Assembly: GCA_964036195.1 (NCBI GenBank)
Contig: OZ038455.1
Location: 12,355,855 to 12,419,854 of the forward strand
From: Sphaerolaimus hirsutus
Taxonomy: Eukaryota; Nematoda; Chromadorea; Monhysterida; Sphaerolaimidae
DNA length: 64,000 nucleotides
Direction of reading: 5' to 3'
Shown here: one piece after another, positions 1-64,000 of the stretch
Position numbering within the stretch: position 1 is the stretch's first letter
Layout: every line of letters starts with the position of its first letter
The notes under the pieces: model-generated
Told to the model about the DNA's origin: nothing
The model's database searches: none
Seen by the model: the letters and a program-made list of their open reading frames with translations, nothing else
Position numbers and translations under genes: made by a program

Positions 1-1124
1 GCACCACGTTCAAAACGCCTGGTGCTGGCACTTGGCGAATTTGTTCCTGGCGGCAATCGCCAAAACCGCCATGGCGCTTTTGTTGGGAATGGCGCCAAGC
101 GCCAATAGGGCCACAGCAAAAAAATGGCAAAATACCAAGCGCATAAGTACTAAAAATTTCAGCTGTTGTTTAAAAACAGTTTCGATAAAAAAACTGCATG
201 GATAAAAAACGTTTTAAAACGTGTTAAAAATGAAACTCCGGCCATAACATGCTCTGATATGTACATAATTAGGTACATGTATTTTTATAAATCACATTTA
301 CACATTTCCTTATGTTCTTTGCATCAAGCATTTTTAGTTCCTGCACAAAACGCGTGTCTAGTGATGGAATGGAATGCGCCATTGGCGCTTCACGCCTTTT
401 TCCAAAAAAAATTTGTTTTAAAATGAGTGCATAAAAATCCATCTTTAACTGAGAGTTGCTGAAGTAGACACATTCTTGTTGTACCACTTTATCAGATGTA
501 AATATCTGATGGATATTTATACTTATGCATTTATTTGGTGAGAATGAATATAAAGAGATGAATAATGGTGATATAAAGAGATGAAAAACGTACAACCAAA
601 ATATGTTTCATGGCGGAAACCATTTTGAAATGAAATCAGTTCAGTTTATTTTCTTTCACTTTCTCATTTGCCTGCTCCAAGAGTGCATATGAAATGGAAT
701 TATCAACAAAGTGAAGCCTATGTTGTGTAGCAACAGTTTGAACTCAGAAGTCACTGCACCCAAAACAAACACATTCCCTCCACAGTTGCCGGCTCCATGG
801 GCTTGGCCCTGCATCGCCGAGGTCCACAGGGTCATCTAAGTCAACTATCATTGTTGCTACACCGAACACTATCGCGCCATGGCGCATGGCGCCCATTTTC
901 CGGCGCCTTTCCACCGCTACTGCGTGTCCCAGCTGGCGTTGACAGCGGCACGCAACTTAACCGACCGCCGCGAGCAATCATTGCACGCATGCCGACTGAT
1001 GCGCAGTTTCAGATTAATCACCCCATCGCAGTCTTGCGGCCACTGGCGACCCGTCCGCGGGCAGGAATAAGCATCATAAAACCGCGCGCCTCCTTTGATG
1101 CGTTCGAAAAGTATCCGGACAGGG

Positions 1125-1535
1125 GACACTTCCGGACCCTGTAAAGTATAAAAGACCCTGTAAAGTGTAAAAGACCCTGTAAAGTGCCAAAGACCCTGTA
1201 AAGTGTCAAAGACCCTGTAAAGTGTCAAAGACCCTGTAAAATGTCAAGTGTCATGTAAAAGAAAGACACTGTAAAGTGTCAAATGTCATGTAAAAGTCCC
1301 TATAAAGTGTCATGTGTATCCAAATATTATCTTATCATATCCAAATATTAGTTATTGTATCCAAATCTTATGTTTTGTATCCAAATCTTATGTTTTGTGT
1401 CCAAATCTTATGTCAAAGAGTAAGACTGGGATACAAAAACAAGATTTGGATATACGTTTTACAAGGTATTTTACATAACACATGGCATTTTACATGGTCT
1501 TTTACACTTTACAGGGTCTTTTACGACGTCTGGGA
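1125..1535. repeat. CCGGACCCTGTAAAG foldback MITE region
   Basis: The left end reads CTTCCGGACCCTGTAAAG and is followed by about six tandem copies of a GACCCTGTAAAGTGTCAAA-type unit. The right side carries the inverse, TTTACACTTTACAGGGTC. A TCCAAATCTTATG-type tandem repeat sits in the middle (1320-1410). It belongs to the same family as the copies at 4127-4336, 6431-6600, about 18700-18735 and 39835-39900. Confidence 0.65.
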
Positions 1536-2521
1536 GTGGGGTTTAGCTATGAAAAAGAGTGTATTGTAAAGTATACTCGGTGGACCGTTAAGTATACTCG
1601 GCAAAGTATGTGCCCAAAATTTTTATTTTTATTTTTTTATTTTAAATATTTTTTTTATTTAAACAAAATTATTTTATTTTGAATCATAAAAATTGCATTA
1701 TTGGTTCGATATTCCATATTATTGTGTTTCGTTGTTTTGTAAATTTGTCACAATAATAAAGATGGAATCGTTCATTCACCCCAGAAAAACATTGCTTCAT
1801 CACTTTTTGAACATGCAAAAAGTAACATACTTTTTCAATTTCCTTTGATCCCCCTACCGCAGGTATGATAAATATGTATGATGATTAATTTCGAACTTTG
1901 CAATTCTTGTCTTGTGCAATTGTGCAATTCCTTACATTCTGTATTTCATGTACCTAATTTTTTTGTGATTGTACTTCATTGCAGAGTTGTTAAAATACTG
2001 GCATTTTTGGAAATCGTAAGTGTAAACATTTTGAGTAGGTTTTGCTTACGTTTCAATGAAAGAGTAAGTAAATAAATAATATGTTATTGGTAAAACAATA
2101 GAGCGGCAGCTTACAAATGAATGGTATTATACCTTCAATTAAGCGGCAGGTAAAAAAGTTCTTCTATTAGAACGACGCTCTTCTATTAGAAGAAATACTA
2201 TATGCATAAGAAAGGTATTTTGAAAACTAAGGAAAATGTAAAAAACATACGCGTAAAATTTTTTACGTGAAAGCTTAAGCATAAAAACGGCAAGAAGTTG
2301 TACTCTTTCCCAGTAAGCGTAACAAAGCGTAATTTATGGGTAGGTAAAACATAATACTGTATCAGCATTGCTGATTCAGCATAAAAAATAGTTTTCTGTA
2401 CTCCGATACTGTCAAAAAGTATAGTTAAGGTAGATAAAAGTGAATACAGGTACTTTCTGGCGGGAAATGTAAACACATTAACTTGGTAGTCAAGTATGCG
2501 TATATATCGATTTAATGTTAA

Positions 2522-2890
2522 TACCGTATTACCTCGAATTTACCCCCCCCCCATCGAAATACCCCCGTTTTCAATGATGTACATCATGTATGCAATGTAC
2601 ATGATGTATTAATTGCTGCCAAATTACATTGCAGCCACACATATACTAGTCTGTGCTGATATATCACTACCTACATATATACCTAGGTACGTACAAATAT
2701 ATCCTGTTTGTTCTCACTTATTCACAGTTTTGGGTATGTTTTGGCCTATTCGTTACTACGTTCCGTCACAAATTTTCTGATGAAAAAAAATAGAAGAAAA
2801 CCTTGAGTAAGTCCCCCACAAATTAACCACCCTCAAAGTTTGCTGGCGAAAAAATGAACCCCCTGGGTGGGGGTATTTCGTGGTAAACTA
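2522..2890. repeat. foldback element, CCTCGAAATACC family
   Basis: The left end TACCGTATTACCTCGAA runs into C tracts. The right end is the diverged inverse (GGGGGTATTTCGTGGTAAA). Both ends match other copies in this window. Confidence 0.6.
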
Positions 2891-3135
2891 TGAAATGACA
2901 TGCAAATAAGTGCCCTCGCTGTTCCTACTGATTGAAACATCCATTCTACTTTCACTTATCAAAGGGGGAACTTTTCGAGGGAGTATGATTTTTTCTCACT
3001 CAGCTTTTCGGAGAAACTATTCAAGGGTAACTGTTGAAGGGTGAGCATTTAACTGTTGGAAACTACCTAATCGAGGATATATGGCATGTGATATTTTATT
3101 GAACTGGTGATTATTATTATTATTGAACTCGTGAC

Positions 3136-3587
3136 TACCGTATTTCCTCGAAATACCCCCGGGGGGTGATTGTTTCATAGTGGTCTCGAGAGGAGGGGGG
3201 GGGGGGGTGGAACGAGGGGGGGTATTTCGTGGGGGGTTATTATTTCACAAGAAATTTTTGAAATCCCAGTACGAAATTGTCGTCTGAAACGTACGCAGAC
3301 GTCGAAAAATGCAACAAAAACCGCCATTAAGGTTCTGTGGACTAATATTAGGTAGTATGTAGATGGTATAAACACTGTTCTAACGTGACACCAACATTGT
3401 TTTAACGTGTGTTCTGCATAACACAGAACACAAACTACAGTTATTGTCATGTACGTTCCCTTTACACTCAATTTGGGGGGGGGGGTATTTCGAGGGGGGG
3501 GGGGTGATTGTTTCATAGTGGTCCCGAGAGGGGGGGTAGAACGAGGGGGGTATTTCGAGGGGGGGGTATTTCGAGGAAATACGGTAG
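3136..3587. repeat. foldback element with intact TIRs
   Basis: CTACCGTATTTCCTCGAAAT on the left and ATTTCGAGGAAATACGGTAG on the right are exact inverses. Poly-G/poly-C tracts adjoin the ends. It ends about 165 bp upstream of the dopamine receptor start codon. Confidence 0.75.
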
Positions 3588-3751
3588 TAATTAAATAATT
3601 TCGTGGGTTCACAAACGAACAGTTCAATTACCATGTTATGCCAGGAATATCGTACAAACACACACCGTTTACACAAAGAAATTGACTATTCGCAGATTAT
3701 AGTTATGGAATTTCAAAAATATTCTCTGTCATAATTAGAGTAATAGCCGGA

Positions 3752-6700
3752 ATGGAATACATCCACGATGTGCCCATTCTGGGCAAAACAATCATAGCAA
3801 TCATATTCGTTATTCTAATTTTACTAGCATCGTCTGGCAACTTATTAGTGTGCGCAGCTATATTTGTCGACAGGAAATTGCGGAATGGCAGCGAGAATTT
3901 GTTTTTGTTGTCGTTGGCAGTGTCCGATTTGTTGGTGTCGGTTTTGGTGATGATTTTCGCCGCCGTCAACGATCTCAGCGGCGAGTGGCATTTCGGCGCG
4001 GTGAGTTGAATTTTCAACGATGGTATTAATCGCGTATGTACACGTATATGTCAACCGTCAACACTTTGACGATTTTTGCATCCTGTGAGCGAAATAATTA
4101 TAAAAGAATAAATAAGGGTGTACAGTGGCAGTCCCAAGCCCTGTAAAGTGTAAAGTAAAATGTCAAATGTAAAGTCAAATGCAGAGTAAACTGTCAATTG
4201 TCATGCACTAAGTCAAAGCACGTCAAAGTTCGTTATAAAATCTTTTCTTTTTTTGTTTTGATTGACACTTTACTTTGCATTTGACTTTACTTTTGACCAT
4301 TCACTTTACACTTTACAGGGCTTGGGACTGCCCCCAGCTGTGCCTATATTTTTCTTGCCTATGAGGATGCTAAATAATTAAATAAAATGTAAATACCATG
4401 GTCCATGGATCATTACCATGGACCATTGGATTACCTTTTCACTGAACTATGTGCGAAAAACGCGCAAGTTAGCTTATTCTGTAAGCAAATGGTTCTTATC
4501 AAAATTGCTGAAAAATTGTTGAAAAAATCCATTTTCCCAAAACTGATCAAAGTAAAGTAAAGTAAAGTTATCAAGTAATCCACAGGTCTACTGCAAACTG
4601 TGGGTCGCCTTCGACATTATGTGCTGCACGGCGAGCATTTTGAATCTGTGCGCCATTTCCTTGGACAGATATTGGCACGTTTCCAGCCCAATGGCCTATA
4701 TCATGCATGTCAACAGAAAGCGGATTTGCTACGCAATTGCCCTAGTTTGGCTGCTCAGTGCCGGACTGGGATTCTCGCAGATTGCTTTAGGTTTTGATGA
4801 CAAAATGGTTGGTTCTATGGTTTGGTTCAACAACTGTTAGACAGATGAAATTTTTTTTGTGCAACTGCACTAGAAGAAGGAGAGTTACGTGACCACTGCT
4901 AGAAATGTAGAATTCGATTTGGGAAACGTTCTAGTGATGGCCCTGGCGCTGTTTTCTTTGGTGCTAGCGCCATGCGCCATGGCCATGGCGCTTTACATCA
5001 CATATCAACTGGCCATCACACGCCGGCCTTGCACTTTCTGTACACAAAAACTCGCCTTGAGGACACTTCATCGGTGACTTTTGGCAAGTAGCCAGCCGTA
5101 CCCGCGCAGCCGTCGAACGAGTGCGTCCTGCGGCTCGACCCCATATTCGCGACCGTGTCCAGCGCGTTGTCCTTCTTCTTACCGTGCATCGTGATGGTGA
5201 TCCTGTACACGAAGCTGTACCTGATCGCCAAGGCGCAAGCCAGGTCGATAAGAGCGCAACTGAAGGGTCTCACGGGTGGATTGTTGCTGGTGCACGCGGT
5301 CACCGGGCCAGGAGCCATGTGCGGGTGAGTGAGTGTAGATTTTGAGTTGACTATTCGATCGATTTTGTGATTTGTTGTCCTCTTTCTTGGTGAGCAGTTG
5401 TGGAATATTGGACGAGTGAATTCAAATTCTCAATTGATGTTGCTATATAGGTATCTTGAACGTTGCGGTTCGGCTTTGTAACTCGCCCCCTAGAAACCTA
5501 ATTACGAAGTTGATATAACAGTTAGAATTGAAAAATCATGTTTGCGGAGGATTATTTTTGAGCAAGAGTTTTGTTTAAAAAGAATGAGAAGATAATGAGT
5601 CGACAAATATTAATTTAGGTACTCAGAAATTCGTACCTATTATAATAATAACTTCATTGTGTCAAAAGATCAGCGCGATTGATTGCTTTTTAAAAGATTT
5701 CTTCAAAAAAATTCAAAACATTTGCGCCAATACTGTAGTACTCTCATCCTTTCAACCCCTGAAAACCAATACCTAACCCTCTCAATCTTCACCCTTACTG
5801 TCCCTTTGAATAACCCCTAAATGTCCAGCCGCTTATTACGTCTGTGCACCTGCAACATGTGTTTCCGGTGAGAAAAAGCGCGCACGTTCTTTTCATTTTT
5901 CACCAGATTTAAGGTTTATTAAAATGTTCACATTTGAAATGGCATGAGCCACCTTCAGACAGCATAATTTTGCATTTTGCTTTTTTCGGGTTAACAATGA
6001 GCCTGCTACTTTTTACATTTTGCACATTTTACGTTAATATTTTCTAATACATCTATTCAAATATTAGGTTCGAAAGAAAGTTCTTTCCAACTCCACCTGA
6101 AACAAAGTTCTAGAGTCGGAAAATACTTTATTTCTAACCTAAATATGTGTATTTTCTGATCATTCCGGTTGAGAAAGATGTCACGGAAGGCTTGAATCAA
6201 TGCGCACAGTGTGTTCGCTAAAATATTTGAGTATCCAAGCAGGTGTACGCATTCAAGCCTTTTGGTCAATTTCAATTCAAGAGCAACAAAACCCACTTTG
6301 CAAACACGACATACACCCGGACAGGTCGAGCGACACGTTGGCGAGCCAGGCGCCGAGCAACGGGCGCGCCACCAGCCTCCGATCCAACATCCGTTCGGCG
6401 CTGTTCAGACAGCAACAAAAGCGCACCCAGGTGCCACTCCCGGACCCTGTAAAATGCCCTGTAGAATGTCAACTGTCATGAAATGTTGCAAATTTCATGT
6501 AAAATGTGCATAAATGTAAAATGAGCACTTTACATGAGTTTCCTCACTTTGCATGACATTTGACATTTTCCAGGTCATTTCACAGGGTCCGGTAGTGCCT
6601 CCAGGAGAAAGAATCTGAGGCGAGCGAACACAAGGCCAGGGTCACTTTGGGCGTCATCATGGGCACCTTCCTACTCTGCTGGCTGCCCTTTTTCATCGTC

Positions 6701-9700
6701 AACGTGATCAGGGGCTACATGCCGCACCTGGTGCCCATCATCTGGTTCCAGTCGCTCACTTGGCTAGGTTATGCGAATTCAAGTGCGAATCCGGTCATCT
6801 ACTCGATTTTCAATAGAGACTTCAGGAGGGCTTTTAAGGCCATTTTGACAAGGTCGTGCGGCTGCTGCACCGGTCCCATTCATGGTGAGTACCTATTTTT
6901 GGTGGCAATCGGATTACCTATTATACTCCGGTTACTTTACACCCTGCACGCGTGGTTCCCGCTGGATGTGTGCCAACGATGGTTAACGCGTCCGAGTTTC
7001 ATAAAAAGATAATAAAATTGATTGTTGTTATAATGTGATTCATTAACATATTCACATCGATGGATTTTTTAAATCTTTTTACGGAAATCGCATGATCTAA
7101 TAATTATTGGCACGCTTCCAACACGAGACATAAATCAGTGCGAATGCAGAGTATCATGTACGCCGAGTATATAATTGTGATTTTGTCAAACCAAAATGAA
7201 ATAAGAACATGTAGCGAAAATCTGTCTAATAAGACAGCGGGAGCTTTTCACATTCTCCGGAGATGATAAAAAATCATTTTAGTGCCCGCGCCAGGTGCTT
7301 TCTGAGGGGCTTAATAGCCGTCGCTGTTTTAATCCCATAATTCAACTTCAATTGGAAGCTCTTCTTGTCCTGGCTGGCGATGCCTCAAGGGTATTCTAGC
7401 TTTTGATCCTCCTCCCTCCTCTAGCAATCTCACTTTTGATTTTACTCTTACATTTTCCTGGGTTAAAAATCGGAAAAAATACTTGCTTTTACGTTTCCCT
7501 GCGTTAAGAACTGATTTTTACGTTTACTCACCTTTTACACAGTGTAAAAGTAAAAAAAATTACTGTACGTTTTCTGTACTCAGGGTTCAGTAAAAATAAA
7601 ATACTTTGTTTACATTTACTTTGTAAAAAGTTCAGTGCTTTTAACAACTCTGTACTCAGCCGTTACCTCACAGCTGCCCAAGACAGACTGGGCGGGTTGC
7701 GCAACAGAGCCGAGCTGAATCACATAGCTGTGGGCAACGAGCACAATGCACCCAATGCTGACAACTGCAGCAGACAGCCGTCAGCCTGCTATGACCAAGT
7801 CGGTTGGGACACGTCAGTGCTGGCCACGGGCGTTTTTTCAACATTGTATTGCGATATATAGCGTTATAAAGTACAGCCACTGACTGGTATATCTGTATAG
7901 ATTGAGTCATGGCGCCGTGGTGCTATTGTTTCTGGCGCACAGAGCAGTTTTTTCTGATATCCCCATGGCGCCATTTCCTCTGGCGCCCGGCGACAACTTT
8001 TGTAAATAGCGCCATGGTGCCATTGGCACCTGCGCCATTATTCCTGGCGCTTTACCATCACTACTCATAACTATATTTAAGAGCTATTGAAAATAAACGT
8101 TTTTCTAAACCGGGACAAAAAAATTTTTCCATCCGTAACCCTTCTCAAGGTCCAAAATAAGATAACCCATGACCTGGCAAAAAGCAATCTGCAATCATTT
8201 AAAACATAGGCATTTACTTGGCTATCTGCCAACCCGTCTCGCAGGCGAGCACTTTGTTGCCCAGTTCGACGCACGCGAACAAGCACAACAAGGACACCGG
8301 CGCGACGATGGCGAACAACAACAACACGGCGCCGCCGTCCAGCGCCATGGACACCAGCGTCACGCCGCTCTTGCAGGAGCACAGGAAACACGAGCGCGAC
8401 CGATCAGGCTTTTCTGATGTGGATGATGGTGAGTAGTGGTGGAAAAGCGCCAGGATTTTGGCGCCTAGCGCCAGCGCCAGACGTTTTGTTCCAGGCATGG
8501 TGCTTTTCATTGGTGCGGCGTAGTGATGGAAAAGCGCCATGGCGCTGGCGCCTGGCGCTAGCGCCAAAGCAAAAAGCGCCATGGCGCTTTTGGCGCTTGG
8601 CGCCATTTCCTGTTGGCGCTATTGGCGCCTGGCGCTAGCATTTAAAATAGCGCCAAAAAAGCGCCAACCGTTATTATAAAATTCTTATAATTCAGTGAAA
8701 TTCAACAAACCAGTTGATCAATTTTGAGAATAACTGAATAAATATTGATAAATATAAGTGTGTAAGGGGACATTTGTATTAATTAAATATCGATTAGGTA
8801 CTTTTTGGGGTAAATGCATGTACCCTATTTCCTCGAAATCCCCCAGGGGGTTGATTATTTCAGAGTGCAAATTTTGAGCGGGGTATTTCGAGGGGTATTA
8901 TTTCGCCAGGAATTTTCGTATAGGATCGTGCAAAGAATGGGCATATACATACCCATAACTGGTAATAAACATGACTAGGTAAATGGGATACCCTACCATT
9001 TACGTTTACATTTACATACCCTACCTGGTATTTATATCCCTTGGGATTTTAATAATGTATGAAACATTGTAGTAGTTAATTGAACTTTACTGGCAAATAT
9101 CAAATCGACTACTACGACATCAGCGGTATGTCACAGTTACGAATTCGTTATTCTACAAACGAATTCCAGAACAAAATTTTTGGCGCTGGCGCTATTGGCG
9201 CTGAGGTTCAGAAAAGCGCCATGGCGCTTTTGGCGCTTGGCGCTATTTTGCTCTGGCGCCATTGGCGCTTGGCGCTGTGGGTCACAAAAGCGCCATGACG
9301 CTTTTGGCGCTTGGCGCCAAAAGTCTGGCGCTTTTTCCATCACTAGTGCGGCGTCAAACACGAATGGCGCCGCATAAAAATAGCGTGTTTGCGTTTTTTC
9401 CTTTGGTGCTTGTCCGTCACAAATGGTGAGCTCACAAATGACGCGGGAAGTCACTTTGCATAGAATAAAGGCACTGCCTAATATGAATTATTTTGACACG
9501 AAGCAGGCGATCGTGTTACATAGAACATTGGTTAGCATTAGAGTTGGTAAATTACGGTAATAGTTTAATATTTACCGCCGCAGGGCTGAATGCAAGAACA
9601 TGTCCGGAAGCAGAATCACAAAGGAAACACGATCATACTGAAATGCAGCGCTTGTCCAGCCACAGGCCCAGTGTTACAGAGGTCGACGCTTTGCTGCCAA

Positions 9701-10741
9701 ACGGGTCTAACAAATCCATAACAAATGTACAGCCGATCGCACAAAGCAATGGCAGCTTGCCAAATACGTGGGTTATAATTATTTACATATAACCAGCCTC
9801 AAAGTATGACTTGACCTCTTTAAACTTTTCTCTCATTGCAGCGGTAGAAAATCGCACCGCCGGCGGCCAAAGTCAATGCGCGAACGTTGGTGCTCCATGG
9901 CGCTGGCGCCAAGGGCCTGGCGCCGGCACAAGGGTGTAGATCACACACCCATATTGCAATCGGCAGATGTATCCAGCAGGCGCTATGATCAAGATTTTGA
10001 ACTCATGCACGGTAAATGCCAATCTTTTTAAAGTCAATGCCTCTTACGTCCACAGCAAAAAAATGGGTTCGTGAAGCGTGTGGAAGCAGGAACACGCTTC
10101 ACGAGAGTTTTGGTGAAGTATCATTCACACACTTCACATAGCTTCACGAAGCCCGAAATTTCGTGACTCAGTAAAACACTTAACAAATTGTGCAGCTTCG
10201 TTAAGCACGTCTGTGATGTGAAGTGTCTTCATACGTTAAATTTCGTGAAGTGCCGACCAGCTTCGTGAAGCGTCGGGAAGTGTCGCCGGGAAGACACTTC
10301 AAAACGCTTCACGACGCATCACACGACCATTTTTTGCTGTGGTCCACATTTGTCAACAACCAAACGAAATTTCCAGCGCACCGCGCGCGCGCCAACACGG
10401 CCACTGGCAGCGGCGCCATGCGCAGAAAACGGCACGTTAAAAGCGCCAGAAACACGCCAATCAAACACTGCGGTACGCCAAATTCGGCGCTTTCGTTCAC
10501 CAGCGGGGCGGAGTTTAGTTGCGATCGAACTCCGCCCCCTTCGCCGAGACACGTGGTCAGCTCTTTGGAACAGAGGCCCAGAGAAGCCATTGGTCGTGTC
10601 AGAAACGGTTGGATGCAATTTGACGAAAATTTGGATGCCCACGGGGGCAGCGGGGCTGTCAATGGATGTACAATGGTGCCCAGAGTGGATGTTCCGAGAA
10701 GGCACAGAAAGTCGGTGTCTTTGGAGAGATTAGGTGAGTAA
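3752..10741 (+). CDS. D1-like dopamine receptor (class A GPCR), 8 exons
   Basis: Exons by splice sites and phase: 3752-4000, 4586-4807 (donor tentative), 5110-5324, 6325-6430, 6605-6884, 9584-9767, 9842-10011, 10377-10733, then either a stop at 10739-10741 or further exons through a good GTGAGT donor. The model gives about 596 residues. Visible class A marks: N30 in TM1, D59 in TM2, C86, amine-binding D93 in TM3, DRY 110-112, ECL2 C162, TM5 serines S174, S175 and S178 before FFLP, CWLPFF 289-294 in TM6 and NPVIY 326-330 in TM7. The TM3 stretch [12 protein letters not shown] and the TM6 start VTLGVIMG fit the D1-like dopamine group, nearest to invertebrate Dop1R2/DOP2 types; an octopamine receptor is less likely. 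It would be a plasma-membrane receptor, inferred to couple to Gs or Gq. The C-terminal tail is long (about 240 residues) and poorly conserved, so its exons are less certain than the 7TM core. Confidence 0.88.
4127..4336. repeat. CCTGTAAAGTG foldback MITE in receptor intron 1
   Basis: The left end GGCAGTCCCAAGCCCTGTAA and the right end CTTTACAGGGCTTGGGACTG form a foldback with an AT-rich middle. It is a sister family to the 6431-6600 element. The flanks end in CAG on both sides. Confidence 0.75.
5325..6324 (+). other. dopamine receptor intron 3, no features seen
   Basis: This 1-kb intron lies between the TM5 exon and the ICL3 exon. I see AT-rich unique-looking sequence and no clear element or coding segment. 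Confidence 0.6.
6431..6604 (+). mobile_element. intron made of a MITE (introner-like)
   Basis: This 174-bp intron separates the ICL3 exon (ending ...KRTQ) from the TM6 exon (starting [10 protein letters not shown]) in phase 0. The MITE fills nearly all of it. The left TIR GTGCCACTCCCGGACCCTGT begins exactly at the donor GT. The right TIR GGGTCCGGTAGTGCC ends five bases before the exon, leaving CCAG as the acceptor. CCAG/CCAG at the two exon edges looks like a target duplication. Removing the intron restores an uninterrupted, conserved reading frame. Confidence 0.8.
6885..7650 (+). other. receptor intron 5, 5' part
   Basis: I see no exon here. From about 7435 to 7650 there is a diverged GTAAACGT/ACGTTTAC-rich repeat ending in TTTTAACAACTCTG, a family also present at 11760-11970, 26130-26575, 27180-27560 and 49845-50390. 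Confidence 0.5.
7668..7910 (-). pseudogene. possible LINE fragment with PHD-like cysteines
   Basis: An 80-codon open frame on the minus strand contains [13 protein letters not shown], a cysteine/histidine pattern resembling the PHD-type finger found in ORF1 or ORF2 leaders of some CR1/Jockey-like retroposons. There is no start context, reverse transcriptase or other domain nearby. It could equally be chance; no host function is claimed. Confidence 0.25.
7908..8070. repeat. GCGCCA-rich foldback fragment
   Basis: Repeated GCGCCATGG / TGGCGC blocks end in GGCGCTTTACCATCACTA, the right terminus shared with the hAT element at 8521-9345. No matching 8-bp duplication was found, so the copy is probably truncated. 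Confidence 0.5.
8245..8428 (+). CDS. candidate alternative C-tail exon of the receptor
   Basis: This GC-rich block is bounded by CTCGCAG and by ATG|GTGAGT. All three forward frames are open or nearly so. In the phase dictated by exon 5 it reads to a stop at 8415-8417, giving an alternative glutamine/histidine-rich C terminus. In another frame it reads a serine/threonine/asparagine-rich tail with a poly-Asn run. The reverse strand (8218-8410) also reads an open, hydrophobic frame with its own plausible splice sites, so strand and frame are not settled. Exon 5 joins exon 9584-9767 in phase without it. Confidence 0.35.
8521..9345. mobile_element. hAT-type non-autonomous element, TSD gtgcggcg
   Basis: It begins TAGTGATGGAAAAGCGCC and ends GGCGCTTTTTCCATCACTA, flanked by identical 8-bp GTGCGGCG at 8513-8520 and 9346-9353. 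The arms are GCGCCATGGCGC-rich palindromes. The AT-rich centre holds a fragment of the CCTCGAAATACC foldback family (about 8819-8900). There is no transposase frame. It lies in receptor intron 5. Confidence 0.85.
10053..10339. repeat. GTGAAGC-rich MITE in receptor intron 7
   Basis: The ends CAGCAAAAAAATGG and CCATTTTTTGCTG are inverted. The inside is dense in GTGAAGC/GCTTCAC. The right end lies only 37 bp before the acceptor of receptor exon 8. Confidence 0.65.
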
Positions 10742-11227
10742 GGTTGAAATTGATTTGATCGCATAAAAATGGCATTGGCAGCGAGGGGTGCGCCTGCGCA
10801 CACGCGCGGTATACCGTATATCCAGGAATATAACCCAGGGGTGTTATTTTTTGAACTTTTAGATTTAGATTTTTGAATGGGGAGTTACTCAAGGGGGGTA
10901 TTATTCGAGGATATGCGGTAGACTGAAAACTCGTTGAGATCATTGCCGATATTTCATGCTCAAAAAGTAAGACGCTACCAAACCTAACACCCTACCCAGA
11001 TTTGGAATCAGCGATGGTGCTCACTACAAAATATCCCGTCAAGTCTTGCCATGATAAAATATACGACTGCAGCGATGCTTTTGAAATTGTCGCTACTGTT
11101 TGACAAAACAAGGACGTATCTAGAGGGGGTGTACCCACAAGGGGGCCGCCAACGCCAATTTCTATGGCGCCATGGCACGGCGCATACGAATGGCGCCAGC
11201 GCCATGTCACCATTACGTACTAGAGCG

Positions 11228-12294
11228 TAGGGTTGGGGAACCGAACCGACCCGAACCGAACCGAACCGAGAACCGAGCACTATTTTGTAACCGAGAACCG
11301 GAACCGAGCTTGAGAACCGAACCGGAACCGAGAACCGGCACTTATACCCGGAACCGAAGTAAATACCCGAAAGAACCGAAATTTTCTAGGAATCTTAAAG
11401 TTTTTAAACAGCTTTTTTTCAACACCTACATCTAAGCCTTTAAACAGCAGTTGAACAACTTGGTGCGTATTCAGAATTGCAAAATTCATCTGTTTGCAAA
11501 ATGATTGCGCGGGAGCATGTAATTTCACATATACTCCAGCGACATTACACCTTACAATGAAATCTACCATATCCCACCTGAATTAAAGAATAAACATAAA
11601 AAAAATTTCATCATATTTATCAAATTGCATTGATAAATATGATGAAATTTTTTATGTATGTTCGTTTATTCAGATGGGATATGGTAGATTTCATTGTAAG
11701 GTATGTTGCTGCAGTATACACATTATCACTGGTAGTAGGTTTCAGTGGTTTTGTGGCAGTTTAAACTGTAGTTGGCAAAAGTTATTTATGTTTGTACCAA
11801 AATAATACGCGTACTCACTCGCATACTACATAAATACATTTACATTTCCTACAGAAAAAAATACCAGTACTCATTTACTCGTGTACTTTTTGAAAGTACG
11901 TGAGTACAGAAAACGTATATGTTTGCTATTACACTTTTTTAAATACCAGTATTATTATAACAACTCTGATTTCTGCATTCTACCATGAAATATTAAGCTG
12001 TGATATGCTCCTGTAGTATGAAATATCCAACCAAGGTACTTACACATGTAAACTTGGGTATATTGTTTTTTAGTTGTTCAGCCGATTATTACCCGATACC
12101 CGGGTTTTTTATTACCCGGAACCGAAATTTTGATCATTTTAGAACCGAAAGAACCGAACCGGAACCGAGTTTGAGAACCGAACCGAGAACCGGAACCGAA
12201 AATTTTCAAGAACCGAGAACCGATACCCGAACCGAAATCTTTTGGAACCGAGAACCGAGAACCGGAACCGAAAATTTTGAAATTCCCAACCCTA
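11228..12294. mobile_element. hAT-type element with GAACCG satellite, TSD ctagagcg
   Basis: TAGGGTTGGGGAACCGAACC on the left is matched by inverted ...GAAATTCCCAACCCTA on the right. Identical 8-bp CTAGAGCG flanks it (11220-11227, 12295-12302). Both subterminal regions are tandem GAACCGAGAACCG-type repeats. A short palindrome around 11600-11660 and a GTAAACGT-type repeat (about 11760-11970) lie inside. No transposase is seen. Confidence 0.88.
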
Positions 12295-12729
12295 CTAGAG
12301 CGGCAAACTTTGAGGGGGGCTCGTTCCATAAACAGATTCTACGACGTAAAAAAATTCTGGATACGCCCCTGTGATGAAGGATACGCAGCATCATTGTAAA
12401 TATTATAACAGACTAGCCAATTCTAGACCGTATAACCACATTTCTATCTGTATATAGCTATCACGTTTCCCTGAATAATCTCCCAGCTGCGTATTAAAAC
12501 CACCGGAAGTGAAACATGATGAAAAATCAGACAGAAAACAGCCTTATTTGATCTACTCGGGGATTGTTCAAAGGAATCTTCATGTTTTTCATCTCAGAAA
12601 AAATTATCAAATAGAATTATATTTACCTATGTGAATTGGTGCTGATAATGATATTCCATTTCTATTTTCTGAAGGCTGTATTTACAGAGTGATCTCCTAT
12701 TTACTTTTCCTTGCCACACGGCATTCACA

Positions 12730-13431
12730 CATTTTATAATTGTACCGAATGAAGTCGGCAGCGCAGAGTGGCACACCATCGAAATTTGGGAAACTATTGA
12801 ATTTGTTTTGATCACATTTGAGTTTACCAGAATGAGGAGTCTATCAATAAAACAATGCGTGGCCAGTGTTTCAAAAAATCGTTTTCCATGTTCGCCATGT
12901 GTTTGTATCGTCTGTTCAAATACTCATTGTGGCCACGCCCACTACTAAACCACAAGTTTGGGAAACTCATAAATCAGTTTTGAGCACATTTAGGTTTACC
13001 CAAATTGATTATTTTTGATCGCCACCAACAGTAGTTCACAGGAACCTCATTGTGGAAAACTCAAATGTGTTCAAAACTGTTTTGTGAGTTTCCCAAATTT
13101 CGGTGGTGTACTAGTTTCCACAGCGCCATTGAGGGAGTCTGAAGGACTGAAACTCTAAACAAAATGGAATTATGAAGAAAGACGGTGCATCACATTTTTC
13201 TCTGGTAACCAATACACAACGAAGTGCATGTATGGCCCTGCGCACACTAGTTTTCTCACGAAATTTCGAAGCTATTAAATGAGCTTTAAACGTGTTTGAG
13301 TTTTCCACAATGAGTCATTTTTAATCTCCGTCAACTGAAGTTGACGACCACCTAATTGTAGAAAACTCAAATGCGTTCTAAGCTGATTTGTGAGTTTTCG
13401 AAATTTCGTGTGAAAACTAGTGTGTGCAGGC
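12730..13431. repeat. cluster of related long-hairpin MITEs
   Basis: The best-preserved copy is 13236-13431, with ends CCTGCGCACACTAGTTTTC and GAAAACTAGTGTGTGCAGG and arms continuing through CGAAATTTCG and TTTGAGTTTTC. Earlier diverged copies share CCCAAATTTCG and TTTGAGTTT blocks. The termini resemble the CACTAGTTGAC MITEs elsewhere in the window. Confidence 0.6.
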
Positions 13432-14002
13432 ACATTATAACGATAAGGAGTAGCTTTTACGGAAAACACATTTGTCTAATACACGGTCAATCATTACGCT
13501 CAATACGCAACAAACACTGGTTTTAAAAAAGCAGTAAGAAAAGAAAATAAAAGAAAGAAAAAACGCGGAAGAATGGTTACATAGCAAGGAACTTAGGGGC
13601 CAACAAATAAATAAACACAAGAATCTCAAATGCGGGACACAAATGTGATAGAATTTTGCAGCACACGACAATCACACAGCCGAGATTTCACCCATAAGGA
13701 GCAAATTTGATGGCTATCATTAGACATCCTAGATAGAATCGTGATGTCGCCTTATCTGGGGCCCTGTAATTGTTCATATGACTGATTTTGTGGTTAAACG
13801 AATGTAGATAATTTAAAATTAAATCAATCTGAGATAAATATATCGAATACAGGACCAAACGAGAATTTTTGTGTCAACTCAGACCCAAAAACGATGACAA
13901 CTGCTGGAAAAGATTGCCAGCAGCGTCAGCGTAAATTCCAACAATACCCGGAAAAAACCCGGCTCAGTGTTATTTCGCTCTACATAGGAATTTTGCAACT
14001 AC

Positions 14003-14178
14003 CGTATTTACTGGAAAAATACCCCAGAGAATTTTTTTTCGTCAGACGTTTTTGAGAAGAAAGTATTCGGGGGGGGGGGGTTATTCAAGCGCGGAAATAT
14101 TTACCTCTCTTGTCTAATATTAACGATCCAAATGGGGAATTATTCAAGTGGGGGGGGGGGGTTATTCGAGTAAAACCG
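14003..14178. repeat. foldback element, CCTCGAAATACC family
   Basis: TACCGTATTTACTGG on the left, an inverted TTCGAGTAAAACCGTA on the right, and poly-G tracts inside. It lies just beyond the nucleobindin stop codon. Confidence 0.6.
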
Positions 14179-14204
14179 TACTTTCCACCCGTCTCTCTCC
14201 ACCA

Positions 14205-17200
14205 TCACCAGCGCACCTGATCCTGAGCGACGTGCGGTTCCTGTTGCTGTGGCTGGTGCTCCTGCGGCTGCGCGTGCGGCGGCGGCGGCGTCATGGTGGT
14301 GGGCACGCCGTCCCAGCCCATCTTCTCGGCGTACTCGCGTTCGAACTTCTGCAACTCCTCGTCCGTGAACACGTCCTGCTGGTCGAGACCCTCCCAGCCC
14401 TCGTCCTTGTTGAAGTCCTTCTCAAAATGGGAGCGTAAATAGGTTTGTGGGGTTCAGATGATACCGGGGAATGGGTACCTTACCTAGGGTCAGATACAAT
14501 TCGCACGACAGATTTGTAGGATCGTGTCCTTAGGGATGGAGTTCGTCAGTATTGTTCATTCACTGTACTTTATTTATGTATTTCTGTCAACCAGTCCCCC
14601 GTGACAAGTGACAAACTAGTAACCACCCAACAAAATATTTTTCCTTAACACAATGAAAACCCTTTTTCCATTTATCATTACAATCTAAATTTAACCACCA
14701 AAATCAAACGAACTTCATCCTTCGTTTCCTGCATAAATTCTTCGAGCGAAATCATTTGGTCCCCATTTTTATCCATCTCCTTGACAACGTGTTCCCTCAT
14801 TCGTTCCATTTCTTCCTCACTGAAGCAGGTTGAATTTATATTGAATACACACATTAAACAGTGTTTCAAAGAAGTCCGGCCGCCGACCGTTCTTTCATGT
14901 CATCTTCCGGATTAGACTCATTATACATCTTGTCCAATTCCTTTTGGAACAGGGCCTCCACCTCCATTTCGTCCCACACGCCGTTGCCGTCCAAGTCGTG
15001 CAGTCCGAAAAATGTTTTTGGATCGAAATTTTCCGGGTCCATTCCGTCCGACTCCTCCCATACCTACAGAACAAATAAAGTAAATTAGTAAGTTAAAGCA
15101 GATTGCAGTAAATTGCAGCACAAATAAAGTAAATTAAAGCAGATTCACGTCCAAAAGTAAATTGATGGTATTGTGACGTATGTAGAATTTTAGTGGTTTT
15201 TATGTAATTAGAAGTTCGGGTGACAAGGTAACTAGTAATGGAATCGTGCCATTTTCTCTGGCGCCCAGCGCCATTTTTCTCGATGGCGTCGCTTACCATC
15301 ACTGTGAAATAGTTGGCACAAGCAAGGTATTTTCAAAAATTCCCATATATGGGTATGAGTAGGGTTGGCCGATGTTTTTTTTAAACGTTTTTAAAATAAA
15401 AAAAACGTTTAAAAAAAAACAAAAACATGACGTCCGAAATGTTTTTTTTTTAAAAAAACATCGGCCGAAATTTTTAGTACTAAGCACTAGGTATTTTGCA
15501 AAATTTTTGCGCGCAAGCGCGCAATTTCACACACAAATTGACATTGGTGGTTGTTTTCATTGGTTTTGTTGCATTTTTAGTATCAAAACATCCATTTCTA
15601 TGTGCTACCATGGGTGAATAAGCCGACATATGTTGCTGTAATATATAATATTCGACTATAAGGCGATATACGAATGATATGTCGACGAAAAATGGATATT
15701 TTTGACACAAATCACCACTTATAATGCTATCCCATGGCTCCACAGCCATTATATGGTCATATTTAACATCACAGAGTATTGCCAGTGTCTGATATACCTA
15801 TATATGTTGACACTAAGTCATATCTGGGAGCTTTAAAAAAAACACGTTTTAAAAAAAAAACGTTTTTTTTTTTTAAAAAAACGTTGTTTTTTTTAAAAAA
15901 ACATCGAGTTAAAAAAAACGTTTTTTTTCCAACCCTAGGTATGAGTAAACATAAGGTATTTAAGACACGTGGCAGTACTTTGTGACGTGTAGCCATAGAA
16001 TGGGTGGCGAACTTGATTGAGAAGGTGTTTATCATGCGGAAAGGGCTACGGTCAAAATTTTAGCTGTCGTTATCCGCTGTCAACACTCTACAATACACAG
16101 TCCGAACATAAAGTTACCAACACACCTCTTCCAACTGGTCCTTGCTCCCAGGATGTTTCAACTTTGGATGTTCCTTGTGTTTCTCCTCCATCTGCTTGTG
16201 CTCCTGCTCCGCCTTGGCCCTTTCTTCCGGTGACAATTGCGAGAGTTTGTGGTCATATTCTGCTTGTTTCTTCATTTCGTACTCTTTGAATTCGTCCCGT
16301 CGCTTGTTGTCCAATTCTTCCAGGTCGGCTACGGTCTGGGTGGTTGGTTTGGATTGTATTTTAATGTAAGAAATTTGAATTGTTTTAAAACCGCATTTTG
16401 AATAGCATATTGTATTTACCGTATATTCTCGAATAAGTACCGGGGAAGTTTTTTTTCGTCAGACATGAGAAGTTATTCGAGGGGAGGAGTTGTTGTTTCG
16501 TCAGAATATTGAGTAAAATGCATTACCAATATATTGTAAGAATGGGGTAGAATTCACTCATAAAACATTAACCACATCCATAAAAAGTTTTTTTATACGC
16601 GGTTGTCTTTCCCATTTATAAAAGAGGGAGGGGGTTTCGGGGGGGTATTATTTCCTCATTCTGCTAATAGGGGGGTGTTATTCGGGGGGCGTTCTTCGAG
16701 GTGGAGGACTTATTCGAGGATATACGGCATACCGCGGTAAAGGTTAAAATCGGTATCCACAAAATGTTGATAATTTGCTGATATCGGTACATAAACACCT
16801 TCCCGGACAAGTTCACCACCCATTTTTTTATTTCACTTCGAATGCAATATCTCCGTCCATGGGGGTGCTATAAAGCTGAAACTTTGTATATATAAAGTTG
16901 TAAGACCCCTCTACTCCCCAACAATGGTGGAGGTGCGGCGACTCACTACAGGGTGGGTCGCCCTACATGCAACAATTTTTTTTGGCGTTTTTGGTGTCCC
17001 AAACAAGTTCACCACCCACTTGATTGGCTACACTACGAGAGCCATATCTCCAGCTGTGATGGCGGTATAAAGCTGAAATTTGGGGGATGTTTTGCCCACA
17101 ACCCCCCTCACGATACAGCAGTGGGGCGGCTGCCAACGACCCACTAAAGCATGGGTCACTGCATATAAAGTTGACCATTTTCTAAAAACAGCCCAAGTGT

Positions 17201-20200
17201 CCCAAAACAAGTTCATCACCCAACTGCATTTAAAAAATGTTGCAACAACATACCTAATATAAAACTGAATTGGCTTGGAACACTATTTCAGCCAAAAAAA
17301 TTTGGCCCTGTCTCATAAACAGTAGAATGAAAATTTCACTTTGAACCATTTTTTTGTTTCACACTTACAAAGTTGGTTTACAAAGTTCACTAGAGAATGG
17401 TCTAAGGTTCAAAGTTATGTAAACAACATAACCTCTAAAATGCCTCCATAAGGAAATTTACTTGGGGTGAATTATATGTTGTCAAAGTGATGTCATTTCA
17501 GGAACAAAATTTGACAAAATTTTCACTTTTTCATTCACCCCAAATAAATTTCCTTATGGAACCATTTTAGAGGTTATGTTGTTTACATAACTTTGAACCT
17601 TAGACCCTCCCCTAGTGAACTTTGTAAACCAACTTTTTAAGTGTGATACAAAAAATTGGTTAAAAGTGAAATTTTCAGTCTGCTGTTTATAGGACAGGGT
17701 GGGTGCCCTACTGAATAAATTTTAATAAGCAGAACTAGGGTTCAAATCTAATTCAATTTTATATCAGGTATGTTCTCACAACATTTTTTTATAATGCAGT
17801 TGGGTGGTGAACTTGTTCGGGACACTTGGGCTGTTCTTAAAAAAATTACCAACTTTATATGCAGTGACCCATGCTTTAGTGGGTCGTCGGCAGCCGCCCC
17901 ACTGGGGTATTGTGGGGGGGGGGGGGTTGTTGGCAAGACATCCCCCAAATTTCAGCTTTCTACCGCCCTCACAGCTGGAGATATAGCTTTCAAAGTGTAG
18001 CTAATCAAGTGGGTGGTGAACTTGCTTGGGACACCTAAAACGCCACAAAAAATTGTTACATATAGGGCGACCCACCCTGTAGTCAGTCGCCGCACCTCCC
18101 CCCATTGTTAGGGAGTAAGGGGGTCTTGCAACTTTATATATACAAAGTTTCAGCCTTATAACACCCTCATGGACGGGGATATTGCATTCGAAGTGAAATA
18201 AAAAAATGGGTGGTGAACTTGTCCGGGAAGGTGTTTATTTGAAACTTGCTCGCGTATCAGCACAAAGAATTTCAACGTCAATTACGACCATAGAAATCAA
18301 ATCTGCAATTTATCCCCGTATCAGAGTGACAATAGCAAACCACAGAGCCACACCTTTTTAATCAACTTTTGCAAATCCTCCTTACTGAAAGCTTCATCGG
18401 CAGCGTCCAAATGAGCTATGTGTTTCTCAATTTCAACCGGATTTCCCCCTTGAGCTTCCAGTTCCATTTCGCGCTGCACAACTTGTCTCAGACGATCGAT
18501 TTCTTTCAATTTCGCTTCATTTAATCTACTCCGGATGTCCGGGTTCACTTCGTCTAGATGGTGCGCTATGTCCCCGCGCTGTGTTTGGGAAGGGGGTAAG
18601 GATGAGTGAAAATATGTGTAACACAGGGGTTTACCTAGTAAGGGGTTTACCCCCCCCCCCAAATCCGCCAGCTATCTATCTATCCCGCAGGTGTTTTACA
18701 CGTGCAATTTTACAGGGTCTGGGACTGCCCCTAGTATGATAAAGATGAAAAAATTGCTTAAAGGACTAGGAATTCCTTTAAAACCCCTGAAATGCTTGCA
18801 ACCGGTGCGATTTGAATAGGCCAAAACGCTGACCTTGATCTGCTCCTCGTTCATGTTTCGCATTTTCTCTTGAAAATCATCGTCAGACTCCAATGCCTTG
18901 ACAACTTCTTGCAAATATCGCTCATACGCCAAATTGAGCATCTGAAAAAAATTGACAGAATTCTTCTATTATTCTATAACATTGAGCACGGTGATTTTAT
19001 TGAGACAACACAACTGTTGTATGAAAGGTCGCAAGTTCAAATCGAGCATCGCGATTTTTGAATAAACAATAGACATAGGCGTAAAAAAGTTGATGCTTTC
19101 AAATACATATACCGCATTGTATTACCTCGAATTACAACCCCCCCCCCCCCGTCGAAATACCCCACATCTGAGCGACCTGAGTAGGGTTGGAAAAAAATCA
19201 ATTTTTGTTAAACGCCTTGATTTTAAAAAAATCAATTTTTTAAAATTAAAATCAGATTTTTTTTAAATCGCCCAAAATGGGGGTATAGAGAAAAAATATA
19301 TGTATGTTAAGTGTCAGACAATGTATTGTTATGTCTATTGTGATCATATTATGACTGTGGAGTCATGGAATAGCATTATAAGCAGTGATTTCTTTCAAAA
19401 ATATCCATTTTACGTCGACTTATTACGTATATCGCCTTTTGTTGAATGTTCGTGACTTCAAGTGAAGTTCAGCATGTAATAGAGCTTTAATAAGGTTGTA
19501 AGAGAAGGCTAATACAATAACAGTGATGTTACACACTGTAGAAGTATGTGGGAGCACATTGGTTTGATATTATATACTACACTAGCATATCACGGCTTAT
19601 TATTACATGGTAACATGAATAAATGGAAGATTTTACAGTAAAAATGCCCCAAAACCCATGAAAACACCACAAATGGTAATATTTATGAGAAATTGCGCGC
19701 TTGCGCGCAAAAAAAATGCAAATACCTAGTGCGAGTCTAACAGAGCGAGCCACCCTGCCCCCCCCCTGGATACATCCTTGAGTACCAGTTCTTTGTGATG
19801 TTAAATATAGCCATAGAATGGCTGTGGAGCAATGGGATAGCATCATAAGTGGTGATTTCTGTCAAAAATATCCATTTTTATGTCGACTCATTATGCATAT
19901 CACCTTTTATCTAATGTTTGTGACTCAAGAGAAGTTTGGCATGGAATAGATCTTAAATAAGGTTGTAAGAGAAGGCTGAATTGAAACATCACTCACACTG
20001 TAGAAGTATGTGGGAGCACATTGCCTGGATATTATATACCACAGCTTATTATCATGCAATCGCATGAACAAATGGAAGATTTTTCACTAAAAATGCTTCT
20101 AAGACCAATGAAAACAACCACCAATGGTAATGTGCATGTGAAATTGTGCGCTTGTGTGCAAAAATTGCAAAATACATAGTGCATAAGTACTAAAATTTTG

Positions 20201-20644
20201 GCTGATGTTTTTTTAAAAAGACGGTTTTGATGCCTGTCTTAAAAAAAGACATTTAAAAACGGTTTAAAAAATACATCGGCCATCCTTAGTACAAATATAT
20301 CCTGTTTGGTCTCATTTATAATCAGTTTTGGGTATGTTTTGGCCTATTCTTTACTACGATCCTTCATGCAATTTTCTGACGAAAAAACCCTTGAATGAGC
20401 CCCACCCTCCAAAATTGCTGGCGAAATAATACAACCCCTGGAGTTACGTTCTCCAATGTATCAATCAATATTAAAATTAAAATTCAACCTGTTGATCATC
20501 TTTGGGATCAGGATGGGCGCCCGGCGGTGCGTAAGTGTACACTTCCTCTGGTTGTCTGGGCACGGCTTTCGGGGGTGGCGGCGCGCAAATGGCGCTAATT
20601 AGCGCCGTGAAAATTAAAACACAAAATAAATCCTGTCTAGACAT
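14205..20644 (-). CDS. NUCB1: nucleobindin (calnuc-like), 7 exons, complete
   Basis: Exons in coding order: 20489-20644, 18834-18941, 18354-18578, 16126-16335, 14888-15063, 14714-14819, 14205-14420. All junctions are phase-consistent and give 398 residues. Residues 1-20 form a signal peptide. The N-terminal region shows [10 protein letters not shown] and the basic/acidic helix [17 protein letters not shown]. Exon 4 is the charged coiled-coil part with [12 protein letters not shown] and [14 protein letters not shown], a nucleobindin signature. Two canonical EF-hand loops follow: [12 protein letters not shown] (256-267) and [12 protein letters not shown] (308-319). Then come [16 protein letters not shown] and a proline/glutamine-rich tail. 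Nucleobindins bind Ca2+ in the Golgi/ER lumen and G-alpha(i) subunits and can be secreted. The tail is shorter than in vertebrates (about 400 versus about 460 residues) and the leucine zipper is weak. NUCB1 versus NUCB2 cannot be assigned for an invertebrate. Confidence 0.96.
15236..15303. repeat. GCGCCA-type short foldback in nucleobindin intron
   Basis: It starts AGTAATGG and ends CCATCACT with GGCGCC blocks between. It is a diverged short relative of the 8521-9345 hAT family. Confidence 0.45.
15360..15937. mobile_element. hAT-type element, TSD ggtatgag
   Basis: TAGGGTTGGCCGATG at the left and CCAACCCTA at the right, flanked by identical GGTATGAG (15352-15359 and 15938-15945). The arms are TTTAAAAAAACG-rich inverted runs. 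There is no transposase. It lies in the nucleobindin intron between coding exons 4 and 5. Confidence 0.88.
16426..16735. repeat. foldback element, CCTCGAAATACC family
   Basis: The left end TTACCGTATATTCTCGAA and the right end TTCGAGGATATACGG are inverted, with G-rich inner flanks. It lies in the nucleobindin intron between coding exons 3 and 4. Confidence 0.65.
16793..18236. repeat. 1.44-kb palindromic foldback element
   Basis: AAACACCTTCCCGGACAAG at the left end is inverted at the right end (CTTGTCCGGGAAGGTGTTT). The match continues with modest divergence through both arms: motifs such as TTCACCACCCA, GGGTGGGTCGCC and CCATGGGGG reappear inverted in the right arm. The central part (about 17290-17700) is itself inverted around a short AT-rich core. 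Each arm is about 700 bp. No coding capacity is seen. It sits in the nucleobindin intron between exons 3 and 4. Confidence 0.8.
19182..20290. repeat. degenerate/compound hAT-family region
   Basis: It starts TAGGGTTGGAAAAAAATC like the intact hAT copies. It contains two imperfect direct copies of an internal segment (about 19310-19740 and 19790-20170, sharing TTGTAAGAGAAGGCT and TGTGGGAGCACATT) and ends in a decayed ATCGGCCATCCTTA. No matching 8-bp duplication was found. Confidence 0.55.
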
Positions 20645-21089
20645 ACTGAATTATCAGCGGACAGGCTGAGAAAATGATATTTAAATGTGAATTATGCAAC
20701 TGACACGTGTTTGCAAATGCAGACAGCTTTATTTGCTCAGCTGGAAAGGCGCCAACAAAACGTGGACCTCCACGTGTGAACAAATATTTTTTTTCGCAAA
20801 AAAAGGAAACGCTCGTACGATTAATCAGGCGTGAGTCCGAATTCACCCAGAAGCTTAATGTAGGGAAAAAGGACAAAAACGCGGGATGAAGCACAATTAC
20901 CCGACACGCTTTACTAGTCAACCATTTGATTGTATAAATATTCACTGTTAAATTCGACGCAAATTTTTTTCATCAGCAAATTTCGCCCATGAAGGTCGAC
21001 CCAGAAATTCGCTGTATTTGATGGATAAACGTTGAAAATCGCACAGCTAGCACACCATATCTTTTTGCGCTAGGCTCACTCAATTTCTA

Positions 21090-21255
21090 GTTATGCGTCC
21101 GAACTTTTTTGGTCGTAAATTAGAATAGCAAATGCGGAAATAAAAATCTACTAAACAGAAGCATGCTTAAGGATCAAAAAGTTAACAGGACTAGCATGCG
21201 AACTACCTAAATAAAAAATAGGTAAGTAATTCTATCAAACTTTGTCGATGGGCCT
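21090..21255. repeat. dispersed repeat shared with 39580-39725
   Basis: Shared pieces in the same order include GTCCGA(A/G)CTTTTTTGG, AAATCTAC, AAGTTA, AGGACT and CGATGGGCC. The spacing is nearly equal, which suggests two decayed copies of one unnamed element. Confidence 0.5.
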
Positions 21256-22050
21256 GTCTTTTTTTCCAAAAACTGCCATTTTTAGAATACCAGGCAGTTG
21301 CGTAACCAAAAACGCCCAAAAACAGCCGACACTTTCGGCGTGTCTAAAGCGATTGATACTACCAAACACTTGTACGCCATGCAGCGCTCGTGTGCGCCAG
21401 CCCCTAAAATATCGACGCACATCTGTTGGAGAGAAAGGGGCCGGGCGAGCGCCTGCTGCCAGGGCGGCGAGATCCAGGTTTCGCTGCCCCCCCCCCATGC
21501 ACTGCGTGTCACGTGTGATTCAGTCTGCGCTGCGCGTTTGTTCAGTGCGGATTAAAGGCATACTTTCGCGATAGTGTAAAGCGTTTTATGAGACTTGATG
21601 TTTTTAGATGATCTGCTGTTTTTCTTGTTCATTTTAATTAATTTATGAAGCAGTGCATTAAAGAAACTTGTATAAGGTATTTAGTAATAAGATGGAGTGT
21701 ATTTTGACACTGGTTTGATGACAACTTTTTCATTTCCCAAACAATGGACAGCAACAATAAACAAATGTAAGATAATGACCACAGCATTGTTTCAGCAGTA
21801 TTCCATTATACTTTTTTTGTGTATGGCAAAAGGGACCCAATCTGAAAAAAATGTGCAGAAAAATAGTCCCCACAGAGCACAATGGAGCATTTTTCACAAA
21901 TACACTCTGGCTTGATCTAATAATTTAGATAGTTGGAATTCTTGTTTTTTTTCATCACAAATCAATTATCACATTTTCATTGAGCAGTGTTGAAATTTGA
22001 GGACAAATGCTGTATTTTCATATTTGAGTTTGCACTTTTGTGTTTGGTTA

Positions 22051-22448
22051 TACAGGGTGTGCCAATTTAGATGGACACTTAAGATTTTGAATAACTTGAG
22101 ACTGAGTGGTCAGATCGGGTTAAACTTGGTATGTGTACATTAACAACTAAATAGGAAAGGTTTCCACAAAATATGGCTGGGATCTGGATAGTTTTATTCA
22201 TTTTTCAGAACCAGGACTGGGAAAAGGAAATAGGCGAGTGCTTGCATAATTGGTTGTAAATTGAAGTCAAAGATTATTGGTGTTGCTTGAATAACTTGTG
22301 AATGAGTGGAGCTATCACAGCCATATTTTGTGGAAACCTTTCCTATTTAGTTGTTAATGTTCACCTAAATGTTGACTTTTATCCAACTACCCAGTGTAAA
22401 GTTATTCAAAATCCAAGGTGTCTGTTTCAATTGCCACACTCTGTATAT
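22051..22448. mobile_element. Tc1/mariner-like MITE
   Basis: TATACAGGGTGTGCCAATTT on the left and the inverse ...TTGCCACACTCTGTATA on the right, with arms extending through TTTTGAATAAC/GTTATTCAAAA. A TA dinucleotide flanks both ends. Inside, AAATAGGAAAGGTTTCCAC is inverted later, so most of the element folds back. There is no transposase frame. Confidence 0.7.
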
Positions 22449-23938
22449 CTGGTGTTAGTTACACTACTCCATGCTAACTAGAATAATCCACACCATGATG
22501 GTAACTGAATGGATAGATGGTCTCTTAATCCAGGTAAAATCTATGTTTTTGCAGATACTTATGTACATGTTATAAATTTTGTAAAACGCTTTACAAGTTT
22601 TCACCGGTGGTGCGCTCTCCTTTATAACGCTGTTGTATTTATATAATGGCCCTCAGTTGGCAGCATTTGCCAGGTTGGCATTGCAGTTCTTTCTGTGCAT
22701 TTCGGTCACGGAAGAATATTTTCACACAAACTCGATATCTTTAACTTTTTCATTTATTTTTAAAAACGTTAAAAAAAAGAAACGCTCGGTTCAAGTTCGT
22801 CAGGTCGTCAAACGCGCAAGTTTCTGCATTAAATTTTCGATTTTGAAATTTTTGTCGTTACTTTGAGCGACATTGATCGAAGCGCAGGTGAAAAATTTAA
22901 ACACGCTTCAATTTGTTAATTTTGGGCCACAATTCGTGACGTTTTTCCTACCCTACTCGTTTTTTCTGCCTATTGGTCACGATCCTGTTTCTTGACGCCG
23001 CCTAACCTTCCAGAATCTTGCTCGCGTACAAATTTCAGCGCATGGAGTTCGGGATAAATAGTGACGTGGAGCCGCCATTTCTAACGTCACTGAATGTTGG
23101 CAAAGTGCCCAGATTCCGTGATTCACGGTCACGGGGCATCACGCGCTCATGCTTCAATCGTTTCGTTTCACATTTGTGCTTGCGAACAACTGAATATATT
23201 ATTGATGTGTTTATCCATTACGATACGCTGGCAGCGCATGGGAAAGCCGATCAAACAAGCTATTTAAATAAATATTATTTCTGTAAGCGCGGGCTATATT
23301 TGCGAGCGGAGCCTAAGTACCGCGCTAAGAAAATGCCCCGCTTCGGCATTTGTTCAGGTGCGCGCCATCCTGGGACCAGATTCAAATAGCCCGTTTTAAG
23401 CGACCTGGAATTGTTCAATCGGCAGTGTTTTTACGCACTAGACTAGCAGCATGTCATTTCAGACATGGTGTAATGAAAATATAGCCGCCCGAAAAAAAGG
23501 ATGGACTAATTTAATTGCGCTTCAGACTGCCGCCTGGCACGTGCCACGTAGGTGGGGATAGGTTTTTGAATCGCCCTTGATTAATCCGCACATCCGTACA
23601 CAGCACTTAAGGCGCGCGCACGCAGCTTTTCTCGTTCAGTCGCTCAACTACTGAACTTCATAAAACCGAAACCACAAATTCAGAAATCACAGGCATGAAA
23701 CCTGGAAATCGATCTACAGACACACTGCAGGGCGATTGATAAATTCCATCGCTTATCTACCAATACTATTTTGTGAGGGAATCAAGCTTTAACGTTTTGA
23801 TTCTCTGATTTGCCGCGGATCAAGGCGTCCGGTCGCTTGTGCACAGGAATAGTGCGCGCGCGTCAGGTGGGTATACAGGGGGGGGGGGTATTTAAGGGTT
23901 TCAGGGGTGATGCATTGGTAGATTGTAGGGGGTCAGGT

Positions 23939-24365
23939 TAGGGTTCAAACGGGATTGACTTTTCGGGATCGGGATTGGTTTTTTGAGATTTCGGGATCGG
24001 GATTGGCCGGGATTGGGGTCACGGGATCGGGATCGGGATTGGCATTTTTTCGGGATCGGGATTAGGGCCTTGGGATAGAGATTTTGGCCAATCTTCTGGC
24101 ATCCACAGTTGTTAATAAAGGTCTCAAAACACTGTTGGATGCCAGAAAAGTGGTATAAAATGGATGCTGCTGGTTTTTGTACACATTTTTGCATGCAAAA
24201 ACGTCATTTTTTCACTTTTTATAATTTCACTAATTTTTCCGGGATCGGGATCCCGGACTTGGGAGTTTCACGGGATCGGGATTTGAAAATTTTCGGGATC
24301 AGGATCGGGATTGCAAAATCCCAGAATTTCACGGGATCCGGGATCGGGATCCCGTTTGAACCCTA
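23939..24365. mobile_element. hAT-type element with GGGATC arrays, TSD ggtcaggt
   Basis: TAGGGTTCAAACGGGAT on the left and ATCCCGTTTGAACCCTA on the right are exact inverses. They are flanked by identical GGTCAGGT (23931-23938, 24366-24373). Subterminal CGGGATCGGGAT repeats surround a unique centre with CACTGTTGGATGCCAGAAAAG. Confidence 0.9.
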
Positions 24366-24960
24366 GGTCAGGTGGAGGTTTGAGCATCCGCCTCCGTCTG
24401 CGCACCCATCCCGATTTTTTTGAATTTTTTAAGCCAAATTTGCCAAATGACCTTTTTACACTGTAAAATGGGAATGGAAACGACGAGTGTTCATTTTATT
24501 CCACTTTTCTGATAGCAAAGTGTGTTTTTAGACCTTTTTGTCAAAATATAGAGAAAAACTTTAATACCATAACCTTGTCAGAAATCCCGAGACCCCAATC
24601 CCGTAAAGTCGATCCCGTTTGAGCCATAAGCGGGCACAAATTGTTTAAAAATGTATCCTTTTATGAGGGGTGTCTGGTTCATCTTTCTACATTGTTTCGA
24701 AGCATATTATCACACTCGATTTATCCCATTTCCTGCTTTTGCTGCCGAATAAATATATCCGAGTTGCGGGGGGGGGGGGGGTGTACTGAACCCCTGTGTG
24801 GGACTGACCCCTCCTGAAGTATTTTTAGAATATATCTTTCAATAATTGGCTAGTTTTCTAGGCATTATAGGCATCTTATCTAGGCACTAGGCACTATACC
24901 ACACCCAAATGTCTGGCCCCGTATAGTCCAAACAGCGCCAAGCTCCGCCCACTTTGGCAG

Positions 24961-25140
24961 GTGCCGTCGACCCAGCGGATGAGCTCCGCGAGTAGCCACA
25001 CCGCCGGCCGTACGATGAGCTGCAGGTGTGAGGAGTCGCAGCGCCGCCGCCAGCTACTCCTGCTCGAATTGTGCTACTTGAACGACATCTGCGGTTTGCT
25101 CCCCTCCGACGAGCGCGATTCTGATTGGTTGGTTTGGATG
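24961..25140. other. candidate orphan coding exon, strand unclear
   Basis: This is a GC-rich island in AT-rich intergenic DNA. Forward, TTTGGCAG|GTGCC and a frame of about 67 codons rich in Ser, Arg and Leu are seen. Reverse, CACCTGCAG|CTCATC opens a hydrophobic frame containing RPAVWLLAELIRWVDG. Neither reading matches a family I know, and it does not connect to the eEF2K start at 26000. Confidence 0.25.
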
Positions 25141-25233
25141 GGTTCGATATTCCGTTTGATTTGACACGCTATTTGATTCGGTGTGCGATTGGCCCCTGGT
25201 GTTTTTGAAATGTCCAGCTCTGAATTCTCGAGA

Positions 25234-25432
25234 TTGGGCCCACTCACTAGTTGACATCGCAAATAAATGTCAACTAAATAACACTAAAAATTTCAAATTA
25301 TCACACTTAATAGAAGCAACGAATATGAAGTGTCACGATAAGAAATTAACTATGCTCTACTCTACTATCACATAGAAAACTTTAAACCACAACTTTCCAA
25401 AATTTAGCTGACTCAACTAGTCTGTGAGCCCA
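25234..25432. repeat. CACTAGTTGAC-type MITE
   Basis: Left TTGGGCCCACTCACTAGTTG and right CAACTAGTCTGTGAGCCCAA are inverted; the centre is AT-rich. Family members lie at 30368-30535, 30854-31013, 36493-36666, 38184-38397 and 49329-49493. Confidence 0.65.
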
Positions 25433-25999
25433 ATAAATCAGTGTCCTTTCAAACTCGCGTGTCGATTCAAAAATATTTCAAAACATAACTGCAATGGCAT
25501 TTTTAACCGTCATTTAATTTTCCACAACATTTTCCCATTGCAGTTCTAATCGGTCGAAAACATTTGACGTTTGGAACGGGCCTGATATCAGCGCCGTTAT
25601 GGCGGGCAGCGATTTCTACGTTCAGAGCAAGTTCGGCGCGGTTCAGCGAAAGCTTTGAATTTGCGGACATAACTAGCTAAAAAGTTACATTATACTAGAG
25701 ACTGTGTTGTGTCAGGTGTTGTTACCTTTCCTGTCTGGACACTTGTTTGGGAGCAGTGGACGAAATCTACCTGACATTTTCTCTACGTGTTCATTATCTA
25801 GTTACTAATATTCCAGTATTATATCGTCATTGCCGCCGCCATTTTTTAATGCTATCCAAGCCTAAAATCCCGCTAGTGCAATACAGCTAAATTTCCCGCC
25901 GCTGTTCTCTATCAAATTCATAATCAAATTTCCCCGGAGATATATTTTTTGTGAGCATCGACATTTTTTTCTGGACATCGACAAAAAATTATTGGAAAA

Positions 26000-28900
26000 A
26001 TGCCAATAATCGTTGAGAGGGTCGCTTCGAAGGACAGTGGAAATTGGAGTCCGAATTCTTTCGACAATGGGAATCGCCTGCTGGAGTTAAAAGTGAGCCT
26101 GCACAAAAATCCAGATTTGTTCAAAGTACTGAACGTTTTCAAAGTAAACGTAAAGTATTTATTTTTTACTCACCGCTGAATACAGAAAACGTAAAGTAAA
26201 TTTTTTAACTGTTACTCGTGAGTAAACGTGAGTACATTACTTTTCCCCGGAAAAGTGATTATTTTTCAAATTTTTTGTCCAAATTCTCGCTCAAAATCAC
26301 TAATTTCCAAACTTTAGTATTTACCCTCAGAATCACTAGTTGATGTGTTTTAGCCTATTTTTTAAGCTATTTTGGATATTTTTTCTCATTTTTGGCTTTT
26401 TTCTCTTTTGCCTTTTATGCCTTGAAAAAGAAATACGTTTTCTGTACTCGCGTACTTTCGAAAAGTACGCGAGTAAGTGAGTACCGATATTTTTCGGGAA
26501 GAAACGTAAACGTAGTCACGCAGTCCTCGAGTATACGTATTTATCGAGTAAACGTAAATACGCTTCATCAACTATGTAAAAATCATGCACAATGCGTCAC
26601 GCCAACCGCCATAATTACCCTTCTCACCCGCAGCAAAATCTCTCGCCGCGCCAGTCGTTCATGTCGGAAAGTTCGGACGACCAGGAATGGCCGCCGCTAA
26701 CGGCGATCACTTGCAACGAACTGGAATTGACTCCGCCCCCTGTGGCGCTGGCCCCTGCACCAATAGATTTGGCACCGAGCCAAGCTTCGACGGCATCCAA
26801 TCGAGTGCCGAGTTTGCCGCCGGTGGCTGAGGAGTTGACGAGCGGATGGAGTAGCAGGGAGGAGGGCAGGAGTTATGCCAGGGCTCTTTGCGGTTTGCCC
26901 CCGGTGCCGAATGGACCTACGGTCGGTTTGGAGAAGCTGCGTGGTATTAGGGTTGTTAGATTCCGGAAAAATACATAGTAATCGTTGGGTGTGTAGTTGC
27001 GCGCTTGCGCGCAAAAATTTTTTAGAAGTGCTTACAAAATCGCTTTAGAAAAGTGCCATTTCTGGCAAATTTTTATGTCCGGCCCGGGAACGGGGGGGGG
27101 CGGCCGCCCCCCCCGCCCCCCCCCCCTCGCCCCCCTGCGTACGTCCTTGGTGCAGAAAACATTAAGTAATATTGTTCACTTTGACCCTGTAAAAGATGAG
27201 TAAACGTGAGAAAACCCTTTATTTTTACTCATGGGAAGCGGGTATTTTCGATTTTGTAGCCAAGAAAACATAAAAGTGAGTAAATGTAAAAGTGAGCGTT
27301 TCCCGCTGTCGCTGAGCCATCATTATTTCGATCATTTTATTTCGCTGCCATTTTCGCAGCCGTTTCAATTCTTAGAGGTTTTTGTGCACCTCATAAATTT
27401 TTCTGAATTTGTGTACTTACGTACTTTCAAAAAGTACGCGTAAAGATGAGTATATATTTCTTCCGAAGTTAACGCAAACACATTTACTGGGAACTCGAGT
27501 ATAATGTATTCGTCGCGTAAACGTAAATACGTTTTGACGAATACGTGGCGCAACACAATCGCTTTTGCGTAAATAGATGTGTGCATGTCCGAAAAGCGAT
27601 TTTGTTGTGGCCGTGGTTGTCAATATCAACCCACTTCCCAGACCGGAGGGGCGCCTCTATCGCCGCGTCTGCCGCCGGGCGCGCACATGCCGCCCGCGTC
27701 GCTGCTCGTCAGCCCGGGCAGGGGCAGGGCGAACAGGACCATGTCCGAGGCGGACACGCCCAACTCGGAGAGGGCCGCCGGCGTGTCGCTCCGGACTAGG
27801 TGAGGATTGGGGGTGGGGTTGTTTTGTGTTACATTTTATGTACCCACTCGCGTGTCTGAGTTGATCGATGATTGCGTTGAATTTTTTCCGGGAGATATAT
27901 ATATATATATTTTAAATTTTAAATATCAGAAAATATTAGAAGAATCTTATTTATTTTTACAGTTTTTTCCCCAGAGAGATAGATTATATTTATGAGAATA
28001 AAATATAAAAATTTATATTTCCGTATATTTGACCTGTTTTTTTCCCAGAGAAATTTAATTATGTTTTAGTAATTTTTTTCTTTTTAAGAGATTTTCTTGG
28101 TTATATTTTCTCAAAATCACAGATAGTCGACTGGTACACCGGGACGTTCGAACGTTCTTGATTCCGCGTTCTGAATTGCATTTTCCAAAAAAAAACCCTG
28201 CGAATAACCCATCACCCATCTATCAAACTGATCCCCAATCTCAGGGCCCGCTCATTCAATCGTTCAGTGGTCATGAAATGGCGCACGGTGGCGGCCAAAG
28301 CGCGATCCCTGGAAGACCCCTGGCTGAAGTACCGCATCGACGAAGAGCAGGTGGAGGAGTGCACCCGGTACCGGTACAACGCGCTGCACCAGAAGTGGAC
28401 CACCGATGTGGTGCTGGTCAAGGTGCAGAAGGAGGTGTGTGCGGGCTGGATTTTGAGTGATGTTTTTGTTGTGTGTGTTTTTTTTACGGGGAGCTTTTCA
28501 ATTTCTCAAATTTGGGTGTGTGGGTGTGTCTATCTTTAGGACTTTGTTGGGCAAGATATAATCGGTTGACCGCGAAGTATGCGTCCAAAATTACTTAAGT
28601 TCTAGTCGATAACATGCCAGCAGGTGTGTATGCACTTATGTATGCACTTTCGCAAAGGCGGAGTGGCGTAACAGCGACTACTGTTTTTCCTGAAAAATGT
28701 TTTTTATTAAACCCCGTTTACACGGATTTTTTGTGACGACTCGACAACACTAAAAAGTTCAATAAGTTGAGTAAAAAGGTTCCATTTTCATGATAAAAAG
28801 TGGTCAACTGTACATTCTACCTAGGCGAATATGCATGTCAAATTGCAGAATCGTACTTGTAGCTCAAGATTGTAAACGTTTGGAAAAAGATTACCATTGG

Positions 28901-31900
28901 CGCCGGCGGTCGGACAGTCTCCCGGTTCATGATAAAAAGTGGTCAACTGTACATTCTGTACAGTTGACCACTTTTTATCATGAAAATGGAACCTTTTTAC
29001 TCAACTTATTGAACTTTTTAGTGTTGTCGAGTCGTCACAAAAAATCCGTGTAAACGGGGCCTTATTATTAATAATGACGTCATGATGGCGTGTTTCCTTC
29101 AGAAAAATGCTTAGTATGCGGTCCGCGGAGTATAGCACAACAATTTGTCGGTTTGATTTCTGGGGGTGTACATTTCTAGTTATCTAGTTTCTATTTGCAA
29201 CACAAATGTATTCAAAACTATCTCCTATCAATCACAGTCGTTCGCCCGCGGCGCAATGCGCCAGTGCTTCCGCATGAAAAAACTGTCCACGTTCTCCATC
29301 AGCAAAAGTTGGGACAATGCCAAGAATTTCGTCGCCAAAAGCTACCTTGACAATGTTGGTCGATCCTTTCCAAGAATTAAAAAAACGAATGCAATAAATT
29401 CGAGTAATGTCCAGGTTCCACGGGAAACGATGTACGAAGATGTCAAGCTGCAAATGGATGCGAAACTGTGGGGGGAGGAGTACAGCCGACACAATCCACC
29501 CAAGAAGGTCGACTTTGCGCAAATGTGCGTGCTGGAGTTCGCTAATCGACCGGGCAAGCCCCTGTTTCATTGCGAGAACTTCATCGACGGCGAGTATGTG
29601 AAATGGAATTCTAATTCGGGATTCGTGTCCGAGCTGGTCAGGCAGACGCCGCATGTTCGTTTGGGCGGTGCTTGTTTTTCGGTGCTTGAATAATTGCCCC
29701 CCCCCATGTGAGATCCGATGAGTGATGCAAAATTATTCCCCCCGAATAGGCATGCGATAAGTTTGATAGATCAAATGAGTTGACATAAAATCATTGAAAA
29801 TTTTGGCTAAATGATAATTCCCCCTTTATTTATTCCTCCCTCTGAATACCCCCCCCCGCCCCCTCCCCCTCAAAAATTCGGACGAAAAAACAATCCCCCG
29901 TTCAATTTTCCGAGCAAATACTATATATTTTAGTCAATCTAAGTAACGAGACCATTTCTTAATAGAAATCAACTTCTAACCAACCTGCCCCCCCAACAAT
30001 TCGCAGGCATTTTCGCACTTTACATTCGAGCGTTCCGGCCACGCCCTGATCATAGTGGACATCCAGGGGGTGGGCGATCTTTACACGGACCCCCAAATCC
30101 ACACCGCCGACGGCAAGGGCTACGGAGATGGAAATTTGGGCACCAGGGGCATGGCGCTGTTTTTCCACTCGCACATTTGCAACGACATTTGTCGCAGTCT
30201 CAGTTTGAGCCCGTTCGATCTGGCGCCCAGCGAACGGGCGGGACAGAAGGATTTCATCAAGAGAACCGTTGGTTTGGGGTGGTCGTTTTGAAGGTTTGAG
30301 GATGTTTCAAATGAAATTGTGTATGATCCTGATTCCGATTTGAGGTAGGCTAATTTGATTGAGTAATGGGTCCACACACGCTAGTTGACATTCCGAATTC
30401 GTGTCAACTAAATCCCTGCCAATGTCAACTAACTAACACAAAAAATTTGAAAGCATCACATTTAACAGAAACAATGAAAATTAGTGTCATGGTGTAAAAT
30501 ATACTATGCTCTATCAGATAATAAAAGTGGGTGCACATAATTCATTAAAATTCACAGCGCTTCGAATCCGCCTCCGCAATGCGTTGCGACCGGGTCGAGC
30601 CGTGCATCTCTCTGTCGGGCACGGGCCGCTTCGACTCGGCCGACTTCGACGCCACGGCCGCGCTCCGCGTGCGCACCATCAGCAGCATGAGCACTAGCGC
30701 AGATGATTTGGTGGATGCTGTTATTGGAGGGGTGCATCATGGATCGGGAGCTTGTCTTGGTTGGTTGGGGGGTTGATTGAGGGTGTGGGGTTGGGGTGGG
30801 GGGGGGTTTGAGTGATGAAGGTTCGTGCTTCTTCGCGTTCATGCACAATAGTTCTACACACTAGTTGACATCGCCGCCAATTGTCAATTGGTTCTCATCT
30901 CAATTCAATGATTGCTGACAAGTAATATTATTGCACATTATTTTTACAAACTTTGAATTGGGATCGGAACCAGTTGACATTTGGTGGCGATTTAAACTGG
31001 TGTGTGTGGCGCCAAAGCGACAGGAAAAAGTATTCGCAGAATCATAGCCGTAGTCGATTGTTTGTCGTCGTTTTTTTTTGTGACACGCGCTCGCCGTTCG
31101 GTGGCGCTGCAAAGTTTATGCCTTTTGCGCATTATTTTTTGTATGTTTGTCTCGCATGTTTTTTTTTGTAATTTTGAGCGTTGCGTGATGTGCAGTCCGC
31201 GCAAATTACGGTATCTCAGTCTAATTTTGGCGACAAAAAAACTGATGCCATGCACTAATGTCATTTATCAGCGATTGATCGCTATAAAATGGGCTCGGAC
31301 AGACACACAAGGTCTGTTATCAGACGATCTTTACAGTGGGTTTATCTATCACACTGTACAGGAAATTTTTCAATGGTGTTTTCAATTTGCCGATTGGATG
31401 GAATTGCCTAATTTGAATTGCAAAAAAGCCATCTGTGGAGTGTTCGATGTGCAGTGGCGTAGCCGGAGGGGGGGGGGGTGAATAGAAATGTAAGGAAATG
31501 TGTTCTCGTGCAATTTTCAATTTTTTTGGGGTCAATTATCAAAAATTTCGCTGTCGATGTAGTATACGCTTTAAAGATAGCGTTTTAAATTACATAAAAT
31601 GTAAAGTTTGAAAGCAATAGTGTCTAAAAATAGAGCAAAATCCGAGTTCACCCGGCGCAATTTTGATATTTGAAAGTTTACAACGTAAATATCAATGTTA
31701 TCAAATAGTCCGGTTTCCTCTATACCGCACCTGTCTGGGTTGCCCTGAAAACACGCCAGTGTCACATTTACGCTGTACACCTACCTATCCCGTGCACTTA
31801 TTGCACTGTAAAAATGTCTACTGCGCGTATATTTGTGAATTTTTGGGTGATTGTGTAATGTTGTGATTTGTGACGTACGCGTTCTCTGTTCATATTTGGG

Positions 31901-34900
31901 TCACATAAGTTTGTCGGTTGCAATATGCACATTTTGATTGGAGGGGGTTGGCTGAATTCGCTGACATTGATTAGCCCGGGTCCCGGTCCCAGTTTGCGAC
32001 AAACACAAATAATATATTTTTTCTGGTAGATATATTTACAGGGGTTGGCAGGATTTTGACATTAGCGGGGTTCAGATATATAGAAATCCCATTCCCTTGG
32101 AGGGATTGATGACAGACGGAAAAAACGTTTTTAACAACATACAAATACGTGAATAAACATAAATATAAAGTAAATAAACATGTTTTAGTTTTTAATAAAT
32201 CTACCTACATAATTTCATGTAAAAAACAAGCATTTATAATTTGCTTTAAAACTCTAACGTGCTATAAATATGTACTATGTACTCTAAATACGTGATGTTT
32301 GTCGCCAGCTGAGTGGACATTATTTATAGCCCACTTGAACTGGGGCATAGCGGGGACAAGTAGGGTTGGTACTTGATTTTATTTAAACTGATTTAAAAAA
32401 AAACCTGATTTAAAAAAAATCACAGGATGGAAACTGATTTTAATTAAAAAATCAAAATGCAAAATTTTTGGTAGACTTACACTAGGTATTTTGCAATTTT
32501 TTTGCGTGCAAGCGCGCAATTTCTCATACACATTGACATTACCATTGGTTAGGGTGTCAACAAAATTTTTTTACGGAAAACGGAAAACGGAAAGGTAAAA
32601 TTTTTTCACTTTACGGAAAACGGAAAACGGAAAGGTAAAAAAAAAATTTCTGCCGGAAAACGGAAAACGGAAAGGTAAAAAAATTTCACTCAGCAGAAAA
32701 CGGAAAACGGAAAGGTAAAAAAAAATTGTCGGCCGGAAAACGGAAAACGGAAAAATGAAATGCCGGAAAACGGAAAACGGAAAGCAAAATTTTCACGGAA
32801 ACGGAAAAAAATAAAGTGAAATTAGCACGGTAATAGACAAATTTGCAGAAGGAAAACCTGCATGCAGGTTTGCCTGTTTGGCTTTGATTGTGGTAGCTGT
32901 ACATTCTGCAACTTTGGATCATGCCTGTAACTTCACTTGTAGTTCAAGCTTAACTGAACCAACAAAAAATCATCAAAAAGTAGCCATAGTGGCCATAGGA
33001 AAGGAAACACTACGACAATTTCACAGTCTAGAAGCAGTGGGAATCACTGATGACCCCTATGCAATTGATGACAACATTGCAGAGGAGATTATAATAAATA
33101 GCATAAAATTCAACGACAACAACAAACAATACTATATTGACTGGCTGTATAAAGAGAGTATCAGTGACCTGCCCACTGGAAAAGCAGAAGCCTTGGTGCA
33201 GTTTAAATCACTGATAAGAAGATTCAACAAAGATCCAAACTTATTTGAACAATACTGGAAAGTTTTGGACAACCAACTAGAAAAGGGAATAATTGAGATC
33301 TGTGACGACAAAACAGACAACAAGGGAATTCATTACCTGCCACACCAGCCAGTAATCACGCCGGGCAAATTGACATCATGCAGAATTGTGTACGATGAGC
33401 CAATTGAAGATAAATACAGATTGAAAAAACACTGGAAAAATGCCAGAAAACTGACAATCGAGCCAAAAAATGGAAAAATGGCCTGGTAAAACAGAAACGG
33501 AAAGGTAAAAATTTTTCAGCCAGAAAACGGAAAAATGGGCCGGAAAAACGGAAACAGAAAGGTAAAAAAAGTTCAGCTGCCGGAAAACGGAAAACGGAAA
33601 GGTAAAAAATTTTAGGCCGCCGGAAAACGGAAAACGGAAAGGTAAAATTTTTTCGGCTGCCGGAAAACGGAAAGGTAAAAAAATTTTCTGCGGAAAGGCG
33701 GAAACGGAAAATGGAAACGGAAATTTGACACCCTACCATTGGTGGTGTTTTCATGGGTTTTGGGGGATTTTCAGTGTAAAAATTTCATGTAAAGATGAGC
33801 CGTGATATGCTAGTGTAGTATATAATATCCAACCAATGTGCTCTCACATACTTCTCCAGTGTGTAACATCACTGTCAATGTAATGGCCTTCTCTTACAAC
33901 TTTATTTAAGCAATATTCCATGCTGAACTACACTTGAAGTCACAAATGTTTGACAAAAGGCGATATACGTGATAATCATAAGTTGACGTAAAAATAGATA
34001 TTTTTGAAAGAAATCACTGCTTATTATGCTATCTCATGATTCCAGACTCATAATATGACCACTATAAACATAACAATACATTGTCTGCCACTTTACATAG
34101 ACATATTTTTTTCTCTAGACCCCAATTTTGGACGATTTAAACAAAATCTGATTTTAATTTTAAAAAATCTATTTTTTATTGATTTTTTTAAATCAAGGCG
34201 TCTTAAAAAAATTGATATTTTTCCAACCCTAGGGACAAGTGGGGAGTTCCATTCTAAAAGTTCACAAGCGCCAAATCCAGAAAAATCGAGTTAAGCGTGG
34301 TTTTGACCTCCACGTATAGTTTTTCACATTTTAGGAAAAAAATCAGCGTTATAGTCCATTTCGTTCCCGATATACAGTGGTACCGTTTTTCAGAAAAATC
34401 ACAATTTTCACATAGAAAGTGCACATATCCATCTCAGATCCCCTACGAAAAACAGGACTTTCATATCGTAAGTGCACATTCCATCTCGGACCACCGGAGT
34501 TTCATTTCATAAGTGCACATATCAAAAAAATAGTTTCATTTCCAAAAATGCACGCGTGCTTCGGCGCGGCCGCGAAGAGCTGGCCGGAATTCCCATACAA
34601 AAAAAAGTTTCATTTCCAAAAATGCATACGTGAATTTCCAAATCTTATTTGCACTATAAATCAAATATGCGTGCATAGGTATATTGATCTGAAAATTTAG
34701 GTAGAGGTACTTTTAGACACGGGCTTTCAGTGATGTGATTCGTTTTATCCTACGATGCACCGTTAAGAAGTTATTTAACATTTAATTTCAAATGTTCAGA
34801 TTTGTTCCCAATTTTGGGTGACTTACAAAATCTCACATAACTCCCTAAATATTTCCCGGCCAACAAAATGTGTGATTACAAAAATAGTAGAGAAATGTCG

Positions 34901-37900
34901 GATCTATCTGAAAAGTGCGGGGCAAGCGTCGTCCCCCAAACATAGCGCCGTCGGGCCAGCGTCAAACTTTAAAATGCTATATTGAAAAATCGAAAAACTT
35001 GGATATATGCATTTTTAGAATGAAACTCCCCAAGTATACTTTCTTAGCGTATTACTGCTGATCGATGCATTCGTGAATTTTAAAAACAGTAATACCGAAA
35101 AAATACTCGACCTAGAATAGCTGCTTTTATGTAGAAATGACAACTGCACAATTGAATGTGCAACAAAACTCACGAAAGCAAGAATTCAGCTTTTTTTAAA
35201 GTGCGGGTCACTCCTAATGCTGGTTAGAGTTTGTATTTACGGGACTATGTTATCGGGATCACTTTGGTAAATATCTTGTGATGTAATGTTCTGTTCAAAT
35301 TTATTCACGAACCAGACACAGGAACTTTTTCAGCTTGGGACCTGTTTTTCATAGAAATTTTTTGTAGAACGTTGGAACCATAACTCAAAATTTCTGTGTG
35401 GGTGCGCCATTAGCCATTGTCAAAAAATGTTTTTAAGGACCGCTCCCGTTAGAACTCTTATACTGGTGTTTTGGTAGACGCGTGCATGCTGTATTTGGCA
35501 GGGGTTATGGCTGACACCAAAAATTTCTCACTGCAGCGCCATGCTATTTACACTTTAAAGTGACAAAACGAGTGCCAATAATAAAGAGGAGTTGCAGTCG
35601 ATTTCCAGTAAATGGAGGGTGCATAACGGCACTGAAAATCGAGGTAGATACATTGATTACGATTGATCGATTTTTATTTAGCGCCACATCAAATACTAAG
35701 TAGTCAACCTCCCTCCATCCCCAGCACTTGTCTAGTCACTTTAAAGTGCGGCCATTCTCACCAGCCAGAGCCCCGTGCCCAACGCTCACCGACCCAGGTT
35801 CGGACGAGGTGTTCCACCCGCTGCGCGAGTCCAGCCTGGAACGGGAACTGGAACTCGAGTACCTTGGCGCCGTGCGCAAGAAGAGGTCCATCTCGGAGAC
35901 GGTGGACATGGTCAAGTCGCTCAGCGCCACCAGGCACGATTTGCTGCCCACCGCGCGCGAGAGTGGACAGAGTTTGGAGAACAGTGGAGATGTTTGCGTC
36001 CATGACAGCGTGGAGGTCCGAATTAGCGGAGACAGCGGCTACGGGGGCGGAGTCAGTGTGGATTACGAGGAGGTTGAGGGTGTCTCGCCGATGGGTGCCC
36101 ACAGCTGCGAGTCGAGTCCCGATAAATCGGGCAAGATTCGGTTCAGATTGAGTTCACAGATGAGCGTGGAAGAGGATGATGGGGTGAGCGGAACGTTGGA
36201 GGGTTTGGTGTCGGGTTTTGGTGCTTGTTGCATGTCGCTTTGCTTGTTTGGTTGTCGTTTGCGCCTTTTTTGTGTGTCCTAATTACGTCCGACATGGTTT
36301 TTGCGGGCAGCCCAACTCATTATGTCCCTGTTCGATGTCATACTTATTGGCAGCTTTGGTTGGCTGTTTTTTAAGATCATTTTGAATCGGACAACATTTA
36401 TTTGCACGATTTCAGGTAATAATGAATCGGGCTTGTGCAATAAAATCTCGAGCATGGCTTTGCTTCGGTTTGAGGCGATGTTATGCTTCAAAGGACCCCC
36501 ACACGCTAGTTGACATCGACACCAATTGTCAACTGGTGCCGATCCCGATTCAAAGCTTGCTGACGAGTGAACGAACGACGTTCAAACGCAACCTTGGAAT
36601 TGGGATCAGAACCAGTTGACAGAACCAGTTGACATTGGTGTCGATGTCAACTAGCGTGTGTGGGGCCAAAGACATCATTTCTGACGGATTTTGGCTTTTA
36701 AGTATACTCATCGTGTGCCGCGATAGATTACCGCTAGCCGCTTGCTCACCATTTGATTGTTTACCATTTGCTCGCGATTGATAATCATTACCAAACTTAC
36801 CACGAACCTGATCACACTACTTTTTTACACCTGGGTAAAAAAATTCCAAGCCAACTTTGGAGTAAATATATTAAAAAACCGAGAATTCGGCTCGGTGTAA
36901 CCGAGTCAAAACCAAAAAAAAACCCTAGTCGTCAACCCGGCACTCAGAACGGCGGCGTTCGTCGGGCTGCGGCGGGTCGCCGCCGGTCGCGTCTGCGGGC
37001 GCGCACGGGCCGCACTGCTGCTGCTACCGGTGCATCCCCGACAGCCAGGCGCTCGTGCCGCTCGAGGTGGACATTGGCCGGCCGCCCGGCGACGAGTGTG
37101 TCTGCCGCGACTGCGATGGTGACGCGCACCACACTGTGGAGGGGGATGGGCACGCTGCCAAGCCGGCGCCCGTGTGTCTGCGCAGGGCGGGCAAGTACCC
37201 GCCGGCGCCCGCCAGCTGGTGCAGCGACATGTCGGGCCCGTCGAACAGCGTGGCCAGCTCTGTGTTCGGCAACACGCAGGTGCTGTCCTACAGGCGGTTT
37301 AAACTTTTTTTACGCGCTCGGTTTTTCTTTTTGTTGCATTTTCGAGATGATTTGAGTGCTACTTACGAGGTCTGGTTGATTTGGGATTCAATTGTCGATC
37401 TATCTGGGATTTTGCTGTTCATTGAAATTGCGAATGATTTTCAGTTTTTGTCACACCGCAAGGGTAGCCCTTCAAATATTCACTATTCACGGATAGTATG
37501 ACTAAAAATCAGGCTTTATAAGCTTTATTTTAGTATACAAATGTTAGTGGCCAAGGCCATGCACTTTCTCTTAGCGCGACGCCATTTTTCAATCACGAAA
37601 TTCTTAGGTATAATCAATTTAGGTGGCCAATTGTGTGCCAGTTCTCGTGAACATTCGCATCGGCAAATTTGGCGCTGATATACACTGTCACATTTTCGAT
37701 TGGCGCCGTTTTCGTAGTGCTTCCTTACTACTAGTTAGTGCAACCGACACACTAAATATTTACATAACCAATCCCACCACTGGTCCCTCCCTTGCCGTGT
37801 GCCAATTTACATTCGATAAAAATAAACTCGCTTCTCGTTTGCTTAATCATTGTTTAGACAATAACTGTTTCCATTTTAAATTTTTTTCAAAATCTTAAAA

Positions 37901-40900
37901 AAAACCTCCCCACTGTAGGAGGACGAACGCGAAGCCTACTGGGTGGCGGTGCGCAAAAAAACCCGGCCCTCCTGCCTACCCCCTCTGGACATGGAAGCTC
38001 TGCAGCAGTTAGAGTCCGTGTACAGGGAGAAACACGGCGCGGCCACCCCCTCGCCGCAGGGGTCGCCCGCTAAAAAGCCCACTTTGATTGTGCCCCCCGA
38101 GCTGGCCGAGGTGGCCCCCATTCTGGCCGGGGCGAATAGTGTGCTGGGGCAGGTGGGTGGGGGCTTTTTTGGTGGGTGGTTTTGGGCCCGCACGCAGTAG
38201 TTGACATCAAGATTCGTGTCAACTGAATGTCAAATAAAACACAAAAAATTAAAAGCCTCTCATTTAACAAAAAAAAGGAAATTGAGTGTCGCGATATGAA
38301 AGTTACCATGCTCTTTCAGATAGGAAAATTGAAATCACATAATTAACCAAAATTTAGTCGACACTAATTTTAATGTCCACTAGTGTGTGTGGGCACGCTC
38401 AGGCGGGCGCCATGGGTGCGCTAACAAAATTATTTGAAATAAGTTCATTTAGTTTTGGGTGTCTTTATTTTGTTGCTTATTGGATATTATTAGTTGGCGT
38501 TTTTGCCACGGTAAGCAATAAAAACTGAATTGTGTCGTTTAAATAGTATTCATACCAGACACAACACCTTTGCTTGGTCTGATTACATTGATCGTTTTTT
38601 TATTGATCATTGATATGTACATTATTCTTCCATAATTGGGGTGGGGGGACCATTCAAGTGGGGGAATTATTTTTCTCTAAACGTCTAACAGGGGGGAATT
38701 ATCCGAGTAAATACGGTATTCGTAATTGTTGATTTCGACGCAATTCTCTCACCCACGAAGTAGTGAAATTGTTTAAATTCCTGGATTTACGTTTTACGTT
38801 GCCGGATGTCAGTTTGTCAGTTGTCGCCAGTGGTTAATTAAACGAAATCTTTGTGTCAAAATGTGCGTAACGTCTACGTGCGTGTCAAACGATACGTGAC
38901 CGAAACTAGTGTTGTTGAAATTCTATAAACATAATCGACCGCCTTTGATACTTTACGCTCGTCTGTGTATTGACGCGTGCATCTGCGTTTTGCTGTACCT
39001 GTCGGTGCCATCTCGCGCACACAAAACGTAAATACTTTGTCTAGGTGCAGTTGCGCGCGTACTCACGTCTCTGGGTACTGGGTACTGGGTACTCACTCGA
39101 GCTTCCAGTTTTTTTCTGGAAGTACTCGTGGGTTTTTTACGTTTTGTTGATATTTTGGAGTGCTGAGGGTGGTGTATTATCCGTTGGTGTAATTACAAAG
39201 TATTTAAGTATTTATATACACACCTGCTTACATTGGGATGTGTTTACTTGCAATTATTTACAAAGCGCACGTATCTATGATTACTAAGCACCCCAATTCT
39301 AACAGTAAACAGCAACAACTGTTTCATTTCTCAATTGTTGAGGGGGTTTATTTGCATCTCAAACGCTGTATCGATGTTTGCAGAAAGCGCGCGGAACATT
39401 TATTCTAAATTCGAACGTGTGGCATAAATGCGAAATTTCACTGTTGGAATAAATTCCGTGTAACGGGGGATGAATGAAGGGGGTCTTGTCAAATAAATTG
39501 AATTGTATTGTAAAATATTCGAAATGGAAGCTGGAATCGCGTGAAGATGCTAGGTACACATAATTTTTGAGTTTTCCGTCCGAGCTTTTTTGGACTCGGA
39601 ACTGCAAGTGCAGGCATGATAAATCTACCGAACAGGCGCCTGTTTAAGCACGAAAAGTTAGGCTTTCAATTGAATTGCATATAAATAGGACTGGAAATTA
39701 CCTACAAATTTTCGCGATGGGCCAATAATTAAAATTTTCGAGAAATTCAAACCCCACGTTCGCCAAGCTCCGTATACAACCCCCCCCCCCCCCCGCTCGC
39801 AAACTTTGTTTGCCATTTTACAGAGCATTTTACATCACTTTTGACAAGTTGCATGATATTTTACATTTTTAACGGCACTTTACAGGGTCTGGGAGTGCAC
39901 CCTGGTTTGAAATATTGCGGCCGTATTTCCACGTCACACTACCTGTATTAACTAGTGAATTCGAAACCCATTTTTCATTGGAGCGTAATAAATTGGTTTT
40001 GTGAAAAATTCGCCTACCTATTCAAAGCATTTTACCTGCCTACGTGCAGCAAAAATGCGCAAAATTGTAAAGTGTTTTTGTGTGTCACGGGAACGTCGAA
40101 AGCTACACGTTGATAGAAATCGTAAAATCGTAAACAAGTCAATTATTGATTGTGGGTGCTGTTTTGCACTTGATTTTGTGTATTTTGATGGGGTTGGTGC
40201 AAATAAAGCATTTTTACCGTCTACAAAGGTAGTATATCTGACCGTCACTGGGGTTGATAAAAATCGGTTGTTAGGTTTCCCGATTTGAAAAAATAAAATA
40301 CCGTATTTTCTCGAAATACCCCCCTCGAAATACCCCCCCCCCCCCTCAAAATGGGCACTATGAATTTATAACCCCCCCTCGAAATACCCCCCCCCCCAAT
40401 TTAGTGTAAGAACGTACATGACAAAAGGTGTGGTTTGTGATCGGGGCAGTGCAGAACACAGTGAAAACCAACGACTGTGTTCCATGAGGACAGTGTTTAT
40501 ACCGTCAACATAGATATAAACATACAAGTATATAGCGTCATAAACATGGCTGTTTTTGTTGCATTTTTCAACGTCTGCGTACGTTTCAGACGACAATTTT
40601 GTACTGGGATTTCAAAAAATTTCTGGCGAAATAATAACCCCCCCCCCTCGAAATAGATTGTCAAATTGATAGATCGATGGAATAGATGCGATTTTTTCAA
40701 ATCTGACTTTTTCAAGAAATCGTTAAAAAAATCACTTGTCAACCCTGACCGTCGATTATCTCTTTGATAAATTTTTTCCCTGCGTTTGTCGAACTAAAAG
40801 TCATTTTCTCAATTGCTTTCTTTTGTTTGCACTCGTATTTTACAGTGCGCGCTGATCAAGATCCAGGTGGGGAGCCCCGCATCAAAATTGGGAAAATGTT

Positions 40901-43900
40901 ATTGTAAATACAATGATACATAATCACCGACAAATGTCACGCTATTTTACACTGTGTTTTTGCACGCTCATTATAGTTTTCAAATATTATCAGAAAACTA
41001 CATCTTATTTCATATGGAGTGAGTGAATTACAGTAATCAGTTTGAATTTTCTAAGGAAGCAGCACTTGGATCGTTGCCAAGTTGTTCCTTTGTCCAGCTG
41101 TGTATCACATGGCTGGCCTTCCGTTAAACATTGATGGGGATCACGTGCCCTTGGCTGCATTTCATGCATTTGCTGACTGCGTGCTTCGCAAAACAACGTT
41201 TTTCATTTGCTTGTGATGCGTTTTTTCTCACATTTGGTCATGTGTCAAGTCACATGGAAAGGTTTCATGATATTTATGTGGAAAAAATCGGATAAGGGTC
41301 TAGGATTTGGAGCTAAAAGATATTCTTTTTAAATAAATAAATATGTAATTGGAAATCTGGGTCGGGCTGATGCCCCTGTGTCCTTGGCACTGCCATTTTC
41401 AGGGACAAATATTGCGCATGCAAATAAATCTCGTAGATCTTTTTGACATTGACTCGTGTCATTCGCGATGACTTCGTTTATCAATGGCATCTAATCAGTT
41501 CCCTTTTTGACTGAAAAAATGCATCAAAAACGATTTATGCATTTTATTCTTGAGTGGGATCGTTATAATGTAAATAACTACTATTTTTAGCTTTCATCGT
41601 GACACGAGTTCGCAAACTGACGTGCGTCATGTGATAAGACTGTTTGTATTCTTGCTAGACTATTTATTTACAAAGCGCGGAGATAATAAAACTTTAGCTA
41701 CAATATGGTAGCGCCGATGTTTGTTCAAAATTGATTTACAGTACAGTTACTGATTTGTTCACAAAGCGTGCAGGACATATTTACATGTAATTATTTACTT
41801 AGTGCTGTAGGTAAATGTAGGTGGTGGCATGATTGAAAATGTGAATCCTGCAGCTTACACGCTAATTAATTTACATCTACTCACCTAAACACTAATTTTC
41901 TAATGTGCAGCAAAAAGGCGATTAGAATTAGTTGTTAGGTAACCCCTCAAAATACATACCTGCTGTTCGCCTATTTTTGTAATAAAACGTAACTCGACGC
42001 CAAAGGTATAAAAATTCGTGAATATAAAAATACCTATGGGTGTGGAGCATGTCCGCTTATCAACAGATCGACAGCATAAATAAAAAGTCCATAAATAAAT
42101 GATCGGAGGGCATCACAAAAGCACACGAATCAAAACACCCAATCAAAACTCATCAACTCCCATTACCCTCCACCTCAAACTACCCCCCCCCTTTAGGTGC
42201 ACGTGGACCTGTCGCGCTACCACGAACTAGGTCGATTTTGCGCCGATGTCACTGAAAGGCCGCCCGCGTCGACAAACTGCGTTGGCGAGGGCCATTATGA
42301 CGATCCGCTGTATGACAGGGCCGCCGCCTGGTTCCATCTGGAGGCCGCTGCGAGGTAGATATTTTTGCACCCATTGTGTTTGGGGGGCTTGTTTGGGGGT
42401 GTTGTTTGGTTGTTAGCAGAAAATGAAAACGGGGTGTTGAGGTTTTCTGTTGGAGATTCGTGAATGTTTTATACGAAAGGATTTACTATGCTAGAAGAGA
42501 AGGGTTGGAACAGGGATCTAGTATGTGACCACCGCGGGTGTTTATGTACCGTATTTGTGTCCCTCGAATAATCCCTCTCTTAGATCACTGAGGAAAAAAC
42601 CTCCGCACCCCCTCAAATATATCCTCCCGTAAGGTATATGATGAAAAATTTGTGTCCGATTTGAACAAAAATGTCATGTTATGCTGTAAATAGAGCACAT
42701 TGAAATTAGTTGATAGACATGCTTGAAAGTTTTCGACGAAATAATGACTCCCCCTTGAATAATTCGCCATCTCGGATAGATCCGTAAAAAAATCCGACGA
42801 AAAATAATCACCAGGGGAATTATTCGAGCAAATACGGTAGGTAGTAAATTACTCTTTCGGCTAGATATCTGAAATCCTTCTGTCGACCAACCAAAGCACG
42901 CGCTCAGGTGTCGCATCCTGGAAGCGGTGCTGACCAGCGCCAAGATCTACCTGGGCATGCCGCACGACCTGCTCAAGGACTTCTCCATGCCCGACGACGA
43001 CGACAACGTGGACATCGGCTTGGACAACATGGAGATGGCCGCCCGGCTGGGCGATCGCGAGGCCATGGTGTATTTGGCTGAGGCTTTTGAGAATGGCCTG
43101 AGGCTCGGTTCTGATCGGTGGGTTGGCAGTGGTATTTGGTTGTTAAGTGGGGCAGCGGTAGGGTTGGAAAAAAATCAATTTTTTTATACGCCTTAAAAAA
43201 CAAAATATTTGATTTTTTTATTAAAATCGGGTTTTTTTCTCAAATCGTCCAAAATGGGGGTATAGAGCAAAAATGTGTATGTTGAGTGTCACAAAATGTA
43301 TTGTTACGTCTATCGTGGTAATATTATGACTCTGAAGTCATGGGATACGTTATAAATAAGGTTACAAAAGAAGGCTAAAGAGAAGACTACCTATATTTCA
43401 CACTGTAGCGTAGAAGTGTGTGGGAGCACATTGGCTGGATATTATATAAATACTACAGTAACATATCACGGCGTATTATTACACAATAGCATGCGCTAAT
43501 AGAAACATTTAACACTAAAATAACTCAAAACGATTGAAAACAACCACCAATGTTAATGTGTATGTGCAATTAAAATCAGATATGTAAATAAAAAACCAAG
43601 TGCCACCCCTAGGCGGCGCTATTTAATTTCCCCCAAAACGCCAAAAATGATTCGGTGATGGTTCAGGCTGGCTCAGTTTAGTAGCAAATAGCACCTACCT
43701 ATCTATCCCAAGAATAAAAATAATTAAAAAACTTTTCAAAAAAATCTCAATATTTCCATCCGTAGCAAGCGAAACTGGTCCACCGCGGTGCACTGGTACA
43801 AGAGCGCTCTGGACGAACGGTGCTGGGCCCAGTGCGCAGTGGGCCAAAACACGGATACGAGTGATGGCACCAACGGACAGGAGGGGGGCTATACGAGCGT

Positions 43901-46773
43901 GGACGAGACCCACCCCAGACATGTTCTGCTTGCTAAATTGGGGGAGCTGCTGAGGGCTGGAGGGTTTGGATTGAAGGCTGATCCCAGCGGCGCCGGTGCG
44001 TCCCGGGTTTCTTGGATTTTGACCCTCCGGGCGTTGGATAGATAGCAAATCGCTCCTCCGCATGGGTAGATAGCTGACAAACATTTGGGGTGATGGGTAA
44101 AAATAGGAAATAAAACATGTGAACTAGTGATTTTAAAGGTGAAAAACTATAAAAAGGTATGGAAATTAGTGATTTTGAGCAAAAATTGGGGTATAGTTTA
44201 TCAGAAATCGCTCCAGATAGGTAGATAGCTGGGCGATTATTTTTTTTGGGGGGGGGGGGTCAGGGCATAGTAGGCAAAAAAAGTGCCGCCGGCATAGATA
44301 GATAAAGTCGGCAGACATTTCACCCTACAAAATCGGAGAGTTACGTACTGATTGCTTATTTCGTTTGAATTTGAAGCGCAAATGCTTGACACTGGTCGTA
44401 TGGCCATCACATTGGAACAAGTAATGCACCCATGTCATTGTTTTGAGTCGCCACGCGCCAAAATTACAATGGCACGCTTTAAATTAATGTGATAGATATT
44501 TTGCGTGCACGGAAGCAGCGAGAAACTTACACTCGTTCATTGCAACAAGTGTATACAAAACATTGTAAAAAGAAAAAAAGTAGAAAAAGGATTGGAAAGA
44601 AGAAAAAAATAGAGAAATCACAATCGCTATTGTCTAAATTTAAGTAATAAATCGATGCCGCCTGTGTAAATGATATGACTAATGCCTATTTTACTCTAAT
44701 CTTCCTAATGTCTAAAACGATTGGTCCATTTTGAAGAGCATTTGTTGGGTTCAAAATCATAAATGTCCTAAAAACGCGTTGAATGGAACAGTGTTATTTT
44801 TCCTGTTCCATTTTCGCTTTTCAAGGACTCAATAACCCTTTAATGTAGAAATTTATGTTCTGTCTGTACAAAAAAGATCGGAGTAAAAGGTGAGTTGAGA
44901 GACAATCCTTCTTTTTATCCTTTTAGTTGCTTGTTCAGTGGGCTGATTATTTGGCATTGTGCCAAAGAACTTGATCTGACTTTGCATGGTCGCTTGAGTT
45001 GTGCTGTAACGGTCTCACAGTTTCATTCCATAGGTGTATAAGCACCGATTAATAAACATTGATTGAAGTGCGAATTTGACCGAAATACGCTAACATTTGT
45101 TCACATTTTAGGCAAAAAAGTGTTAAGAGTCCTTTTCGTTGCCAGTATACATTGATGATGATTTTCAAAAAAATCAGGATTTATACTGGGACACCATCTG
45201 AACAATGAACAAAAAATTACACAGTTTGTTCATCATAATATTTTGTTGTTTACTATGGAATAATTTATGGGGCTGCGCACACTAACACTGAACATTTCGG
45301 CATACGCACGTCTTCATTTGCCGAATCTGAACTAAAAAACTGCTGTTCTGACAGTTTTAGTTCAGCATTTTAGGGGCCGTACATAGGGTTGGGACGATAT
45401 ATTGTATCGAATATCGAATATTGGATATCGACCATTTTTTCATATCGAATATCTAATATGGATATTGAAAATTTTGAAAAAATATTGAATATCGATATCG
45501 AATATCGACACTTTTTTCGATATTTATCGATATTCTTATAATCTTTTTGACCTATTTTTTATCCCATAAAAAATGGGTGAAGCAAAAAGGTGGACGCTGA
45601 AATCGTGCTTTTGAATGTGTATGCTTTTGAATGCACAAAGTAATACCTCATGTTTTTTTCGGTTCAGAGTTTGTCAAAAACGTGTGTATGACGAAACGTT
45701 CAGTCTCAGTGTGCACAGCCCCAATAACTAAGCTTATCACATGGATTTATATATATTTATATATATTTATTTATTTATATATATTTATATATATTTATTT
45801 ATTTATATATATTTATATATATTTATTTATTTATATATATTTATATATATTTATTTATTTATATATATTTATGGATTTACACAGCGCCACACCCTATGCG
45901 AAATAAAATTTTGGCACTGAGCCAAAGACAGCATAAATTATTTCACGTTTTCACAAAAAAAGTTGAATAAAAATCAACTATTCAAAAATGAAATCTGTCC
46001 GGCTAAGTTTAAGTTTTTATTAACTATGTTTTACCATGTCGTTTACATTCACTGTTCAGTGATTTCATCATATTTTACTGGAACAGACACTGTACAGAAA
46101 ATTGGCAGCCAGCCAAAATTTCAAAACTTATGAACATAAAAAATAGGATAAAAATAGCTAAAACGGGATATAACGAAATTACACGATTATGAAGGTAAAA
46201 ATTGGCAAAATGGAGCGATTTTCAGCGGTTTGAGTGCTTTTATGCTTGTTCGAATAATACGCAAGCGATAATCTGGACGTGGGCCAAGTTTCCATACGTG
46301 ACCCCTATCTATTTTATTTTTATTATCTGCTGACAAAATTCCAGTGAGTTTGATACGGTATTTATGTACGTCATGCACTCTCCACTGGAGTGACTGACGC
46401 AAATGTTTGTAGGGCGATACGTCTGCCGACTTTACTGGCCGGTTTGGGGATTTGCCGCCATTCGACACCCCCGCGGAACGTTGCTCTGAAATAACACGGC
46501 CGTGTTCATTTTTGGGGCTCTTTGGAAGAATTCGCCCTGCCGTTTTTAAGTGAAAAGGTAAAGCGTCGCATTTGCAAAAATCACATCATTACCTAGGCGG
46601 GATCAAAAAATCAAAAGTACGTGATTTCACTTTTTTGTTTTTCCACAGGCGACTATTTCACCGAGGCGGCGGATGCCGCCATGGAAGCGATGCGTGGGAA
46701 AATCGCAAACAAATACTACGAATTGGCCGAGATTTGCTACAGCGAGGCGCCCGACGAGGGCAACGAGGAATAG
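26000..46773 (+). CDS. EEF2K: eukaryotic elongation factor 2 kinase, complete
   Basis: Exons: 26000-26092, 26634-26921 (donor tentative), 27642-27799, 28245-28434, 29238-29354, 29415-29654, 30007-30267, 30558-30710, 35725-36183, 36929-37279, 37919-38152, 42197-42354, 42908-43117, 43766-43995, 46649-46773. Phases agree throughout; the product is about 1088 residues against about 725 in vertebrates. The excess is a serine/proline-rich N terminus and a long middle linker. A calmodulin-binding helix ([17 protein letters not shown]) precedes the alpha-kinase domain (about 180-449): Lys277 in NFVAKSYL, the acidic loop GVGDLYTDP with Asp386, the glycine motif GDGNLG 402-407 and zinc ligands H418-x-C420-xxx-C424. 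SGDSGY (601-606) and VRTIS (Thr489) resemble known regulatory phosphosites. The C terminus has Sel1-like helical repeats and ends [10 protein letters not shown]-like acidic. The enzyme is a cytosolic Ca2+/calmodulin-dependent kinase that phosphorylates eEF2 to slow translation elongation. Confidence 0.96.
26130..26575. repeat. GTAAACGT-rich repeat in eEF2K intron 1
   Basis: It begins near AAGTACTGAACGTTTTCAAA and ends near TCATCAACTATG. Inverted ACTCGCGTACTTTCGAAAAG pieces are inside. Related copies lie at 27180-27560 and 49845-50390. Confidence 0.5.
27180..27560. repeat. GTAAACGT-rich repeat in eEF2K intron 2
   Basis: It shares GTACTTACGTACTTTC, GTATTCGTCGCG and AACGTAAATACGTTT blocks with 26130-26575 and 49845-50390. 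It stops about 80 bp before the next eEF2K exon. Confidence 0.5.
28712..29059. repeat. hairpin element with exact 102-bp inverted repeats
   Basis: 28712-28813 and 28958-29059 are base-for-base inverses by eye, starting CCCCGTTTACACGGATTTTT. The 144-bp spacer contains a direct copy of the inner end of the left arm (28927-28953). It lies between the eEF2K calmodulin-helix exon and the kinase exon. Confidence 0.85.
29355..29414 (+). other. possible 60-nt in-frame intron in eEF2K kinase domain
   Basis: The segment starts GTTGGT, ends TGTCCAG, is AT-rich and 60 nt long, and has no stop in frame. Removing it joins SYLDN to [15 protein letters not shown], which restores the spacing of the family. 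Keeping it adds 20 residues inside the kinase N-lobe. The total frame holds either way. Confidence 0.6.
30368..30535. repeat. CACTAGTTGAC-type MITE copy (eEF2K intron)
   Basis: It begins GGGTCCACACACGCTAGTTG. The right end (GGGTGCACA) is degenerate. Inside it carries AACACAAAAAATTTGAAAGC, shared with the copy at 38184-38397. Confidence 0.5.
30854..31013. repeat. CACTAGTTGAC-type MITE copy (eEF2K intron)
   Basis: Left TACACACTAGTTGACATCGC, then CAATTGTCAATTGGTTC. Right GGAACCAGTTGACATTTGG and GTGTGTGTGG. The arms are inverted. Confidence 0.65.
31014..32360 (+). other. eEF2K large intron, 5' part
   Basis: A 159-codon open frame at 31002-31481 and shorter ones are present, but they show no domain, no splice context and no compositional shift. 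I see no other feature. Confidence 0.5.
32550..33735. mobile_element. nested hAT-type element (inner), TSD ccattggt
   Basis: TAGGGTGTCAA on the left and TTTGACACCCTA on the right, flanked by identical CCATTGGT (32542-32549, 33736-33743). Both sides are arrays of a CGGAAAACGGAAAGGTAAAA unit (about 32575-32800 and 33490-33725). Between them lies a retrotransposon pol fragment. Confidence 0.88.
32878..33489 (+). pseudogene. captured BEL/Pao-type retrotransposon pol fragment
   Basis: A 203-codon open frame shows the region that leads into the reverse transcriptase of BEL/Pao elements: a [10 protein letters not shown]-like segment, a run around [14 protein letters not shown], ...[20 protein letters not shown], then HYLPHQPVI and RIVYDEP. 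The frame ends before any catalytic RT motif; gag, protease proper, most of RT, integrase and LTRs are absent. It is a truncated passenger inside the inner hAT element and cannot encode a working polymerase. Confidence 0.6.
34240..35724 (+). other. eEF2K large intron, 3' part
   Basis: From 34290 to 34650 there are repeated short phrases (TTTCAT..AAGTGCACAT), an imperfect tandem repeat. The rest looks unique. I see no coding segment. Confidence 0.45.
36493..36666. repeat. CACTAGTTGAC-type MITE, best preserved copy
   Basis: GACCCCCACACGCTAGTTGA on the left mirrors TCAACTAGCGTGTGTGGGGC on the right. Inner arms CACCAATTGTCAACTGGT / ACCAGTTGACATTGGTG are also inverted, with a short duplicated CAGTTGACAGAACCAGTTG at the right arm. 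Confidence 0.75.
38184..38397. repeat. CACTAGTTGAC-type MITE copy (eEF2K intron)
   Basis: GGGCCCGCACGCAGTAGTTG on the left and CCACTAGTGTGTGTGGGC on the right, with an AT-rich centre. It lies 31 bp beyond the donor of the exon ending at 38152. Confidence 0.6.
39580..39725. repeat. dispersed repeat shared with 21090-21255
   Basis: It contains GTCCGAGCTTTTTTGG, AAATCTAC, AAGTTA and CGATGGGCC in the same order as the first copy. Confidence 0.5.
40302..40660. repeat. foldback-family element, CCTCGAAATACC
   Basis: TACCGTATTTTCTCGAAATA starts the copy. The interior contains TTTCAGACGACAATTTTGTA and AACGTCTGCGTACGTTTC, which also occur inverted inside the 3136-3587 copy, so the two share an interior. 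Confidence 0.6.
42548..42840. repeat. foldback element, CCTCGAAATACC family
   Basis: TACCGTATTTGTGTCCCTCG on the left and TTCGAGCAAATACGGTA on the right are inverted. It lies in the eEF2K intron between two Sel1-repeat exons. Confidence 0.65.
43159..43606. repeat. truncated TAGGGTTGG hAT-family copy
   Basis: It starts TAGGGTTGGAAAAAAATC and carries the family interior (GGGAGCACATTGGCTGGATA, ATATCACGGCG). The right end is decayed (GCCACCCCTA) and no exact 8-bp duplication is seen. Confidence 0.6.
43996..46648 (+). other. last eEF2K intron
   Basis: I see a microsatellite (45741-45872) and an isolated ATATCGAATATC-rich palindromic stretch (45384-45540) starting TAGGGTTGGGACG. The rest looks unique and non-coding. 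Confidence 0.5.
45741..45872. repeat. TATATATTTA microsatellite
   Basis: An almost perfect tandem array built from TATATATTTATATATATTTA and TTTATTTA units, about 130 bp long, that happens to keep one frame open. Confidence 0.9.
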
Positions 46774-46811
46774 AGAAAATACAATGTAAATATCTGGTTG
46801 AGAAAAAAATC

Positions 46812-46817
46812 AATAAA
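46812..46817 (+). promoter_or_regulatory. polyadenylation signal of eEF2K
   Basis: AATAAA lies 39 bp after the eEF2K stop codon at 46771-46773, the expected distance for a short 3' UTR. Confidence 0.65.
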
Positions 46818-47872
46818 AAATTCAAAATTAAAAAATACAAAAACATCCATTAGTTTTGTTTGCTGGATTGGTGTTCCTTTTTGTCTATATTATGGCTTTG
46901 AAAGGACCTGTAGAATTCTATAAACACTGGATACCGTATTACCTCGAATAGGATACCGTATACCTTCTGTACCTGAATTTCGTCACCAATTATTATGGTA
47001 CCATTTATTAGGGGATGCACACTATCGTTTTCGCCACATTTAGCAAACATCTACAACAACTCAATTTTTCAAATTATGATGTGTCAAAATAGTGAACCAG
47101 GCCCAATAACAAATGACCAGATAGATAGGTAGGTAAATATGTTGAGCTGGATTTGACTTGCTCAAAACCCACTGAAATCAATCCAAATGATTTTCAAATG
47201 TAACATTTCATATTGTTGGCCATATTTGGCCATTGTTTTACGTCTTTACGCGTTTCTGGCACGCTGCCAGCTGTGCCTCTTGTTGAGAGTATACCTCTGA
47301 GAAGAGGGACATCTATTATTCCTCCCGCTAAGCCCAACCAAAAATTAAATGGCACCTCTTATTGGATCATATACCTCCTATCGAATGTTGGTAGCACGGT
47401 ACCTTGCTTTGTAGAATTCTCACGGTCGTCGCACGTGACTTGCGTTTGATGTGAGGGTTTGAGTTTGCTTGCGATGCAGCATTTGTGTCGGATGTCAAAA
47501 ACTGAGAAAATGTTGAATGCTAGGGGACCCATCTCGTTACATGTACCATCCTTTTGTCGTCCGTTCAGTCGATGATATAATTTACAATGCATTACATTTA
47601 TAACTATTTATGTGTGCATATGTATGGAAATGACCTCACTTGCACTGTGTTCATTCCATTTCTCACTTGTATTGGTGCGATATTTTGAGTGCAGCTGCAA
47701 TTTTGGTCATGTGCGCATAATTGCGATGCCAAATTTAATTCGATGCTAAGCAGGGTTTTCACTGTGGATTAGGCTAACAGATGGTATAGAAGTTTTGAAA
47801 CAGTTTTCGATCGTTACTGTACCCCGTATGGTAGTGTGACAGATTTTTGGCGAAAATATAAATATTAACATA

Positions 47873-47963
47873 CCGTATTTCCTCGAAATATCCCCCTCGA
47901 AATACCCCCAAAATTTTCACTCTGAAACATAAACCCCCTGGGGGTATTCCGAGGAAATACGGT
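47873..47963. repeat. minimal 90-bp foldback, CCTCGAAATACC family
   Basis: TACCGTATTTCCTCGAAATA on the left and GTATTCCGAGGAAATACGGTA on the right are inverted almost exactly, with a short core. It shows the minimal form of the family. Confidence 0.75.
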
Positions 47964-48401
47964 AAGTATATCAGGATAATATTAATAGGCTATTCCTAAG
48001 ATTTTTTCTATATATTGTACCTAAAGTACACAATCAAAATATTTTATTTGCAATGTGATACAGGGCTGTGCTTGTCCGGACACATTGCCGCCGTTTGTAA
48101 ATATTCGGAAGTATTGTGGATGAAAGTAGTGTTCAGTTTAGAGAACAAAGTTGAATTTGTTGTTGTCTTCTGGTGAGGTTCAAGTCTACCGCAGTATGGT
48201 AAATTTTGTGGAGTATTGGTTCCCTGTGACGTGAATATTCAGTATTTCCATCTGCTTTTTACTGATTATTATGTATGATGTAAATATAATACAATGCTAT
48301 GGTTTTGCATGGGAGCTTTCGTCTTTCTATTTGTCGTTTACACAAGTAGCACCTGAAGCAAATTTCCCCGTCAAACGTCGCAAGACTTTTCTGCATGTAT
48401 G

Positions 48402-49010
48402 TAGGGTTCAAACGGGATTGACTTTTCGGGATCGGGATCGGGATCGGGATTCACTTTTTGAGATTTCGGGATCGGGATCGGGATCGGGATTGGGGTTTCG
48501 GGATCGGGATCGGGATCGGGATTGGTTTTTTGAGATTTCGGGATCGGGATCGGGATTGGCCGGGATTGGGGTCACGGGATCGGGATCGGGATTGGGATAG
48601 GCATTTTTCCGGGATCGGGATTGGGTTCTAAGGATAGATATTTTGGCCATTTTTCTGGCATTCACAGTTGTTCATAAAGGTCTCAAAACACTGTTGGATG
48701 CCAGAAAAGTGGCATAAAATTGACGCTGGGGGTTTGCATCCACTTTTTTGCATGCAAAAACGTCATTATTTCACTTTTTATAATTTCCACTAATTTTTCC
48801 GGGATCGGGATCCCGGACTTGGGAGTTTCTCGGGATCGGGATCGGGATTTGAAAACTTTCGGGATCGGGATCGGGATCGGGATTGGTATTTTTGAGATTT
48901 CGGGATCGGGATCGGGATCGGGATTGGGGTTTCGGGATCGGGATCGGGACTGGTAAATCCCGGAATTTCACGGGATCCGGGATCGGGATCGGGATCCCGT
49001 TTGAACCCTA
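48402..49010. mobile_element. hAT-type element with GGGATC arrays, TSD catgtatg
   Basis: TAGGGTTCAAACGGGATTG on the left and ATCCCGTTTGAACCCTA on the right, flanked by identical CATGTATG (48394-48401, 49011-49018). It is a sister of 23939-24365 with longer GGGATC arrays and the same centre (CACTGTTGGATGCCAGAAAAG). Confidence 0.92.
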
Positions 49011-49328
49011 CATGTATGTACAAATAACGTTGTTTGTTTCCACCGAATTACCACTGAATTGTTTGAGAGTTCCACGATTTGAAATCATTTTTGTCTGCTC
49101 CTAAATAGCAGTATATATCTTCAACGGGTCTCCTGGCGCAAAAATACAATTGTGTAAATAGTTCGTGTACAGAACGTTTTTGTTATTTTTGTCCTCCATT
49201 ATTACCCATTTTTCTTGTTTTCCGTGGGTGTTGACTAGGATGCAACTGGCTGATTTACTGATTAGCTTTTACACAGATAGCTGCGTCGTTTTTGCGGCCC
49301 CCCATTTCGTTGGTGCAGCAGCCCCTTT

Positions 49329-49493
49329 GGGCCCACACTCACTAGGTAGTTGACATCGACACCAAATGTCAACTGGTTCCAATCCTAATTCAAAGTTTGC
49401 TGACAAGGCAACGGGCGACGTTCAAATTCAAGCTTGAATTGGGATCGGAACCAGTTGACATTTGGTGTGATGTCAACTAGTGTCTGTGGGGCC
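49329..49493. repeat. CACTAGTTGAC-type MITE
   Basis: GGGCCCACACTCACTAGG.. and TAGTTGACATCGACACCAAA on the left mirror TTTGGTGTGATGTCAACTAG and GTGTCTGTGGGGCC on the right. Confidence 0.7.
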
Positions 49494-49844
49494 TTTCCTT
49501 TGTCCCGACTGGCGATCAACAAAATGCGGTGCCATTAAGTTTGATTCTCCCTGCTTGTATCGTGATGTCGTTTTCAACGATAATCAAATAAACTAGTGTG
49601 TTCGGGACGTTCGGTTGAAATAATCAAATCAATCATTTGTAACGGATTGCAGGTGTTTTTACTTGTGCGGTTTAAATGCCAGTGGCGCGCCGCATACTGG
49701 GAAATTCGTTCCGTTTTCAGAGGTTTTTGGGCGCGGCATACGAGATGGAAATCTCCAAAAATCTCAAACCGACAAAGAAGTAAAAAATGTTAGACTGGTG
49801 CTTGGGGCAGAGGCAGCCCAGATAAATACACGAGACCAGAGTTA

Positions 49845-50390
49845 AAAGTACCGAACTTTTTGCAAAGTATACATAAACGTAATGTGGTTATTTTCACTCA
49901 CCCCTGAGTACAGAAAACGTAAAGTAATTTTTTTTAAATATTTACTCTCAAGTAAATGTGAGTAAACGTACTTCTCACTCCAGAAAATTGTAGTATTTGA
50001 TTGAATTACTACATTGTAGTAATTCAATCAAATACTACAAAATGAGAGTATGAGTAAATGGTAAATGAGAGTTTTTGAAAAATTTCGCCCCATTTTTCAC
50101 TCAAAAGCACTAATTTTCATAAATTTTCGCCTATATTCCGCACTTATTGGCTACAATTGTGCTTAAATACATAGTTAAGATTATTTTTCCCTATTTTTAC
50201 CATATTTACTCCCAGTTCCGCTTATATGCTTTTATCTGAAATACGTTTTCTTTACTGGAGTACTTTAAAAAAAGTATACGTGAAGGCGCGTACTGGAACT
50301 TTTTTCAGAGGAAACGTAAACGTATTTACTCAGTACTCGAGTATACGTATTTTGCGAGAAAAAGTAAATACGTTTTAACAACTATGCACG
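49845..50390. repeat. GTAAACGT-rich repeat copy
   Basis: It starts near CAGAGTTAAAAGTACCG and ends TTTTAACAACTATG. A perfect inverted ATTTGATTGAATTACTACA / TGTAGTAATTCAATCAAAT pair sits inside (about 49994-50037). Shared blocks with 26130-26575 include GTACTCGAGTATACGTATTT-like phrases. Confidence 0.55.
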
Positions 50391-50535
50391 AGACGCCGCT
50401 TGTATTCATTTTGTATAGCTCAAGTCTTCAAAAAAATCAGTGGTTTATCACTTCGAATGCAACGGCGTGTAAAATAAGATATAGTACTTGAAAAAGGCGT
50501 ATAAATATCTACATCAGCGTAGGTTGTCGCCGCCG

Positions 50536-51070
50536 TCAAGTAAGCACGGGCACCCTCTGGTAGATGCTGTAGCCGCTGCCGTGCCGCCGGGCGTCCGGGT
50601 GGGCCACCTCGTAGGCGGTGGCGCAGTGCCGGCTGCGCTCGTTGACCGCGAAGCCGGCGCAGAACCGGTCGCCGCTGCACAGCGTCGCGCAGTCGGACAC
50701 CGCCTGGTGCTGGCGCACGAGCACCGCTGCGTGCCGCTCTAAGGCTAGATGTGGGGGGCTGATCGAGGGGGGTGTTCAGGGGGACTGGCTAAAAGATATG
50801 CTTCTCGTTGGGTACCTAGATCACTGACCGGGCCCTGGGATTGATAGATAGCTGGAGCGTTTGCGGGGGGAGCCCCCCCCCCATTCGCCCCCTACTATAC
50901 CCATGCGACCCAACCATTGAACCGGCACCGGCATCGTGCTGCAACTGACCGGTGATCTGGGCGTCCTCCACCTGAAATATTGACCAGTTTGAATAGGGTT
51001 GTTCAAAAAAGTTTAAAAAACGCAATTACCAACAGGCCATTCATCCACAATTCCGTCCAACTTGTAAAAC
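50536..51070 (-). CDS. 3' end of a PAN/apple-like domain protein (partial)
   Basis: Minus-strand exons: 50536-50738 (terminal, 67 codons including the stop at 50536-50538), 50929-50971 and possibly 51030-51070. The terminal exon has CATLC, FCAGFAVNERSRHC and YSIYQR. This CxxxC...CxxF...C spacing is that of PAN/apple domains, disulphide-bonded extracellular modules that bind proteins or carbohydrates. The preceding exon (VEDAQITGQLQHDA) joins in phase. The 51030-51070 exon reads FYKLDGIVDEWPV, but its phase does not fit cleanly, so it is tentative. Upstream exons are not visible; the 200-N gap at 51498-51697 may hide one. Most likely a secreted or membrane protein; the partner is unknown. Confidence 0.5.
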
Positions 51071-51497
51071 CTGTGCGGCGATGACGTGTCTGCGATGCGA
51101 TGCCTTTCGTGTTGGCAATTTTGATGACAAAAACTCAGCAAGGATTGAGCAACGCGCATGTGGTAAACTTTCATTTTGAATTGCCAAGTTGTACGAATAC
51201 AGTAGTCTAACGATAGTCAATGAAATGCGTAGCACTAGCGCAACACCAAAGCCGCTGCACGTTCTGAGAGCGCGAAATGAAACACACAGCCAGCTTTGGG
51301 GCTTCTCAATTACTCGTAGTCATTGTCACTTATTTTTACGCACATTGGCGCGGCAAACACTTGTCTACTGCCAGTAAACGAAAAAGATCGAAGCACACCA
51401 GCTATCTATCTATCCTGGAGGCCGCTCAGCTATCTATCTATCCCGGAGGCAAAATTTTTGGCTACTACCCCCGAACCCCCCCCCCCCAAAAATCGCC

Positions 51498-51697
51498 NNN
51501 NNNNNNNNNNNNNNNNNNNNNNNNNNNNNNNNNNNNNNNNNNNNNNNNNNNNNNNNNNNNNNNNNNNNNNNNNNNNNNNNNNNNNNNNNNNNNNNNNNNN
51601 NNNNNNNNNNNNNNNNNNNNNNNNNNNNNNNNNNNNNNNNNNNNNNNNNNNNNNNNNNNNNNNNNNNNNNNNNNNNNNNNNNNNNNNNNNNNNNNNN
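51498..51697. other. assembly gap (200 N)
   Basis: Exactly 200 N, a placeholder gap. Open frames running through it are artefacts. It directly follows a poly-C tract. Confidence 1.
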
Positions 51698-51712
51698 CAA
51701 AATGTGGCTGTA

Positions 51713-51990
51713 CACGCTAGTTTACCAACACGGCACGTCGATCAAAAATGTAAACTGAAACGCGACGCGTCGCGCGTCGGTTTACATTTTTGATCGACGT
51801 GTGTACTTTAGTTTACGTTGGTGTTTCACTTTCTGGGGTTAGTGGTTTCGGCAAGTCACAAAAGTGCGACGCGTCGCACGATTACACACGAATGTGACAC
51901 AGCTGGGTAAACTGGAAGTGACGATTATGCGACGCGTCGCATTCGTCGCGCGACGCGTCGTATGCGACTCGCGACGCGTCGTACAGCCAA
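51713..51990. repeat. CGACGCGTCGCG palindrome cluster with foldback ends
   Basis: GTACACGCTAGTTTACC begins the copy. GATCAAAAATGTAAACTG is inverted 30 bp later. Eight or so CGACGCGTCG-type palindromes follow to 51980. The region is unusually CpG-rich for this window. Confidence 0.6.
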
Positions 51991-53071
51991 AAATAAGGAA
52001 GGATTTATTCCCCGAGACTTATCAGGTGAGCAGTAAACTAATTTTTTTGACTTTTCAAATTCCCTAACGTATCTTTGTTGCGAAACGTAGACAATTTAGA
52101 CGTGACAATTACGTTTGTGTGTGTCTGCTAACATTTGTTCTTTATCGTGACTGTTGATATTTCGTTATTTATCGTGACTGTTAATAATTCGTTTTTGTTA
52201 CTTTTTACTTCAATTTACAAATTGAAATGTACCTAACAGATTTATTGCGTGATTTCATCATGTTGTTACGGATAGAAAAATTAAAAATTACATGGACACG
52301 TGATTTGTATGGAAGTTCGACAAAAAGAAATGCAAGTGCGACAAAATAAAATCCAAACTTTGTACTCGCGAATTTTCAATGTATATCTAAAAGTGTAAAA
52401 AAAGAAATCATTCTCCTTCTTGCTTCGACAAAAAGAAAGGAAGTGCGACAAAAAAAAATCCAAACTTTGTACTCGCCAATTTTCAATTTAAATCTAAAAC
52501 TGTAAAAAGAAATCATTCTCCTTCTCGCTGTAACAAAAACTAAGAAAAAACAAAAACAAGACTATATTGCTGTTGACAAGAGTTACACTTTTGAGCAAAA
52601 TTTAAAACTTGTTTACCTATCTCACAATGCGAAATTTGACAATTGTATACGGAAGAAACTTAAAAAGTACATAACGTTTTCACTTTGAAATGTGATAATT
52701 TGCGAATGATGGAAATGTTACAAAAAAGGAACTGTATGAAAACGTAAAATGATAAGAAACTGCATTAAAACGTATTCACTACTTTCAGCACTTTCACATG
52801 ACTGAAGCCTTCTGTGCATGTAAACCCAGTGTGCATGTGGACCATAATTTTAACTCAAATTCAACAATTTCCATAACTTTTTATATATTTTCACCTTTGA
52901 AACGACTAGTCCATGTGTTTTATTTGTAAGAACTATCAATTGCTCCAGAGGAGTCTACCGAATCCCCTGGAGCGTCGTGGAAAGTCAACATGTAGAATAC
53001 CGCTGACATGCACATGGGGTAAACATGCACAGAGGCACACGCCCCTTTCACATTACCAAAAAAAACACATT
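51991..53071. other. spacer between the PAN-like gene and the orphan gene
   Basis: It holds a two-copy tandem repeat of about 110 bp (52317-52537), sharing GCGACAAAA, ATCCAAACTTTGTACTCG and AAATCATTCTCCTTCT. I see no coding exon apart from the 3' UTR of the orphan gene near its right end. Confidence 0.55.
52919..52924 (-). promoter_or_regulatory. candidate polyadenylation signal of the orphan gene
   Basis: AATAAA on the minus strand (TTTATT on +), about 150 bp beyond the stop codon at 53072-53074. It is the nearest such signal. Confidence 0.45.
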
Positions 53072-56000
53072 TCAATCATCAAAATCCTCCAGTTCCTCAT
53101 AGTAGTCTTCATTGATCGCCTGAGAATGTGTGCAATTTCAGTATACCGTTCTATTTGTTAAAAAGAAGTAAACAGTTTACATCTATGAACATCTGTAATG
53201 GTAAACTTATAGAAAAGTTTCCAACTGTTTCCCAGATATATATATATGCACACTGGGGACTGTACATATCAATTACTGTAGAAATACTAAAGTCTAGTAG
53301 ACACTGCACATAGAAACATGTACAACACCGAAAACCACAATTGAACCCAAGACGTACCGCCAGTCGTTTTGCGTAACCCTCCTCATCCAAAGGGCAATTG
53401 CGCGGCGTCGTACCGGCGCGCGATTGGCGGATCGGCTGTGGCACGGTACGGCGCTGTTCACTGGTCGGCGGCGGTTCGCTTGTCTGCACATTTTCATACT
53501 GTAAACATAGATTACAGTACGAAGCAAAATATCGAAGCAATTTTCTATCCTAACCGTTTTGGTCCCGGCAGCCGCTTGCTCGCTCTTCTTTGCACTTTTG
53601 CGCGCGCTGGCCGGGGAACTGGCAGCAGTCTGATTCTGAGTTTATATTATCATTTTATAATGGCAACAAAGTTGTACAACAGAAGCACTGCAGACAGAAA
53701 CTTACTGTCAGGCGGTACCGCTTCGCAGCACATTCTGTGTCCGGTACAGGCTGGCCAGTGCGTTTCTGGGCACTTTGCAACAGCATGACGCCATCGTCGT
53801 TCTCGCAGTCCATTTCAGCGGGCTGTAAAAAAGCGGATAGAATTTACTTGCTTCTTAACACTGAATTATAAGTAGGAAAAAAAAACAGAAACTGTCAGTC
53901 ACCTCGGCATACTGCAGCTGTTGATGCTGCCGCTGCGGCGCCTGCGATGCCACAAACGAGTACGTGATGCCGTCTTCAGTGGCATCGACCTGGTGGCACG
54001 ACTGCGAATATACATGAGAAATTTCAATTTGCATATGGTATTGCACATGAAGAAGTAATGAAATGTCTTACTAACGTTAACGTTTTGCAGGGCTTGCTGC
54101 AAGTGCTGCACTTCAAAGCGGGTCGCCTGAAGCCTGGCAGCCAGGGCAACCTCGGAAGCCTGCCTTTTCATCAAGTGTGCGGCGATGGTCGTCGCTGTGT
54201 TCACATTCACCGGTGACGTGTACGGCAAACTCGGTGCTTGCACGTTCTGTTGCGGAGTGGGCAATTTCTGCACGGTGGGCAATTTGCCCTTTTCCGTCGG
54301 CACGGATTTCTTGGCTTTTTTCATAGACCCGGCAAGTTGGTCCAGTTGTTGCGTCGGCTGTAAGTACGATATGTCACTTTATCATAATCATAAAGAAATG
54401 CACTACTACAAATAAGTACCACTGTGCACACTGATTTACCGAAATATGTATAAGAATGTGTAAATTGGATTTCATCAAAAGTAACAAGAAGTAAATCTTT
54501 TAAATTACACATTTTCAATTTACCAAAAGATGCATCTTAAGTAGTTTGTTGACACAAAAGAAACAGTGCAATCCTCACAATTTCAGCCAGGTATTGTACC
54601 AGACTGTCATCTGGGTCCGGTTCGGCAACTTTCGCCTCCTGCTGCGGAAACGCAAAGTTGCCCGGCTTTGTTTTCTGATGTAAGTAACATTAGTAGTTAG
54701 TACAGGGTTGTTAGTTACATGCTGTTTACGTACATCATGAAACACCACCGTTATACTCACCTGCACCGGCGTGACGTTGTAGTCCATTTCCGCGTTCTTT
54801 TGCGGCGCGGCGAGGGGCGACACAACGAGCCCGCTGGTCCTGCGGCGGCGGCGTTCGAGCAGCGCACTGCCAGACGGATTGGCAGGCGGAGCCGCAACGA
54901 TCGGCAAACTGGTCGTTCCAGTATTGGCGGATTCCTACGAAAAGTTAACATCATTTACGAAACGTTTCAAGTAAATTACTTTTTCCTACTTTTAAGTGGT
55001 GACGTTGAGATACGTTCAAGGCAACAGTCCCGAAAACACACACACTCCATTCTCAAAATGTTTATCAATCAAATAACCTGGTTCATGATGAAGTCCTCGA
55101 TCATGTCACAGAACTTGTTCATATCGGCCTTCAGCAGCGTGTTGATCACGCCGATTTCCTGCTGCACCACGCCGATGAACCGGATGTTCTTGATGAAGGA
55201 GCAAATGCAGGGCAGTTTGCTGCGCTGCACGCTGTCCGCATTCACGCTTGTGCTCTGCAAATTAGCACATTTGAAAGATATGGTATAATTGACTGAATAC
55301 ATGACAATAAAGAATAGTTTACCGATTGGGTGCACTGCGACAGCATCCTTTCCATATTTTGGCGCATTGCACGGATCGCTGCAACGTCCATCTTGTCGAT
55401 AATGGGCGCGAACTGTTTCAGCACGCTGTGAAACTGGGGGTTCCTCAACGGCTCGTGCTCGCGGCATGTCTGGCGGTGGTTACGGCAATTTAAAAAAGTG
55501 TATATTAAAAACGGGAAATAAAACTAAAATGGTCAAAACGTAACAGTTAACAAAAACAATTTACTATTACACTTTAACGTTAACACAAAGTACATTTTTA
55601 TTCACTCCTTACAATTTTCCTGTTACATTCATGCAACTCGCACCTGGTTGTTGTCCTGCGCCATGATGGGCGCGTTGTCCTGCGCCATGATGGGCGCGTT
55701 GTCCTGCGCCATGTCGGGCGCCTCGTGAAAGTCCTCCGGCGGTGGGCTATCGACCGTTTGCACCGTCCCTGGCGCGGGGGGAACGGCACTCGCAGCCTGT
55801 TTCACTCGGTAATCCACGAGTTGCACCGCCATACTTTGCGGCTCAATTTTCTCCGGCGTGAACGTGGTTTTTACCAATTTGCCCAGCATGATGTAGAAGT
55901 TTCCCTGGCACACGTTGTGCCAGTAAACTTGCATTGCCCGGCGCCAATCGGTCGCTGTAAAGTGCACAACCACTGCTACAAACGTACAAACATAAAAACA

Positions 56001-59000
56001 ACATTAAATGATACATTTCAGTAAACCAACATCTACTGGCCTTTCCGTCTTTGAACACAATCATGGGCATGGTGGAGAACTGGATCATTTCTTCCGCCAG
56101 TTGCATAGCCTGGGCCTCCGATTGCCGCATTTGGTGCACCAGGGTAAACACGATGTCCGCCTTCAAGTCGGCTCGCACCTTGTCCAACTCGATTTTCCAC
56201 GCATAGTGCCCCAGCTCGCGCCGGCTGATCTGAATAAACGTGTTGAAAAGGTTAGTACTGTCCCCAAACTGTGATAATTCACTGACGCAAGGCTTATCTG
56301 AATCAACCTGGGGCAGTGTTCCTGGCGCCACTTTCGGAATGGCGGCTTTTTGTTCAGCGGTGCGGCCCTGACTGCGCATGCGTTCCACGATGTCGGGAAA
56401 CACTGAGTAGTTGTACCATTTTTGCGTAATGCAAATGCGAAGTTTACATCTACATGGCCCGGAAAGGGTAAACTCACCGGACTCGTCTGCATAGTAGTCC
56501 ATGTGCTTCAGAGTCGCGAAATTGAGCTCCATGATCCTCTTGTAGTAGTGCGCCCCGAGGTCCTCGTTTGACACGCCGCTCAGACGGCCGCCGTAAAGTA
56601 TGCGCGCTTGGGTCAACGCTCTCTGAAACGACAGTGAAACAGTGTTACGTGTACGGTGTAAAACAAAGTTGCTTACTTGAAACTGAAAGTAAAAGATTGT
56701 TTTCACTTGCTGTAAAACGGAAACTGAAAGCTGTTTGCACTTGCACAAAAACAAATACTGCGAAATGTTTTGCACTTGCCAGAAAAGGGAAACAGATACA
56801 TTTCCCGCACTTGCCGTAAAACGGCATACAGAAATTTGACACAGCAGTACTCGTCAACTGTAAACTGAGAAGTCTAAAACATGGTTAACCTTGAACTGCC
56901 GCTTTTTCGTGTCCCACATCGACTGCAACATGCCGCGGCGGGCCACCAGAGCGTTCTGGTTTGTTTTGGCGGACTCGTTCGCCACCTCGCGGGTCAACCA
57001 CATCTTGTTGTCGGGGTAGTTGTCGTACGGGGGCTCGAAGTAGCTCTCCCTCGTGAAGTTGTTCCACGACCTGTTCACCGCCGGGTGATCGGACCGCTGA
57101 AAAAAGAAATGAAAGAATGGTTACAGAAAGGAATCTTTAACTCTCAAATGAAAGTAAGCGGTAAACTGCAACTAACGTTCGTTTGCCTTTCCGGGTGATG
57201 CAGGTCGTACTTGGTGCACTCCTTCATGCTCCAGCACCTGTGAGTAATGTACGTGTTCACAACGTCCATTTACTTGTGTGATAAAAAAATACAAACAGAA
57301 ACAAACAGCGGGTATTTCTGGAACAGCTCGTGGAACTTCTCCCAGAATTCTTCCGATTTCTCGGCCGGAATCAGCACGCTCGGCCGGCCTCCGACGCCGA
57401 CGCGGCTCACATCGCCGGTAATCTGAGGTCACTCACACACCGTCTTAACTGTCCAGTATACTGTTTCCAGCCATGCACGTTTGTAAATATCCTGTTAAAT
57501 ACAGGTAGCCTTCCGGCTAACCGTTTTATCATGATATTGTACGAATTGCAAGGCAAGCAACAGTTTACATTTACTTGCAGACGGTGTGTGACTGTCACCG
57601 GTTTTTTCGGTTTTTTCCCGGCCACTTTCAGCTTGCTCGGGCGCTTTTCAGTCTTTGACTGGGCCACCGCCAGCGACCGCTCATCGTCATCGGATGGCGT
57701 TTGCGACCCGTCGTTGGGCCCGCGGCCGCCCGGCCCCAACGGATTCATTTCCTGAGTTACGGGAGGTATGTGAGATTGTCACGTAACTGAAAATGTATGG
57801 GAAAGTCACAATTATGCACGATCCGGAACTATCCAAACCGAAGGGGTCCGAATCGTAAGCTACCTCTTGGTCATCATCCTGCTGGGTGAAGTCCTCCACC
57901 CAGTCCTTGTCCTTCTGTGGATCGTCCTCGTCCACTTGGCCATCCTGAAGCTGTTTCAGTTGCTTTGTGGCATTCACGCGAGAGCGGCGCACGCTGCTGT
58001 TGTTGCGGCCGATGACTGGCACTTGCTGTATACAAGAAAGTGCTACTGTAAATGCAAACTCTTCTTTTGAAAATGTCAAAAACGGTCATTTAAACGTACC
58101 ACTTTAGCGACCTGTGCAGCCAGCGCCCTCGTTTGCTCCTCCAGTCTCTTGGCATTTTCCTTCCTCCGCCTTTCCATTTCCACGTCCACTGCGCTCGGTG
58201 GCGACTTGGCGGTCTGACTGTACCGCGGCGTGATGAAGTCGTCATCATCGTCCTGCAGTTTACAACGCTAAGTTTACTGTTTCATGTAAAGAGAACTTAA
58301 AAAGAAGTTTACTACATCTGCGCATGCACATGGTAAACTGCAAACTTTGTGCTTGTAGGCATTCATAAATGTGTTTGGAACGGATTGCAGTTTACTTGAA
58401 TGAGTTATGCCCCAGTAATTGCGTTTGACATATACATTATTTTGGTGAACTGACATGCATTCAAAGCTGATTTATGACGTTTCCAGCACACAGTTTGCAG
58501 TTCAGCGTGTGTACCCAAGTTAAATTAACCTCCCAGTCGTCCCACTTCACCTTGGCGCGCCCATTTTCTTTTTTCACGCGTTCTTCGTGCAGGCTCCTTT
58601 TGCTTTTGGACGCCTTGCTCTTCAGCGCCACGTGTCGCTCGTACTCGAGCTTTGCCTGAGAGATATTTCAAAGTAGTGTTTTGCAGTGACAATTACACAG
58701 TGTTTTAAAACACAGTGTGTTTCAAATTCATGTATACAGCAAGACTCGCTGGTGGATTTTAGAACGGTACAAATCGTGGAATGTGTCTATATAGTTACTG
58801 CTTGAAAGATGAAATGTGTGGGTTCAAGCAAATCATGTTTACTGTGAGAACCCATATCCCGTGAAAGTCTGCGGTTTGGCATTCCCGATCCCCATCCCAA
58901 TCCCCATCCCCATCCCCATCCCCATCCCGATCCCTTCTAAGTAAATTCCGTTTTAACCGTACTGAAAATAACACACTGTTTTTAAACACAGTGTGTTCCA

Positions 59001-62000
59001 AATAGAGGATGCATTTATGTTCTGGCAACCCATAGCAACGCTTGGTTCGCTAGAGAGTTTTGAATATAGAAATAGTGCAACGTGTGTATATAGTTACTGC
59101 TTGAAACATGATAGATGTGGGTTCAAGTCCCTATCCCGATCCCCATTCGTATGCCGATCCCGATCCCAATTCCCATGCCAATCCCGATCCCCATCCCGAT
59201 CCCCATTCGTATGCCGATCCCGATCCCCATCCCGATCCCCATCCCGATAAGTAAATTCCCTTTGAACCGTTTTGAAAATAACACACTGTTTTTAACACAG
59301 TGTGTTCCAAATAACGGGAAGCTTGCCGTGTGGGCCTACACACAACTCGCTTGAATCTGTTGGAGAAATCAATTTGTATTGTAGAAATAGTGGAATGTGT
59401 GTATATAATGTGTGCTTGAAACATGAAAGAAGCGGGTTCAAGCAAATCACGTTTACTGTGAGGAACGTGATTCCCATCCCAATTCCCATGCCCATCCCGA
59501 TCCCAATCCCGATCCCGATCCCGAAAACTCAATTCCCCTTGAATTCTACTGACAATGACACACTGTTTAAGTACAGTGCGTTTCAAATAAATTTTCGCTG
59601 TAATATTTTCATGTAAATACACGAATATTTGCACAATTTGTTTTGCTGTATGGAAGAAATCGTGCAAGGTGTCTACAGTGTGTGCTTGAAACATGAAAGA
59701 TTTGGGTTCAAGTCCCTATCCCAATCCCCATCCCGATCCCCATCCCGATCCCCATCCCGATCACAATCCCCATCCCGATCCCCATCCCGATAAGTAAATT
59801 CCCTTTGAACCGTATTGAAAATAACACACTGTTTTTAACACAGTGTGTTCAAAATATTGGGAAAGCTTGCACGTGTGGGCCTACACACGAATCGCAAGAA
59901 TCTCCATTTGTACTGTAGAAATAGTGGAATGTGTGTATATAAATGTGTGCTTGAAACATGAAAGAAGCGGGTTCAAGCAAATCACGTTTACTGTGAGGAA
60001 CGTGATTCCCATCCCGATCCCGATTCCCATGCCCATCCCGATCCCAATCCCGATCCCGATCCCGAAAACTCAATCCCCTTTGAATCCTACTGCCAATGAC
60101 ACACTGTTTAACTACAGTGCGTTTCAAATAAATTTTCGCTGTAATATTTTCATGTAAATACACGAATATTTCCAGATTTATAGTGTTTTGCTGTATGGAA
60201 GAAATCGTGCAAGGTGTCTACAGTGTGTGCTTGAAACATGAAAGATTTGGGTTCAAGCCAAAAATGTCCAAAACATTTCAACGTGAGAATGACACACGGT
60301 TGTTAAAAACCGCGTGTTTCAAATAATAGAAGGTAACTCAACCTGTCAACTGCACACAGGTATTTTTGGCATGACATTCATGTGTACAGTGCGTGCTTGA
60401 AACATGAATGATGTGGGTTCAAGCAAAAAATGTCCAAAATTTAAATGTCCAAAATTTAAATGTCCAAAAGTCAAACGTCACCTTCTCAGTCAGCGTCAGA
60501 TCATACTCCGATGGCGGGCGGGCAGTCTGAAAAAAATTTAAGTCGGAAGTGCGCACACGTGTAACGTGTCATACAACAGAATAAAAGCAGTATGCCTAGC
60601 CTAACTGAACAACTTAATTCACTGGCAGTTGGGAACAAGAGCGTCATGTCGCAGCAAGGGCAGCAATCCAGCGGGCCTTACGCTGCGCAACAGTCGCAGT
60701 CCGATTTCAGTCGCACTTTCTCACATGGCATGTTCCAGTTTCCCGCCACAACGAACACCTCAGCCTACCCCTTTCCACCACCGCCCCCAAACAGGTGCTT
60801 GTGTACACATTTCAGTATCGTTTCTCTAAAGCTACCTGCCTATCAAGAACCAATTAAAATTTAAACAGCACATTCTAATAAAGAATGTGCTCCAAATAGT
60901 GACGTATGATCGTTTTGGACAAGGATTTACGCAACAACATTCTGCTTGAGACTGCCACCAAACACTAAAAATGCATGCCATGATCATTTTCCCTGAAACA
61001 TGACATTAGCGGGTTTCACTTTTCACACTGCTAAATGCTTTTTGTGATTGCAGGTGCAGCAAACAGTTCTTATGTGATAAGGTTTGTGTATGAGAAAATG
61101 TAACAGTGTGTACACAAGCACAGTTTTCGTTTTCCGGTACCCGGTGCGTCTACACCCAATCAAACAACACAAGTGCAAAGCGGAACTTCAGTGTCCACAG
61201 CGGAAGGCATGAGTATTGACAGGAGTGAGGAGGATGCAGGCCCCAGAATGACACCATTTCAAGCTGTTAGTTTACAGTGCAGTAAAAACTGACCATGTTG
61301 ACAAAAATTTGTCAAAGTTGATCACGTGTTATTCTTCAAGAAATACGGTTTTTTCCCATTTCTTTCAAAATGCAGATGGATGAGCTCATCAACTTCACGA
61401 AAACCACCGAGAACAACATCGTACACGTGAACACGCAAGTGCAGAAACTGGTGAACACAGTGAACCAGTTTACGGGCAAGATGCATATGGCCAGTAAAGC
61501 TACGGAGGTTCTGTTGGAACACACTAAGTTGCTCGAAAAGAAAGAGAAGGCTTATGAGCGCATGGTGACAGAGCTCGTTCCGCGTGACCTGCAGCGTACC
61601 CATCCTGTCAATCGCTACATGTGAAACACTGAACCAACTGATTCCCCCCTTTTATACAGAGAACTGTGATGTTCAGAAAGTACTGCTTAAAAGTGAACCG
61701 TTCTTGTAATAAATGTCTCGGAAAGCGCAACAGAACTGCAAACTCACTTTACTATTGTCAAAATTCAAATTTCGCTTCACGTCGGACGCTGTGGGCGTGG
61801 CTGTGTCAGCGGGTTTGCCCGGCGGTGCGGTCCGGACAGGCTCGGCGGGCTTGGCGGGCTCGGCGGGCATGTCGGGCTCGGCATTCTCGGGTGGGTTCTG
61901 CTTATCCGCCCACCACGGAACACGCTCGTTTGCACCCTGAAAAAATGAGAAATGTTGAAAGAATTTTGCATTAGAAAAAGCTGTAAAGTAGGCAGTAGCG

Positions 62001-63974
62001 CATGCACACGCTAGTTTACTGCCACATGTAGGTAAACTGATAAAGCAGCTTTGAACGCATTTCAGTTCACTGAAATGGTTTATTCATTGACTGCAGTTGC
62101 CAGAGACATCACTGTATGAAACGCAAATGCGTTATAAGTTGAGGTATCAGTTTACAAAAATGTTGCGGTAAAGTAGTGTGTGCATGACCATTAGTACAAC
62201 AGAAGCTGGATTACAGGGAAGCTAACTAACACCAAAGAATGACACCGAAAATGAGGGAAAAAAGGTATAGATGGTGCATGTACTTAAGCGATGTACATGC
62301 TTAATAATTAGTTGAAATCAGAATCCACCTTCCTTTCACCAACACCGGGAAAGTGCACAGTTAATAGTCCTAGAAGCTACAAAAAACTTTAAATGGTAAG
62401 TGCCACTTACAGTTAAACTTACACTGTCGAACGGCCTACCTGCCATTCAGAAAGTTATTCGAAAAAAGTTAACAGTAAAATGGTAAACAGTGTCGGGCTA
62501 ACGATATCCATCAGGCGACGCGGAAGCGAATTTGTGCGGTGGTAAATTGGAAAGGGGCAAAACGGGCCCGGTGTCCTCGTCGTGTGCCGAATCCAACCGT
62601 CGTCACCGGGACCCGAGTGAACCCAGCCCTGGCCCTCGTCCAAAACATCTGCACAAAGAGCACGTTACAATGAATGTTTCGTTTCCATGTTAAACTGACA
62701 GTTAGAAAAGAGTACCGTCTTTGTACATGGCCGGCAACGGGGTAGTGCACGTGGGCATGGCCAACTCGTTCCGGATTTCTTGCAGGGTCTGCGAAATAGG
62801 AGAAACATTTTGAGAAAATGTTTTGCAAAAGGAACTTAGCCATGTAGAATTTTGTAAATACAAAATTATAAAATCAGAGCAGTTGAAGCCAGTTTCGATT
62901 CAGCCAATGTAATTCTCACTTTGTAAGAAACAATTAAAATTTTAAGACAGTGAAAAAGTGGGCATTTTGATCGCTGAAAAATATATATATGGCACACACT
63001 GAGACATTTTTGATTCCAAGAATATACACCTTTCTAAGAACCAATTAAAATTGTCAGCCAGTGAAACAGTGAGAAATTTGATGGCTGAAAAATATATATA
63101 TGGCACACACTGAGACATTTTTGATTCCCAGAATATACACCTTTCTAAGAACCAATTAAAATTGTCAGCCAGTGAAACAGTGAGAAATTTGATGGCTGAA
63201 AAATATATATATGGAACAGACAGAGACATTTTCGATTCCATCAATCTACACCTTTCTAAGAACCAATTAAAATTGTGAGCCAGTGAAACAGTGAGAATTT
63301 TGATGGCTGAAAAATATATATATGGCACACACTGAGACATTTTTGATCCCAACTTCTGATGCATGAGGTGAACAATTTTCAAAAGAGAAATATGGGAAAA
63401 AGTGATTTTACAGAAGGATTTTGGTATAACAAAAATTTAAATATGGAACCCACTTAGACATTTTTTGATTCCAAACATACCTGCAGAATGTGCAAAATTT
63501 TCAAAACAGAAACATGGTGAAATTTTATTTCACATGAAACATTTTGATTATACACAAATATAAATATGGAAGCCACTTAGACACTTTCGATTCCAACGGA
63601 ATATGCAGAAGGTGAAAAATTTTCAAAAGAGAAACATGTGAAAAATGGATCTCACATGAAACATTTTGGTTGAACAAAACTATATATGGAACCCTGTCAG
63701 ACACTTTTTGATTTCACACATATACGCAGAGTTTGCCAAAACTTAGAAACGGAATTATGGGAAAAAGTCATTTTACATGACCGATTTTTGGTATAACAAA
63801 AATATAAATATGAGCCCATTTCCCTACTTTTTTGATTAGTATACGTCTCCATATTTCACCAAAAAACAATCGTACTGAACTAACTTCGGCGGTGAGTGTG
63901 CCCTTCACCTTCTGCACGCCACTGCTTTTCGGTTGCCGGTCAGTGCGCTCTTCTGCCACGATCGGATCGCCATA
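53072..63974 (-). CDS. unrecognised large protein, 26 exons, 5' end outside window
   Basis: Exons in coding order: 63885-63974, 62716-62788, 62503-62648, 61748-61936, 60482-60526, 58530-58655, 58100-58252, 57864-58025, 57599-57751, 57307-57422, 57177-57237, 56890-57096, 56478-56622, 56308-56402, 56037-56229, 55644-55972, 55323-55469, 55078-55254, 54761-54934, 54579-54674, 54076-54357, 53903-54001, 53706-53822, 53555-53635, 53358-53498, 53072-53119. They sum to 3645 nt = 1215 codons, with every GT-AG junction in phase. The N-terminal half is charged and disordered (VKWDDWE, poly-Asp DDDDDF, basic KKPKKP). The middle is an ordered, aromatic-rich helical segment (EEFWEKFHELFQKYPL; SWNNFTRESYFEPPYDNYP; MDYYADESVFPDIVERM; DWRRAMQVYWHNVCQGNFYIML). 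A repeat of MAQDNAPI follows (2.5 copies), then a Gln/Pro-rich region, a helical ADMNKFCDMIEDF segment and an acidic end EELEDFDD. The lysine-rich clusters suggest a nuclear protein (inference). I recognise no family. Confidence 0.85.
58690..60470. repeat. tandem repeat array with hairpins and GGGATC blocks
   Basis: This intron of the orphan gene consists of repeated blocks. Each has a hairpin of the CACACTG..CAGTGTG type followed by CAAAT, then about 60-90 bp, then GCTTGAAACATGAAAGAT and GGGTTCAAG, then CCCGATCCCCATCCC arrays and AAATTCC. Blocks at 59290-59690 and 59830-60250 are a recent-looking duplication. Confidence 0.8.
60592..61624 (+). CDS. nested opposite-strand small gene, unknown function
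   Basis: Three exons on the plus strand: 60592-60794, 61124-61265, 61376-61624, joined in phase to 198 codons (197 residues plus stop at 61622-61624). The gene lies wholly inside the orphan gene intron between 60526 and 61748. The N-terminal 115 residues are low-complexity (QQGQQSSG, FPPPPPN, TTQVQSGTSV). The last exon is a helical, coiled-coil-like segment (residues about 116-175) with ENNIVHVNTQVQKLVNTVNQ and EVLLEHTKLLEKKEKAYERM, ending in a conserved-looking HPVNRYM. An AATAAA follows 84 bp after the stop. No family is recognised. The ordered exon, clean splice sites and polyA signal argue for a real gene; lack of homology leaves doubt. Confidence 0.7.
61708..61713 (+). promoter_or_regulatory. 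polyadenylation signal of the nested gene
   Basis: AATAAA, 84 bp beyond the TGA stop of the nested gene. It lies 35 bp short of the donor end of orphan-gene exon 61748-61936, so the nested transcript must end near that exon. Confidence 0.6.
61997..62190. repeat. foldback MITE with GCACACGCTAGTTTAC ends
   Basis: CATGCACACGCTAGTTTACT on the left and GTAAAGTAGTGTGTGCATG on the right are inverted. Inner GGTAAACTGATA / TATCAGTTTAC and AACGCATTT / AAATGCGTT also pair. It lies in an orphan-gene intron and is related in its ends to the CACTAGTTGAC MITEs. Confidence 0.7.
62940..63360. repeat. minisatellite, about 118-bp unit, about 3.5 copies
   Basis: The unit contains GGCTGAAAAATATATATATGG, ACTGAGACATTTTTGATTCC and AAGAACCAATTAAAATTG. 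Copies differ at a few bases only. It sits in the 1.1-kb intron before the exon ending at 62788. Confidence 0.9.
63361..63835. repeat. second minisatellite, about 125-bp unit
   Basis: Diverged copies share GGTATAACAAAAAT, AAATATGGAACCCACTTAGAC-like text (CACTTAGACA), TTTTTGATTCCAA and AAAATTTTCAAAA. It adjoins and is distantly similar to the 118-bp array. Confidence 0.75.
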
Positions 63975-64000
63975 CTGAAATACGTAAGAGTACATGTATT

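Follow-up and report, generated by a model that had tools for sequence, protein, structure and literature searches.

The origin of a coding intron in a receptor gene

How does a coding intron come to consist, save for its last three bases, of a transposable element? The origin of introns is an old open question, and for bursts of intron gain introners are the strongest candidates. The question is raised here by a receptor gene in a stretch of 64,000 nucleotides from the nematode Sphaerolaimus hirsutus (the window; C7:12355855-12419854 within a 348-Mb genome of 762 contigs). The gene is, judged from relatives of known structure, an aminergic GPCR, because its best solved relatives in a PDB search are the beta-1 adrenergic receptor and then the 5-HT1A and D2 receptors. 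The features in and around the intron are:

6326..6430, + strand: upstream coding exon, encoding intracellular loop 3 of the aminergic GPCR, open frame with a phase 0 join to the next exon (start read by eye)
6428..6430, + strand: left CAG of a 3-bp target duplication, on the exon side of the predicted 5' splice site (alignment of copies)
6431..6604, + strand: predicted intron, GT...AG, made up of the element and the right CAG (sequence; family behaviour)
6431..6601, + strand: MITE/introner element with terminal inverted repeats GTGCCACTCCCGGACCC... and ...GGGTCCGGTAGTGCCTC, with about 82% identity to the consensus of the family
6602..6604, + strand: right CAG of the target duplication and predicted 3' splice site (alignment of copies; sequence)
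6605..6884, + strand: downstream coding exon, transmembrane helices 6-7, matching aminergic GPCRs in the PDB (end read by eye)

The intron comprises 174 nt and reads AAGCGCACCCAG|GTGCCACTCCCG ... TAGTGCCTCCAG|GAGAAAGAATCT, where bars mark the predicted splice junctions; its first bases are GTGCCACTCCCGG and its last bases TAGTGCCTCCAG, and the exon edges are CGC ACC CAG upstream and GAG AAA GAA downstream. Every one of its three frames contains stop codons, and the flanking exons join in phase 0 into an open frame, as a first-pass annotation of this DNA had proposed. The same annotation had taken the gene to be a dopamine receptor, for which the broader name aminergic GPCR is used here, and the intron to be a MITE. 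The latter holds from end to end, in that 171 bp of element (6431-6601) are followed directly by the duplicated CAG as predicted acceptor. The inverted-repeat arms (6427-6511 and 6521-6605) are 76% complementary, and the predicted fold of the intron has -75.3 kcal/mol as compared to a mean of -36.0 for shuffled sequences (z = -11). The exact splice bases are inferred from the behaviour of the family described below. An inner donor, CCT|GTAAAA, also lies within the receptor element; its use would keep six element codons in the mRNA, which is possible in this gene given its variable loop.

A family of elements with sharp ends and a CNG target

Using the intron as DNA query yielded 2,734 candidates, and the 40 of these that were scored gave 81 matches; these fall at about 40 loci, most of which match on both strands. 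From 39 fetched loci 50 copies with both ends were obtained (set 1); they were selected by similarity to the window intron extended by 6 bp into either exon, a choice that may bias this set towards CAG. These copies are 142-221 bp long, with a family consensus of 177 bp, a median pairwise identity of 85%, long inverted repeats and common sharp ends, GTGCCA[C/G]TCCCAGACCCTGTAAAATG and CATTTTACAGGGTCTGGGA[C/G]TGCCCC (in the aligned copies GTGCCA[C/G]TCCC and GGGA[C/G]TGCCCC). Genome-wide, 4,169 sites match the 27-base donor end at one mismatch or less, compared to 0 for a reversed-pattern control, which is far more than chance would give. The main difference between the left end and the inverted right end is GTGCC in place of GGGGC, so that one element end was presumably adapted to serve as donor.

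The triplets flanking the 50 copies are CAG/CAG in 20, CTG/CTG in 11 and other combinations in 19, i.e. the same triplet stands on either side of 31 copies, and the target of the element, as read from these flanks, is CNG with a 3-bp duplication. The family has ends of the GGGGCASTCCCAGACCC type together with this 3-bp CNG duplication. Its elements are short, have terminal inverted repeats and reach a high copy number, as expected of MITEs, and a target-site duplication is evident both from the 31 identical triplet pairs and from an empty site of a sister element (see below).

The alignment of copies confirms that the element terminus, at the sharp common end, coincides with the predicted donor, and revises the first-pass annotation at the opposite side. 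There the inverted repeat had been thought to end five bases short of the acceptor and adjoins CAG directly; the duplication had been given as CCAG and comprises 3 bp (CAG), as the C preceding the right-hand triplet is the last base of the element itself, and a 4-bp duplication is thus rejected.

Some of the 4-kb loci (L011, L037, L031 and L019) hold two or three element copies. The OSCP1 gene of L011 has two introners and the sugar transporter of L037 at least two, and one copy in L037 is placed at CCG. A copy in L045 (near 2003-2401) stands directly next to an AAGCCC sister-subfamily element, the two sharing one CTG.

Related copies in the window and an empty site

The window contains further relatives of the element:

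4123..4125, + strand: left CAG of a sister element (sequence)
4126..4334, + strand: sister MITE ending ...CCCAAGCCC, inside a larger intron of the receptor gene, missing from the duplicate gene, where one CAG is found
4335..4337, + strand: right CAG of the sister element (empty-site comparison; sequence)
1120..1542, no strand assigned: degenerate relative with internal tandem repeats, CAG on the left only, outside any recognised exon
18694..18731, + strand: fragment with an acceptor-type end only, adjoining TAG
39810..39901, no strand assigned: half element adjoining CAG when read on the minus strand

The earlier statement that other copies also abut CAG is therefore correct for 4126-4334, on both sides, and, in the minus-strand reading, for the half element at 39810-39901; for 1120-1542 it is correct on the left side only. 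Repeats of other kinds are present in the window as well: short palindromic GGCGCCATGGCGC-like repeats cluster around an exon-like stretch at 7900-9400, at 12758-13435 inverted repeats of a different family (AAATTTGGGAAACTC) are nested in one another and may represent a second MITE, and at 28712-29059 there is a perfect inverted repeat with arms of 103 bp, separated by 142 bp, which is either a recent element or an assembly artefact.

The receptor gene is present a second time 66 kb downstream (L009; C7:12424500-12434400), in a region that matches window positions 3643-11227, with 97% and 95% identity across two pieces around the intron. Its exons are near-identical, the intergenic DNA is rearranged, and the receptor intron is common to both genes. 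Over five exon stretches the two differ at 15 nt and in 1 residue without any stop (1 synonymous difference in exon 6326..6430, 4 in exon 6605..6884), whereas their receptor introns differ by a 50-bp indel, a contrast in favour of the intron reading. L009 may be either a tandem duplicate or an unpurged haplotype. At the sister element the window reads GTACAG[element]CAGCTGTGCC and L009 reads GTACAGCTGTGCC with a single CAG, and because this empty site is exact, the sister element, by this comparison, duplicates CAG upon insertion. The empty site and the family copies support the proposal of the first-pass annotation that GT is supplied by the element and the acceptor AG by the duplicated site.

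Insertions within conserved coding domains

Do other copies interrupt coding sequences in the same manner? The flanks of each copy were joined after removal of the element and one triplet, and open frames spanning the junction were scanned with Pfam. For set 1 the scan covered 50 copies and 129 frames on both strands; the frame and class counts given below are without the near-identical duplicates L030 (twice) and L046 and without the poorly matching row of L017 near 2472, and L043 had no passing copy. Set 2 consists of 60 perfect donor ends, consecutive on contig C1 except for two already sampled, of which 54 had a right end and 6 had none; 49 remained after removal of the near-duplicates L058, L077, L078, L082 and L090. 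Set 3 consists of 40 copies on C1 with CTG on the left, 37 with a right end and 3 without, and only sense frames were scanned, leaving out five listed copies at 16.4-17.4 Mb and the third frames of L111, L131 and L134. Junction-spanning matches, ten in set 1 and five in set 2, were found as follows:

Set 1, L009, duplicate receptor: 7tm_1, CAG/CAG, sense
Set 1, L011: OSCP1 twice, CAG/CAG and CTG/CTG, sense
Set 1, L020: HNOBA, CAG/CAG, sense
Set 1, L023: PAN_1, CAG/CAG, sense
Set 1, L035: BLTP1_N (weak), CAG/CAG, sense
Set 1, L040: Myb, CAG/CAG, sense
Set 1, L029, muscarinic receptor: 7tm_1, CTG/CTG, sense
Set 1, L032: 7tm_1, CTG/CTG, sense
Set 1, L037: Sugar_tr, CTG/CTG, sense
Set 2, L067: CHGN, CTG/CAG, sense
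Set 2, L079: AA_permease, CTG/CAG, sense
Set 2, L095, SLC23: Xan_ur_permease, CTG/CTG, sense
Set 2, L094, BCKDHA: E1_dh, CTG/CTG, sense
Set 2, L093, GPCR fragment: 7TM_GPCR_Srx (weak; a family typical of nematodes), CTG/CTG, sense
Set 3, L123: Cyclin_N, CTG/CAG, sense
Set 3, L128: Abhydro_lipase, CTG/CAG, sense
Set 3, L129: AMP-binding, CTG/CAG, sense
Set 3, L127: Calpain_III, CTG/CTG, sense

All 19 matches across the junction are in sense orientation, and 12 of them exceed the curated Pfam cut-off; L032, L035, L079, L093, L094, L127 and L129 are below it. The stretch of L029 ran into a neighbouring antisense piece (a pasting artefact) and its match was confirmed when it was scanned alone, and a 7tm_1 match in L141 begins just past the junction and was left out of the count. 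The antisense frames of set 2 contained no junction-spanning Pfam match, and for sets 1 and 2 together, where both strands were scanned, 15 sense stand against 0 antisense matches (p = 6e-5). The matched stretch has the length expected from the profile to within 2 residues in 15 of the 19 matches, the exceptions being L029, which runs into the pasted neighbour, L035 (+5), L037 (+8) and L129 (-19). Moreover, the peptides of BCKDHA (L094) and of the muscarinic receptor (L029) align to 2bff_A and 6ol9_A, respectively, without a gap at the junction. Use of the inner donor CCT|GTAAAA as a general rule, which would add six residues, was considered and is rejected, as the domain length fits exact removal in these 15 matches.

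Tests that rely on open frames or codon usage were more ambiguous. With a threshold of 35 aa or more to either side of the junction, open frames were present in 29 of 47 copies of set 1. Joins shifted by 1 or 2 nt gave 17 and 17, antisense frames 16, and mismatched flanks 21.6 on average (maximum 28 of 300), so that the result for this set was clear. Set 2, which is unbiased, had corresponding figures of 28 of 49, 26 and 26, 22, and a mean of 25.0 (maximum 31), which gives no clear support. A codon model assigned 17 sense and 1 antisense among the confidently scored loci outside its training set; on its own training loci it placed both flanks on the same strand and in the same frame in only 7 of 14. 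In L019 an antisense copy lies within an apparent coding frame, for the peptides of which Pfam gave no domain support and a PDB search was equally unhelpful. This antisense copy, the sub-cut-off scores of seven matches and the unclear open-frame result in set 2 count against the introner reading.

Introners are distinguished by similarity that runs to both intron edges, found here in the 50 sharp-ended copies and the 19 exact domain junctions, and by a sense-strand frame that is restored upon removal, as seen in the 19 sense matches. A genome search for copies that coincide with introns had been suggested by the first-pass annotation, and it revealed family copies that occupy precisely the gaps within conserved coding domains, with GT at the 5' edge, which strengthens its introner reading. 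By these measures the family behaves as an introner, drawing GT from the element and the acceptor from the duplicated target.

CAG and CTG targets

The first-pass annotation had missed the second major target triplet: 972 (45%) of the 2,152 exact donor ends that follow CAG or CTG sit at CTG, and the remaining 1,180 at CAG. Exact acceptor ends precede CAG in 1,270 and CTG in 778 cases, an enrichment of CAG on the acceptor side with an odds ratio of 1.34 (p = 3e-6) between donor and acceptor sets that are unmatched copy by copy, the acceptor counts possibly including relatives of the family. Domain support by class is 6 of 37 for CAG/CAG, 8 of 45 for CTG/CTG and 5 of 18 for CTG/CAG, the first two rates being indistinguishable (Fisher p = 1), and the median identity to the consensus is 86.8% for CAG/CAG and 86.4% for CTG/CTG.

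A CAG target would yield a GT-AG intron and a CTG target a GT-TG intron. In the eight CTG/CTG copies within coding domains TG would end the removed sequence, and as TG is a rare acceptor, the equal domain support of the two classes can also be held against the introner reading. CTG/CTG copies lie in domains as often as CAG/CAG copies and are not nearer to the consensus, however, which is most simply explained if TG acceptors also function here, as reported for Micromonas IE-B and IE-D (PMC3879977).

Where the two triplets differ, the right one is mostly CAG. If only single copies from sets 1 and 2 are counted, 16 have another triplet on the left and CAG on the right (CTG 8, CCG 5, TAG 2, CGG 1) and 2 have CAG on the left and another CNG on the right (p = 0.001), a difference that is not significant (16 to 7, p = 0.09) if five more CAG-left copies with an off-register right triplet are included. 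In set 3 a right-hand CAG is present in 10 of the 37 copies with CTG on the left. In L041, presumably the PIKfyve gene (Pfam gave a weak Cpn60_TCP1 match only), the left triplet is CTG, the right end is now CCCCAG and the frame is kept. Because of the excess of CAG on the right, its genome-wide enrichment at acceptors and the case of L041, insertions at non-CAG targets seem to drift to AG acceptors with time.

Mechanism and alternatives

How could an insertion become an intron in one step? The sequence evidence comprises sharp ends, a 3-bp duplication, a very high copy number, domain-supported insertions in sense orientation only and restoration of the frame. With these in mind, the receptor intron very probably arose when a non-autonomous DNA transposon, an introner of the MITE type, inserted into an exonic CAG. 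Briefly, a putative transposase would join the element to a staggered cut of which 3 bp are duplicated, giving exon-CAG|GTGCC...GCCCC-CAG|exon. The left CAG and the first GTG of the element would form the 5' splice site and the duplicated CAG the 3' splice site, so that removal from GT to the second CAG would bring back the old reading frame without adding anything to the mRNA, and the spliceosome is predicted to remove the element at exactly these bases. CAG|GTG pairs with U1 over six bases; as a donor, GTGCCA fits the consensus weakly, which is a point against this mechanism. Insertions at CTG would be removed likewise through a TG acceptor, with a later change to CAG being favoured. Whether one family indeed gives rise to GT-AG and GT-TG introns that the host removes alike, with hundreds of GT-TG introns slowly turning into GT-AG introns as A replaces T in the acceptor, and the acceptor being set by target triplet and hairpin and not strictly by AG, we consider an evenly balanced question.

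The most serious competitor concerns the CTG class, which might be recent gene-breaking or polymorphic insertions that are not spliced, leaving as introns only copies at CAG or those changed from CTG to CAG. Mismatched triplets with CTG or CCG on the left and CAG on the right, and the genome-wide odds ratio for CAG at acceptors, look as if AG were needed; however, CTG/CTG copies interrupt OSCP1, the muscarinic receptor, BCKDHA, SLC23 and the sugar transporter at the CAG/CAG rate, they are no closer to the consensus, and GT-TG introners are known from Micromonas (PMC3879977), so that we judge this possible though rather unlikely. Still less probable is an excision guided by the hairpin and largely independent of dinucleotides, as in Amoebophrya introners. 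Such a route would accommodate the very stable fold, the tolerance of CTG and the 3-bp direct repeat across both junctions, which resembles that described for Amoebophrya (PMC7789003), but the hairpin is equal in both orientations and the domain-supported copies are all sense.

The orientation bias bears equally on somatic removal of DNA in the manner of internal eliminated sequences, with the assembly representing germline DNA: that a single triplet copy is left, whichever base stands in its middle, would suit this idea, but DNA excision would ignore orientation where 15 sense and 0 antisense matches were found, and we regard it as the least credible alternative. Finally, the MITE could have entered a pre-existing short intron the old ends of which were lost, making the coincidence of element and splice sites secondary. 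Related elements do lie inside larger introns (4126-4334 and the OSCP1 intron in L011), yet 19 junctions in unrelated genes are restored exactly with no leftover intron sequence, and this origin is very improbable. Insertion of the introner into an exon, the preferred reading, offers a simple rule, with a CNG target that already represents a proto-splice site. Should the CTG class be spliced, the family would form a natural series of matched introns one acceptor base apart, with later repair visible, in which it could be tested genome-wide how far 3' splice sites require AG.

Comparison with known systems

The host genome includes a mitochondrial contig (C762, L150; 19% G+C) with COX1 in which TGA is read as Trp and AGA/AGG as Ser. 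An ATP6-like frame follows COX1 directly, ND1- and ND2-like frames lie on the other strand (names assigned by eye), the gene order is rearranged, and a tRNA scan of this locus was uninformative. We take the AGA/AGG positions in COX1 to be conserved serines, which fits protostomes; in tunicate mitochondria AGA/AGG do not encode serine, unlike in this genome.

Introners with inverted repeats and target duplications have been described in algae and other protists; among animals, just two groups were found to have introners in a survey of 3,325 genomes (Gozashti et al., 2022; PMC9860276). The closest likeness is the introner of Chrysochromulina, also a non-autonomous DNA element inserting into exons, in which, as proposed for the present family, the element supplies the 5' splice site and the duplication provides the 3' one; it differs in that a 4-bp duplication and no inverted repeats were found (PMC9860276), whereas the present family has a 3-bp CNG duplication, long inverted repeats and an animal host. 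In the alga Micromonas the repeated introns IE-B and IE-D, with 25 and 6 members (PMC3879977), have GT-TG ends, as is predicted here for copies at CTG; these form GT-TG classes, whereas in S. hirsutus a single family is predicted to give GT-TG or GT-AG introns depending on the target triplet. Amoebophrya introners share inverted repeats and direct repeats (3-5 nt) at the exon-intron edges with the present family; their splice dinucleotides vary at both ends (PMC7789003), whereas here GT is nearly constant and the 3' triplet alone varies, a result that depends in part on how copies were selected, the GT-bearing end having been included in the search patterns. Larvacean tunicates such as Fritillaria are likewise animals with many introns outside the GT-AG rule (here GT-TG, as predicted), and the dinucleotides reported for them are AG-A(N), unlike here (PMC7789003; PMC13326754). 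No earlier report of an animal CNG-target introner family like this one was found in the literature searched, in which the host may have been surveyed before; a sandfly paper mentions introners in its reference list only. Introners as such, some GT-TG introners and introners in two animal groups were already known; new here are an animal host with a protostome-type mitochondrial code, the CNG target, and a single family divided between GT-AG and, apparently, GT-TG introns.
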